Shown in pieces: positions 1 through 64,000 of a stretch of 64,000 bases of DNA (position 1 is the stretch's first letter; each line of letters begins with the position of its first letter). This DNA comes from Solen grandis (Eukaryota > Mollusca > Bivalvia > Adapedonta > Solenidae): NCBI GenBank assembly GCA_021229015.1, contig CM037788.1, forward strand, positions 38,340,024 to 38,404,023, in the 5' to 3' direction. The notes under the pieces are model-generated. The model searched no databases. It was not told where the DNA came from and saw only the letters and a list, made by a program, of their open reading frames with translations. The position numbers were made by a program, and so were the translations under genes.

Positions 1-38
1 TCCGTATCTTTGTTTTGTAATGTCTGTAGCTGATCAAA

Positions 39-190
39 GTGCTTTTTCATATAGCTGCAATGCGTTCCAATAAAGTGCAATATCTAGACTTAGACCCCAA
101 TTTATATTATAGTGAGGGCCAATATAATTCTGTATCTAGACATGGGCTTAGACTTAAAATGGAACTGCACTGTATAACTGTTGAAAAGAT
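39..190 (+). repeat. Fragment of CACTGTA-TIR repeat family
   Basis: The sequence matches the roughly 68-bp unit seen at 4920-5216: 'ccaataaagtgcaatatctagac', then a 'ccccaat' stretch, then 'aatggaactgcactgt'. It is the internal and right end of a short terminal-inverted-repeat element. The 85-aa reading frame over it is repeat-derived, because the same peptide flavour recurs in every copy of the unit. The 191-640 stretch holds nothing else I recognise. Confidence 0.55.
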
Positions 191-640
191 ATATGGTTCA
201 TCATTTTTCAGTTTAAAAGCAACAACAATTTCTGACATAACTGAATACCGAAAAAGCATAGATTTTCATCAGTTCAGTGGCATTGAATTCCATTGAATTT
301 GTGTAAGCATTTCATAGGTATGTTTAATTGTTGGCACATGCTCTAGTAAACCCTTGGAGTTTTGTGGTGCTAATATTACAGGTTAAACATCAACAAAAAC
401 AGCAAAAATCAGCCCTCCGTGAAAATGAATAACAAAGGATAGAAAATTTTAGGTAAGGAAAGTATAAAAAGTGGCAAATTTATGCAAGCAATGGTCAGTA
501 TCTTATTTAATTCAACTAGCCGTAGATTCAGTCTTCATCTTCATCAGGGCATCAGGGTTAGATATTTTTTAAGCAAAACAATTGTTATTAGGACCAATTG
601 CGATTTAAGACTGGAAATATAGTTCAACATTTTTTTTAAT

Positions 641-836
641 ACAGTATAGTTCCTTTATAATGCTCTCCATTATAACACAAATTCTAGTTATCATGGTCCA
701 AAATTGAACCACAAATCTTTATTTCACTCATTGTTTAATGACTTAAGGTTCGTTGTTACAAACTCTTGACAAGGTCCAATATAAAGCAGTATCTCAAATA
801 CAGGGTTATAATGGAGCAGCTGCACTGTGCAGTGTG
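641..836 (+). repeat. CACTGTA-family short TIR element (~196 bp)
   Basis: The left end reads 'acagtatag' followed by 'ctctccattataa'. The right end reads 'ttataatggagc' followed by 'tgcactgt', so the two ends are inverted relatives. The interior shares the stretch around 'ggtccaaaattgaacc' and 'cttgacaaggtccaat' with the copy at 4773-5216. It has no coding capacity and is probably a non-autonomous DNA transposon. The superfamily is not determined. The stretch 837-1110 holds only AT-rich DNA. Confidence 0.6.
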
Positions 837-1110
837 GTTTAATTTAGAGCAGTATGTAGACTTACACCTCAGGTATAGCTTGATAATGGATCTCCAGGAG
901 ACTGTGTGTCTCGATTGTGTTCAGTGTTATTTTTCAGCTTATAATTTTTACTTGTGATTTTTTACTTTTGTTAATCAGCCATTAAGTTCTTGGGTTATTA
1001 AACATTCCAAACTAAAGGAACAATCTTGTCAAAGCATCAGTCTTCATTCATATTTAATTACTTATGATGTCTTGCTTCTTGCAGACGAGCCTGTTATTTG
1101 TTATTTCTTT

Positions 1111-1352
1111 TTAACCCTTTCCCTCATAGAGGAAACCATGAAAAGACCTATGGGAACAGCATAAAACAAGATCAGCCTGTGAGTAACTCGCAGGCTGATC
1201 AGGTTTTATGCTGTTCGCTGCTCCTCAGTGGTCTGGAAATGAGGATTTTGTAATTAAATTTGGTAAGGTTTAACTGTGGTTTTCTGCAGATCAGGCTTTA
1301 TGTGGAACCTATTGAGTGCGTCAAAATGAGTCTATATGAGGGAAAGGGTTAA
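1111..1352 (+). repeat. TTAA-flanked hairpin MITE, copy 1 (242 bp)
   Basis: It starts TTAACCCTTTCCCTCATA and ends with the inverted counterpart TATGAGGGAAAGGGTTAA. TTAA sits at both edges, as expected for piggyBac-type insertion, and the CCCT terminal bases are also piggyBac-like. The middle folds into a long stem: 'acagcataaaac' and 'gatcagcctg' pair with 'caggctgatc' and 'gttttatgctgt'. Three further copies lie at 16413, 26457 and 51265, and copies 1 to 3 are each 242 bp. The piggyBac assignment is inference from TTAA plus CCCT. Confidence 0.85.
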
Positions 1353-3000
1353 GCTGTTTATTACTGTTTATGTCAAATCTGTCATATAATTATATAAGTT
1401 CATATACATCTATTGTACACATAAGATGAACATTTTCAAGGGGATGATTTACTAAACCTATAAACTAAACCTTTAAATTGACATTAACCACTGGATTTCT
1501 GATCCTTTTAAGGGATGGGGGCTACATTTTAATCAAGTGTATTTCGTCCAGTGTTACAAAACATAAGCTGAGACTTACTATATTTCGTAGTATTTAAAGG
1601 GAAAATTACCAGAAAGTTTTTTTTTTTTTTTTTTGGTAAATTCATCTATTATTAAAGAAGAAATTGACTATTTTAGATTCCTCATTGATCTAGATAAAAA
1701 ATAAAAGAGTCTGGAAATTGAAAGTTAATGGCCTAAAAAATGTATATTTCCAGCTTTGACACCAGAGCACATCATGCTCAAGTTGAGCTGTTAAGATCAA
1801 CCTCTGTCGCCATGCATTGTCCGTCATCAACAACTTCCTTTAAATGACATCTCCTCTGAAACCAGTGGTAGAAAATGATGAAGCTTAGCATGAATAATCC
1901 TTGGTAGGCCATTCACAAAAGTTATTAAAATAAACTGATGATCTATGCAGAGCTCTGCAACAAAATTTTATTTAAAAACAAAAAGAACAGTTAAAGAACT
2001 CTTCTCCTCGGAAACCAATTGTCAGAATTTAGTTTCATTTGATACAAAGAGGCACCTCAATGACATGGCCCTCTACCATAATTGCTGAAATAAAGCTGAT
2101 CTCTTGAAAAATTAGGCCCACATGGGGTTAACTAATTCCCATATACACTCCATATAGCTTATTTCAAAATTCTGAATGATGTTTTGTTTTGCACCAGTGA
2201 AAACCTCTTGGTCCCTTACTATAGTTTCTTAATGGTTTATTCCTAGGAAAATGAAGCCTCCAGTTAGTAGGCTAATGTAATCTAAATAGAAACTTGAGAA
2301 TACTTCAATTGTATCTGAGATTTGAATCTGTTTGCTTCCGAAAGTAACTGCAGGTAAAATCAGGTGACCTGAATTGTTTTAGTTAGCCTGATGGTACTCT
2401 GGTGTGCAATCTAGGGTCACCATGGCCCTCTTGTTTAAATTCAGAAGTGCCAGACCTGGATTGGAGGTTATAAATGCTGTTAATTAGTCTAGCTTGTTAA
2501 TTAGTCTCTGTCCTGCCATAATGTGCGTCATTAAATGTGTTTTTGTTGTCGTCATTATCCCTTGCAAAAATCAATGCAGACTTTGTTAATTAAATATTTG
2601 TCTGCATCTGTATGTTGTTAATTACTTTCTGTAAAGCAAACTTCACATGATACATTGCAATACATGTACATTATAATTTTCGCATTTTTAAACTTGTATT
2701 AGTTTGTTTTAGAGTACTTGATTTTTTAATCATGTTCATTTTCCAATAGCTACTTGAATTCTTATATGAATATCTCAAGTTGCAAAACTTTTATCACAAG
2801 CCTTTAAAGCTACATTTCTTTATTACCAGTATAAATATAAAACTACATTTGTTTTTGTTGCCATAGTTAGCATTTTTGCAATCAGTTGTTTACTTAAAAA
2901 TATAAATACATATATATTTCAGACCAATTCCTGCTCTTTCCATTAAAGCGCATTAACCATTAAAACAGTTCATTACCCCAAGTAGTTCATATTCTCGTAT
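1353..3000. other. Non-coding AT-rich stretch
   Basis: Apart from the repeat at 1753-1960 I see no exon-like frame, splice pair or structured element. A T-run lies near 1618-1634. The 2470-2640 stretch contains several 'gttaattag' motifs without clear periodicity. Confidence 0.6.
1753..1960 (-). repeat. 'caggtgagctaa' repeat family, degenerate minus copy
   Basis: On the minus strand it reads: a stretch containing 'catggatcaagtttatttta'-like sequence, the '...tttcagaggagatgtcattt' block, then the end with the gagc(a)-type hairpin. The better copies are at 10719-11078 (minus), 16738-17723 (plus) and 31604-32100 (plus). It is an interspersed non-coding repeat of the kind common in bivalve genomes. 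Confidence 0.55.
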
Positions 3001-3643
3001 ACACTGTAGATCCATTACGACATTGCTCCATTGCAAAGCAAATACCCCTGCCATGGACACCTAGTTACGATGTCGAAACGTCTTGTGGCGAATCCTTCGG
3101 GCCAGCGACGTTACGATTCCATGTTCATAATTTATTGGAGCAAAATTGATTTTCGTCAATACGGCTTGACAGTGGATTTTGCAACTATAAATCGGTGTAT
3201 CTTATGAAAGTGTTACCGATTTTGGTCGTATTTTCAAAAGAAAACACTTTGCAACCCTTCAATACACAAACATTTTCAAAATCATCGGATTTCGTTTTCG
3301 AGTTGAATGGTACCGGAAGATCAGATTAGAACACAGTAACACACGTCGGTTTCAGAAAAAGTGCTTACAAACTTCGAAAATGACATTGACGATACTTTTC
3401 TCGCTTTGTGATAGGAGATTAATTGTCAATAGATAGCCCAATGTGTTTTTAGTTGCATATTTTTGCTTCATCTTCTTGAAAAATCAGCGGTTGTGAATCA
3501 CGACCGCTCTGCTCCATAGAGTATATAGGGACGGATTTACTACCGTGTCGAGCGCTAGCGAGACACAAGGTAGTAACATTACTTCTAATGGACACCAAGT
3601 CAAGAGTAACAATCGAGTAAAGGGTAAAATGGAGCAACACTGT
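3001..3643 (+). repeat. CACTGTA-ended element with CpG-rich interior (~640 bp)
   Basis: The left end 'acactgtagatccattac' continues into 'ttgctccattg'. The right end has 'aaaatggagcaa' then 'cactgtg', so 'ttgctccatt' is inverted at the two ends. The interior differs from other copies and is clearly richer in CG dinucleotides than the flanks (for example around 3060-3110 and 3530-3570). A 63-aa frame on the minus strand at 3449-3640 has no recognisable motif. It may be a longer member of the short-TIR family. Confidence 0.4.
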
Positions 3644-3651
3644 GTCTGAAA

Positions 3652-4772
3652 AAAATCCTTTTCGAGAAAAAAATATATATTACTAATTTCTGTTAGTAGG
3701 CATACATTACTTTGCCATATTGTTTTTATGATAGAAAAAAATGCTTACAGGTTAAATATTAAAAAAAGAGGAAGAATAATGGTGCATCATTTTTAGACCG
3801 TTGGTAACCGTCAGTTTTACATAGCAGTAAATCAAATGCAGGAATTGCTGATTTGAATTAATACCACAGCCATTTTCACCGTCCGGTATCTATCTGCACC
3901 CAGTAGTGTATCATTTTAGTGTGATTGTAAGATATGTAATTTATGAATGGAACCTCAGTCCGGATTGTTATGAAACAAAGCACCTAAGGAACTGAGAGAC
4001 TGCCAGTGGTGTTTTCATGAAACAAAGAGCAAGTTTAGCTGACTTACTACTAATTACTAGAATTGCAGGAAAACGTGAGTTGAGTTTTTGGCATCAATGA
4101 CCCTTGCCTCTTATCAAGTTAACGCTTGAATTAGAATTATAGTTTTTTTCACTAGGTAATTCTGCGGACAGTCTTTCTGCGCATCATGCACTTTGATTTT
4201 GTTGAGGTCTGTTGTCATATCAATAGATTGACTGCTAGCCAAAGATTAGATGGGCAGAACTGATGGTTTATTCTCTCTGGACACTTTCAAGATAAAAACT
4301 GTTAAGGTTGAGAAAGAATGAGCCTGACAGAAACAGGCAGAAAATGCAGTCATTTGATAAAAAATGAGTTGAAATGATGTGGCAGTTGCCATGGAAATGC
4401 AGGGGTTGTAAGGTGATATTGATCATTGGTTGGTGTGTTGTCTGGTGCTCACTGATCAGTCATTGTGCCAGGTTTGTTGTCCCCCCAGTTTATCTCAAGC
4501 TTGGCTTTAATGGTCTGAGAATTTAGTTCAGGCATCAAGTAATGTCTAAAATATTCATATGTCCTCTGGTATGCTATTATTCAAAGGGGTCACCATGGTC
4601 TAGTGGTCACAGTTGCTTACTTATTTATCATTTAGCCTCGCATTGCCATTGGTTCAAGTATTGAACCCACCACTGATCATAAGACTCTAATTAGTTCTTA
4701 TTTGAAAAAAATTAACATTCTTCATATTCTATAAGCTATAATTGTGTCAATCTTCCTTACAGCTGCTTGGAT
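3652..4772. other. Non-coding stretch
   Basis: I found no exon-like frame or clear repeat. Around 4590-4690 there is 'ggtctagtggtcacagttg' followed by 'ggttcaagtattgaaccc', a weak, degenerate tRNA-like (SINE) remnant. Confidence 0.45.
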
Positions 4773-5216
4773 ACAGTATAGATCCATTACAGCGCACTCC
4801 ATTATGTTTCCAGTATAACATGGTCAAAAATGGACCTTGAATCTTTATTTTGATATTTGTTTGGTTGTTAGGTACATTGTCACAAGCTCTCAACAGTATC
4901 TTGAATTGGATGCATTATAATGGAGCTGAACTGGATGCAGACCACTGTAATGAAGTATCCTGATTTTGACTGAAATATAGCACTATAATGGGGCTGCTCT
5001 GTGTAGTGTGGACCAGTGTAATGCAGTACCTAGATTTTGACCAAAATTTAGTGTTAAAATGGAGCTGCACTGTGCAATGTGGACCAATGTAATGCAATTT
5101 CTGGATTTCTGTCCCAAATAAAATGTTATAATGGAGCTGCACTGTGCAGTGTGGACCAAAATAGCACAGTATCTAGACATGGACCCCAGTATAGTGTTAT
5201 AATGGAGCTGCACTGT
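4773..5216 (+). repeat. CACTGTA-family element with ~68-bp internal tandem repeat
   Basis: The left end 'acagtatagatccattac' leads to 'cactccattat', and the right end is 'ttataatggagctgcactgt'. From about 4920 the right-end unit is repeated about four times with a period near 65-70 bp. Each unit carries 'aatggRgctgcactgtgcagtgtggacca'-like sequence followed by a 'tctaga'-type block. Expansion of the terminal unit explains the two overlapping 75-76 aa minus frames here, which are artefacts. Confidence 0.65.
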
Positions 5217-5608
5217 ATTTAATTAAGTTTCACTTGTATTTTTCAGTACATGTATGTTTAAAAAGGCAAATAATTTTTTGTTTAGAAATAATTATCAGCT
5301 TTGTAATCTCTAAAAGCATTAATGCCTACTGACTTAATAACATCAGTGCATATCCTAGTAAAACACTTCACTCATATATATTTCTTTTGTATAGAGAGGA
5401 TACCAAATCCATGTTATTTGCTACCAGTTGATTGTTATCATGGGAACTTATATCTGTGATATGCTAAGTGTATATATCATTGTTTCTAGTTTTGAAAGTC
5501 TTTATATTTGTTACAGTGATGTTTCTGTGTTTGTTAAGATCTGTATTATCTATGTGTCATATATTTTTTCTGTGTATTTGCATCTCATGATTTAGTAAAG
5601 TTTTTACT

Positions 5609-5840
5609 CACAGTGTAGACCAATTACCACACGCTCCATTATAATGCCTTTTAATGCCTGTACAACACTGTTAATGCCAAGGTCACAAGTCATGAATTGG
5701 TTAATGTTCTCATGTAATTTTGACCATACATAAGATTAGCCAATATCAATATATACTTAACTTTACTTACTACAAAAACAGCACAGTCCAATAGCTAGGT
5801 TTGAACCCCCGAAACAGTGTTATAATGGATCTTCACTGTA
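5609..5840 (+). repeat. CACTGTA-family TIR element (~232 bp)
   Basis: The left end is 'cacagtgtagaccaattacc' then 'cgctccattataa'. The right end is 'ttataatggatcttcactgta'. The ends are inverted over about 30 bp with a few mismatches. This is the clearest short member of the family in the window. The interior is non-coding. Confidence 0.65.
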
Positions 5841-6162
5841 GTGTGTGTCTAACTTGGATATTTCCAATATCATAATTAAGTATTTCTATTATTCAGGCAG
5901 TTACCAAGCTATATTACAATATATCAGGGTATAATCAATTATTAGTAAGAGTGAAATTTTTGCAGACAGGGATGTATGTTAAAATGTGATTTGTGCATTA
6001 TGCCTGTGAATTGTACTGGTACAAATATATGAAACTATGCCTGCTTCTTTAATGAAATAGAAGCGGTACGTAGGAGTCATGCGTGTTGCCCTGTCCTGTC
6101 TATTATCCATTTAGATACATTAATATTCACATTTCTATATGAACAGAAAAAAATAGTTTACA

Positions 6163-6370
6163 GTAATCCTTACAATGCTGTGGGCTCTTGTGACTGCTTT
6201 TGCGACCAGTGCAGACCAAGATCAGCTGGCACATCAGTGTGATCTAATCATGATCTGCACTGTTCCCTATTCAGTCAATTTCAGCAAGCATCCCCATAAA
6301 CAATTAATGGTACAGTCCAAAATGAAGAAAGGATAAGTCCAATTAGGAAATTTAGTATGGTAAGGGTTAA
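6163..6370 (+). repeat. TTAA MITE, second subfamily, copy 1 (~208 bp)
   Basis: It begins GTAATCCTTACAATGCTG (TTAA degraded to GTAA) and ends AAGGGTTAA. The interior holds the blocks 'gcgaccagtgcagaccaag' and 'catgatctgcactg', which are mutually inverted and form a hairpin. The same architecture occurs at 22342-22536. It is related to the 1111 family in TTAA and terminal bases but not in interior sequence. Confidence 0.7.
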
Positions 6371-6569
6371 TTATGGTATTGCCCCACGTAACTCATCATA
6401 TGAAGAGAAACATCTTTGAAGTGTCCATGTAGATATTTAGTTTCATCATGTTCCATTACACAAGTATCCCTATACATTTAAAGGATTGAAATCAGTCCCT
6501 ATCATAAGCTGCCAAATCCATTATTTCTGTTTCTGATTTTGTGTATTTGAAGAAAAGTACTGAATTAAC

Positions 6570-6765
6570 TTTCCATGAATATATTTATTAGATATGCAGG
6601 ATAGTGCATGTTTCATGAATGTTAATTGGGTACTCACTATAAATGTTTAATGTCTCATGAATATTAGTTAGACATGCAGTAAAACTTTTAATTTTTCATG
6701 AATATTAATTAGAAATACAGTATAAATCCAAAAATTTTTCATGAATTTTTATTAGGTATGCATAC
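6570..6765 (+). repeat. Degenerate ~60-bp tandem repeat
   Basis: Four or five imperfect units each carry 'tttcatgaatattaattag' or a close variant, followed by 'atgcagta' and an A/T-rich filler. The period is roughly 55-65 bp. It is non-coding. Confidence 0.55.
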
Positions 6766-7560
6766 ATTTTGGATGTGATGGGTTTGAAACACTACTTTTT
6801 CTTCTACCAATATTTTATTTAGTTCAGTCATAAACTCGCCAGCATGATGCGTTTTACTGAATCTATTGCTTTTTCCCTTTTACACAATGGTGTACAACAG
6901 AAAAGCAAAATCAAAGTGAAAACAGTTTCCAGTTTGAATAGGTCTTACAGTGTTTCTTCATGGTTGCCAAAGCACTGAGGAGTATCAAACAGTATAAAAC
7001 CTGGTCAGTCTCTGACTTTTGCACTTGCAGGCTGATCTGCTTTTATAAGTTACTTCCATGATATCTTTCTTGTGGCATCATAAGATTAAAATTTTTTGTA
7101 TGTAATGTATTAAGATACTATTCATAAGGACAGGTACAGTAAAACTGTAAAAATCCATTAAGCAACTGTGCTAAATCCTAGATTTGCTCTCGGTCCTAGA
7201 ATGGCCCTTAATAAGAAATAGACTTAATGGTCCTCAGACACTTTCAGAAAGAATCATTCATCTTATCTTCAGATTTGTACTCAGCTTCACAAGAGATCTG
7301 ATTTTCCTAAATAAAGGTTGCTAAAACCTTACTGGCTACATAGAGATTCGATAATATTGACCCTGCAATACCTTCATGTGGGCCATTCAGGTACATCTTG
7401 TGATAGGAACATTGTGTTGTTTGTCATGATAGTGTCATGTTTTGTAATCCGATACACATTGCTATGTTTTTTATGTATGCTTTTCCTATAATCAGCAGGT
7501 AATAAGATAATCAGCATTTAATTAGATATCAACTGAGGTGTATATATGGTATAAAAATAT

Positions 7561-7830
7561 TGTTACAGGTAATGCAGTCATAAAGGTTCAGAACAACAGT
7601 CATAAAGGATAATGCTAGTTCTAAGAACAATGCAGTCATAAAGGATAATGTAACTTCTAAGAACAAAGCAGTCATAAAAGAAAATGCATCTTCAAAGAAC
7701 AATGCAAACTCTTGTAGGATAATGCAGCTTCTAAGAGCAATGCAGTTATAAAGGATAATGCAACTCCTTAGAATATTGTTGTCATGAAGGATAATAAATC
7801 TTGCAGTCATAAAGGATAACACAACCTTTT
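7561..7830 (+). repeat. ~36-bp degenerate tandem repeat
   Basis: The unit is 'aatgcagtcataaaggataa' followed by 'tgcaacttctaagaac', repeated about seven times with drop-outs. The 97-aa minus-strand frame across it (recurrent LSFMTALF-type peptide) is a product of the repeat, not a gene. Confidence 0.75.
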
Positions 7831-8110
7831 ATTGCTCCTTCCCTTGGGAAGGAACATCTATAGTCGTTCCTCGCTACTTGCCTGATATAAGATGAGCAGC
7901 TGAGAAGATGTTTGCCTGCTCAGTTTTATGTGTACTTCATGATTCTTACAATGAGACAGGATCCAGCCTGAAGTCACGTGATATCAAAGTCTGCCATTTT
8001 AGCTTTTTTTTATGACGTGCATGTTTTCTGTCAAGTCTACAGCAAATCAGTGGCAAATATTGGGTGTCAGTCTAATAGGTGCACGTGGGTTTAAATTACA
8101 GCTTCCTGTT

Positions 8111-8596
8111 GTCCCAATAAAGAAAATACGATGTTATCCTAAATTGAACTTAGCCCTAAAAAAGTCCCGATAAAGAAAATACGATGTCATCCTAAATTGA
8201 ACTTAGCCCTAAAAAAGTCCCGATAAAGAAAATACGATGTCATCCTAAATTGAACTTAGCCCTAAAAAAGTCCCGATAAAGAAAATACGATGTTATCCTA
8301 AATTGAACTTAGCCCTAAAAAAGTCCCGATAAAGAAAATACGATGTTATCCTAAATTGAACTTAAGCCCGCCCTAAATAATAGTATCCCGATAAAGAAAA
8401 TACGATGTATCCTAAATTGAACTTAGCCCTAAAAAAGTCCGATAAAGAAAATACGATGTCATCCTAAATTGAACTTAGCCCTAAAAAAGTCCCGATAAAG
8501 AAAATACGATGTTATCCTAAATTGAACTTAGCCCTAAAAAAGTCCGATAAAGAAAATACGATGTTATCCTAAATTGAACTTAGCCCTAAAAAAGTC
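8111..8596 (+). repeat. 53-bp minisatellite, ~9 units
   Basis: The unit runs 'gtcccgataaagaaaatacg', 'atgtcatcctaaattgaact', 'tagccctaaaaaa'. Units differ by only a few substitutions or single-base losses. One central unit (about 8360-8400) carries a longer insertion-like variant with 'cccgccctaaataatag'. Near identity indicates recent expansion. There are no spacers, so this is not a CRISPR-like array. Confidence 0.9.
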
Positions 8597-8833
8597 CTTG
8601 AGTTTCTTGCATTTTTGCTTCATTTCCTTTGCTACCATGATTTAAAGGAAAAAAAATGAACTTAGAAAGTTTTGACTTGGAGAAATTTACAACCATAATA
8701 TTCCATATATTTTGTCCTTTTTGTAGTCTAAGGTTATATCTTCCATATGAAAATGCCGAAAAACAGCTTTCAGTTAAGAAATGCCCTGGAAGGAACTTTT
8801 GGTAAACTAAAACTTCTAATAATTTAAATCTTT

Positions 8834-8965
8834 TACTATGCACTCCATTATAAAGCATAAAAGTATATAAGTATAACATATTTGGTATTTGGTTCAAACC
8901 ATTGACCCCATACCTTTATTATTTGTTGTCATGTGTTACAGTGTGGTCCAATAGAGCTGCATATA
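8834..8965 (+). repeat. CACTGTA-family fragment
   Basis: 'atgcactccattataa' marks the left-end block and 'cagtgtggtccaatagagctgca' the right-end block, with the 'ggttcaaaccattgacc' interior shared with other copies. Confidence 0.45.
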
Positions 8966-9093
8966 CATGGGTATCTATAATATACTGGGTCTAAGCTTGA
9001 ATCCCATCAACAATACTTGGATCCTATTAAATTTTAATTTCTTATAAATGCAGACCAATCTTGTTTTATGTAATACTCATGATTAAACTGGCA

Positions 9094-9288
9094 TACTGTA
9101 AAATATTGATTTTTGTTGACATTAAATTTCATTGATTATCTACCTAAGGGAATTTTGTGGGTACGTTTATTTGTGGATATAATGTTCAGAAAAGTCTATA
9201 TAAAAGACAAGTTTCATGGCGATTAATATTTGTGGATAAAAACTTCCACGAAAATTAGTGTCCCACAAAAATCAATGATTTCACAGTA
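9094..9288 (+). repeat. TACTGT fold-back MITE (~195 bp)
   Basis: The left end is 'tactgtaaaatattgatttt', and the right end is 'aaaatcaatgatttcacagta', its inverted partner. The interior carries 'catggcgattaatatttgtgg' and 'aacttccacgaaaatt', which recur at 34652-34895, 39735-39810 and 59878-60085. It is non-coding and widespread within this window. Confidence 0.75.
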
Positions 9289-10718
9289 ACCAGTTACTTT
9301 AACGAATAATATTTTTAAGAAATTGAATATTTTGGTATTTTTATTAAGGGTGTTAGATGATAGAAGCTGCCTCTAAGTATTTAATTATTACTTAGTGCTA
9401 AGGATGGAGCCTGTAATATTTTAGTTCATATTTTATCATATTGTCTTGTAATATAGTTATGAAGGTGCTAATTAATGATTTTATGTGCAACAAAAGGTCC
9501 CAGTTTTGGTATTGATATAAATTATTCCATTATATTACATCTAAGTAGTACACTGTAGCTTTATTGTTGCTATTTGAACACTTCCATATATTTATTTATC
9601 TCTATTTTATATTGAACATCAGATGGATGGTTTATGTTTATTGTTCAAGGATCCAATACCATATGTTTAAGGGTATATTTTTACTGCCAGAGTATATTGC
9701 TTTTTGTTATTATGCTTCTTTTATACAATTATTTTGCATATATTTTTGTGTAATAAAATTGTAACCTGAGATTTTGTTCACTGTGCATATCAAATTCGTA
9801 CTTTTTGATTTGGTATAAACAAGTTTCTGTTAATCAGTTAGTTATTATTATAGGAACACTGTTGTTTATTATTGGAAATAAATATGAAATATAATATTCA
9901 TTGTGTTATTTTTGCACATCCAAAAAGTAACATTACCTAATGTAATTCAGTGAAGGTGTTTTGTGTATTGAACATCTGTTGTGGATAAACCCAGTATCAT
10001 AACATCACTGGAGTGTTACATTTCACGGTACTTAAAAATCCACATAGTTATGCCATACTATTGTATCCTGTTTTGGGGGTATTTGTTACCACAGTGTTAC
10101 CCTCTACCCTGAGGGTAAATTGGGAGACATTGCACCACTCATTGATGTAGGCTATGGGTGATACTACAGCCTGTTAGAAAGTAGGAGACCCTGATCTGGC
10201 ATTATACTGAGGAAAACGGGGTATTATACCTTATGGTAGTTTGTCATGATACTGACACTAGAATTCTCAATCTAGAAGCATATCTGTGAGACTATTGTCC
10301 AGTAGTGCTGTGAAGGTTGTGTTACCACACCACAAGTAATATACCACTATGAGCTTACCATACTCAAGTTAGAAATGTCAAGGATCAAAAGTTTCAATTG
10401 TTTCCCAGATGAGTTATTTAACACAGTTCATGATAATAGGATATCTTGCATCCTCGGATAACCCACGTCTGCTGATTACAGTACTCTCCATACATCACCT
10501 GTGGGTTTTTTCATTACTGTTAAGTTGTTTAGATGGAAACGATACAGTTATCCATTTGAGTGCATGGTAGCTGCTCATATTGTTCTATATCCTATACCCC
10601 CCCCACCACTGATATTCTTACCTCCTCATGTATCCAAAACATAAATAGCATTAAACTAACCTGCACAACGAATTCCAAGGGGGGTATACTGGATTCAGCT
10701 TGTCTAGCTGTCTGTCAT
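9289..10718. other. Non-coding AT-rich stretch
   Basis: Nothing beyond low-complexity AT sequence and a short C-run near 10599. The 66-aa plus frame near 9564 is hydrophobic AT-derived noise. Confidence 0.55.
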
Positions 10719-11078
10719 TTTAGCTAACTTGAGCGCAATGTGCTCATGGTGAGCTGTTAGGATCACCCTGCGTTTGTCGTCGTGCATCGTCTGTCGTGTG
10801 CTGTCAACAATTTGCTTTAAACGACATCTCTGAAACTGCTGGACAGAATTTGATTTAACTTGGCAGGGATGATCCTTGGGTGAACCTTCACAAAAGTTGC
10901 TAAAATAAACTTGATCCATGTAGAACTCTGGTTACCATGGCAATGGAAAGAAAAAAATTAGGAAAACTTTAAAAATCATTTTCAAAACTACTGGCCAGAT
11001 TTCAAAATGGTTTGGTACAGATGTTCCTTGGGTAACCTTACACTTAGGTGAGCGATGGGGGCCTCTATGGCCCTCTTT
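10719..11078 (-). repeat. 'caggtgagctaa' repeat family, full minus copy
   Basis: On the minus strand it runs from 'agagggccatagaggcccc', through 'gctcacctaagtg', 'ttgaaatctggccagtag', 'ccatggtaaccagagttct', 'catggatcaagtttatttta' and 'agagatgtcgtttaaag', to an end with 'tcaccatgagcacattg' and 'gctaaaa'. The same blocks in the same order appear at 16738-17723. The short reading frames here are repeat-derived. Confidence 0.75.
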
Positions 11079-11088
11079 TTTTTTTTTT

Positions 11089-11450
11089 GTCTGGGCCATA
11101 ACTCAAAAGTATAAAAATTATCAAGATGAACCTTCATATGCGGATAGATCTCACTGAGGGGGAGCACAGTGACCAAGAACCATAACTCTCTGTCGTATGA
11201 TTTTGTAGATATTGCCTCTTGTAAACTTTCATACTTGATTTTTGTCTAGGTCATTACTCAAAAAGTATAAAAGGTATCAAGATGAAACTGCATATGTGGA
11301 TAGATCTCATTGAGGGGGGTGTAGTGATGAAGAACCATAACTCTCTGTTGTGTAATTTTGCTGTTATTACCCTTTGTGAATTTTCATACTTAATTTTTGT
11401 CAGGGCCTTAACTCAAAAAATATAAGAGGTATCAAGATGAAACTTTACAA
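11089..11450 (+). repeat. ~155-bp degenerate tandem repeat ('ggccataactcaaaa')
   Basis: Three units begin near 11089, 11250 and 11402. Each has a variant of 'gggccataactcaaaaagta' followed by 'taaaaggtatcaagatgaaa' and then 'gtggatagatctcattgagg' in the first two. This 'gggccataact' unit also occurs in the 14481 satellite and is characteristic of bivalve repeats in my experience. Confidence 0.6.
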
Positions 11451-11455
11451 TATCT

Positions 11456-12292
11456 ACACTGGGACATTAGGTAGTCAATGGTTGACTTAGTTTGTCTTTG
11501 TTGCAGTATTTGAGCAGTTGAACAAGTCATGAAGACTGGGCTGAAATTTTCACTGCTGAAAACTGGAAAATTGCACCATGTTTGTTTTCTCTTCCATTTG
11601 GGGACTTTTGTCTATGAGTACACGACTTTGTCTATGAGTACAGACGATTGTGCTGCCTCACTGAGCTATGATGGCAAGTAGCATGATACCACACACACAC
11701 ACACATATATAACACATTAGTCACATTATTCTGACACTGGTCCAACCAGTCCTGGATCTATCAGGAACTTTGACTTGCACATAAGCATTAATTACTTGTG
11801 TTAATTTGTATGTTCCTCAATCTCCTTCTCCTATTTTGAGATGGAGATGGAACATCATGATAATACTTGGAACCAGTCTAATATTATGTGATTCATGATC
11901 TTGGACCCAAACTGACACTTTTGTTTTGTTTCTTTTATACAAATGGAGAAATGGGTTAAATTTTCAAAGGTATGCTAATATCATGTGAATAACAGCCAAG
12001 TATCTTGAGTGAAATTTATTCAGTCAAATTGGTTAGGGATACTGATTTTTCCAATTAATTGATCACAATTACTCAAATTGATTCTCATCACTATCTTATA
12101 CACATAGTTTTTGAGAACACGGGGCCTGGTCTTGCGCATAAGACAGTACAGCATTCACCTGTCTTAATGTCACAAAACATGGGTTTTCTTCTTCTCCCAC
12201 AATAATGATGTCATAATGATGTCATAATTATGCCACCAGAGTGCCATCAAAAGTGATTTTATGTAAGTTATGAGAACTTGTTTTGCGACTGA
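11456..12292. other. Non-coding stretch with a short CA microsatellite
   Basis: A (CA)n(TA)n run lies near 11690-11710. No exon-like frames were seen. Confidence 0.55.
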
Positions 12293-12294
12293 TA

Positions 12295-13619
12295 TGAGGG
12301 CGGGTCAATAATTAGTGTCGTCCCTCAGTTTATTTCACGAATACTGCATGGAGGACATGCAAAGTTATACTATCATATGCACAAATTCTTTAGCTTTCAA
12401 ACAGTGTATCATACATGTATATCTATACACAAGGACAGTGAGAAAATAAGTACTGAAAGAGGTACATACGATCAACTGCGTATAAAAATGTCTGCCAAAC
12501 GTTCAGTGAACTCTTTAGAAATACGGTCTTATATTAAAACGCGTATGGCTTTAGGAATAAGCGCAACAGTAATTCACAATGAACTCTGTACTCTTTTGGG
12601 TCTTCTGTTGTTAGTTTAAGAACAGTTCAAAGATGGATTGTTATGTTCAAGAATGGCAGAGAGAGGTTGGAGGATGCCAGTGGTAGAGGCAGGAAACCGT
12701 CAGTTATCACCAGAAACAACATTTAAAAAGTAAACAATCTCATTGGTAAAGAAGCACGATATACGATTTCTGAGATAGCTAGGTATGCTGGCATGTCAAA
12801 AGGGTCAGCTTTTACCATTCTGAAGAAGCATCTTCGAGTTAGGAAGATCGCTGCTAGGTGGATACCACATTTGTTAAGTCCTGAACAAAAGCAAGAGCGT
12901 GTGAAATGTGCCAGAAAATTATTAAAGATGTTTCCAAAATATGACAGTAGGAAGTTTTCTAGCATTGTTACTGGTTCCCCTTTTTTGAGCCGACTCGCAA
13001 AATAAATAATAAAATATGGGCAATGAAACCTGCCCGTAGGCCTTGTATAGCCAAAAGAGTGACAAGCTCCAAGAAAGTAATGTATGCTATATTCTTCGGA
13101 ATTCACGGATTAGTTGCACAAGTTGCTGTTCCAAAGAAATGCTCTGTCAATGCGAAGTTTTACAGAAGGAAAGTGCTAACTAAAGTTGACAAATATTATT
13201 GTAAGCTTCGTCCTAGTACCGGAATGAGGGGCATGTACCTTTTGCATGATAACGCTACACCACACAAAGCGGACATTGTGAAGAAATTTCTTGAAGTAAA
13301 CATGTGACTGTTCTAAACCACTCACCATACTCGCCAGATTTGGCACCCTGTGACTTTTTTCTGTTCCCAAAGTTAAAGAAACACCTTCAGGGTCGCCACT
13401 ACAGAAGCCGGAATGGACTTCAATCCGCATTGTATCAATTATGTAAAGGTATACCTAGAGAAGACTATAGAAAAGCATTTGAAAATTGGATTAAACGACT
13501 AAAACTCTGTGTATTACATAAAGGTGATTACTTTGAAGGAATGACATAAAGAAATTGATATTTGTGTCAGTGGTTTTCATTTTACTAAGGTAACGACACT
13601 AATTATTGACCCGCCCTCG
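12295..13619 (+). mobile_element. mariner-family transposon, complete ends, inactivated
   Basis: The terminal inverted repeats are about 26 bp and match perfectly apart from the outermost base. The left end starts (T)GAGGGCGGGTCAATAATT at 12295, and the right end finishes with the inverse (AATTATTGACCCGCCCTC) plus G at 13619. TA dinucleotides lie outside at 12293-12294 and 13620-13621, the hallmark Tc1/mariner target duplication. The element is 1325 bp, a normal mariner size, and holds a broken transposase gene (12488-13549). Identical ends with a decayed gene mean it can no longer act alone, although it could in principle be mobilised by an intact relative. Confidence 0.93.
12488..13549 (+). 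pseudogene. mariner transposase pseudogene
   Basis: The frame pieces read as one mariner transposase (about 350 codons). The N-terminal helix-turn-helix region starts MSAKRSVNSL at 12488. A frameshift near 12599 leads into a second HTH stretch (RTVQRWIVMF). An in-frame TAA lies near 12724, followed by the linker ARWIPHLLSPEQKQER. A deletion/frameshift at about 12973-12980 removes the residues that normally carry the first catalytic Asp (VTG is followed by SPFF instead of the usual GDE-type motif). The second Asp is in LLHDNATPHK, and the third is in SPYSPDLAPCDFF after another frame slip at 13304. The 34-residue spacing between the last two Asp residues fits the DD34D class. The end is DYFEGMT. 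Clearly non-functional. Confidence 0.92.
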
Positions 13620-13621
13620 TA

Positions 13622-14024
13622 TAAAACAAAATTTGAACTTTTATATAATGGGATTATCCTTTCATACTGATAACATAATTCTTTATATACACATATTTAT
13701 GTGTGACAATGTCAATGTAAATATTTGCAGGACATACAATACTTTGGTACATGCATGGTATATTGACTCAGAATGTTGACCCAGACTTACAATGAGAATA
13801 AAAGTAAACATTTCATATTTTTTCTTCTTTCAGTCTTGATACAGGACAACCTATATGGTATTGTCACAGTATTGTTATATACATGTATGAAGCACATTTA
13901 TTACGCTAATTTGGAGTCTGATTGTATACAGAATAGCTGAACTAAAATGCTACATTTGGAGTTGAAGTTAAGCTACAAGAAAAGCTCCATAATAATGCTA
14001 TGAACAGCATTTAGATACAGATCA
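13622..14024. other. Non-coding stretch
   Basis: AT-rich, without recognisable elements. Confidence 0.5.
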
Positions 14025-14096
14025 AGGGGTGAAAGCAATACTAGGCTAGGTGCATATATTTATATAAGCACTTAGACTAGTTTTGCTTTCACCCCT
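14025..14096. other. 72-nt microRNA-like hairpin or short fold-back
   Basis: The left arm AGGGGTGAAAGCAA then tACTAGgCTAgGTGC pairs with the right arm GCACtTAGaCTAGt then TTGCTTTCACCCCT. That gives a stem of about 29 bp with three mismatches and a roughly 14-nt AT loop. Length and mismatch pattern are compatible with a pre-miRNA or with a tiny fold-back transposon. Sequence alone cannot separate these. Confidence 0.5.
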
Positions 14097-14480
14097 CGAA
14101 ATGTACTGCAGTATATTGAAGTGCTTAATGCTAAAATGCACTTAGATCATCTTAAGAAATAAGAGAAAAAATTTGGGGGTTCAGTTTTGGACTAGGTAAT
14201 ATTGGCTTACATGTATATGATAATAGAAGGCACTATAATGGAGCTGCAAGGTTTCCTCTTTCTCAACATACTGCAAAGCACATAATTATGTTTAATATAA
14301 TTTCAACAAGGGTCAGGACTGCCACAAAATACGTATATCACAGTATGGGGACTCTCAGAAATAGCTCAGAGAAACAAGCTATTGTCTCCTAAATCCCATT
14401 AGTTAATAAATGTTACTTATTAAAACAATCATATTGAAACATTTCCATTAATTTGAAGGAAAATGTCTCTTTTGACTTAT

Positions 14481-15420
14481 TCAAGTGCCATAACTTCTAA
14501 GTCATTCACGCGATAATGCTGAATATCGAACTCATCCGCGATATTATGGCCATGCACATGTGTGGAAAGTTTGAAAAGGATTGGTTTAACGGTATTGAAG
14601 TTAGAGCCCAGACAATCACAATTTCAAGTATTTTGTGTACGTCAAGGGCCATAACTTCTAAGTCATTCAAGCAATAATGCTGGATATCGAACTCATCCGT
14701 GATATTATGGCCATGCACATGTGTGAAAAGTTGGAAAAGGATTGGGCTAACGGTATTGAAGTTAGAGCCTGGACAATCACAATTTCAAGTATTTTGTGTA
14801 CGTCAAGGGCCATAACTTCTAAGTTATTCACGCAATAATGCTGGATATCGAACTCATCCGCGATTTTATGGCCATGCACATGTGTGAAAACTTTGAAAAG
14901 AAATGGGCAAACTGTAATGAAGTTAGAGCCCGGACAATCACAATTTCAAGTATTTTGTGTACGTCAAGGGCCATAACTTTTAAGTCTTTCACGCAATAAT
15001 GCTGGATATCGAACTCATCCGTGATATTATGGCCATGCACATGTGTGATAAGTTTGAAAAGGATTGGGCTAACGGTATTGAAGTTAGAGCCTGGACAATC
15101 ACAATTTCAAGTATTTTGTGTACATCAAGGGCCATAACTTTCAAGTCATTCATGCGATAATGCTGGATATCGAACTCATTCGCGATATTATGGCCATGCA
15201 CATGTGTGAAAAGTTTGAAAAGGATTGGACGAATGGTATTGAAGTTAGAGCCCAGACAATCACAATTTCAAGTATTTTGTGTACGTCAAGGGCCATAACT
15301 TCTAAGTCATTCACGCGATAATGCTGGATATCGAACTCATCTGCGATATTATGGCCATGCACATGTGTGAAAACTTTGAAAAGGATTGGGAAAACGGTAT
15401 TGAAGTTAGAGCCCGGACAA
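14481..15420 (+). repeat. 161-bp satellite, ~5.8 units
   Basis: The unit contains 'gggccataacttctaagtca', 'gataatgctggatatcgaac', 'atggccatgcacatgtgtga' and 'aatcacaatttcaagtattt'. Repeat spacing is exactly 161 bp. Units differ by a handful of bases. Because 161 is not a multiple of three, the series of 70-aa minus-strand frames (one per unit) lies in rotating frames and is not protein coding. A monomer near 160 bp is reminiscent of satellite-bearing bivalve elements such as the 'pearl' class, which is an inference. Confidence 0.93.
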
Positions 15421-15464
15421 CAAATGTTCCACGCCCACCCACCCGCCCGCCGTGAGTGTTCACA

Positions 15465-15495
15465 TAATACGCCCCATCTTAAGATGGGCGTATTA
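15465..15495. other. Near-perfect palindrome beside the satellite
   Basis: 'taatacgccc' and 'catctt' pair with 'aagatg' and 'ggcgtatta' with a single extra C. It lies 45 bp after the last satellite unit, preceded by a (CCCGCC)-rich spacer. A terminal hairpin after an internal satellite is the arrangement seen in Helitron-like non-autonomous elements. I could not find a convincing CTRR end or a 5' TC terminus. Confidence 0.55.
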
Positions 15496-15529
15496 AAACA
15501 AGTTTTCTTTCCTTATACTTATGCTTCTT

Positions 15530-15662
15530 GAAAAGTCCTGGGCTGGACCAGTACTTTGTGCCAGGGAAGGTCATGAAAGATTTCTGTCCCCCTACAAGGA
15601 TCGAATCAACAACCTTCAGTTCCAGTCCTGTAAGATTTCTCTGAACCACAGTGCCCTTTTAT
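15530..15662 (-). repeat. tRNA-derived SINE, family 1, minus copy
   Basis: On the minus strand the head reads 'ctgtggttcagag...' with a B-box-like 'gattcgatcc'. It is followed by 'gaccttccctggcacaaagt' and 'actggtccagcccagg'. The same tail follows the same type of head at 59680-59800 (minus), and fragments lie at 24282-24390 and 36890-36960. Confidence 0.6.
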
Positions 15663-16412
15663 AGCGTTTTCTTGTGGCCATACAATTTTTAAGTCTTAAA
15701 ATGTTACTGTGGTGATATATATATAACAGGAAAGAAATAGAAGAACCAACTCTTGCTTGATAAATGACATTGTTTATTAATGTCTAAAGTGACAATACAT
15801 TGGAATTAATATTTCTTATCTGTATGTCAATCTACGCTTGCTTATACACTTCAAAATCACACTGAAAAGGAGGGCAAAATATAATGCAGTATCATATATC
15901 AATTAATTACCGGTAATACTTAATTAAAAGTAAATTATCATAAAAATGCTTTTGGATTAAGAACTGCACTTTAGAACTGATTTAATAAGTAGTTTTGTGG
16001 CTACTCTTTTTGTACTGTTAGTTCATAACCTATTCTATTGAGACACACCCAACGTGATTAACATACACTAGTATTGTTTGGTCAAATCAAACTTACTGGT
16101 CTTTCAAGCTTTTTTTAAAGAATGAATAAATGACTTCTCAGCACCACAGTCAGTGAACATACAGGGTTATATATATAAAATAAATCACATCTCTTAACAA
16201 TGAATAAGTAAAAATAAAAAAACAAACATATTTACTTTTAATGGGTAAATACAAATCTTTCCATTTTTATTAGCTACATTTTATTAAATGTAAATTAAAC
16301 CACATTTACTCACAATATGTAATTTGACAGTAAACTGCGATAATTAAAGGGCTGGTAGGGAAAAATGAAATGCACGGATAATCGTGAGGATAAGATATCT
16401 GAATATTTTTCC
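15663..16412. other. Non-coding AT-rich stretch
   Basis: Nothing identifiable beyond AT-rich DNA. Confidence 0.5.
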
Positions 16413-16654
16413 TTAACCCTTTCCCTCATAGAGGACACCATGAAAAGACCTATGCGAACAGCATAAAACCAGATCAGCCTGCGAGTAACTCGCAGGCTGA
16501 TCAGGTTTTATGCTGTTCGCTGCTCCTCAGTGGTCTGGAAATTAGGATTTTGTAATTAATTTTGGTAAGGTTTAACTGTGGTTTTCTGCAGATCAGGCTT
16601 TATGTGATACCTATAGAGGGCGTCAAAAGGAGTATATATGAGGGAAAGGGTTAA
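16413..16654 (+). repeat. TTAA-flanked hairpin MITE, copy 2 (242 bp)
   Basis: TTAA lies at both edges, with the same termini as copy 1. The central hairpin is at 16454-16520: GCGAACAGCATAAAACC, A, GATCAGCCTGCGAG, loop TAA, CTCGCAGGCTGATC, A, GGTTTTATGCTGTTCGC. The stem is 32 positions long, counting one A/A mismatch. It is the cleanest copy of the fold in the window. Confidence 0.9.
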
Positions 16655-16737
16655 CATGGCCAGAACTGGGAATATATCTCAGATGAGGCATGGTGCATGG
16701 AAAGATGCTCCTTTTTGATAAATCACATTCATACTGA

Positions 16738-17723
16738 ACAAGAGGGCCATAGAGGCCCTGAATTGCTCACCTGAGTACAAGGTTACCAAAGGAACATCTG
16801 TACTAAAACATTTTGAAATCTGGCCAGTAGTTTAGAAGATGATTTTTAAAATTTTCATAATTCATTTCTTTCTTTTGCCAATGCAATCAGAGTTCTACAT
16901 GGATCAAGTTTATTTTAGCAACTTTTGTGAAAGTTCACCTAAGGATCACCCCTGCCAAGTTTAATTAAATTCTGCCCAGTGCTTTCTGAGATGTTTTTTT
17001 AAGGTTTCACTATATACATATAAGGCAAATTAGCCCCGCCCCTGGCGGCAATGTTGTTTTAAGGATCGGAATAATTTTAGCAATTTTGGTAGATGATTAC
17101 CCAAAGAACATCTGTACCAAAACATTTTGAAATCTACCGGTAGTATTGAAAGAGATAATTTTTAAGTTTTCATATTTTTTTCTTTCCGTTGCAGTAGCAA
17201 CCAGAGTTCTACATGGATCAAGTTTATTTTAGTAACTTTTCTGAAAGTTCACCAAAGGATCATCCCTGTCAAGTTTAATAAAAGTCTGTCCAGCAGTTTC
17301 AGAGGAGATGTAGTTTGAAGTTATTACTATATACATATTAGGCAAATTAGCCCGCCCCTGGCGGCCATGTTTTTTGACAGATCGAAATAATTTTAGCAAT
17401 CTTGGTAGACTGTCACCCAAGGAACATCTGTACTAAAACACTTTGAAATATGGCAAGCAGTTTTGAAGGAGGTGATTTTTAAAGTTTTCTTTCTTTCCAT
17501 TGCCATGGCAACCAGAGTTCTACATGGATCAAGTTTATTTTGGCAACTTTTGTGAAGGTTCACTGAAGAATCATCCCTGAAAGTTTAATCAAATTCTGTT
17601 CAGCAGTTTCAGAGAAGATGTTGTTTAAAGCAAATTGCTGACACCCACAACAGACAATGCAAGATGACGGATGCAGGGTGATCCTAATAGCTCACCATGA
17701 GCACGTGCTCAGGTGAGCTAAAA
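16738..17723 (+). repeat. 'caggtgagctaa' repeat, expanded three-unit copy
   Basis: It starts 'acaagagggccatagaggcc' and ends 'gagcacgtgctcaggtgagctaaa'. Between them a block of about 320-350 bp is repeated three times. The markers 'aacatctgtac', 'ccagagttctacatggatca' and 'tttcagagg' recur, and the phrase 'aaattagcccgcccctggcgg' separates units. The end contains a palindrome (gagcacgtgctc). It is non-coding. Confidence 0.8.
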
Positions 17724-18787
17724 ATTAACCATATTTCTAAACAAAGACAAAGAATGGTTTAATGTAAAATAAACCACACTCACTTACATACAATGGGTAA
17801 AACTAGAAAATAAGAGTTTTGTTTTTCGTGACATATCACAGAATAATGAACTGCTTAAGGTCCTATGTGTGGTAATCTAATCAAGAACGCCATTATTTTA
17901 GGCCTGTGTGATTAATTACAAAGCATCTTAATGCAAGACCATTTATTTTCTGCAATTTATCTCAAAGAACAAAACCCTACTTCCATTCTAAAACGTTTAC
18001 TAGACTGTAAAATTTTAAAAGGGCAACAAATGTGTTGGTTTATTTTACTACACTTAGGCACAAGTTACTTTAAGATTCATGTGACCATGTCATATAATAT
18101 ATAAATTTTGGCAACATATAATTTCAGTTTCACCTTGTGTTTAGTGTTTACAAATAAAAAATATCAAGCTTCAATGATTTGTAGATACTGTTGTAAATTT
18201 AGGATATAAATACATAAACATGAAAAAAAAAAATGAGGACAAAAAATGTCAACTCGTACAAAACTAGATAACGAGTAAAATTTGACTAACACATGGGAGG
18301 TAATTCCCACAGCCAAAACAGTTCATCAGCTTTACCATGTATATATTGGATTCTATGTTTGTAAAGCTTATTTTGTTGATCATGTTTGAATGTAAAATAA
18401 ACCACATTTACTTACACACTATGTGTATTGTAAATATACCACACAAAGGTAAATGAACATTAATGCTATGGATATACAAACTTTAAACACATATTCACCA
18501 CTGACAATTGGAAAAAAATGCCCAAACTTTTAACATGCAATCAGTGCATTACATACAAACTATGGATAAATGGGACATGTATTTAATTACTCTCATGGTG
18601 TTCTCAATTTTGTCACATTAAACTAAGGTTGTAAAACAACCCCCATCCTCCATGTACTTGCACAAAAGACAGCAAACTTAAAGAGTACACATTATATTTC
18701 TGATAATTCATTATTCAAGAATTAAAGGTTAAATCTGTGTTTGTTTGTACAATATTGTGTTTTTTGTAAAGTTTCAAGTTACAAGTA
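17724..18787. other. Non-coding AT-rich stretch
   Basis: Several 'aaataaaccacattTac' phrases recur (16300, 17770, 18400), suggesting a diffuse degenerate repeat. No coding exon is visible. Confidence 0.45.
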
Positions 18788-19708
18788 CAGTGAAACCTTG
18801 TTAGTCCAGGCTACATTGGAAACCTCGCCATCCGTACACTTCTCTCTTGAAACGGATCTCCACAATGTAAAAATGCTTCAATAATACGGAAATTTACATT
18901 CCGGATCTGGACATCCCTTTAGGGAACCAATCTTCTTTTTGCCATTCAAAATGACTCGATAATCCAGGTACCAGTTCAGACTGGGTTTCCCTCCTACTAT
19001 TTTTAGACATCATTTGGACTTCTCTTGGCACGTGACTGCCATGGAAGAGTGACCTGCAGACTGTTTACACAAAACCGCAAGCGATTCACACTAATCAGTC
19101 AGGAGAGGAGAGGGCAATTAAGGGCTGGTATAGCCGCAAGCTACATATATTGTACTAATTAGCAAGTGAGGAAGGTAATATTTATTCACAACAGAAGGCG
19201 TATGCTGTAAAAAGAAACATAAAAGCCAACTATCCTTTAGATTGTTTTTTGTTCATATGTTTTTGTTTTTTTCAGTGCATACATTTATTATTTATTTTTT
19301 GGTGACTGTTTTGGCTAAATAATTAAATCCAATTCATGTTACCCATGAATGCAAAACAAGAAATGGATCACAATTATGCTGTCACCTACTTAAGGTGTCT
19401 TTTTCTTCTCTTAAAGAATGCTGATGCCAAGGATGGATTAAAATAATTCAAACATGCATCATTTGTAACCATCAATTTAAATACATAATCATATATAGGT
19501 CCAAGTAAATTATTTTAGATATACTTATTATTAATGGAATACAAATATAACAAATATACATACACGCTGAGAGTAAAATGATAAAGTTTGAAAGAAAAAA
19601 AGAAGAAAAAAAAGAAGAGAGGTATGGATTGATTCATTAATACAGAAAATTCATTAATCCAGAAATTTACCCGAGGACCAAAGTGTCCGGACTAAAGAGG
19701 TTTCACTG
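18788..19708 (+). mobile_element. pogo/Tigger-like non-autonomous DNA element (921 bp)
   Basis: The left end is TA|CAGTGAAACCTTGTTAGTCC, and the right end is the inverse of CAGTGAAACCTCTTTAGTCC followed by TA. TA flanks and CAGTGAAACC termini fit pogo-like Tc1/mariner elements. No transposase frame remains inside, only AT-rich sequence with a second internal 'actcgataatccaggtacca' block resembling the ends. Confidence 0.75.
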
Positions 19709-19863
19709 TACAAGGATTGTGTGCCTTTATGTTCACATAAAATGGAGGCCGGATTTTTCCCAACAAAATGGGAGTGGCGTCTTACAAGCAAGGGTTATAT
19801 TGTATCTCCCCTCCTTATTTAACAAAATAACATTCAAGACATAAAACACAACAACCTCCCATA

Positions 19864-20128
19864 ACAAGAGCACCGCAAGCAGGTGCTCGTCTGTTAGTTT
19901 GTTTGTTTGTTTTTTAAACAGGGAGATAAATCAGGTCAAAATGGACCAAACAGTTATGGCCCTTGTGTTAATGAACAAGTATATGAAGTTTGATGACAGA
20001 CAGTTTACTAGTTTAGAAGTTACGGCCAAAGTTTTTGACCATGACAACGAAGCTAATGTTGACAACGACACCAGAGTGATGACAATGCCATGAAATTTCT
20101 TCTTTGTTAAAACAGATGAGCTAAAAAT
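19864..20128 (+). repeat. Interspersed repeat with 'gagctaaaa' end
   Basis: It starts 'acaagagcaccgcaagcagg' with a small hairpin (gagcaccgc / gcaggtgctc) and ends 'acagatgagctaaaaat'. The interior 'caaaatggaccaaacagtta' then 'tggcccttgtgttaatgaac' is of the 'gggccataact' type. The 64-aa plus and 70-aa minus frames here are chance. Confidence 0.5.
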
Positions 20129-20640
20129 AACAACTAATAACAATATATCAATCTATACAAAATCAATAGCAATATTCTGTCAACAAATAAAACTGACACA
20201 TTCCTAAATAAAATATATATTCAAACAAAGCCTATTTAAGCATGTGTAGTTAAACAATTATAATGTATATTCATGGGCATAAATAGTAAAAATTACTTTT
20301 TAACAAAAACAAAAAGTACAACATACAAAAAGGAGAGTATTTTATACATAAATAGATAAGTGTATTCAAATTTGTTCAAATGGTTACCTGTATATATAGA
20401 TATTTTTATTTTAAAAAAGCAAAAAAATATAGGATTATTGCATTATATAATATGACATGGGCTCTTTTTCATGGTCCTTGTGTTCAGTGATGAAATGTAA
20501 CCCCATACTTCATATAGATGTGTTTCCATGATATGGCACACAATTGATAATTACATACGATGAGATTGACCTGGATAAGAAGACATATCCTATGTGTATC
20601 CACATTATGCTTCTTGCTGTGGTGGAGCTTTTTGTTGTTG
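20129..20640. other. Non-coding AT-rich stretch
   Basis: Nothing identified. The short plus-strand frame starting at 20544 runs into the SINE core downstream. Confidence 0.45.
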
Positions 20641-20647
20641 TTGTGTT

Positions 20648-20840
20648 AGAGTTTACTGTCACTGCGACAGTATTTCAATCATTTAGAGATATCCAGCTAT
20701 TTGCAGATGGAGGAAAACTCGGAGTACACTGAGGCATCCAGGTAGAACCATGACCTACCACAAGCCAGCTGGAAGTCTTCTTCATATAAAAAATCTGAAG
20801 TCCCAACAGAGATTCAAACCCACAGTGGTGTGGGGCAGCT
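20648..20840 (-). repeat. tRNA-derived SINE, family 2, minus copy A
   Basis: On the minus strand a B-box-like 'gggtttgaatctct' is followed by 'ccagctggcttgtggtaggt', 'catggttctacctggatgcc', 'tcctccatctgcaaatagct', 'atgattgaaatactgtcgc' and 'gtaaact'. The same order of blocks is at 26699-26945 (minus), 39360-39485 (plus) and 56060-56205 (plus). Confidence 0.65.
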
Positions 20841-20844
20841 GGGA

Positions 20845-20985
20845 GCTTATTGTTGCTGCAACAGTATTTCAGTCATATTGGGATATATCCAGCTTACTAC
20901 AGGTGGAGGAATTACCTTGAGTACACAGAGGCTACTGGTTAGAACCACTGAAGCCAGCTGGAAGGCTTCCTGACATGAACAAGCT
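20845..20985 (-). repeat. tRNA-derived SINE, family 2, minus copy B (core only)
   Basis: A second, adjacent copy of the family 2 core. On the minus strand it has 'agccttccagctggcttcag' then 'cctccacctgtagtaagctg' and 'tgactgaaatactgttgc'. It has no tRNA head. Confidence 0.6.
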
Positions 20986-21240
20986 ACGTTCAAACGCCAT
21001 GCCTCGGGTGGGGTGGGGTGGGATGGGGGGTGGGGGGGGAGGGGCATAGACCTTGGGAGTCAAGGTGATTTGAAGGTCAAGGTCACCTGGCAGGAAGAGT
21101 TCATCAAGGTGCATGCAGTTTGGAGGCTGTAGCTGGAAGGACTTCTGTGTTATATTCAAGATTTAAGTTTTGAGATATACAAACAGACAGACCAAAAACA
21201 ATATGTCCTGACCTATCGATCCGAGGGCATAAAAATCTGA
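20983..21240 (+). repeat. 'ggggcata' repeat, copy 1
   Basis: It begins 'caagctacgttcaaacgcca', then a G-rich run (about 21006-21045) and 'gaccttgggagtcaaggtga', 'aggtcaaggtcacctggc' and 'tcatcaaggtgcatgcagtt'. It ends 'cgatccgagggcataaaaa'. A close copy is at 59262-59516. The stretches of proline codons in minus frames come from the G run. Confidence 0.7.
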
Positions 21241-21364
21241 GTGACATTGTGTCAGTGGTGACAGAATGTTAGTGACTTTGACCAAATGGCCAAGGAAGCT
21301 CCCACATAACATTTGTGAATTGTAAATTAAATTTAAAAAAAATCTTGTATTTAAGATGAACTTA

Positions 21365-21560
21365 ATATAGTATGTAGATACAATATGCTCTTTTATAATG
21401 CAAAATCCAATAAAACACGGGCCATTGAACCCCAATCTATAATTGAAATTTGTTTAACAGACTTAAAGTGTATTTCAACACTGTTACATATGGTCAAATA
21501 TAATGCAATTTCTAAACATTGATCCCCTGTCTCAACTTACAATGAAACTGCAATGTGAAA
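21365..21560 (+). repeat. CACTGTA-family, diverged copy
   Basis: 'ctcttttataatgcaaaatcc' and 'caatgaaactgcaatgtg' mark the diverged ends, with 'gggccattgaaccccaatct' inside. Low similarity, so the call is tentative. Confidence 0.35.
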
Positions 21561-22341
21561 AAATGTATAAGGCAATCATTTTAAGAAGGTACTCTTTTTC
21601 AAACACATTAATTGCTGATTAAAAGTTAGGCCATATTAATGATCAAATTATTCATAAAAATTAAAATGCATAACTAATATTAAGAATGAGGTGATTTCTT
21701 CAGTTTTTCCTTTTGGACACATTTCTTAAATATAATAAACGGTTACTCGAAAACAACTACTCCATTAACAAATTAATTTAATGATATCCTTTTTTAAGAA
21801 GTAAAATGACTTAATTACAATAATAGAATACATAATACTTTCTCCTTGTTTTGGCCAATGCACTAGTGTAAAAAATGATGAGAAACTGCAGAACAAGCAA
21901 AAATAGCACTACATAGCTTTTACGGACAATCATAAAACATGTTGAATGGTATTTTCATTGAAATATAGAATTTAAGACGCACTCTAATATCCTACACTAG
22001 AATCACATAAATATCATACATGTACATACCAGAATATTAAATTTAATGATTAACAATTAATATGGTATTTATAAGATACTGAAATGTTGCGAGTATATTG
22101 CACAAAATATTGTCAAATTTAAACAAATTGAAAAACAACATTATATACAGAAGCGGAAAAAGAAATGAAGATTTTGTTCAATGTAACATTTGGCATGGTC
22201 TCCACATTTTTCAATAAAAAATTGTAACATTTATCATTTTAAATGGATAAGATTGGAAATTTCACTGTGTCATTTTCTGTTGAAATGGGATTATGACACA
22301 GGGCCCAAAGCTTTTCCAGTCACTGAAACTTATACGATGGT
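21561..22341. other. Non-coding AT-rich stretch
   Basis: Nothing identified. Confidence 0.5.
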
Positions 22342-22536
22342 TTAACCCTTACAATGCTGTGGACACTTGTGACTGTCATTGCAACCAGTGCAGACCAAGA
22401 CCACCCTTCCCAACTGTGCAGTCTGATCATGGTCTGCACTGATAGCTAGATTCAGTGGATAAATTTTCAACAACTAATAGTACAGCCCAAAATGAAGAAA
22501 GGACAAGTCCTATTAAGAAATTAAGCATGTTAAGGA
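22342..22536 (+). repeat. TTAA MITE, second subfamily, copy 2
   Basis: It begins TTAACCCTTACAATGCTG. The internal blocks 'ccagtgcagaccaagacca' and 'gatcatggtctgcactg' form a hairpin. The right edge is degraded ('catgttaaggaatg'). It parallels 6163-6370. Confidence 0.7.
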
Positions 22537-22592
22537 ATGTAGAGGACACTTGTCTAGCTCATGCTAACAGAGGTATAGACACAATGAAATCC

Positions 22593-22805
22593 TTAACACT
22601 TACCCTTCTGGAACCATAAGTGCTAACCTTTGCCACCAGTAAAGAGCCAGGCCAGCCTGCACGGATGTGCAGACTGGCCTGGCTCTTTACTGTTGGCTGA
22701 CCAACTACAAGTTTTCATCTTGTTATCCCTAAAATTGATAATGGACAGTTCCAAAAAAAGATGCCAGCTAAGTCCATTTGAGAAATTCAGAAGGTTAAGG
22801 GTTAA
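22593..22805 (+). repeat. TTAA MITE, third subfamily, with 25-bp hairpin
   Basis: It starts TTAACACTTACCCTTCTG and ends CAGAAGGTTAAGGGTTAA, an inverted pair. The central arms 'agtaaagagccaggccagcc' plus 'tgcac' and 'gtgca' plus 'gactggcctggctctttact' pair around a GGAT loop with one mismatch. Overlapping 67-aa frames on both strands follow from this palindrome. Confidence 0.82.
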
Positions 22806-24281
22806 CACTTTACACCATATGGACACAAATTGAACAAACAGACCAGACTAAGATCAGACATCTACTCTGTTTGCCCTTTCAATATTGTAGCTCAATTTCT
22901 ACACAGCAATGAAAAAGGATCATTGTCTCATACATCATTTAAAGTTTAGAAAATTCATGTTCATCATACATATGCACATGAATATTCATGAGGTATTAGG
23001 TTAAGCAAGGATGATCACTTTTATAAAATTTCCTTTTAAAAGGAAGGCTTGGCGAGTCTGTTATTAACCAGCATTTGTTGCTTAACCATTGACTGATTTT
23101 GTTCAAGTCTTGGCCCCAGTATGATAACTAAGTACCTTGGAATGGACAAAAAGTTTGATTGCAAACATTGAAGCAGAGTATCAGAACAAGCAGCCAATTT
23201 CTGATTGGTTGTTTGTTCTATCCCAAAATTCATGTTAACATTTGGAAACCCGCATACAATGTGTTCACAAGGAGATAGTTTCAGCTATCTACCAAATGAA
23301 ATATGTCTAAAATGTTTCAAGAAAGATATTGGCTGCCTTCATGGAATTTAAAATCTGAATGAAAATATGGCAAAAAGAGGTGGGGCTGATCATATACAGT
23401 TAAGAACAAACACTCAGTCCTTAATTCAGGTTTGACAGAATTTTTAAAACAGCTACGACAGCCTCAAAAACTTTTCGAATTCATAAAATAGGGATGAACT
23501 ACAGATTGACAAGTAAAGTTCATAATATACACTTAAACAATCTGACACACAAAAACATTATGTTGAAATGAATTATACATTTTAAATATATTAAAAGTCT
23601 ATGCAAAGTTTTGTTCTGGTGTGAATCAAAGGTAAAAACTGATGAAAAGTTGTAAATATTTAAGAACAATATAATAATCATAGCGATCAAAAATAGCTGG
23701 AAAAATATATTCCTGAACACACTGAAGACCTGTGAATTTTGAACATTTGTTTCTATCAACAACTTCTCTTATAAAGTGAAATTCAAATGAACTAAGATTA
23801 AATATGACTAGAATTTGTTCACAACAGGTGCCTGTTACCACATTCAAACCATTGAAAGTATTCTCTTATCTCTATTGTATGAGACATACAGAGGTACTGA
23901 AATATCCAAGAAAGCTGCCTGTATGGATGTAGCTCATGGTAAGTATGATCTCATTAAAAATTCATCTTTAACTCCCTAGCCTAAAATGATGTAGACAAAC
24001 ATAAGTGGGCCCTGTTTTATTGAATGTTTCATTAATTACCAGAAAATATAAGATCTCTTATATACATTTTACATGATCTATCATTCAAATATTCTTTTTA
24101 GCTAAATTTACTATTTCAATTTCACAAACATTTATAAATTTTATCATACTTAAAAACCTCTCTGACAGAAATGGTGATGTTATAAATGCCTTGAAAAATA
24201 AAGGTGCTGACTTGTTATTTTTTTAAACTTATTTCTTCCCATGCTGAAAAGGATACAAGTCTTATGACTCATCTTTCCCAA
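22806..24281. other. Non-coding AT-rich stretch
   Basis: No recognisable element. Minus frames at 23520-23850 are AT-derived and lack motifs. Confidence 0.45.
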
Positions 24282-24390
24282 TAGTCTAAGGGTTGGACCA
24301 GTACTAGTATATCACCTGGAAAGATCATGTATGATTCTTGTTCCCAACTAGGTTCAAACATCCTCTGGTTCCAAATCAAAGTACATGGGG
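24282..24390 (-). repeat. SINE family 1 fragment
   Basis: 'ctaagggttggaccagtact' and 'cctggaaagatcatg' match the tail of the SINE at 15530-15662, followed by a degenerate head with 'ctaggttcaaacatcc'. Confidence 0.45.
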
Positions 24391-25851
24391 AAATGTTTCT
24401 ACTCTTTTTTTCTAATAATTAATCAAAATTTCATCACTTCATAAAAAATATATATAAATTATTGCTAACAGAAATGAAGAGGGTTTTATTTATCAACATG
24501 TTTTGATGTTATTTTGATGGTTTCAAAATTTGAATGCCATAATGTTATTTGTGAAGTGGCAGTGTTTACTTTTCTGTAGGGAAGTGCATTGTAAATACTG
24601 AATGGGGGTTTGGCAAGATATATGTCTCGGAATTCTTTACTGGACTGATTTGAGATGACCAATTTCTGATTTTCTTATGTTTGATATAACCACTTATGTT
24701 TAACAGATATCAAATAGGTAGATTATGACAGGCTATATCAATAATTCAAATGTCTCATCTCACTTGAAATAAATAACAACTACATAATAATAGAGAATGC
24801 ATAAGAAATGAAATAACATAGATAAAAAAAAATTTGGTTAGATATAAGAATAAAAACAATTGTCATGAACAAAAAATACAAATCTCAAGCTCAGATATAT
24901 AAATATACATTTATATTTTTCTATAAATTTTAATTTGTATCTCAAGCACAAAAATTAATCAAATCCCCAATTTGTGTTTAATCATGTCAAAATATGTATC
25001 CTATTTCTGCACACTCATTAAGCCAATCATTACAACAATTGAATTCTTTGAAGGTTTTGTAGTTTAGATCTACTACCGGCACTCCATTATAACTAAAATA
25101 CTAATATTTCTCATAACTTGAACTACCACTTAGACATAGAAAAAGGGCTATAATTCAAACAAAATCATTGACACAGTTATCTACCCTTGTCTGCTGATTG
25201 GTCTTATCATGATAAATCATTTCAAATGTGAAAACATTTTACATTACTTAAAACACAGTTGTAATGCATTACATTTGTAAAGGGATAGGTTTATTGCAGG
25301 AATTTTTGTACAGGAACATTTTCAAATAGACTGATGTACCTATGTGTTATGTTAGTGGCAAAAGGGGTCTCCTACAGTGTTAAGGAATATGAATAATAAT
25401 TTATATATTTAATAAAACATTTACACACTAGCATATATACATATATTTATATAGTTCAGATATACATAAACAGAATAAAATCCTCTATCACAAACAGGCC
25501 TTTCCTCATTTATATGGCAGTAAAGTAAGAATGTCAGACTAGTTGTCAAGACAACAACCAAAACTGTGTCAGTGGCACCTCTGATAAGTAGCCATCTTCA
25601 GTGGTTAGTGACGCATATCATAAAACTGATTTCATATTCATTTTATGCCACTGCGCAGAAATATTCAACTAAATATGGTCATTTGCCATCTTCTCCATCA
25701 ACTATTAATTTACTGTACTCTAAATTCAGACAAATTTAACCCTTAGAATAGCTGTTATGTTTAATGTCATCTGAACAGAGGCATTTCCCACTAAAAGGCC
25801 TCCACATAAGTGACACCCATTCACAGAGTTGACTGTCCACTGATCATATCA
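24391..25851. other. Non-coding; probable 3' UTR and flank of the minus-strand gene at 25852
   Basis: No frames of note. TTTATT on the plus strand near 25290 gives a possible AATAAA polyadenylation signal for the minus-strand gene ending at 25852. That assignment is speculative. A CACTGTA-family scrap ('ggcactccattataac') lies near 25079. Confidence 0.35.
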
Positions 25852-26199
25852 TTACTCATGATATGAACTTCCCCTTATCCGATACAAAGGATTTGGGCTT
25901 TCTTCTAATTCAGAATCTATACTAATGTCCGTTGTATTGCTATCCGGACTCCAAGACTTTGAAAACTCTGACTCGCAATCATTCGGTCCACCAGACTTAT
26001 ACATGTTCTTGGTTCGCTTTTTTGTCCGATCATTCTTCAAATCTTCCATTTCAAAGTCTCGCATAACAGGCAACTTGAAGTTGATATTTGGATGACCGCT
26101 GCCAGAAAGTGGGTCACTGGGCGAGTCCATGGCCTCGGAATTCTCTTCACTGCTCACATAAAACAGTTTACGTTTCTCAGCAGTCAGGTCTACCTCCCC
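25852..26199 (-). CDS. 3' coding exon of an unidentified gene, truncated by assembly gap
   Basis: About 115 codons remain open on the minus strand between the gap and a TAA at 25852. The sequence is less AT-rich than its surroundings and has a protein-like composition. It is rich in Ser, Glu, Asp, Lys and Asn, with an acidic Ser-rich part and a basic KKRTK patch. It ends in an NPLYR motif (ESPNPLYRIRGSSYHE), followed by the stop. No hydrophobic segment or fold is visible, so it looks like a disordered cytoplasmic or nuclear tail. NPLY has the NPxY form bound by PTB domains; whether it serves that role is inference. The upstream part is lost in the gap, so the start and splice acceptor cannot be placed. 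I do not recognise the family. Confidence 0.65.
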   Translation of the reverse strand, partial: GEVDLTAEKRKLFYVSSEENSEAMDSPSDPLSGSGHPNINFKLPVMRDFEMEDLKNDRTKKRTKNMYKSGGPNDCESEFSKSWSPDSNTTDISIDSELEESPNPLYRIRGSSYHE

Positions 26200-26299
26200 N
26201 NNNNNNNNNNNNNNNNNNNNNNNNNNNNNNNNNNNNNNNNNNNNNNNNNNNNNNNNNNNNNNNNNNNNNNNNNNNNNNNNNNNNNNNNNNNNNNNNNNN
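26200..26299. other. Assembly gap (100 N)
   Basis: Exactly 100 N, the conventional size for a scaffold gap of unknown length. It interrupts the minus-strand exon, so reading frames drawn across it are not meaningful. Confidence 0.99.
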
Positions 26300-26456
26300 C
26301 TTCCAATAATAAACAACCTTGATCAAGCTGTGGACAACTGGACACTACATTATTATCTTTGTCTCAGAATTACCAAGAATAATAGCATAATAATATCAAC
26401 ATCAAATTAGATATAATGTATTGTGGGAAATTAGATATAAAAACTTTATTTCTGAC

Positions 26457-26698
26457 TTAACCATTTCCCTCATATAGACTCATTTTGACGCACTCAATAG
26501 GTATCACATAAAGCCTGATCTGCAGAAAACCACAGTTAAACCTTAACAAATTTAATTACAAAATCCTCATCTCCAGACCACTGAGGAGCAGAGAACAGCA
26601 TAAAACCTGATCAGCCTGCGAGTTACTCGCAGGCTGATCTGGTTTTATGCTGTTCGCATAGGTCTTTTCCTGGTGTCCTCTATGAGGGAAAGGGTTAA
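26457..26698 (-). repeat. TTAA-flanked hairpin MITE, copy 3 (242 bp, reversed)
   Basis: Same element as 1111 and 16413 in reverse orientation, with TTAA at both ends and the central 'gatcagcctgcgag' hairpin intact. It sits directly beside a SINE. Confidence 0.9.
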
Positions 26699-26945
26699 CT
26701 TGACTATTTGAGTTTACCGTCGCCTTAACAGTATTGAAGTCATATAGTGATGTCCAACTATTAACATGTGGAGGAAGACCCTGAATGCACGGAGACATCT
26801 GGGTAGAACCACTGACCTACCGCAAGTGGAAGGTTTCCTCACATGAAAATCTGAATGACCCTGCTGGGATTCGAACCGGCACGCAGTGATGGCCTGAGTG
26901 AGTGTTAAAGTCAAGAACTTTACTCTCTCTGACACGGAATTGCCC
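26699..26945 (-). repeat. tRNA-derived SINE, family 2, near full length
   Basis: On the minus strand the tRNA-like head begins 'gggggcaattccgtgtcag'. It continues to the B box 'ggttcgaatccc', then 'tgaggaaaccttccact', 'gtggttctacccagatgtct', 'gggtcttcctccacatg' and 'ctatatgacttcaatactg', and ends 'gcgacggtaaactcaaatag'. This is the most complete family 2 copy in the window. Confidence 0.75.
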
Positions 26946-27516
26946 CCTATATTTCTAATCCTGCATGTATTTGAATAAAACTAGAAACTATCCCTGAAGG
27001 TGATTAATAACCCCCCCAGACAACTTTGCCTCCATCTAATGTAAGCTTAGAGTGGGGTCATGACATGACGGGACACCACAAGCATGAATCTTGATATAGC
27101 CCCCTCTTCTTTGATGCAGGGATATATAGAGGATAATTGCTTGTTTTGGTGTAAGATCAATTAATAATTTCACTAAGTGAACATAAAAGGGCTATTTTCA
27201 TGAGTGGCAAAGCCATAAGTGAAAATGCATCAATTTTTGTTCATGAATGAAACTATACATCGATCTTTCACCAAAACAAATATTTTATCTTTTGATTTAA
27301 TGCTTTAAAGGCCTGAAATTAGCTGTGTTATTCACAAAAGATGTCAAATTGGTGGGATTACCTTTCGTGCATGACATTATTCATGACGTCAATTCTTGCG
27401 TAAAACCAAGCACAATTGATGCTCAGATCAATTATAATGTAGGGTCGGGTTCAAGTTCCTGATAATTTCACTGTTTTTCTGATAATTTCACTGTTCAAAA
27501 ACAATGAAATTATTAG
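26946..27516. other. Non-coding; fragment of the 'gattaatacccccgc' repeat
   Basis: The stretch 26978-27025 has 'ctagaaactatccctgaagg' and 'gattaataaccccccc', the left end of the repeat at 39931 and 41551. The rest is AT-rich. Confidence 0.45.
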
Positions 27517-27657
27517 TGTGACGATGCGTCGTCACGGGTATAAGTTCAATCTCTGACAACTGCGTCAGGGAGTCGACTCTTTGGCTCAGTGGTTAGAGCA
27601 TTGGGTTATCACGCCGGCGGACCGGGTTCGATTCCGGGCCGGGCCGTGTTTGTTACA
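27517..27657 (+). repeat. 5' LTR of TRIM copy A
   Basis: 141 bp, TG...CA ends. A TATAA motif is at 27539-27543. The tRNA-like part runs from about 27575 to 27645. Its D stem GCTC/GAGC is paired, and its T arm CCGGG-TTCGATT-CCGGG is perfect. The acceptor stem does not pair, so this is a tRNA relic rather than a tRNA gene. Confidence 0.88.
27582..27635 (+). promoter_or_regulatory. Pol III A box and B box within the LTR
   Basis: A box TGGCTCAGTGG (27582-27592) fits TRGYnnAnnnG at every position. B box GGTTCGATTCC (27625-27635) is a perfect consensus match. The 43-nt start-to-start distance equals that in real tRNA genes. No run of four or more T occurs anywhere in copy A. A Pol III transcript started here would therefore not meet a standard terminator before leaving the element. 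Confidence 0.8.
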
Positions 27658-27659
27658 TT

Positions 27660-27677
27660 TGGTGTCAGAAGTGGGAT
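27660..27677 (+). promoter_or_regulatory. Primer-binding site, tRNA-Leu type (copy A)
   Basis: TGGTGTCAGAAGTGGGAT begins with the TGG that pairs with CCA. The remainder pairs with the acceptor and T-stem end ATCCCACTTCTGACA known from animal tRNA-Leu(CAG). All 18 positions match that recalled sequence. Confidence 0.85.
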
Positions 27678-27726
27678 ATTGTCAACTGCCATACTGGAGT
27701 TGCCTTATCCACGTGTTTCCCAGGCC

Positions 27727-27745
27727 AAGTCTCGGGTCGAGACTT
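27727..27745 (+). other. Conserved 8-bp hairpin in TRIM interior
   Basis: AAGTCTCG-GGT-CGAGACTT forms a perfect stem with a three-base loop. It is identical in copy B at 36017-36035, although that copy is much more diverged elsewhere. It may act in RNA dimerisation or packaging, by analogy with retroelement leader hairpins. That role is inference. Confidence 0.75.
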
Positions 27746-27762
27746 CTCGGAGGGGGAAGTAA

Positions 27763-27903
27763 TGTGACGATGCGTCCTCACGGGTATAAGTTCAATCTCT
27801 GACAACTGCGTCAGGGAGTCTACTCTTTGGCTCAGTGGTTAGAGCATTGGGTTATTACGCCGGCGGACCGGGTTCGATTCCGGGCTGGGCCGTGTTTGTT
27901 ACA
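27763..27903 (+). repeat. 3' LTR of TRIM copy A
   Basis: 141 bp, identical to the 5' LTR except for four substitutions (about 97%). This points to a fairly recent insertion. The A and B boxes are both intact (TGGCTCAGTGG and GGTTCGATTCC). Confidence 0.88.
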
Positions 27904-27976
27904 TTAGGATATAATCCAGTTATTTCGAGGTAAACCATCAAAAAGCCCATTAAACAAGAGAATCGGTAGAACCGAT

Positions 27977-28216
27977 GGATGCTCCCCGAATAAATGCTAA
28001 AGAAAAAAGGACAATAACTCCAAAATTATGCAAAACAGAGTTGTAGTTCTTGTACACTGCATTTCTCCTCATTGAGATCTATCTACCTATGAAGTTTCAT
28101 GTCGAGATCTCTTATAGTTTTTGTGCTATGCTCCGGACAAAATTATGACGGATGGACGGACAGGACGGACGGACGGACAAAGCGGCAAATACATGCTCTC
28201 CCTTCGGGGAGCATCC
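27977..28216 (+). repeat. GATGCTCCCC-ended repeat (~240 bp)
   Basis: It starts GGATGCTCCCCGAA and ends TTCGGGGAGCATCC, a perfect 14-bp inverted pair. The interior has 'ggacaataactccaaaatta', 'gttcttgtacactgcatttc' and a (ggac)n stretch near 28150-28180. The 72-aa plus frame over its end is chance. It is non-autonomous, superfamily unknown. Confidence 0.75.
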
Positions 28217-28780
28217 TAAAATGTCATCATGTAATCCATAAAGGAGGCACCTTCAATGGTTTGGACACATGGTCAGAAGGGAAAATGGTCAAGAGAAAGA
28301 TGATTGGGGGGATTTAATCAGATGATTGTTTTGCAATGCAGGAAAGTTGCAAAGCCCAGCTCAGTGGTGTTGAAAATGAGGCTAATTACCTTATTCTTCC
28401 AAGAGGATGACGACCCAAAGATATGTAACAAAGATATATGCAGTTGGCTGAACAGCCTTAGCTAAAGTCACAGCATGACCTTAATAATAAAGTCTCCCCA
28501 GAACAGTCAGACTGTCTAAAACTAGCAAACTCCTTATTGAATCTCCACAGAAACTCCTGTTAATAACAAATGAGTCTTGTCAAATTGGAAGACAATTTAA
28601 AGCCTCAGGGGTTAATGATCTCTGAAGGTTGAATCAATTTACCAGCAGCCTCAAGGGAAGGTCAAACACTACTGGAAGTGTAAGAAACAATGTTTCAAAA
28701 TTGATGTAACAGGAACTTCAGAAACAAGAAATCCACATACAGCACTGTACAGCACACATATCATACCTAAACTCAATGTC
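28217..28780. other. Non-coding stretch
   Basis: No coding exon or repeat recognised. Confidence 0.45.
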
Positions 28781-29350
28781 TTAAAGTTTTTGAAAAGAAG
28801 ATTTTTCTAGTTTTTCCTATTTAAGTCAATGTAAAATCAAGTGACCCCTGCGGCAGGGCTAATTTTGACCCCAGGGTTATGATTTGAACAGACTTAGTAG
28901 ATTTCCATATGGCCATGTTACACACCAAATATCTAAACGGACCAGGCCTTGTGGTTTCTGACAAGAAGATTTTTCAATATTTCCTGTTTTAGTCTCAATG
29001 TAAAATCAAGTGATCCCTGGGGGGCCAATTTTAAAGCAAGAGTCATGCTTTGAACAAACTTGGCAGAGGTCCACTGGAAAATGCTTCACACCAAATATCT
29101 AAGCTCTAGACTCTGCAGTTTTGCAGAAGATTTTCAAAGATCGCATTTTTAAAATCTATTTTTAGCCCCTGTGACAAACTTTTTCAACCAATTGAACTAA
29201 TCTGAACAATCCTGTGAAGTTAGGTCAAAATCCATTCAGCTGTTTAGGAGGAGAAGTTGTTTAAAGGAAATTGTTGACGATGGACGCACGGACACCAACA
29301 CACCCTAATAGCTCACCAGTCACCATGAGCATGTTGTGCTCAGATGAACT
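28781..29350 (+). repeat. Tandem interspersed repeat ending in 'gagctaa'-type tail
   Basis: Two units of about 150 bp share 'ctatttaagtcaatgtaaaa', 'atcaagtgacccctg' and 'acaccaaatatctaa' (from 28815 and about 28980). They are followed by a scrap of the 'caggtgagctaa' family ('taatagctcaccagtcacca' near 29306-29345). Confidence 0.55.
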
Positions 29351-31410
29351 TAAAATGTTGAAGCTAGGGTTGACATAAATTGTAGACAGATGGACAGATG
29401 GATGAAAAGAAGATACCTATGTCACAGCCTGCTTGCTTAAGCAGGTGGGACAAAAATCATGTTCTGACCAGGACTCTAATACCTCTGGCATGCTGTGCCA
29501 GCACGTCTTGAACTACTGACCAGGCTAAATGTGATTTTGCAGTCATCCAGAGATGATACATATATTCAGTCAAACGTCTTAAGTGGTTAGTCAATGGAAC
29601 AATAGAAAGTGACTATTCAACAAATATTGACCCTTAAACTGAAGATTAAATACAAATCAAAGACTTAATTCTAGTTTGGTAATATAAAAACTGACCACAA
29701 AATGCAAGTTGACTGCTTAATACATTTGGCCGTTAGTACAGGTTCAGCTGTACAGAATATTAATGAAAAAGTATGCAAACTTTTTTTATCATATGTAAAA
29801 TAAATATATATAACATAATTAAGGTTTTTATTCCTTCTTATTAAGGGTGTACAAAGGTGTCTCATTCTTTAAAAATAATGTATGTATAGTATGCTGCAAA
29901 CCTGTGTACATGTTTATAAATAAGAAGGAAAGAAGGACCAAAATAACAATAAAATATATATATATAAGGTTATGAGAGAGATTATTTTAGAGAGACGGAA
30001 AGACAGAGGGAGAAAAAAAACATCTGTGGGACTAGGATCATGTTTTTAAAACTTAAAATTAACTAGACAGATTTTGAGACGACCGTATTTTTTAATAACT
30101 CCTGTGTTCAGTGATTTTTCTATCAGTGGGGATTTCCTTTCATTTTCATACACTTATTACATTAATGTCAACACTTAAAAAATCAATTGAAATTAAGTCC
30201 AAGTCTCAAGTCCCTAAGCGAGGATCACTGCATGCTATCATTGCCAAAATGACCCCCAATAATTGGGTTTCCTGAGCAACAATCACAGCTGTCCAATATT
30301 ACCGAAATGTGACAACTTGACACATGTCCACAGGGAATCCACGACAGAAACCAGACAAGTCATACGACAGCACACAAGTGGTTGAGCGGCATGACAGGCA
30401 AGAATCCATACTAACAGTCAACATGAGATCAGAAGAGCGAAAGCAGGGGGACAGTCTTTTGTTGTATAGATCAATATTGATTAGTTGTTCTCTGGACACA
30501 TCTAAAAGTAAAACCATACATAATGGGAATCATAAATATTTCATCTACCATTCTGCAGCTTACTCAGCAGACAAAATATTGGCCGTATATTACTGAGGAT
30601 TTGATTTCTGCAATATCTGAATGAAGAATTGATATCTGATTTTAGAAATTAATGTATGTAAGGTCTTCCCCGTTCCCACCCTAATTGTCAGGATTCATAT
30701 CTAGTTATTGGATGGTAATATTTCTACAAATTGTTGTCTCTTTAAAGACATCTAAAAATAAAAATGTTTCACCGAGAGTTTTTTCAATTTTTGTCATATT
30801 TAGGGGAGATAATCCATATTAAAGTTAACATTGGAGCCTATGGGAAATTATAAAACTCCTTACTTGTGAAAAAAAAAACGAAATTGAATCTTTGAGAAAA
30901 ACTCATGGTAGAAAGTCTTCTTCAAATTTCATAATAAAGAAATCCACATTTCATTGTAGAAAAAAAGGTAATGATAACCAGTATTTAAGTTTTCAGGGGG
31001 AGAAAACTCAGGAAAACAAAATTAGGGAGAGTTAATTAAAAGAACTTTAATCACTATGTAATCTTGTCAATATGTTCTTTGGGTTTGCATAGTTTGACAT
31101 CTTTAAGCTAATACTGTTAAGTTATACTTTTATGTTTTGGTGGAATTTTTGGCCATTAGGATGGGAAAACCTAATATCTATAACATACAAGACTCATGAT
31201 CAAGGGAAATCACTTTGTGTTGGCAACAACATCTTCTACAATTAACAACATATATTGTACACTGAATTTTACCTTTATATAATTCAGTTTCAGCAGTATG
31301 CAAATATAAAAGAGTTCAAGCACAGATATAATGCAATGTTATTTATTAATGAATAACCTATTTGAATAAAATTTACATAGCAATTCTTGTCTGCGATCAT
31401 TTTTTATAAC
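29351..31410. other. Mostly non-coding; one possible Cys-rich exon on the minus strand
   Basis: A GC-richer island at about 30305-30410 stays open on the minus strand and encodes a Cys-rich peptide (MDSCLSCRSTTCVLSY, then SGFCRGFP). It is followed by a possible donor (TTTCG|gtaata, about 30303) and preceded by a possible acceptor (gactgttag). It could be an exon of the gene ending at 25852, but I have no family match. The rest is AT-rich. Confidence 0.25.
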
Positions 31411-31470
31411 TAGTACTATCACTGAAGGTGATTAATACCCCCACAAAATGCTTTGATACAGGAGAAGCCA
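31406..31470 (+). repeat. Fragment of the 'gattaatacccccgc' repeat
   Basis: 'ctagtactatcactgaaggt' then 'gattaatacccccacaaaat' matches the left end of the repeats at 39931 and 41551. The small stem atcac/gtgat is kept. Confidence 0.6.
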
Positions 31471-31603
31471 GACTCCAGGTAGAGCATAGATAAGAACCTG
31501 TATACATTGTATATTGGTTATGATAATAAGTAAGTAATAAATAAGTAAGTAAAGTTTATATTTTAATGGGGATAGAGAGTCAGTTTGGCACAGTAGTTTA
31601 AAC

Positions 31604-32100
31604 AAGAGGGCCATCATGGCCCTGGATCGCTCACCTGAGTATAGGGTTACCCAAGGAACATCAGTCTGTATTAAAACATTTTGAAATCTGGCCAGTATTT
31701 TAAAAGGAGGTGATCCTTGCAAAGTTTTAACAAATTCTGTCCAGCAGTTTCAGAGGAGATGTCGTTTAAAGATTTCACTGTATACATGTACATATCAGGC
31801 AAATTAGCCACTCCCTTGGCGGCCATGTTTTTTTATGGATCGGAATAATTTCAGCAACTTTTGTGAAGCTTTACCCAATGATCATCCCTGCCACATTTAA
31901 TCAAATTATGTTTAGCGGCTTCAGAGGAGATGTCGTTTAAAGTAAATTGTTGATGATGGTTTAATCAAATATGCCGAGCGGTTTCAGAGGAGATGTCGTT
32001 TAAAGTAAATTGTTGACGACGGACGCAGGGTGATCACAAAAGCTCACCTTGAGCACTTTGTGCTCAGGTACCTTGAGCACTTTGTGCTCAGGTGAGCTAA
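31604..32100 (+). repeat. 'caggtgagctaa' repeat family, plus copy
   Basis: It starts 'acaagagggccatcatggcc' and 'gctcacctgagtatagggtt', has the 'ggcaaattagcc...ggcggccatg' block, and ends with a doubled hairpin 'ttgagcactttgtgctcagg' (twice, 32049-32095) and 'tgagctaa'. Duplication of the terminal hairpin makes the short frame at 32049. Confidence 0.78.
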
Positions 32101-34651
32101 TAGGTGTAGACTTACAGTTCTTGGACACTGCACTTCACTCTGTTTACATTTTAAGTTTCAAGTCAATACCTTGTATAACTTTCTTTAATGTTCCGGACAA
32201 GAAAAAAAGAATTAAACAAAGAGATAATGCAAAAATGGTACCAGGTAGTGTCAGTTCTAGGACACTGCACCTCTCCTAGCTGCCATCTGTCTATATTTAA
32301 GTTTCAAGTCAATGCCTTGAATAGTTTCCAAGTTATTTTCTGGAGGTGAAAATTCCATTGGCCAACTGCCAAACCGACCGAACACAAGGTGTCTCCTATA
32401 TACCCACTCTGCCCCCAAACTTTGTTACGTCTTATGAAACCATGCTCTAGATTCATTAACCAATATTGCTGGCTTCCTCTCCACTGGGTGATGTATTTTC
32501 GAGACCTTGACCTTTCAAGGCAGAATTTTAGTACAGAACCCTAACTCATCAATATCTTAAGTCCATATTTTAGACTGATCGGATTCAAATTCTAATATTA
32601 CAGTCAATTTCTTCATCAATAATGAATGAATTTCCAAAAATAAAAAAACATTCTGACAATAATTACCATTATATACTACTCAAAATTTGCTAAGGATCAT
32701 TTATTGTTCATTTAAAATTTTTTATAATGATTGGAAAGGCAACTTGTAATGATTATTATTATTGCCTCAAATAATAAAATAAACTAGCTAAGAGGTATCA
32801 CTCTTGAAAATGGTGATCGTCAAAAGCAAATCTATCAAATACACAAGTAAATGGGATTTCACTAAGTGATCCTTAGCAAATTTTGAGTAGTATATATGAA
32901 TTAATATATAATTATAGTCACTAAAATATTAATTTATTTGAGTAAAACATAACTTTGGATACATGCACATTTAAGTCTGAGCCTAAAATACATGCTGCAG
33001 GCTGAGACTGGTCCCGTGTTCTTGAAAATAAAAATGGTACTAACTTAAGTATGATTTTCATGATACTCAGTCTATGCCCATTAGTTATATTAGATTATTA
33101 GATTTGAGTAAACACTTACACTAAGTATAATACTGTAATTCTTAAATAAGGCAAAAATGCATTCCACTATTCCTGTTTCAACAAATATTCAAGTTCATCA
33201 TCTAAGTAGATATAATCTATTACCTTAATAAATTCATACAATATTTGTTAAAAATGAAACATTCCTTTGAGTATTTTATATGAGAAAACAAGAATGATGA
33301 AATTTGCACATAAGTAGTTTAGTATTACTTAAACACTGAGTGTGATTAGTGGAATTCATGCCTGCAGGTCCAATGCAGGAAACATCAAATTAGATTTATG
33401 TAAGGTATAAAAACTTGTTTCCAAATCAGCATTCTAGAAATCAGTTATTTAATCTTCGACCATAACAGCCCTGTAACTCTGTTTGATATACAGTACTCAA
33501 AGAGTAAATACATTATTTATAATGGCAATATCATTAAAGTGGTATTCAATTTCAACCATATGCAAAATACTTACAATATAATTTTCTACATATACAAATA
33601 GTTCTTGAATATTGTTAAATTTTATGTTGCGACATTAAATTCCAAGAAATCTGTAATAAATTCAACTTCGTGATACATGTTTTTGTGGATTGACATGTTC
33701 TAGAAAATGTAAGGTTTAAACTATATAAAATAAACAATTTTCATTGGTTAATTGATATTCATAGTTTAAACTTTTCATGAAAATAATCAATTTAAATCAG
33801 TTGCCCACGAAACTGTAAAAGTTAATAATGATTACACAGTAAGTGAAATTTTGTGGCTTATGTTCAAAAAGAATATATTCATAAATATTTCATAAAAGCA
33901 AATTAAAATCATATTAAATTTAGACCTTGTCATGATGGCAAATACAAACTACAAGCTATAAAATTTAGCCTTTTCCTGGAGACCCGGAACATAAATAAAT
34001 AAACAATGCAATCAGAAAATCAATGAAAGAAAACAATGAATCATTTCACTACAATAATTGTTTTTGTAACTTACAGACTCATGTGCATGACAAACTGAAT
34101 ATCCTATACAAATAAGCTGATTGAAAATCATTTTCAAGAGATGCAATTCTTTTCAGTAATATACGCAAAATATCAACAGATGGATGCAATTAACTCTCCT
34201 AATTACTAAGAAATTTCCATAATTTCTGAACAGCAGGCCAATAATGGTGCATACAGCAACAGTGTCACTTAACATATGCATAGATTACTGTTGTGATGCA
34301 AAAACAACATTGTCATCCCAAACAGTGTTGAAAAATCCCATTCTTCCAATAAAAAAGCTAAAATTACCAATATGCTTTACATCAATTACAAAATTCAAAA
34401 TTACCATTAGGATATGTAATTATTATTTAAAACATTCAGTAAAACCTTACCATTTCTGGCAGCGAATTTATATACTTCAGTGAGTCACACAAAACTCTGA
34501 ATCACATAGCTGGCTGATCTAGAGAAGCAAGCATCTCTATGACAAAGATCAATATTATTGCAAAACTAATGCATGCATTAGCTCTGTCCCAGAGCCATAG
34601 GGATGTAAATATCCAAACATCTGTGAGAGGAGACATAAATCTAATTCAGAA
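32101..34651. other. Non-coding AT-rich stretch
   Basis: 'ctaaggatcattTattg' near 32690 and 'aagtgatccttagcaaattt' near 32865 are inverted, giving an approximate 220-bp fold-back (ends 'actcaaaatttgctaaggat'/'atccttagcaaattttgagt', 32678-32890). A diverged TACTGT-family scrap lies near 33740-33840. No coding exons were seen. Confidence 0.45.
32673..32892. repeat. Fold-back element with ~27-bp inverted ends
   Basis: The left end 'actactcaaaatttgctaag' plus 'gatca' is matched by the inverted right end 'tgatc' plus 'cttagcaaattttgagtagt'. The arms are nearly perfect and flank about 170 bp of AT-rich sequence. A 'tata'-type flank is present on both sides. Likely a MITE. Confidence 0.7.
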
Positions 34652-34895
34652 TTACCATAAAATCATTAATTTTAGCTGACATTAAATTTTGTTGTTTTAT
34701 TACCTTATATATATATAAGGCAATTTCAGGAGTATAATTTTTTGAGGACTCTTGTTTAAGATATTGTGAGGTCTACTATAGGAATAGTTTTCATGGTGAT
34801 TAATGTTCGTTGATAAAATCTCCCATGAACTGCATGAAAATCAATCCTCCACAAAAATCAAGTTCTAAAGCTCAACAAAAATTCTAATGATTTTA
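34652..34895 (+). repeat. TACTGT fold-back MITE, diverged copy
   Basis: It starts 'ttaccataaaatcattaatt' and ends 'aattctaatgattttattg'. The interior has 'catggtgattaatgttcgtt' and 'gataaaatctcccatgaact', matching 9094-9288 and 59878-60085. Confidence 0.55.
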
Positions 34896-35807
34896 TTGTT
34901 TTATAAGAACTGTAGAAATGAAACACTTTAATCTATTCTAACTTTGGTATAAGATTTTGAAAAAAATCTTAGAGATATGTCCCATATACATTGTTGTAGT
35001 ATTTATTGCAGAATGTCAAACATTAAAGAATAATCTGTATATGTTTTTGTCAAGAAAAAATGTAGAATGCTCTAGCTTGTTCAGGCCCAATGCTTTCGAA
35101 AATTATAACTGTAAACTCCATGGTACGATCTCTGAGGCTCATATATGAGTAAAAAGCTCAAGTCCCTATTGAAACTGCAAGATTCTAAAAGCATATATTA
35201 TTTTATATTAATCTTAGTTTCATGAAAATACAAAACCTGATGGTGTTATGGATGTTTGTTTTTTTTCAGGCTTTTTTTATCAGAAGTAGGTCAAAGGTCA
35301 AGGTCAACTGCATAATGAAGAGGTCCATCCATTTAAGCAACTGTCCAAATATTAAAGCAATCCAATGAAGGACATATAAGTTAAGCAGATTAAGAAAAAG
35401 GTCAACCTGAGAGGACACGAGGCACTCACCCGGACATCATCAATTTAAAGTACAGAATTTTTTATTGAAAAACCCATCCAAAAATTGAGCTCGTGCCAAG
35501 ACTTAAAATAAGCCTTAACGATATAATTTGCAAAAGCAAATGGCAATGGATTTTTTTTTTTTTTACATAATGTATGACACAGAAATGTCTTTAATACTGC
35601 AATATCAAGCGATAGACAAGTGACATGGTACCACACCCAGTCACATATCCTGAAACCGGGTCATCCTGAGTCTTGGAGCTTAACCCTTAAATGCTGATCG
35701 CCAAGCAAGGGAGATAAACCAGAACCATTTTTCACAGAATATGTATGTCGCAGCTCTGAGATTCCAACTACACACACATGTACACTGCATAATTATATTG
35801 ATAATAT
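34896..35807. other. Non-coding stretch
   Basis: AT-rich. A 'gtcaaaggtcaaggtcaact' phrase near 35288 belongs to a dispersed repeat. No exon. Confidence 0.45.
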
Positions 35808-36189
35808 TATGACGATGTGTTGTCACAGGTAAAAACACTATCTCTGAGAACTGCGTCAGGAAGTCGACCTTTTGGCTCAGTGGTTAGAGCATTGGACTTG
35901 CACACCGATGGACCAGGTTCAATCCTGGGCCGGGTCGAGTTTGTTACATTGGTGGCAGTGGTTGGATAATGTCAACTGCCAGACTTGAGTTGCCTTACCC
36001 ATATGTTTCCCAGGCCAAGTCTCGGGTCGAGACTTCTCGGAGGGGAAAGTAATGTGACAATGCGTACAGGTATAAATGCAATCTTTGACAACTGTGTCAG
36101 GGAGTCAACGCTTTGGCTCAGTGGTCTGAGCATTGGACTTGCACATCGGTGGACCAGGTTTGATCCTGGGTCGGGTTGAGTTTGTTACA
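35808..36189 (+). mobile_element. TRIM retrotransposon copy B with tRNA-like LTRs (382 bp, older)
   Basis: LTRs are at 35808-35948 (141 bp) and 36053-36189 (137 bp), clearly more diverged from each other than in copy A. The left LTR starts TA instead of TG; both end TGTTACA. ATAT flanks both sides (35804-35807, 36190-36193). The purine tract GGAGGGGAAAG precedes the right LTR. The interior of 104 bp aligns to copy A nearly end to end. A and B boxes are present in both LTRs, at least in degenerate form (TGGCTCAGTGG; GGTTCAATCCT or GGTTTGATCCT). Confidence 0.88.
35950..35967 (+). promoter_or_regulatory. Primer-binding site, possibly a different tRNA-Leu isoacceptor (copy B)
   Basis: TGGTGGCAGTGGTTGGAT differs from the copy A site at four positions. 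It matches 16 of 18 positions of the complement of tRNA-Leu(AAG/TAG)-type ends (ATCCCACCGCTGCCA-CCA) as I recall them. This suggests a primer switch within one family rather than random decay. The tRNA comparison is from memory. Confidence 0.55.
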
Positions 36190-36413
36190 ATATGATATTG
36201 TCTGTAATAAATTTAACATTATTTTGTCATGTTGGTAAAAAGTTTTCGACAATAAAATTGAAAAACAACTGCCTTTGTTGTATTTGTTTCTAATACTGAT
36301 ATTATAAACAAATCCATTAATGCAGTGAAATGAATATGGTGACATATAACTTTTTTGAAAAACTTGTCCATGATATCTTATTACAGATAAAAAAAGTCAT
36401 CAAGAGGTATTTG
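36190..36413. other. Non-coding stretch
   Basis: Nothing recognised. Confidence 0.4.
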
Positions 36414-36752
36414 TTAAATGTCAAATATACTTTGTGAATTTCTCCAGCACATAAAGCACATTGTGTATTTAATTAAAACCCTAGAAATTTCATCATGAAT
36501 ATTTTGTGTACAAATATATGATGTGATATGAATATCAATTTTGAATGATATAAATTGCAGACTCAGAGTAGCACCTGAGCTGCAAAAGTGCACAAAAGGA
36601 GACCCTGATCTGACAATTCCTTCCAGAAGCTGTCTATTTTGGGTATACTCTTTTTGCCAAGATATCAAAATGTCCATTATGAAGTCAAAGCTGGTTATGG
36701 ATCCATTGCATTCTTTGTGCAAAAGTCTACCAGGATAATCATTTCTATACAT
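36414..36752 (-). CDS. Possible unassigned exon (112 open codons)
   Basis: A stop-free stretch of this length is uncommon in such AT-rich DNA. The part from about 36560 to 36735 has a protein-like composition (for example ITSFDFIMDILISWQKEY). A possible donor CAG|gtgcta lies on the minus strand near 36576. I see no domain and no clear acceptor, and nothing links it to the gene ending at 25852 except strand. It may be chance. Confidence 0.22.
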   Translation of the reverse strand: MYRNDYPGRLLHKECNGSITSFDFIMDILISWQKEYTQNRQLLEGIVRSGSPFVHFCSSGATLSLQFISFKIDIHITSYICTQNIHDEISRVLIKYTMCFMCWRNSQSIFDI

Positions 36753-36889
36753 ACAGACATTACTTATGACATTTTGTCAGTGTGTTTATTTAATAAAAAT
36801 GAAGCTGGCAGAATTTGTTAACTTTAATCCTATTTCATTTCACATTGATTAGGAAATAAGTTCTTACATCATAAACTCATCCCTCATAA

Positions 36890-36960
36890 TAGCTCATAGG
36901 CTCCACTGAACAGTACTTGTACCTGGTTAGGTCATGAAAGGCCATATCCCCAACAAGAAA
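36890..36960 (-). repeat. SINE family 1 fragment
   Basis: 'gctccactgaacagtact' and 'acctggttaggtcatgaaag' match the SINE tail seen at 15530 and 59680. Confidence 0.4.
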
Positions 36961-38988
36961 GGAATTCATAAACAAATGATTTTGTATCTTTAATAAAAAA
37001 ACATCAATTTTTACATATCTTTCAAACTGACAGATTTAGCTGAGCTTTCACTTTGCTGAGTGGTCACAACTGATTGTTCATTTTAAAGTAATGACTAAGC
37101 ATGCTTCCATTGTTTAATAATTGAAGGTCAGTCATCTGATTTGACTAGTATTTCATTCATCTTATGTTTAACATAATTATTATCTTATACATTAAATGTT
37201 GTAACTTATCGACAATTTGACTCAAATAATAAAATAATCTGTCTGTATGCTTCCACTGAACCCGAAGGTGAAGGAATCTACCCTTAAACTGCCTTTCCTC
37301 ACATGTGGGATTATCAACACTCAACATCTGTCACTTATGATCATCTGTAAGTGCTGATCTCCCGATCATGATAAGCATGATGAACTCTTCATTTTAAAAT
37401 ACTTAAACCATAACCTTCCTTATCAAGTGGCCATTCTTAGACATTTTCTCCTATGAACATTTCTTTAAATTCATGCAGTTTTCCCCAAAAAAATTATATA
37501 TTAACCAGATGATTTTCCTTTCCCCAAAACTCAAGAAAATGGTACCTTAAACCCACAAAATATGTTCTTATGGCCCCTTTCTCCATCATCAGAAAAAAAG
37601 TGATCATTATAAATAATTAAGTAAAACTACTAGAAAAAAAGGCAAAAAAATCTTCCCCTTCAGAATTGAGTAAAATTGTGTAGCAGTCTTTTTGGTTTGG
37701 TCAAGTGTAATCCACAGAAAACCATGGAAAATCATGAAAAATATCTGTAATGGTAAAATACTTCTTGAATACATTATTCCGACTTTAGGAATTGGTAATT
37801 TCTGGTAATAATGGAAATTTTCTGCAAATTTCAAGGGATATTCCAGGATATCCATCTGTCCCTTTTTGGTGTGACAGCTAGATGCAGCGCAACCTTAAAC
37901 AAGCAAGTTTCTAATGATGGCCTTATCGATGTGCATGCTACTACAAAGACTGTAAAAATTGTCCACTTAAATGTTCTATATGATGACTGTGTTCATAATC
38001 AAAGAGTGTTCTCTGGAACACATGTATTACCTGCTGAAGTGTGATGGAAAAAATGTGATGGACAGACAGACGGATGGAAACTCTGACAGACAGATGACGG
38101 AAAAGTGATCCCTATGTGTCACCTCTGCTTACAGCAATTGACACAAAAACAATATTATACCAGTTTCATTACAAAAAAAAAAAATAGCAGTAACAATGAA
38201 TCTCTCCCATTGTATATAAATATTATAATGACAATAAAGGTGATTGATATAAATCACCTAAAATGAACAAACAATTTGCTAATTGCCCCTTAGGTTGAAT
38301 AGCATAACATCCTTAATATATATCCAACAGGAAAAGATAACACACATAATCAAACTAAAAGGATATCACATACAACTGTATACAGCTACATCAAAACAGA
38401 CACTGTGAATTATTTAATTCTTTTCTTAAACAGGCTCAGAGAACAAGTTATAATACACAGGTATACAGCAAAACCTGTTTTAGAGGTAACCTGAGACTGA
38501 ATAACAGCTATAGCCTGTGAAGGCCAGTGACTTAGATACCAAGCAGTTATACTGTATAAAGAATTTAACCTCTAAATAACAGTCACTTGTAGATAAAGGT
38601 CAATTTTTAGTTTCCCATGAGTGGTGTTTGTTTCACTGATTTCACTTTATGTATATACAGGGATAGCCCAGTCTGGAAATATCACATATGGCCATTAACT
38701 GGTAAGATGATGTTCTCCTATCTTTAGCAGATTTCAAAGAGATTTTAAGTAGCAACAATAACATAAAAGAACCAAATCTCAAGGATAAAGCTTGTGTATA
38801 ACTGTCTGCAAGCCTGCTCTCCTATGATTTGCATGAAGCTGCATCAGGAGACTGAGGTGTGAGGCTTTCTTCTGGCAGCCGATTATGATTCCCGTCAAAG
38901 GCGACAATTTAATGTTTATCTTGCAATGAGAGTTAATGTGTTATTCATAAGTGTCTGACTGGTTGATCTAACTGACTCACTCCAGTAA
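36961..38988. other. Non-coding AT-rich stretch
   Basis: No exons. A (ggac/cagacag)-type segment near 38060-38090 belongs to a dispersed repeat. Frames at 37607 and 37811 have no motifs. Confidence 0.45.
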
Positions 38989-39205
38989 TCTCTCTCTCTT
39001 TCTCTCTCACTTTCTCTCAAACTGTCTGGTAATCTCTTTTCTTTCCACTCTCTCTCTCTCTCTCTATCTCATGTTCTCTCTCTCCCCTGTCACTCATCTC
39101 ACTTTCTTCTTTCTATCTGCTTCTATTTCCCCTTTCTATCCACTTTTCCCTCCACTAATATCTCCCTATCTTCATTTCTCTCCTTCCTCTCCCTCTCTCT
39201 GTTTA
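38989..39205 (+). repeat. Polypyrimidine CT-rich microsatellite
   Basis: About 200 bp is almost entirely C and T on the plus strand, with several (CT)4-8 blocks, interrupted by short non-repeat words. Confidence 0.85.
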
Positions 39206-39359
39206 ATTATCCATGCCAGTGAAGCCCAGATACATATCTAAGATACTGAGATACGATTTAAGCTATAAATTACTCTCTGACAGCTGCTGCTGTGATACAG
39301 GGATTTACACAACACAAATTCCTGCCTATATATATGCACAAAACATTGATCATGTGACG

Positions 39360-39485
39360 AAGCCTTCCAGCTGGCTTTCGGTTGGTTGATCAGGTTCTAC
39401 CGGGATGCCTCTGTAAACTCAGGGTCTTCCTCCACCTGCAATTATCTGGACTAATTGCAATATGACTGAGAAATAGTTACAGCGA
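39360..39485 (+). repeat. tRNA-derived SINE, family 2, core
   Basis: 'gaagccttccagctggcttt', 'caggttctaccgggatgcct', 'gggtcttcctccacctgcaa' and 'tatgactgagaaatagttac' occur in the same order as 56060-56205. No tRNA head remains. Confidence 0.65.
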
Positions 39486-39734
39486 AAGAAAAATCTATCA
39501 AAACAGATAAAAGGGCATTGTGAACTAATCCTGCATTGCCATTGATTTTTCTTAAGTTATGAATTTTGAACAAAAAGATGTTGCAAATTTTCAATTATAA
39601 AGATAAAATACTGTAAAATTATATATATATTTATATGAAATTTTGATGATTATGATTGTATTAAAGATAATTGTGTTGGTACATTTATGTTCATAGATTT
39701 AAGTTCTCAAAATTGAATGATTTACTTAAATGGA

Positions 39735-39812
39735 GTTTCTGAGGAGGTTTAATATTTATGGATAAAAACTTCCATGAAATTTCCCCTAACCATGAAAATT
39801 TATGATCACAAC
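39735..39812 (+). repeat. TACTGT-family fragment
   Basis: 'ggtttaatatttatggataa' and 'aaacttccatgaaatttccc' match the interior of 9094-9288. Confidence 0.45.
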
Positions 39813-39930
39813 AAAAACACCAGTACATAATTATTTATGCATTAATGAGTTAGAAAATCATAAATTAGGTTAAAAATAATTTTAATTATATATATAATCA
39901 ATATTAATAATTTGATACTTTAGTAATAAC

Positions 39931-40693
39931 TAGAACTATCACTAAATGTGATTAATACCCCCGCAATACTGCTTTAGAAATGATGAAGTTATTAGGATTA
40001 AGAAGAAGAGTATGAAAAAGACATTTTTACATTAGTTTTTTTTCCAGATTTTTGGCCGGGTTACACAGGTTGTGCTTGACCATTGTATGAAATTGTTTTG
40101 AATTCCAACCAGTTTTTAAGTTAGCTGGACAAGGAAAAGTAACAAAGGGAATAACTCTGTAATACTCTAGATAGAGTTATGGTTCTTGTGCACTGCACTT
40201 CCTCATATTGTGGTTGACCATTGTATGAAATTGTTTTGAAATCCAACCAGTACTTTACAAGTTATACTCTGGACAAGGAAAAGTAACTAAGGGCAATAAC
40301 TCTGTAATTCCTATATATAGAGTTATGGTTCTTGTGCACTGCACTTCCTATTGTGTTGACCAATTTCTATAGATAGAGTTATGGTTCTTGTGCACTGCAC
40401 TTCCTGTCATTGTGCTTGACCATTGTATGAAATTGTTTTGAAATCCAATCAGTACTTTACAACTTATACTCCGGACAAGGAAAAGTAACAAAGGGCAATA
40501 ACTCTGTAATAAGTCAAGATGGAGTTATGGTTCTTGTGCACTGCACTTCCTCTCCATGTGCTTGATCATTGCATGAAGTTGTATTGAATTCCAATAATGC
40601 AACGGACCGCTGGAACGACCGACCGACCAACCAACCGACCGACCACCGGGTGACTCCTATATACCCCCCCAAACTTCGTTTCCGGGGTATAAT
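39931..40693 (+). repeat. 'gattaatacccccgc' repeat, copy 1 (~760 bp)
   Basis: It starts 'ctagaactatcactaaatgt' and 'gattaatacccccgcaatac', and ends 'ccccaaacttcgtttccggg' and 'gtataat'. Internally a block of about 140 bp ('gttatggttcttgtgcactg', 'cattgtatgaaattgttttg', 'ctccggacaaggaaaagtaa') is repeated three to four times, and a (ccga)n stretch lies near the right end. The copy at 41551-42131 shares both ends but has fewer internal units. Confidence 0.82.
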
Positions 40694-41084
40694 AAAAAGG
40701 GACACCTATTTGCAATGACTGGATTCTTACAATGAATCAAACTGAGACTTTGCCAACCTCATATCTTGACCTTTATGTAAAACACTGCTTATTGTGATTA
40801 CTAAGTATGAAGAAATGATGATGATAAAGAATGTAATGTGACTTCCATAGCACTTTACCTCATACTGGCGTGTTTTGATACCTTAGCAAACAGAGCAGAC
40901 ATTGAGCCTTCCAGAAGCAGTGAGTGACTACCGTCAGGGAAAGAGGAAAAGAACTCCTAATTTTCAGATCAACTATCACTGAACACAATACCGATGTTAA
41001 GACAACTATTTTATCCATCTTTCTTTGTGCAATGTCAAGTTAAAGATAATTACAGATATACAGATTGGTGTTGTTTTGGAGTTA
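40694..41084. other. Non-coding stretch between two copies of one repeat
   Basis: Nothing recognised. Confidence 0.4.
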
Positions 41085-41290
41085 CTTTTTGATATTACAG
41101 TATTTTAGTCATATAGAACTTAAGAGAATAGAGCTGATTGCACATCAAAGATAAGACCCTGTGTACACAGAGGTGCCAAAGCTTGGAGCCTAGCTTCCTG
41201 ATATGATAAATCCCCATGAACCTACCAGGACTTGAACCCACAGCAGTGAGAAGCTAAGGAGCAGGACGTAAGCTGCTCTGTCTGAATGAA
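41085..41290 (-). repeat. tRNA-derived SINE, family 2, diverged minus copy
   Basis: On the minus strand a B-box-like 'gggttcaagtcct' is followed by 'ggcacctctgtgtacacagg' and 'atatgactaaaatactgtaa'. Head and core are recognisable but decayed. Confidence 0.5.
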
Positions 41291-41550
41291 GCTTTGGGGA
41301 ACAGGAGGCAGACAGCACAGACTGTTAATTATATAGGCTACATTTTGATATTTCAATGTTCTCAAGCAATATTAGAAACTACTTAGACCTTTTATCGTGT
41401 GAATTATCTTAAGTTTCCCTATATATCAATCCTATATACATGTTAATCCTATATATCAACCTTTTAATTGATATTGCCATGAAAATATATTTGTACGTTT
41501 GTAATATTGATATGAATATTAATTTTGTTTAATATTTACATATATAAAAC

Positions 41551-42131
41551 TAGAACTATCACTAAATGTGATTAATACCCCCGCAATACTGCTTTAAAAT
41601 GATGAAGTTATTAGGATTAAGAAGAAGAGTATGAAAAAGACATTTTTACATTAGTTTTTTTTCCAGATTTTTGGCCGGGTTACACAGGTTGTGCTTGACC
41701 ATTGTATGAAATTGTTTTGAATTCCAACCAGTAGTTTTAAAGTTAAGCTCCGGACAAGGAAAAGTAACAAAGGGCAATAACTCTGTAATTACAATAGATA
41801 GAGTTATGGTTCTTGTGCACTGCACTTCCTCTTATTGTGGTTGACAATTGTATGAAATTGTTTTGAATTCCAACCAGTTCTTTTCAAGTTATGCTCCGGA
41901 CAAGGTTACAAGTTATGCTCCGGACAAGGAAAAGTAACAAAGGGCAATAACTCTGTAATAAGTCAAGATGGAGTTATGGTTCTTGTGCACTGCACTTCCT
42001 CTCCATGTGCTTGATCATTGCATGAAGTTGTATTGAATTCCAATAATGCAACGGACCGCTGGAACGACCAACCGACCGACCGACCACCGGGTGACTCCTA
42101 TATACCCCCCAAACTTCGTTTCGGGGGTATA
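41551..42131 (+). repeat. 'gattaatacccccgc' repeat, copy 2 (~580 bp)
   Basis: The first 150 bp and last 190 bp are almost identical to 39931-40693. The middle has lost internal units. Near identity implies either recent transposition or gene conversion between the copies 1.6 kb apart. Confidence 0.82.
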
Positions 42132-43165
42132 AATATGTATCATATGTCATCCTAGAATCCAGTACATAAACCTAGACAGACTCTATTAAATAAAAAATAT
42201 AATTTACTTTTTTCATCAATTTTCTAAGGCATTTTACCAATCACTCATAGGTAACTATTTCATAAGGGGTTTTATCTAACATAAATGTCCAGTGTCTTTT
42301 CTCCTTGTCACGGATTACCCTATCTGGACTGATTAAGTTAACAAGGTCATTCTTTTCTGCAGTGGTCAGTATGATCAGTAAAGTATTTAAAATAGTACGC
42401 AGAATAAGAGTCTAGGACAGAAAACCTCCATTCTCTAAAACAATTGACACAAATCCTCATCAGTTTTTTTTTAAGCAGACCTAAGCCCCAATGCCCTCTA
42501 AACTTACAATTTAACAGGGAGGGCAAATTTAAACCCAGGACTCTCCCAAAGGCCTAGTTCTTTCAATTGCTTGTTGCAAGGGAATATTATATGTATAAAT
42601 TCACTATGGGTTAAATTTTCAAAATTGAGACCACCATTGTTTATGGACGGTTCTGCAATTTGTATGAAACTCCTCCCCCTATTGATAATTTGACAATCTC
42701 TATTCATACCTAGGTCAAGTGCTCACAAACAGTGTCACAAACAAAAAGCACAGGTTCTTTTGTGTAAAGTAGGTCAACCATTCACCATGTGCATCACACT
42801 CAAACTGGTTGGATAAACTGGTAAATGTAAACATACTTGATTGACAGTTAAGGAACCATCCATTTTTTACATGTAGTAGATTATTTGTTTCCTCATTAGG
42901 ATAACGGTGTATATACAGAAGATTTCAGAAGTAAAGAATATGTCAGTCAACAAAGGTTCTTTCTACCAGAAGGATTTCCTTCTTGTCTAATGCTATGGTC
43001 ACATCATTCACATGGAACTTGTAGAAACTTACAAGTTACAGAACTTGTATGAATCTGCAAGTTTTCACAGGTTTTAAATATCATATGATGTCTTTGGTAG
43101 TGGTCATGAGGCTATGAGACTGGCACATATCAGATGAAATTTGGATGCAAGAAATTGTACAGAGC
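42132..43165. other. Non-coding stretch
   Basis: A small fold-back ('acttgtagaaacttacaagt') lies at about 43018-43037, next to 'tgctatggtcacatcattca'. The minus frame at 42504 has no motif. Confidence 0.4.
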
Positions 43166-43691
43166 TCATGCGAATCTTATAGACAGCTCGTGGGAAGCTC
43201 TTATGAGCTCCTGCAGCCACTGCACAAGTTCAAAGTACCCGTAAGATTTCCGCAAGAGGTATATACGTGCAGATGCCATCCAAGGTATAAGAACACTCCT
43301 GTGGAATTTTACTGATTGTTTCCAAAATAACTCATTAATTTTGTCTTCTTTTCCTAACGCCGTGCATAGACGTCCAGATCTTGGGCTGTCGGCAACATTG
43401 TGTGCAGGGTCATCTTGAAAGCCATGAACCACCCATAAATGTTGGTTTTCTTCGTTTAACCTTTGACGCTAGTGTCCATGCATGATCACAAGAAGTGTCT
43501 TTGGTTATACAAAACCTTGGGGAATAGCGCTTTTCTAGTGCCATATGTAAGGTTTTTGCTAAACAAATGTTCTTGTCTTCCAATATTAATGGCGTCAGAT
43601 TTCTGTCCATGACATTAAGTAGGATAGGCCTTGAGAAACCTGACACTGCCATAGTGACTGTGCTCGATTTTAAACCAATTAAATAGCGCAT
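43166..43691 (-). pseudogene. Possible decayed coding segment, two overlapping frames
   Basis: Two minus-strand frames (43410-43691, 93 codons; 43166-43432, 88 codons) overlap in a region of normal GC content. Joined by one frameshift near 43420 they would cover about 175 codons. I recognise no family. The upstream 'tgctatggtcacat' and nearby hairpin look transposon-like. It may be a transposon remnant or chance. Confidence 0.25.
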
Positions 43692-43737
43692 TTCTAAATG
43701 ACTTTGGTAAAATATTTGCCGAAGGGTGAAAAAAAAA

Positions 43738-43822
43738 GTGCAGCTTGACTGGGACTGGAACCCGGGGCCTTTTGCTAACAGGACGAATGCTCTACCGAAA
43801 GAGCTTATTACCCGGCCACTAA
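43738..43822 (-). repeat. tRNA-like sequence (SINE or LTR head), minus strand
   Basis: On the minus strand 'taagctctttcggtagagca' contains a degenerate A box, and 'cccgggttccagtccc' a degenerate B box with correct tRNA-like spacing. The acceptor stem does not pair and the T stem has a mismatch, so it is not a functional tRNA. Upstream the minus strand reads 'gtcttagtggccgggtaata', and a 'tgcactttttttttcaccc' tail follows. Confidence 0.6.
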
Positions 43823-43835
43823 GACATCTTTCTAC

Positions 43836-44543
43836 TCTATTGTGAGATTGATGCGGTTACTTCCCCCTGATATACCGAACAATGCCGTAGCCACCGATTT
43901 GATTGGCTTTTACGAAGGTCAATCTGTACGATGTGGTCAGACCCAGTTAGCATACTCGATCTGATTTTAATGAGATTGGTCAATACCTCTACTGCATTTC
44001 CTTGACGTCAACTAACTGTAAATAATATGAAATATGAAAGCTAGAAAAAGCTAAATCAAAATCTTTTATAAAAATGGGAAGTGACGGAATAAAGTGCATG
44101 CTTCTTATTTACTATTTATTTGGACTACAAGTCTCCCTTCAGTTTTGAACATTCAAGGCTTTTGGCCTCCATTTTTTAATGTCATGCATTCCCCCAGCCA
44201 AAAGGTATCAATATTGTCCCCCCTTATTTTCAAGCAAAATTCCCCCTACAATCGAAAATACAAGAGGTCATATAAATAGCAAGAATGGTCAAGTGGTAAA
44301 TTGTTGTACAATACAGCTGTACTGTTAACTAGTTGATTTCCATTTCACTTTTAACCAATAAAGTGACTAGACAGGAACTATTTTGTACATTTTTTATTAA
44401 TATAATATTATTATTGTATGTTAACACATTATGTGCAGCATAATGATTTAAAATTTCCCTTACAGGGGAAAACAACACGAAAATTCTCCCTCCTGAAGGT
44501 ACAAGTACTGTTCCCCAAAAACAGAAAGAGAGCCCTGTTATTG
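43836..44543. other. Non-coding flank upstream of the NCBP2AS2-like gene
   Basis: It holds several C-rich short blocks (44150-44240) and an inverted pair agccctg-ttattg-cagggct at 44531-44550. No exon. Confidence 0.4.
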
Positions 44544-44953
44544 CAGGGCTTTTTTTCCTTCTATATTAGAGGCCGATCTTCGGTGACTTCCCAATCGTAA
44601 AAAGGCTATATTTTTCCCAATTTTGACCAAAAGAATTCCCAAAATCTAATGATAAAATTCCCAATATGTTCCAACTATTTTTCTCCTTAAACCTATAAGC
44701 GAATATTCATTAACACAGAGAAAAAAAAGTAACGCAGTTGTTTCCGTAATGCACAAAATTATACGTCACTCTACACTGCATGCTACTTAAAGTAAAGCAC
44801 CTGCTGTTCGATGACCCAATCAACACGCATTCTAAGGCTCAATGTGGAATACTCGGATCTTATTGGACGACTATCATTTGTCACACCTTCTACCGACTAT
44901 TGTTTTACCTTCATTTAGAGAGCTGTTATGAAGTTGCGCAATCATCTCAGTCA

Positions 44954-45039
44954 ATGGCGGCTGTTTGCGAAGATACATTAGCATTTTTATTGCTTGTTTA
45001 TCTTTTTAAAACATTCAGATCAGTTGTTCGGTTCACCAA
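44954..45039 (+). CDS. NCBP2AS2: Exon 1 of the NCBP2AS2-like gene
   Basis: It encodes residues 1-28 and two bases of codon 29. The donor is AA|gtaagt, a near-consensus site. An inverted CCAAT box (attgg) near 44863 and a GC-richer 5' flank suggest the promoter is close by. It lies between the CAGGG-type inverted ends described separately. Confidence 0.72.
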
Positions 45040-48000
45040 GTAAGTTTTCAATACATAAACACATCAGTTATTTACCTTGATGTATAAATAACCAATTCCT
45101 TATTGCTAAGGAAAAAGTCAAAAACGTAGCCAAAATGAAACGTCCCCCAAACATAACATACTCAATTTTTTTTTTTTAAATTTCATTTTTGATTTATTAT
45201 TAGTCTTTTTTTTAAAATATTTTATATAGTAATTATTTTTTTTAATTTTTTTTAAAATTTGACAAAATATTTTAACAATTTTCTATATTAAACTTAGAGT
45301 TAATTTTTATGTTTTTATTTCTATTTATTTTTAAATATAATGTACCAAATGAATGTGCATTTGACATTTCAACTAAAGCATATATAAACACAAAAATATA
45401 TTGGAGCCACTTGTTAAAAAATCTGCCTCCAACTTAAGAGATTTGGCTCTATCTGGTGAATGCGAAAACATTTTTGCAGCTAGTGCTAGTCTTGGTGTTG
45501 ACACCAAGGAGGAAGATTGTTTATGGACATTAGTACCATTTTAAATAGTGCAGCGATTTGAACCAAAGACAGCTCTGTTTTATGTCTAGTTGTTATATCA
45601 ATTTGTTTTGATTCTTTAAGATTCATAAGCATACCTGTCAAGTCTCACGCTTAAATCGTGATTCTCACGATTTTAAGTTCATGGTCACGATTTCACGATT
45701 TTTGGCCATTTTCTCACGATTTTTTATAAAAAAATACCAAAAACATTGTGGGTCAGAAATTTTGTCTAATTTACCTTCTCTAATCGTTAAAACAACACAG
45801 GATGCAAGCCCCAATATACAGCCCACCCTGTGACGCTTGTCTAGGGGCATTCCAATATACAGGGTACGTCACAAAACTGGTTATCGCCGGTCTTGCTTAT
45901 ACTCGTATATCCCAGGGCATTCCAGGGCTTCCCGAGAGAAAATCCACCAATCACAATGTTGCTTGAATTTCCGAATCCCTCCGAGTCATATACGGGAATT
46001 ATCGGTAACTATTACTTAAATTCCCGGACATTGCATGATCACCATTCGCGCACTTAATGTCGACTGCAAAACATGAAGACTCCAGAAAAGAAGAAAAAGA
46101 GTTATGCCTCAAAGTACAACAACGCGTGGGAACTGGAATTTTCCTGGCTTTCAAAATCTGACACAGGACCCAATTTTGCTTTCTGCAAACTGTGTAGGAG
46201 GTATGTTGCATTCGTTTCATTTTTTTTATTGTCGTAGGTTTAAGATAATTGAATGGTATTTCTATGTAATTAAAATTTATATATCGATTGTATTTAAAAT
46301 TTATATATCGAATGTTTAAAATATTCGACGTAACAACATATTTTGAAAGTAATACACATGGAGTGCAGCAAAAAACATCAAATTAACGCGGATTTACCCA
46401 AATTTATTCGTCAGCGTATTATTGATACCACTTTTTGCGCATGCGCCATCTAAACGACATTTTGATACTATGGCAACAGCATTTGATTTGTAAACAGACA
46501 CTTAAATGTTAATTATGAATCACTGAAGCATACTTCGACGTTCCTTCTTTTCATAACAATAAAAGTACTAACTGATTATTGTAATCTTTGTTATAATCGC
46601 CGTGAAAAAGACCGCTCACAATTATTTTTAAACCGAAAGTACATTACAAATCGAATGTCGAATAAAAAAAAATTCTCCCAAACCCACACTCCCATCCGGT
46701 CTTCGCGACACGTAAAAATCTCACTCCTTGCCATTCTGAAATGTTGACAGGTATGCATAAGACTGTTAGAATATTACTGTGTATACATGTGAATTGAGTC
46801 TACCTTTTTCCCAAAACGCCCCGAAATCGCGTTTCAATTTCCCAAAATAGAAGGCTAAGGCCCCTTCCCAAATTTCGGAAAAAAAGCCCTGTATTGCAAT
46901 TCCTATTTTTTTTTCTGCACATCTCCCTTTCAGTGCTTTGATTTTATGAAAAAGAAAATAAACATCAACTCTCAAGCTTGAACTTAGAAAACATAACATG
47001 AAAAAGGGTAGGATTGTATTTAAATAGCATCTACAGTTCAGCTATATAATTTTCAATTCATGATAATTCGTTTAAATACTTACAGGGCTATCCATACGAT
47101 ATGACAGCTATTTTGGTCAAAATTCATTCAAAATGGCGATGTCACATGACCAAAATCTATTAAACGCAATGCACAAAATGACCATCAATTCAAATTTGCT
47201 AAGTTTGGTTTTTCAATTGTTATAAATACGTTGGATGTATAACGAGTTTTTTGATTTCATATTGTTTTGAAAAGATCTGTATTATATTTTTTTCGACAGG
47301 ATAAAAATGTGTTGATAATCAAAATATTAATGTTATTTTGAGCATTCAGAAGTGTGCCTTACATCATACGAAAAATGTTACCGAGTTGGTCGGTATAATA
47401 GTTTAAGATGCCGTACAGGTAGTGGAGTCTATAAAACTTTACTAACAATTCGCTATAATTTTATCTTTGATATTTTTATAAAGAACATTGCCTTTTAATT
47501 TCCTGAAAACGATATTTTTGATTTATGTAACCATGACATTCACAAGTGGTTATTCTATCTTTCTACCATTTAGATGATCTACATTAATCAATGATCTGTA
47601 GGTCCCTCTACCATTTATTCAAATCCCCTTTGTGTATTTTAGAAATTGCAAATGTTCAGCATAAATAAACAAAAGAGATGTCATTGCAATTTGAACTTGG
47701 TTTTCAAGTTAGATGCTACCCTTCGACCCGGTCACACAACTAACCGGAATACTACCGAAAAACCAGAATACCCCCCTCCCTCCACAAAATAGGGATTATT
47801 AGCTATAAATTGCTGTTGTGCTTGTTTAGTGTTTTAAATATGAAGTACCATATGTTTTGTGCTGTTGTTTATGTTTATTTTTTTCTAAATATGAGATAAT
47901 GTGAAATTTCCGGTAGGAGAAATTGCTAGTCTGGAACACTCCCTCAACCAGAATATCCCAGAATGAATGTGTAATCGATTATGTGCTTGTGTAGTGTATT

Positions 48001-51000
48001 TATAAATATGAAATATATTGCTAAATGTTGTTGTGTATGTTTATTAAGTGTTTTGAAATTATATATGTACCAGACGACTTCAGTAACCGCAATACCCCTG
48101 AATAAATGTATTTTGGTTGGTATTCCGTTTTTTTTTTGTTGTATTCCAGTATTTCGGTTAGTCGTGTGAGCGAACAGTATTCTGTCAAAAAGGATCCAAG
48201 TTAAAACGATGCCAAAATGGTCAAAACTGCCCCATCTTGGTGTGAAGATTATTTAAAATGGCCCCATATAAATGGACCCTTTATGAATGTGTGAGCAATT
48301 AGATAATTTTATTAAAGCAATGTGTAAAAGGCAAAGCGATACCTTTTTAAGTGTGACAAATCAAATGTGTGAGTGTGTATTTGTGTCAATTATTTCATTA
48401 TATATATATATATATATACACACACAAAATAATCCTGTGTTTTTAAATGTTATTTTTTTGCTATAATCCTAAATATCCAAAATTGAAATTATGGGATAAA
48501 AATGTAACTAACTCGACCTGGCTCAGGATCGAACCTTGCCGGCATGCAAGTCCAATGCTCTAACCACTGAGACAAAGGGTTGGCTCCCTGATGGAGTTGT
48601 CAGAGATTGTATTTATACCTGTGACGACGCATCATCACAAAAACAAGTCAAATGTTTTTTTATAGAGAATATAGATAGAAATGTCATAAATAATCTATTG
48701 TAAAAAATTAACTAGTTACGAGGGCAGTAAATCTTATCAAAATGATGCCGATTCCATTGTCAATTCTATCTGAGAAGTATGTATTTCTGCTTGAGTCATT
48801 TGGACATACAAAAATACAAAATAAACAGTATAGTATTTAACACACTAAAATGAAACTACCACATTGGTTTGGACCAAAATGTAAAAATGCCCGTAGGAAC
48901 TTTCATAAGGCAAAATATCCATATAAACTATGAAAAAACATTTCTAATAAAGACAGTTTAAATCAAAAGTTAAAATATAAAAATCTACAAATAACAAACT
49001 ATATGAAATCAAGAAACAAAAATATTCAAAATTTAAAAACTAATGACTGAAGAAAATATTGGGAAAAAATGTAAAATAAAGTTGAAATTAATATAGACAA
49101 TCTATATGACTTATTTTATATACATTTTTTAGAATAATGAAGACAAAATTAGGTTTTAAAGATTATTTTATGAAAACTCCAACTGGATATTTAAAGTTTT
49201 TTGTATTTATCTCTTCTAATCACTTACATCATAAAGATAGATTTCACACACTTTTCTCCCCTCTTATGGGCCCAGACCCTATCCCCCTAAGGTGAAAAAA
49301 AAACAATGGCTTTGGTGTTTTTCTGTATGGACATCTCAGTTTAATTATTCCAGTTTTTTTTATATAAATTGTGAACCAGTTTTACCAGTGCACTGTGGTT
49401 CAAAATGCTTCCAGGTATGATACGTACCAATAAGAATCAGTGTAACCATTTGTTGTTGTTGTTGTTGTTTTCCCAGATACAAAAATTCTAAAGGTCAAGA
49501 GCATTTTTTATTAATTAATTAAATACCCTAGAACATTATTCTTTGAATATCCTTCATGTTTTAACTTTGCTGAAAATTTGTGGAAGTCCTGTGCAAGTTG
49601 CAAATAGAGTAGCCTGCCTTGTCAAAGTGTGCTTGATGTGTAGGAACATGAATTTATTTAAAACAAAACAGCATAAAGCAATATATTGGCAATGTTTAAA
49701 GTGGAACAAACAAAGAAATTAAGTTCTAGTAAACAATACATACTGATAGGTATCATGTTTTAATCATCTTGAAATGTTTTTTGTTTCAGAATACCAAATC
49801 AAGAGAGAATTATACAGTATGTAAGTATACTATTACCTACTTGCACTTATAATAGATTACTGTAGGGCTGAAATGAATACTAGAGTACATACTGGTGATT
49901 ATCTACTAAATACGAGGTGTATCCTGTTAAATGTATTTTCACTCGCCCTGCACTTATTAAATGTTCACTTGACATGGCGAGTGCAAGGGTGAGTGTAATT
50001 TAACACTCTTGTGTAGTGGAATGTTTAACCTAAGCAAACTGTCAAACCCATGTAAATAAGCAAGAGCCACTTTGGTCCTCATTTCAGACTAGTATCAAAC
50101 TTAATATATAGCAATTCTCCACACACCCATCCTTTGATACATGTATATGCATGGGGCTCTTCTTTGACACACTAGTCAGGATACTGACCATTTAAATTTA
50201 GAAATTGTACCTTTTGATTCTTGAAAATAAATATTCAGGGGTCAAATTTATATTAAAGTAAGAAGGAAAAGACTCACAAAATCCTCAAAATATTGTTCTT
50301 TTTACAATTTTGGAACATTTTGACCTTTGAGTTTCACTGACAATAGGGAGCCTTAATGCATGATTTATGTTCAATATTAACATCATGTTTCGTATTAGGA
50401 AGATTTACCGTCCCCAGTGGCCGAGTGGTTAGAGTGTCTGCCTTTGGAGCAGGAGGTCGTAGGTTTGATCCCCGCCCGTGACATACCAAAGTCGTAAAAA
50501 TGGTACTGTTATAGCTCCCTTGCTTGGTGCTCAGCATATAAGGGTAGTTTCAGGACTGGTTGGCCTGGTGTCAGGATAATGCCACATGTCTATGGTGTGA
50601 TACTGCAGTGTGGCTGCACTATATCTGTCTCAAGTAGACATCGTCTCCAAATGACTGAAATACTGTCGGTGGGACGTTAAACCAAACAAACATTTTTTAA
50701 ATTGACAAGGTTATGTTCATTTTCTCAGCTTGCAGATTCAGCACCAATTAGAAAGGCAGCAAAGGCAACAGTTCATTTCTTCATTAGAAGTCAATACAAA
50801 GGTTAGTACTAGCTGTCAGTGTTCTACTAAGATTTGAAAGTTAGGATAGAACTTGTGATTTTCTTGAATTTTTGGTAACACTCTGTAAGAAATTTGTAAC
50901 AAAAACCTTAAAAAAGGGCAGTACTGAAAACCAGAGTGAGAACACTGGCAGTTCAGTCTGTCAGCCTAAACCAGCATAATTTCTTAATTACATTTAAACA

Positions 51001-52518
51001 ATAAATATATTTTTTTTAATTTTATATTTTGATCCCCAAATCTATACAAAGTGTTTCTGTGTGTTGTGCAATATCAAAACATGTATACATATAGTCTACT
51101 CATAATGCACAAATATACATAATACATGCATACAATATAAGTATACAATAATTACAATGGAAAAGAAGTTTTACGTACCATTAAGTTACAATATGCAAAT
51201 GTATGGCAATAGAGCAATAAATGTACATACAAAAGAACATTGTCTTTAGTTACCTCCTGAAAGTTTAACCCTTTCCCTCATAGAGGATACCATGAAAAGA
51301 CCTATGCGAACAGCATATAACCAGATCAGCCTGCGAGTAACTCGCAGGCTGATCAGGTTTTATGTTGTTCGCTGCTCCTCAGTGGTCTGGTAATGAGATT
51401 TTACATTTATTTGGTAAGGTTTGAGTTTGGCTTTCTGCAGATCAGGCTTTATGTGGTACCTATTGAGTGCGTCAAAATGAGTCTATATGAGGGAAAGTTT
51501 AACTTGACCCTAGAAAATATGAATTTGACCTTTGAAAATTTTGGCTGAAGAGTCAATGATGTTTGAAGCTTAGAGTGTGCCGAATGCCTTGACAGACATA
51601 TATTACCTTACTCTTGCATCAATCAGAGGAAAACCTGCTTTTTTTGTCTGTTGAATGATTAAATACCATTAATTTTCAAAATTAATTGAATACATTGTAT
51701 TTATTTGAAAAAGTTCAGAAATATGCAATCTCTCATCATTTGATTTAAATTGAGTATATAAATTTTTTAGCCTTTCATATCCTTTTTTGTCACCTTCCCA
51801 AGTGGTAAGAGCGTCTGCTCTGGGAGCAGGAGGTTGTGGCTTCGGTTCCCACCCGCGACATACCAGTCGTAAAAAATGGTACTGTTATAGCTCCCTTGCT
51901 TGGTGCTCAGCATATAAGGGTAGTTCCAGGACTAGTTGGCCTGGTGTCAGGATAATGTGACTGGGTGTGGTATCATGCTACATGTCTACAGCATGATACT
52001 GCAGTGTGACAGACAATATCTGTCTCAAGTAGACATAGTCTCCAAATGGCTGAAATACTGTCTGTTGGAAGTTAAACCCAACAAACAACCAACTGGAATC
52101 CAAGTAATACTTTTGGGTGATGGTATATATTATATGTATCAATTCACCTGGGGCTTGGGGGTGGGGGGTCTGCTCTCTAACAGCAACAAAAAAAATTTCC
52201 ATTGGACACAATGACCAGATTTTTTATCAGCCAGAATGTAATATTCAGAGTTACGGCCCTTGAATTAATGGAATTGATTGACGGGCATATTTTGCAATAA
52301 CCAGCGCTTGTTTAATTTAGATATACTTGTAAACACTGGAAAAATCATTGATGGCAGTCTATCAGATGAAAACTAATTATTTTGATAATATTTTAGCTAA
52401 TGAAAAAATGGATGAAGTTCTAAAGAAGTCCTCAGAAAAAGTTTCGGACGGCTCATTCAAAGACAGATTTCTGAAAAATATTGCAGAGGAATTAAAAAGG
52501 AAAAGGAGAGAAGAGTGA
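44954..52518 (+). CDS. NCBP2AS2: NCBP2AS2-like small protein (103 aa, four exons)
   Basis: Exons 44954-45039, 49790-49820, 50729-50801 and 52397-52518 join in phase. The first junction splits a Lys codon (AA|A), the second falls between codons, and the third splits an Ala codon (G|CT). All introns are GT-AG. The product is 103 aa: a hydrophobic stretch at residues 9-18 (LAFLLLVYLF), then a conserved core LADSAPIRKAAKATVHFF at about 40-57. A charged, helical, Lys/Arg/Glu-rich C-terminus ends KRKRREE. Human NCBP2AS2 (99 aa, as I recall) has LSESRPIRRAAQLTAF and a similar basic tail. Its molecular role is poorly known. The hydrophobic N-terminus could anchor it in a membrane, which is inference. 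The start has a good context (tcaATGG) and no upstream in-frame alternative of similar quality. Confidence 0.75.
45630..46755 (+). mobile_element. TIR transposon with BED-like zinc-finger exon, internally deleted
   Basis: CATACCTGTCAA starts at 45630 and its inverse TTGACAGGTATG ends at 46755. CATAAG lies directly outside both ends (45624-45629, 46756-46761), a 6-bp duplication. The 1126-bp element contains a short coding exon (46073-46200) and tandem 'tcacgatt' words near its left end (45655-45722). It has lost any catalytic domain, so it is a non-autonomous derivative. It lies in intron 1 of the NCBP2AS2-like gene. Confidence 0.75.
46073..46200 (+). CDS. First exon of a BED-type zinc-finger transposase, remnant
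   Basis: The ATG at 46073 opens 42 codons, beginning MKTPEKKKKSYASKYNN. It then has WELEFSWLSKSD and ends FAFCKLCR at a donor AG|gtatgt. The Lys-rich start, the aromatic W/F residues and the CxxC pair fit the N-terminal half of BED-like fingers found in hAT-type and related transposases and their domesticated relatives. No downstream exon with the His pair or catalytic domain is present before the element ends at 46755. It is probably a leftover of an internal deletion. Confidence 0.55.
46895..48395. other. Intron 1 of the NCBP2AS2-like gene, non-coding
   Basis: AT-rich with degenerate phrases ('ccggaatacc', 'tattttggttggtattccg' near 47750-48170) that appear twice as 'cattaggtggta'-like tandem blocks, including 'gtgcttgtttagtgttttaaa' and 'gtgcttgtgtagtgtatttata'. 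No exon. Confidence 0.4.
48398..48427 (+). repeat. (TA)n(CA)n microsatellite
   Basis: A (TA)10-type run followed by (CA)4. Confidence 0.85.
48503..48639 (-). mobile_element. Solo LTR of the tRNA-like TRIM family (137 bp, minus strand)
   Basis: On the minus strand it starts TGTGATGATGCGTCGTCACA, has a full TATAAATA box, a degenerate A box (TGTCTCAGTGG) and B box (GGTTCGATCCT), and ends TTAGTTACA. No second LTR, primer site or purine tract follows. AAAA lies on both sides (48499-48502, 48640-48643), consistent with a 4-bp duplication, though an A-run is weak evidence. A lone LTR is what recombination between two LTRs leaves behind, which supports reading the repeats as true LTRs. Confidence 0.82.
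48644..49789. other. Intron 1, distal part
   Basis: AT-rich, with a (GTT)6 run at about 49452-49470. The acceptor of intron 1 is ttgtttcag at 49781-49789. Confidence 0.5.
49790..49820 (+). CDS. NCBP2AS2: Exon 2 (31 bp) of the NCBP2AS2-like gene
   Basis: A 31-bp exon, acceptor ttgtttcag|A and donor TAT|gtaagt. It encodes the end of codon 29 and IPNQERIIQY. Too short to be found without its neighbours, but both splice sites are strong and the phases match on both sides. Confidence 0.72.
50406..50697 (+). repeat. tRNA-derived SINE, family 3, full-length, in intron 2
   Basis: The tRNA-like head 'cccagtggccgagtggttag' has an A box and 'ggtttgatcccc' a B box. It continues with 'atggtactgttatagctccc', 'agcatataagggtagtttca', 'ctcaagtagacatcgtctcc' and 'gaaatactgtcggtgggacg', and ends 'ttaaaccaaacaaac' plus a T-run. 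It ends about 31 bp before exon 3, so its tail is next to the acceptor pyrimidine tract. Confidence 0.85.
50729..50801 (+). CDS. NCBP2AS2: Exon 3 of the NCBP2AS2-like gene
   Basis: 73 bp, acceptor tttctcag|CTTG, donor AAAG|gttagt. It encodes the conserved core LADSAPIRKAAKATVHFF followed by IRSQYK, the part that identifies the family. Confidence 0.78.
51265..51502 (+). repeat. TTAA-flanked hairpin MITE, copy 4 (238 bp), in intron 3
   Basis: TTAA edges, the same termini and the same central hairpin as copies 1-3, with a few small deletions. Confidence 0.88.
51788..52095 (+). repeat. tRNA-derived SINE, family 3, in intron 3
   Basis: Same block order as 50406-50697 with a longer middle ('gtgactgggtgtggtatcat'). 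The head is slightly truncated at the A box ('cccaagtggtaagagcg'), and the B box is 'ggttcccacccg', degraded. It ends 'gttaaacccaacaaac'. The 92-aa plus and 77-aa minus frames over it are not genes. Confidence 0.82.
52397..52518 (+). CDS. NCBP2AS2: Exon 4 and stop of the NCBP2AS2-like gene
   Basis: Acceptor ataatattttag|CTAATG. It encodes 40 residues from the split Ala codon to a TGA at 52516-52518. The sequence is strongly helical and charged (DRFLKNIAEELKRKRREE). The 3' UTR follows. Confidence 0.76.
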
Positions 52519-52749
52519 GATGAGATATGTGACAAAGTATTCAACATCGTTGTGATGCAGACTGGTGCATGTTTTTGCAATATTGATGTAATAGAGAACT
52601 ATTGGTAACAGTTCAAGTTAAGAACTTTAAAGAAGAGTACACATGTGACAGGTATTATTGAAGGAGAAATCCATCCTCTGTTAAAGACAAAATGTTAATA
52701 TTATATTTATTGTCGTATGTGTATATAAAATATTTTATTATGTTTTGAT

Positions 52750-52755
52750 AATAAA
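52750..52755 (+). terminator. NCBP2AS2: Polyadenylation signal of the NCBP2AS2-like gene
   Basis: AATAAA about 232 bp after the stop, followed by 'aatcaaatctaatgacgtgttttatttttt', a GT/T-rich downstream element. This is the first canonical AATAAA downstream of exon 4. Confidence 0.6.
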
Positions 52756-52799
52756 AAAAATCAAATCTAATGACGTGTTTTATTTTTTCATTGTGTTTT

Positions 52800-53205
52800 T
52801 CTTACCTGAGCATTGAGCCCAGTGGACTAAAGATAGACTTGTATGAACCCCATGATACCCCTGTTATCCATGCATTGCCAACCATAAACTGTCAATGATA
52901 TCTACCTTGAGATAACTGGGCAGAAGTTAATGATCCTTTGATGGTCATTGCAGTGATTTCAATAATTAACTAGAATCATACAAACCTTTTTTTTTTTTGC
53001 TCTATTGGTATTTTAAGGTTGTTTGTTTTTCAAGGAAGAATGTCGAGGTATCGTCATCACAGTGATGTTGTTGACGGCGGCGGACTTGTGACCTTTAACA
53101 TTGGCCATAACTTGTAATCTATAAATTGTCTATCATCAAAATTCACTTTTTCGCAATCACAAAGGCTACATTCTCATCAAGGGCCACAACTCTTAGGTAC
53201 ATTTT
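52800..53205. other. Non-coding with dispersed repeat scraps
   Basis: 'gttgttgacggcggcggact' and 'gggccacaactcttaggtac' belong to the 'gggccataact' type of repeat. No exon. Confidence 0.45.
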
Positions 53206-55500
53206 TAGCTTGACTATTTGAAGAAAATGAGAACTACTGTAGTCACCCTTGCATCGGCGTCGGCTTTGCAGCTTTTGTTTAAAGTTTTGCATGAAAGTTA
53301 CAATCAACCTTATATCTCAATAACCATTTATGGTATTGACTTAAGTTTAGCAATATGTTCAGGGGCATCATACAACCAAGGTAGATAACTCTTGACTGAA
53401 TTTAATATAAATTATGGACCCTTTTTAATTAAGAAAATTTGGTTTAAGTTTTGCATGCAATAGAAAATTTGGTTAAAGTTTTGCATGCAATAGAAAAATT
53501 GGTTAAAGTTTTGCATGCAAGCTACTACCCAGCTTGATTTGAAACATCTTTAATATGTAAAAGGGCTATCATACTATCAAGATAAATAACTCTTGCTGGA
53601 ATATATTACATGTTATTTCCCCTTTTTAACGTTTTTTTTTTTATGCCCCCCTTCGAAGAAGAGGGGGTATATTGCTTTGCTCATGTCGGTCGGTCCGTAT
53701 GTCCGTCGGTCTGTCGGTAGACCAGACCTTGTCCGAGTGATAACTTAAGTTCTATTTGACCTTTAAGTCTCAAACTTCATGTGGTTGTTGCTCATGATTA
53801 GTAGATGACCACTATTGATTTTGGTGTCATTACCTCAAAGGTCAAGGTCACAAGGTCACATGTTGTGTATGTATAATACCAGACCTTGTCCGAGTGATAA
53901 CTTAAGTTCTATTTGACCTTTAAGTCTCAAACTTCATTGGTTGTTTATTGATTTTGTGTCATTACCTCAAAGGTCAAGGTCACATTTTGTGTATGTATAA
54001 TACCAGACCTTGTCCGAGTGATAACTTCAGTTCTATATGACCTTTAAGTCTCAAACTTCTTGTGGTTGTTGCTCATGATTAGTAGATGACCCCTATTGAT
54101 TTTGGTATCATTACCTCAAAGGTCAAGGTCACATGTTGTGTATGTATAATACCAGACCTTGTCCGAGTGATAACTTGGTTAATGACCCCTATCAATTTTG
54201 GTGTCAATACCTCAAAGGTCAAGGTCACAAGGTTGCATTTGTATATATGTTTGATGACTTGGCCTTGTCCAAATAAAATTTAAGTCCTATTTCAGACTAT
54301 ATGTGGTTGTTCCTTATAATGAGTAGATGACCTCTATTGATTTGGGTGTCAACATCCAAAGGACAAGTTCACAATGTCACATGTTGATATATTTTCATTA
54401 TATAAATGTCTTGCCCAAGTATTAATTAAATCTTGTCATTAATAAGTTGGATTCTTATAAATATTTTGTACGATTTAAGCACTGTCTGACTAATAACTCA
54501 AAATCTCATTGTGTCTGGTTTTATTTCAGTAAACGTTTAGTTCCACATTTTAGCACATTATATTTTCACTCAAATTTTTGAAGTTTGAGAATTTTTTGTG
54601 ACAAGCCAACATTATGAAGGCAAACTCCTTGCATATAATATAGCTATATACATATTATGGCATATGAGGGGGGCATATATGTTTCACAAACATTTCTTGT
54701 TTTTTTTGGTTAAAGTTTTGCATGCAAGGTATTATCATGCTTATATCTCAGAGTCCAGGCATGGGATTGATTTAAAACATCTTTTATATGTTTAGAGGTA
54801 TCATACTATCAAGTAAGATGACACTTGATGGAATATATTACAAATTATGGCCCCCTTTTTAACATAGTAATTTTGGTTAAAGTTTTGCATGCAAGGAATT
54901 TCATGCTTATATTTCAGTAACCAGACATTGGGTTGATTTGAAACATATGTTCAATGGTATTATACTATAGTTGCAGATAGTTTTTGACTGAATATAATGC
55001 AGATAAGGGCCACTTTTTTACTTAGACTTTTTGGTTAAAGTTTTGCATGCAAGCTACTATCCAGCTTATATCTCAGAAATTGTTTATGTTATTGACTAGA
55101 AAGTTTAGGAGTGTGTTCAGGGGCATCAGAAAACCAAAGAGGATAATTCTTGGACTGAATTTTATACAAATTATGGCACTTTTCTACATGGATTTTGGTT
55201 TAAGTTTTGCATGCCAGTGTTATTGTGCTTATGTCTCAGTAACTAGGCATGGGATTGATTTTAGACATCATAAATATATTAAGGGGTATCGGACTACAAG
55301 ATATCATTTAACTATCTTAAGGGAAGATTAAAGATTCATTGATTTACCAAAACCCATTTAGTATAGTCAAGCGTGCTGTCTCTACATTTTGACTTTTAAT
55401 ATACGGGGTATATGAAGGGCAAGAATTGAAATAGATTTCATTTGATTTACCAACAAGCATTTCGAATAGTCGAGCGTGCTGTCCTCTGACATCTCTTGTT
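53206..55500 (+). repeat. 'agcttgactatttg' repeat with nested insertion
   Basis: The left end is 'tagcttgactatttgaagaa'. The right side has the inverted 'tagtatagtcaagcgtgctg' (about 55360) and again 'gaatagtcgagcgtgctgtc' (about 55464). Inside, a block of about 150-250 bp containing 'ggttTaagttttgcatgcaa' is repeated from 53280 to 55220. A different element (53640-54690) is inserted in the middle, splitting the array. Confidence 0.65.
53641..54690 (+). repeat. 'atgcccccttcgaag' repeat nested inside another repeat
   Basis: It starts 'tatgcccccttcgaagaaga' and 'gggggtatattg', and ends 'gaggggggcatatatg'. The left part has (gtcggtcc)-type sequence near 53685-53720. Then come about four tandem units of about 120-190 bp with 'accagaccttgtccgagtga', 'taacttaagttctatttgac' and 'acctcaaaggtcaaggtcac'. 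The host repeat block resumes at 54700. Confidence 0.72.
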
Positions 55501-56059
55501 ACCTTTAGGCTTAAAAAAATCAGTATGCGGTGCTCATTGTACATTTTGCATTGGACATATTTGCAGACTGTTTGATCAACTTCAAAAAGTTTGCTCGCGC
55601 TCTATCTATCAAGAGCCTTCAATTCTGGTTGGATTGTCCTGAAATTTTCACAGAAGATGTATTTTAGTATGAAGATTTCACCTTGGCATTCAATTTTCTA
55701 AATTCGAAAAGATAAAGATTTCATGGCAAAACCGTGTTTCAAACTTAGATCCTAACTCATTCCGTTTCACTACATGATCATGACATCATGATAGGTAATC
55801 TATCGATCGGCCGTCGGTATTCGACGATGATGTGACCTTGACCTTTCATACTCGCGTATGGTTGTTTGACTAACTCATCATGTAAAGACAAACACTTTTG
55901 TAAAGTTTAATGAAGATCCATCCGTAGATATGTAAGTTACAAAGTGGACACGTACGTAGCCTATAAATACCAAAGAGAATTTCTTACAACACTTTTGACC
56001 GTTTAAGCGTTCATATGGTTGATGCGCGCTATACATCTTTGTGTTAACAAACACTTCTT
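55501..56059. other. Non-coding stretch
   Basis: Contains 'gatgtgaccttgacctttca', a dispersed repeat word. No exon seen. Confidence 0.4.
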
Positions 56060-56205
56060 CGAAGTGTTATAAAAATTTATCCGGCTGGCTTGCGGTATAT
56101 CTACTCGGATGCCTCCGTGTATTCGGGGTCTTCCTCCACCTGTAATTAGCTGGACGTCGCTATTTGACTGAAATACTGTCGAAGCGACGGTAAACTCAAA
56201 TAGTC
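56060..56205 (+). repeat. tRNA-derived SINE, family 2, core and 3' end
   Basis: 'ttatccggctggcttgcggt', 'ggatgcctccgtgtattcgg', 'ggtcttcctccacctgtaat' and 'tgactgaaatactgtcgaag', ending 'cgacggtaaactcaaatag' and 'tcaagtcaag'. This is the least decayed 3' end of this family in the window. Confidence 0.7.
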
Positions 56206-56559
56206 AAGTCAAGTAAAAACTAATCATTGAATTGAGGTTACATGTGGACACAAAGATGCGTTACAATACCAAAAATTTTCTAACAACTACACGTACTTTG
56301 TGAATTAAAGGAAGCATAGGATATTGCCTCAAAAAACTTTAGTTATTTTAGATTCAAAACTTTATTTAATTATTTTTTTGGAAATCCACCATAAAAAAGT
56401 TATAGAGCAACACGAAGATTTAAACCTGAATTTTACAAAGACAATTTCTTCAAAATGCTGTACCATTGACCATTAAGGCTCATGGTTGTGCTGCACAGCA
56501 ATAAATTTGTAATGTACATTGCATCGTTAGAAGGGTTTGAAATCCACCCTAAGAGTTCA

Positions 56560-56760
56560 AGTATAAGCACCGAAGCGGACGAAATGAGGACGGGTGACCG
56601 ACGTGCCAAACTTATTGGTTGCCCACGCGGCTTACACCAGAGGGACTAATAAACCGGCCGTTGGACGCTAAGAGCTGTGAAATGCTTTGGTTTCATCCCA
56701 CGTTTGGCACTCTCTTCGTGATACGCCTGACTTAACTTCTTCGTGTCTTCGTTCCACCTA
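56560..56760. repeat. CpG-rich inverted-repeat segment
   Basis: 'gaccgacgtgccaaactt' on the left is roughly inverted as 'cccacgtttggcactc' on the right, with CG-rich sequence between them. The flanks are strongly AT-rich. Probably a decayed MITE-like insertion. Confidence 0.35.
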
Positions 56761-58825
56761 TGTTTTGGATAACTACAGATATTGGCTAAGTTCAACTGTC
56801 AGAATTTCATGACCTATCCAAGCCTATTGCAAGAATGATATAAACTACAGTAAATCAATTAAAAATTAAACACAAAAGAATAAGATTAATTACTAAGACT
56901 CATTTGTCCCGATACTAAAGTTGATGTTAAATTTTTAAATAATTTCAAAGAGGAAGGTATGAGTAGCAATTGGAAATAAGGTCAGAATTGAGGCATTAAT
57001 GAGAACTTTCAAATGCTAAGCCATAATAGTTTTATTGCGAACTGTTAGAGATATAAGAAATTTTAGGACAAGGTAAACGTAATGGGAAAAAAGATCACAA
57101 ATCTAAGACTTGAATACAAAGATCATGTGCAGGATAAAAATTGACGGAAATTGAATTGACCCAAGATAGTCCATTATACTGCTCAAGCTATGAATTGTAC
57201 TACCCTAGACCATGTACAATTTTTAACTTTTACCTCATGGACACTAACTGTTTGATATTAATAATTCCGACGCCAGGCTTGAACGTACCTTCCCGGAAGT
57301 CGTTAAAACGCCACACAACTAAACGAATAGATCAACTTGGTCAGGCAGTATTCTCCTGCCTGCGATTTTATTTATTTCTTAAACCTAAATAACAATAGAC
57401 TATTGAATTGAAAAAATTTACAAATGTTTGTTTGTAACACGCAAATCCGACACATCAATCTTTATATTTTAAATAACTATCATTCGTACATCATTAATGT
57501 TAATCGGTAACAATTATTCATCATGTCATCAAAACAGTGTGCACATGTAAATATTTTGGTTTATTGTTTCGTCTCATGATAAAAAGTTCATATATAAACG
57601 TAATGCACGTACACAAAAAGTCGTGGAGAAGTCGGTCATCAACAACAATTTTATAACAACTGAGAAATCATATAACAACGAATCACTCATACATAAAATA
57701 CTTTTTAGCGGGTAACCACTATTTAAAAGTTTGGTATTGAGTAGAACGTTAAGGAAACCTCAAAATTTAAAATGTGTGTGTAAAAAAGCATTATCAAAAA
57801 TTTATTTGCCAAAATTTGAAGGTCCAAAAATTCGCATTTCAGTGTTTTTATTCAAATTTGGCTACAATAAGAAAAGCAGTTTTACTAACATAACATTGTG
57901 GGGCATATTTATTTATTTTACATTTTCAGAAAGCCTAGATATCAGTAATTGAATATGAAAAAAATAAAGGAACATTTTATGTTGATCATTTTTTATTAAG
58001 AAAGATAATTATAATTTTTTTCATAGCTTTGGAGTAGTTATAGTATACATTTTGGTCCTGGCACAGTGGAAATTTTATGCTTGTTTTGTATTTACCATGC
58101 ATGTTTGATTTTCACCTTCATCTTATAAAATACATCATAAGTTACAAATTGTGAGAAGATATTTTGGAAATATCATTTTTTTTTAGGATTAGGAACTGAA
58201 ATATTTCTATTTTTTTTAAACAAAATTTTAAACAGAGATGTTCTACCGTAAGCTTGATCTTTAAAACGAGCATGGTGACCCCCTTTATCTTTTAGGTTTG
58301 GTCTAAAGTACTTTTGTCCAAAATTTTAGAAAAATAATGCCCTCATAAAAAAAAAAAACAACACTGAAACGCCTTTCATCTTGCCAGGGACTCTTTAACA
58401 TAGAGTATATGTTCATGTATATGAATCCATGAGCCTGCGTATCCGATAAGCACAAATAAAAGGTTGTCTCTAACAATGTTAACATACAGAACTTGTGTGT
58501 ATATTGAAAAGTATACAAACGACGAATATTGCACAATAAAAAAAGTCGTTGATGCCAGTCCTACATTATTCACGGTACTTCAATAAACCCTTTAATTCTG
58601 ACAAATTTACGATCGGATTGGCAGCAACATCACTAAAACATTCTCAAGGGACCGGGCGTTTTAAAAGTGATATTTTGTTTGAGATATTCGCCATTTGCAA
58701 TAATTGTGAAATTAGGCCAAGCGAGATGATGAAAGTCAGTGTGTGTGTGTGAAACTATTTTGAATAAATTTGAAATTGTGCATTCGCCATCGGTTATGGG
58801 ACCGAGTCGGAACTTGGATGAACGT
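56761..58825. other. Non-coding; 3' flank of the minus-strand gene
   Basis: No exon-like frames. The plus-strand TTTATT near 57989-57994 gives a possible AATAAA for the minus gene, 0.8 kb past its stop. A (GT)6 run lies near 58738. Confidence 0.35.
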
Positions 58826-59161
58826 TTAAGAGATGGTACACCATGATTTGCTGGACTGAGGCTGTGTAGAACGTTGTCTTGGTGCCGACACAGGGCGAGG
58901 TTGGGGACGCCCAGTCGCCGCCGGCCTTGACTGCGGCTGCGCAGTCGATGGTCGGCCAGTTGCGATGCGTGCAAGACGCGGTGTGAAATGCTTCATGGGT
59001 TCCACCCAGTTTTCGTTTATCCAGTATCGTGTATACGCCATGATCTTCAAAACTCTCCGTGTCTGACCGCCAATTACTATGTTTTCCGCGATGAGCATAT
59101 GTTTGGAAACCTGGTCAATCTTGTAGAAGTTGTTCAGTCCACCTCTGCACAAGTCGTCATC
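58826..59161 (-). CDS. Exon 3 of the 198-aa gene
   Basis: Acceptor ttattggcag|GATGAC at 59162-59161. It encodes 111 residues from DDDLCRGGLNNFYKI to a TGA at 58828-58826. The second half is GC-rich and encodes the Pro/Arg/Gln tail, which creates long shadow frames on other strands. Confidence 0.8.
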   Translation of the reverse strand, partial: DDDLCRGGLNNFYKIDQVSKHMLIAENIVIGGQTRRVLKIMAYTRYWINENWVEPMKHFTPRLARIATGRPSTAQPQSRPAATGRPQPRPVSAPRQRSTQPQSSKSWCTIS

Positions 59162-60809
59162 CTGCCAATAAAGAGAAAAGCAACTCACGTACACCAAATA
59201 CCTCGTTTAATAGATGTAGGACAACGAGGACTAACCGCGAAACTGTTCTTACTGCATTTGTGGGTCAAGCTACGTTCGAATGAACGTCATGCCCCCGCGA
59301 GTGGGGTGGGGTGGGAGGGGCTAAGACCTTGGGGGTCAAGGTCATTTGAAGGTCATGGTCACCTGCGGGTAGAGCTCATCAAGGTGCATGTACCTGTGTA
59401 GTTTGGAGGTTGTAAGTGGAAGGACTGTTGTGTTATGGTCAAGGTTAAAGTTTTGTAACAAACAGAAAGACAGACCACAAACAAAATGCCCCCGATCTAT
59501 CGTCGCAGGGGCATAAAAAAGGAGACGGAACAGTTTCGCAGTTAACCCTCGCCATAGCCCAATACCTTTATACGGAATAAATGAAACTAATACATTAAAT
59601 TTTTGAACATTTCTTTCACGTCAAAATGGAACACGTTGTTTTCTGACATATGGTAATAACTCTTCTCGACGTTACCTGGGTTGAACCAGTACTTTGCGCC
59701 CGGGAAGGTCTTAAAAATTCTCGCCCGTAGCGGAAATTGAACTTCCAACCTTCGGGTCCGTAACCTTCTGCCTCTACCACTGAACCAATGTGTCCTTAAA
59801 CTGAATAAATCAATAGTACTGTCAGTTGACATTGGTACTAAATTTAGCAATATTTCTGCAAATAAAAATTTTATGCTACTGTAAAATCACTATTTTTCGT
59901 TTACATTAAATATCGTTAAAAATGTATTTAAGGTTATTTCGTGTGTACAATTATTCGTGGATTATTGTTCTTGAAAACAGTGTGTACAAAATAAACATTT
60001 TTTCTTGGGGATTCATAATCGTTGATAAAATCAACCACGAAATATTGACTATTTGAACGCAACGAAAATTAATGATTAAACAGTATATATTTTCCGAAAA
60101 GGAGGAGTCCTGATTACAAGCCCTGACCTGGAAGATAACCTTATTGTTCAGCTCGTCCGGGGACAACATGAAGCACAACGCAACCAATGTGTCCACTTCC
60201 TCCTCCGTCAGACGCTGATGTTGCCTGTAGTCACTATGGAGACAGAAGGAGGGATGGGGTCAATATAGTTGACAGTATGTAGTCGCCATATTTTTAGTCA
60301 TGAAATCCTTATGAAGGTACTGTTTCGACAATTTTGAGAATACCATGGTTATTAATATTCGTGTTTCGGTCATGTTGGCCAAGTGGGAAGAACCGAGTAA
60401 TAAGTCATTTAAGTCGTTAATATGGAATCCCCCTTGCCTGGCGGCCAGCATGTAAGGGTAGTTTAGGCTCAGGAATAGTTGGTTTGGTTTCAAGATAATG
60501 TGACTGGGTGTGGTACCATATGTAACTTGTTCTACGGCGTGATATATCAAAGCAAGGAAGCATTGCACGTATATTTAGACGATGTTCGAACATAGTAAGA
60601 GCACTGTCGACAAAATAAACCATAAATGAAGATAAAATGTAAGTTATGACACACCGAAGTTTCCGCAAGTTTGCCTGGTCAGTCAAATCTAGCACGTGAC
60701 ACATGGAGTCTAGGTAGTACATGAGTTTTGCCCTAGGATCGTCCGACACGTCGACGAAACGCCCGAATTCCTTGACATCTGTTTCCCGAGAGCCTGCCAC
60801 AACGTTCAT
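58826..60809 (-). CDS. Uncharacterised 198-aa protein, three exons
   Basis: Minus-strand exons 60809-60655, 60233-60128 and 59161-58826 join in phase with GT-AG introns. Residue 52 is Arg from CG|T, and the second junction falls between codons. The start ATG has A at -3. A possible acceptor (tcctttttctag) 9 bp upstream means an earlier 5' exon may exist. Residues 1-150 are mixed charged and hydrophobic, including DDPRAKLMYYLDSMCHVLDL, LTEEEVDTLVALCFML and NIVIGGQTRRVLKIMAYTRY. Residues 155-198 are low-complexity, rich in Pro, Arg, Ser and Gln. No signal peptide or membrane span is evident. I do not recognise the family, and the composition suggests a soluble protein with a disordered tail. 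Confidence 0.78.
59262..59516 (+). repeat. 'ggggcata' repeat, copy 2, in intron 2 of the 198-aa gene
   Basis: It starts 'caagctacgttcgaatgaac' and 'gtcatgcccccgcgagtgg', and ends 'gatctatcgtcgcaggggca' and 'taaaaa'. It matches 20983-21240 over its full length with fewer changes, including the gaccttggggGTCAAGGTCA block. Confidence 0.75.
59680..59800 (-). repeat. tRNA-derived SINE, family 1, in intron 2 of the 198-aa gene
   Basis: On the minus strand 'cattggttcagtggtagagg' carries an A box (TGGTTCAGTGG), and 'ggaagttcaatttccgc' a degenerate B box at tRNA spacing. It is followed by 'gaccttcccgggcgcaaagt' and 'actggttcaacccagg'. This is the best family 1 head in the window. The head is not a functional tRNA. 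Confidence 0.68.
59878..60085 (+). repeat. TACTGT fold-back MITE, in intron 2 of the 198-aa gene
   Basis: 'tactgtaaaatcactatttt' at the left is inverted as 'aaaattaatgattaaacagta' at the right. The interior has 'cgtggattattgttcttgaa' and 'gttgataaaatcaaccacg'. About 208 bp, ending 43 bp before exon 2's donor side. Confidence 0.78.
60128..60233 (-). CDS. Exon 2 of the 198-aa gene
   Basis: 106 bp, acceptor tctgtctccatag|TGACTAC, donor TTCCAG|gtcagg. It encodes DYRQHQRLTEEEVDTL and VALCFMLSPDELNNKVIFQ. Confidence 0.8.
60425..60570 (+). repeat. SINE family 3 fragment, in intron 1 of the 198-aa gene
   Basis: 'cccttgcctggcggccagca', 'tgtaagggtagtttaggctc' and 'gtgactgggtgtggtaccat' match 51788-52095. 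The tRNA head is missing and the 3' end is lost. Confidence 0.65.
60655..60809 (-). CDS. Exon 1 (first coding exon) of the 198-aa gene
   Basis: The ATG at 60809-60807 opens 51 codons plus two bases. The donor is CTTCG|gtgtgt, a weaker but acceptable GT site. The alternative, reading on into the intron, gives an AT-derived tail overlapping a SINE and is rejected. Confidence 0.76.
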
Positions 60810-62039
60810 CTTGGTTTTCTAGAAAAAGGAGAGTTGCCATAGAAACAAATCAACACAGGGTTGCGTTGAATACCTTCGCTTCATATTATGATTTATGTAG
60901 CGATTTCAGCGGGAAAAGAAGTTTTCAAGATGGCGTCTTATGAAGTCAACATCTATTTTCCATCGCAACACGTATCATTTTACAAGATAGTCCATGCATA
61001 TTTCTGGCACATGAACATTTACTGTGACACTTTTCACACCCTTAAATAGAAACGACAAACATAATCTGTTGTTTTTCCGATTTTAATGAATGTAGGGAAA
61101 TATCCATTCCAAATCTGGAAATCAAAATCATTGTATGCCATGTTAATCCCGATAATAAGTGGCAGTGCGCGATACAGCTTTGAAGTGTTCCACTTTTTAG
61201 CTCGAGTTTTCTTTCTTTTTTAATCACACCATTGCATAGAAGTAAACGGAAATAGATGAACTTAATTAGTTTCTAGCAACGCTCCTTACCATACTTGTGA
61301 AACATTTTGCCTAAAATTTTGGTTAGTTTCATATAGGAAATATCAATGGTGTAAAATCTTAATGTCGAGTAAGGCTAGGTGGACTGGGACCTAAGGGTTG
61401 ACTTGTATATATAATTCTTTATATCAGAGTTTTATTTGGGTCATACTCTTCTGTCAAAGGGAAGAAATTATGAAATTGTGAACCAAAATGCTGCATGTGG
61501 CAATAAACTGGTAAAGCTCAATACACTGAAATGAGCTGAGTTGACAAATAAAAAGAAAGACAAAAAAAAAAGACCAAACTCTCATTAACAAAACCTCTTC
61601 TGAAACTAGTATGGTAAATAATTATTCATTCATATGTACAATTAAGTTTGATAATCCAAAAAGGAATTGTTCGAAATACTGCAAAAATGGGAAACCGAGA
61701 GTAAATTCCCTTCGTTTCCGTCTGTTTACTCAGTGAGTTGACCTTTTTCCACCCGGACTTACAATTAGAATAGTTCTCAAATATGAGACAGGTAATCTGA
61801 TTGGTTGATACTGTTCAAAAGTCAGATTAAGGAAACAGAAACCGGCCGTCATTAATGGTTTAATAAAAACGAAAAAAAATCGAATGGGAAGTGTAGAGTA
61901 ACCAAGGAAGGGTGTCTTGCATGTACTAGGGTGCATCAAAAAGTATCTGGCCTGGCCTTTTTTAAATTTTCCCAAGGCATTAATCAATGGAATACATAAA
62001 GACATGATGAACACAATAATGACGCCCTACTCGCGTACT
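60810..62039. other. Non-coding 5' flank
   Basis: No exon. At about 61931 'gggtgcatcaaaaagtatct' resembles one end of a mariner-like element, but I found no partner end. Confidence 0.4.
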
Positions 62040-62645
62040 TGCTATCCATTTTTTTTTTTAAAAAGGTTGTCAATCCTGACCTAATGGACCGATACCATAC
62101 ATAATTGATATTGGCCATAATTCTTTCAATGCGGATATTAGAATGTAAACAAGGTGAAACCTAGCATCTCTTGATAATTCAAGGGCAATATTTCTTGGAG
62201 AAAAGTGCGATATTGGAAAAATATAGGCCAGAAACTTTATTTTCAAGTTTTGATCTAGAATCCTTATTTTTTTGCAGATGCTAGAGAGAATATGTTATTG
62301 TTGATTTAGTCATAATTCAAGGGTTATCACACTTGATATTTGCCATAATTAAACTAAGTAAAAGTTCATGATCACGTATGGTCAAGACTGCTTTGTAGAC
62401 GCGGATGCTAGACTGTAAAAATGGCGATATTCGGGCATAATTCAAGGGGCATAACTCTGACCTTATTGTTCAATATCAGTCATAATCGAACTTGGAAGAC
62501 GATGGCCATAATAATCTGCGGAGACTGTAAACAAACGCATGTATAGAGAGACGCGAGGCGGCATGAATGGACACCGGGCACCCAACTATCCTAATACTCG
62601 AAGCTCATCGTGACCACCTCAACTTGGTGACCAGGTGAGCTAAAA
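62040..62645 (+). repeat. 'caggtgagctaa'-ended repeat, diverged long copy
   Basis: It has repeated phrases 'ggccataattc' and 'cataattcaagggcaata' (62112, 62170, 62310, 62435), and ends 'ctcaacttggtgaccaggtg' and 'agctaaaa'. Its end is homologous to the tail of 16738-17723, with a different interior. Confidence 0.55.
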
Positions 62646-62770
62646 TAAGGAAAGTGAAATGAGTTTCGAACTATCTTACCTTTCGACGTCTTACATATCT
62701 TTTTACATCTAAACCTACTACTCCATAACAGGGTCACCAAGGACTTTTTTGGTCAAGATAGTACCCGATC

Positions 62771-63260
62771 TTTTTTTTTTTTTTTTTTTTTTTTATCGAT
62801 CGGCTTCATTTTTGCGAAAACAGTCGGGAACCTGTGAGCACTGTCTAGCACTACCCTATACCTTAGGGGGAAGATCTGGCGCGATCGTCTCAGTCCCCCA
62901 AGGGACGGGTACCGAAAAAGTGACCCATTACTGTTTTTTAAAACCTTCAGTCGTTGTCGTCTTGGTCGTATCAGGGTCCCCTGAAGGTCCTCTTGTCTCG
63001 CCCGCCCTCTTAAGCATTCGTTTAGCCTCTGCCGCTACCTTCCGAGGATCGTGTACCAGTGTGTACTTACGGGTACTCCGGAAACGTAATTCCCCCCCCC
63101 CCCCCCCCCCCCGCTGCCATGGTCCTTTGGCCGGGACTCAATCGGGCCAGAAAAGGACTATAGGAGGACATTCAGGACGACAATCGGGCCGATCAGAACA
63201 TTGATTCATCGGGGACAATCTGGCCGAGATCGGGCCGACTGGAAAAACAGGCCTTGGTGA
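62771..63260 (-). mobile_element. Candidate poly(A)-tailed retroposed fragment
   Basis: On the minus strand a GC-rich, CpG-rich sequence ends in a run of 24 A (plus-strand T at 62771-62794). About 130 bp before the tail a basic reading frame of 54 codons stops at 62930-62928. It is rich in Lys, Arg and Thr (YTLVHDPRKVAAEAKRML and TTKTTTTEGFKKQ). A 21-C homopolymer (63092-63112) breaks the frame upstream. The arrangement ORF end, short 3' UTR and poly(A) fits a truncated non-LTR retrotransposon or a processed transcript. I recognise no domain. Confidence 0.4.
63092..63112 (+). repeat. C21 homopolymer
   Basis: Twenty-one consecutive C. Such runs are prone to length error in assemblies, so frames crossing it are unreliable. 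Confidence 0.95.
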
Positions 63261-64000
63261 ACTGTATACGCCACTGAATGGAGGTATAGGAGGTTTATTT
63301 CTAGTGCGTAACGCATCAATGCACAAAGTTTTGCGCACTTCAAGTATGTAAGTTTACCGGTAAATACATATTTCTCGCTGTTGGGGTTTAAAACCTTTGA
63401 TTAAAAAAGAAACTAAATACTTGTAATACCCACCATGACTAACACTAGCCCAGTGATATACCTGGCTAAAAGTAATCCAATGAAATATAGCCGGACAGAA
63501 TATCTATAAATAGAATTATTATTGGGTATACTGAAATCTATAACGTAAATTCTGCGTAATACATATGTAGTTAGAGACAAAATTTAGGACACCTTAAGAA
63601 TCCACAAAGCAAATAACTTTGACTTAAGTTGAAATAAAAACGGCATTATTTATAAAAGTGGTGTGTCTGTTTTATCATTCCTGAATTTGACATCAATGTC
63701 TGTAACCATAGATTTGTGTTTCCTCCGTCTGGTAAATTAGCTGTTTGGTGTAAGAGTTAAGTATTCTAGAAAACATAGGGTTTATAAAGTGTCCCGACAT
63801 GAAAAATGTGTCTTAAGATGATTCGTGAATATGGTTAGTCCCTGTACTTTATTGTGATGTAGCTGGTTCTTTCTGCGACTTGGTACAATGTCCAAAGTGC
63901 ACACTTTCCTTATGTAGAACACAACGGGTAATACTAAGCACAGACTAACGTTATGCTATAGACTGACATACTGAAGGTCCCACTTAATCTGGTGTTACAA
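63261..64000. other. Non-coding stretch to window end
   Basis: AT-rich with no exon, repeat or structured element that I can identify. Confidence 0.5.

Follow-up and report, generated by a model that had tools for sequence, protein, structure and literature searches.

A miniature LTR retrotransposon family with tRNA-like LTRs, very probably of the Helenus type, in a 64-kb stretch of Solen grandis DNA

TRIMs that carry a tRNA-like sequence in their LTRs were named Helenus in 2024 (Kojima 2024, PMC10886601). The analogy with Cassandra was the starting point of that work, which proposed an origin through entry of a SINE into an LTR and in which Pol III transcription of Helenus is, as here, inferred rather than shown (PMC10886601). 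Elements of this class measure 311-1263 bp. They are recorded from fungi, from a lycopod and from six phyla of animals, and five orders of bivalves account for 51 of the families; those of animals have 4-bp duplications, and Gypsy elements have been proposed as their movers (PMC10886601). The primers listed for bivalve Helenus are the tRNAs for Lys, His, Ile, Pro, Glu and Ser, while tRNA-Leu is given for hymenopteran and vertebrate Helenus (PMC10886601).

Several other described systems lie close to this class. Cassandra and Ajax are TRIMs as well, and their LTRs likewise carry a promoter of the Pol III type, but one derived from 5S rRNA, and the duplications of Ajax are 5-bp (PMC10886601). 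Among bivalves, biv-TRIM (Satovic 2019, PMC6934838) is a TRIM that also leaves solo repeats; it has repeats of 202-218 bp, an interior of 77-80 bp and no clear primer site. Steamer and its relatives in clams are full-size, Gypsy-type LTR retrotransposons, for which PMC8905726 gives a Mya arenaria LTR of 177 bp that begins TGTAACA. A Steamer-like element of a mussel is described with an Asn primer site, not a Leu one (PMC11046912).

Here we describe an element at positions 27517-27903 of the window, by which we mean the whole 64-kb stretch of DNA that was analysed. Together with two further members found in the window, this element (copy A) very probably represents a family of non-autonomous LTR retrotransposons of the Helenus type, that is, TRIMs with a tRNA-derived promoter in the LTR.

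Anatomy of the element and its relatives in the window

Copy A is 387 bp long and is bounded by two plus-strand LTRs of 141 bp each (27517-27657 and 27763-27903), which have TG...CA termini and differ from one another by 4 mismatches. The element is flanked by the target site duplication TTAG (27513-27516 and 27904-27907). A spacer, TT, follows the 5' LTR and leads into a plus-strand primer binding site of the tRNA-Leu type, TGGTGTCAGAAGTGGGAT, at 27660-27677, and a purine tract, GGAGGGGGAAG, lies at 27749-27759 on the same strand, ahead of the 3' LTR. The cis requirements of LTR reverse transcription (repeats, primer site and purine tract) are all present. None of the six translations of copy A contained a long reading frame, and since the element has no coding capacity, its proteins must come from a helper. 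A sequence-only reading of this locus had reported the paired 141-bp repeats with their TG...CA ends, an 18-nt tRNA-Leu-type site two bases past the first repeat, the purine tract before the second, the TTAG duplication, the lack of coding capacity and, in both repeats, an A box and a B box with a spacing of 43 nt, and our analysis recovered these features at the positions given here and below.

A similarity search of the 64-kb window matched copy A to positions 35810-36189, with 82% agreement across 385 columns and an E value of 8e-109. This second full copy (copy B) spans 35808-36189, a length of 382 bp, and is flanked by ATAT at 35804-35807 and 36190-36193. Its 5' LTR (35808-35948, plus strand, 141 bp) begins with TA, not TG, its primer site lies at 35950-35967 on the plus strand, and its 3' LTR (36053-36189, plus strand) measures 137 bp. 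Copy C is a solo LTR on the minus strand at 48503-48639, flanked by TTTT at 48499-48502 and 48640-48643 (minus-strand reading). Neither copy B nor copy C had figured in the sequence-only reading. LTR lengths in the family run from 137 to 141 bp, and the interior is 104-105 bp in copies A and B. LTRs from different copies diverge by 17-21%, so that copies A, B and C represent separate insertions of a diverged family and not recent duplicates of one locus. Copy B is the older of the two full copies, as 22 of 137 compared sites differ between its LTRs and its 5' LTR starts with TA, compared with 4 of 141 differing sites in copy A. The presence of a second full copy and a solo LTR, each with its own duplication, marks this as a dispersed family of LTR type and goes in the direction that the sequence-only reading expected, and on the strength of copies B and C the possibility that copy A is a chance structure was rejected.

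Perfect 4-bp duplications were found at all three insertions, and all three are different (TTAG, ATAT and TTTT). At these spacings a 4-mer match occurs at 0.53-0.59% of window positions, which gives the chance rate; if the three sites are independent and the element ends are taken as given, three matches out of three would arise by chance about 2 times in 10 million. The duplication of copy C is the weakest, because TTTT is the commonest match type in AT-rich DNA and a common word here.

The LTR start also contains an inverted repeat at 27518-27535, GTGACGA-TGCG-TCGTCAC, that could fold into a hairpin. Its rough form survives in the 5' LTR of copy B and in copy C; the 3' LTR of copy A has one change in it, and in the 3' LTR of copy B a deletion interrupts it.

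The tRNA-like block and the choice of polymerase

Each LTR of copy A carries an A box, TGGCTCAGTGG, and a B box, GGTTCGATTCC, spaced 43 nt start to start. The A boxes start at 27582 and 27828 and the B boxes at 27625 and 27871, within plus-strand tRNA-like blocks at 27582-27638 (B box, 27625-27635) and 27828-27884. These two blocks scored 25.8 and 26.0 bits, respectively, with the Rfam tRNA model, below its cut-off of 29. The cut-off was exceeded in one of the five LTRs, the 5' LTR of copy B (35.8 bits at 35873-35928), which calls for caution in annotation; for the 3' LTR of copy B and for copy C, nothing was listed with this model up to E = 1. ARAGORN did not find a tRNA gene.

When a relaxed pattern was used, both boxes were recognisable in all five LTRs. 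Across these LTRs, 11 of the 12 A-box columns are invariant, compared with 13 of 31 columns between the boxes, while conservation of the B box (7 of 11 columns) does not exceed that of the entire LTR (86 of 141). In copy C the A box is altered, and the stretch separating the two boxes is 4 bases shorter. A loose A-box/B-box scan of the window returned 5 pairs, no better than chance when compared with the 1-5 pairs in each of 10 simulated windows; three of the 5 sit in LTRs of the family, and both LTRs of copy B were missed. The pattern, equalled as it is by simulated sequence, was rejected as stand-alone evidence. Overall, we conclude with good confidence that the LTR block is tRNA-derived. 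From its sequence, the block would work as a Pol III promoter, and Pol III is likely to be the main polymerase of the family. A TRIM with a tRNA-derived Pol III promoter, as advanced in the sequence-only reading, stands as the best reading of the structure, with Pol III transcription retained as a prediction.

A different account accepts the same element structure and holds that Pol II drives it from a TATA-like box of the LTR and that an old SINE insertion left the tRNA-like block behind as a passenger. The LTRs do carry GGTATAA in four of five cases, with GGTAAAA in the 5' LTR of copy B, and in all five this motif starts a constant 45 nt before the A box; within the 5' LTR of copy A, TATAAG at 27539-27544 (plus strand), which starts 43 nt upstream of the A box, is a putative promoter element. 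The scores of the copy A blocks, under the Rfam cut-off, also fit a passenger. Against this account, both boxes can be recognised with the relaxed pattern in five of five LTRs despite the 17-21% divergence between copies, and copy A contains no AATAAA on its plus strand. On balance we regard a Pol II-driven element with a passenger block as unlikely. Starts by Pol II from the upstream TATA-like sequence, or TATA-aided starts by Pol III, are possible.

No TTTT occurs inside copy A, and the nearest one lies 214 nt past the end of the element. Copy B has a single TTTT, in its 5' LTR just before the A box. By shuffling (2000 shuffles), absence of TTTT was not significant, with P of about 0.10 for copy A (reached in 10% of shuffles), 0.32 for copy B and 0.79 for copy C; the idea that it reflects selection favouring read-through by Pol III was accordingly rejected.

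Comparison with Helenus and other short elements

The family agrees with Helenus in the points of anatomy compared, with the reservations on the tRNA scores given above. In copies A and B a pair of short LTRs encloses an interior that is likewise short and non-coding, and their lengths of 387 and 382 bp fall within 311-1263 bp. The LTRs of the family contain tRNA-like sequence with A and B boxes, by the relaxed pattern in 5/5 and with the Rfam cut-off passed in 1/5. As in animal Helenus, the primer site is complementary to a tRNA 3' end (18/18 in copy A and 17/18 in copy B, for tRNA ends taken from papers and not from the host), and 4-bp duplications flank the insertions, here three of three in the window. 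A purine tract precedes the 3' LTR, and solo LTRs occur in both. The point of difference is the tRNA-Leu primer, which is absent from the bivalve list in PMC10886601; the likeness as a whole is one of anatomy.

In the literature searched, the name Helenus (singular form) was not found outside PMC10886601, and the primer-site and A-box strings of copy A were not found; seven papers contain the complementary tRNA 3' end only. Pattern scans for related elements gave 0 matches in viral contigs and genome contigs; these collections consist of viral and prokaryotic DNA and may omit records near the window's genome, so that this result says nothing about animals. The novelty suggested in the sequence-only reading does not hold, as Helenus was named in 2024 and its SINE-into-LTR origin was proposed in the same work (PMC10886601). 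With the class itself known since then, the new part is small: primer sites that fit two different tRNA-Leu ends in the two full copies, suggestive of a primer switch, and a putative Leu primer, which the bivalve list lacks.

Cassandra and Ajax were rejected as the class of these elements, since up to E = 1 the window gave no match to 5S rRNA. A SINE, or a tandem pair of SINEs, would account for the tRNA-like block, and the window does contain, at 50.4 kb, a SINE-like repeat with a tRNA head. In the copy A family, however, the tRNA block sits inside the repeat and not at its head, and the family shows a primer site and a purine tract, has an interior common to copies A and B, includes a solo LTR and is flanked by 4-bp duplications; a tRNA-derived SINE, defined by a tRNA head, body and tail and no LTR pair, is a different structure. 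We consider it highly improbable that the element is a SINE and not an LTR element, and the tandem pair was rejected on these LTR-element features, with copies B and C speaking against it. Membership in biv-TRIM, which is of the same size class and also has solo repeats, is equally improbable and was rejected, since the family has repeats of 137-141 bp, an interior of 104-105 bp and a clear primer site, a distinction of structure, with the figures for biv-TRIM from PMC6934838.

The SINE-like repeat, at about 50410-50692, serves as an instructive counterpart to the LTR element. It scores 26.1 bits with the Rfam tRNA model at 50417-50476, short of the cut-off of 29, and ends in GACGTTAAACCAAACAAACA; partial relatives lie at 51798-51957, 35646-35732, 60431-60500 and 11724-11760. 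A protein search with one window reading frame that overlaps a SINE-like fragment gave no match, a PDB search with a piece of that frame gave none, and a text search for repeat strings found nothing either. A Pfam scan of 9 window reading frames returned 3 weak matches, all below cut-off, and at 12727-13307 two reading frames overlap, of which one weakly matches, below cut-off, the transposase domain Transposase_1. The model of the microRNA family mir-1253 gave weak matches far below cut-off at 16446-16526, 26582-26670, 22622-22700, 51298-51378 and 1141-1227, one of the five sites being matched on both strands, and these sites may belong to a dispersed repeat that is palindromic. Positions 26200-26299 are a run of 100 N.

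Primer sites and a proposed life cycle

The primer site of copy A fits the complement of ATCCCACTTCTGACACCA at 18 of 18 positions, this tRNA end being one from the literature and not the host's own. We take the tRNA that ends in this way to be tRNA-Leu-CAA. The same 3' end is found within a longer fragment printed in PMC12025293. Assignment to Leu is supported by the first 12 bases of the copy A site, which equal TGGTGTCAGAAG, a string that PMC8905726 gives as the tRNA-Leu primer site of the autonomous Steamer elements of clams. No helper element for the copy A family was found; judged by the shared primer-site sequence, Steamer-type elements are a candidate only.

The primer site of copy B differs from that of copy A at 4 of 18 positions. 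Compared with the complements of tRNA 3' ends, it fits human tRNA-Leu-TAG (printed in PMC9233364) at 17/18, Leu-AAG at 16/18 and the Leu end of copy A at 14/18, with human tRNA ends that may differ from those of the host. When four random changes were made to the copy A site, a fit of at least 17/18 to Leu-TAG was reached in 192 of 1,000,000 trials, a figure for Leu-TAG considered alone and for human tRNA ends. Copy B is old enough for plain decay to have altered its primer site. A primer switch, with different tRNA-Leu ends used by copies A and B, appears to be the better reading of these sequences, although it is not proven. The primer tRNA is itself the template for the new primer site, so that a single mispriming would rewrite the site in one round.

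In the likely life cycle, Pol III would initiate in the 5' LTR, several bases ahead of its A box, and, copy A having no TTTT stop, the transcript would cross both LTRs into the flank. A tRNA-Leu would prime cDNA synthesis at the primer site present in the element, strand transfer would proceed via the repeated LTR sequence, and the purine tract would prime the second strand. An autonomous Gypsy element would then supply the reverse transcriptase and the integrase that insert the copy with a 4-bp duplication, such as those observed at the three insertions, and recombination between LTRs would leave solo LTRs such as copy C.

These elements can be joined into a single reading, that of a tRNA-Leu-primed Helenus family with a Steamer-like Gypsy mover, a switch between two tRNA-Leu species and an LTR that provides a start but no stop signal, so that transcription would end in host DNA. 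We offer this combination tentatively, leaning slightly against its holding in full. The family is an independently found example, with clear boundaries, of a class of SINE-like LTR elements that was named only recently, and a single stretch of 64 kb holds two of its full copies and one solo LTR, together with three target duplications. If borne out genome-wide, the difference between the primer sites of copies A and B would document primer switching as it happened in nature.
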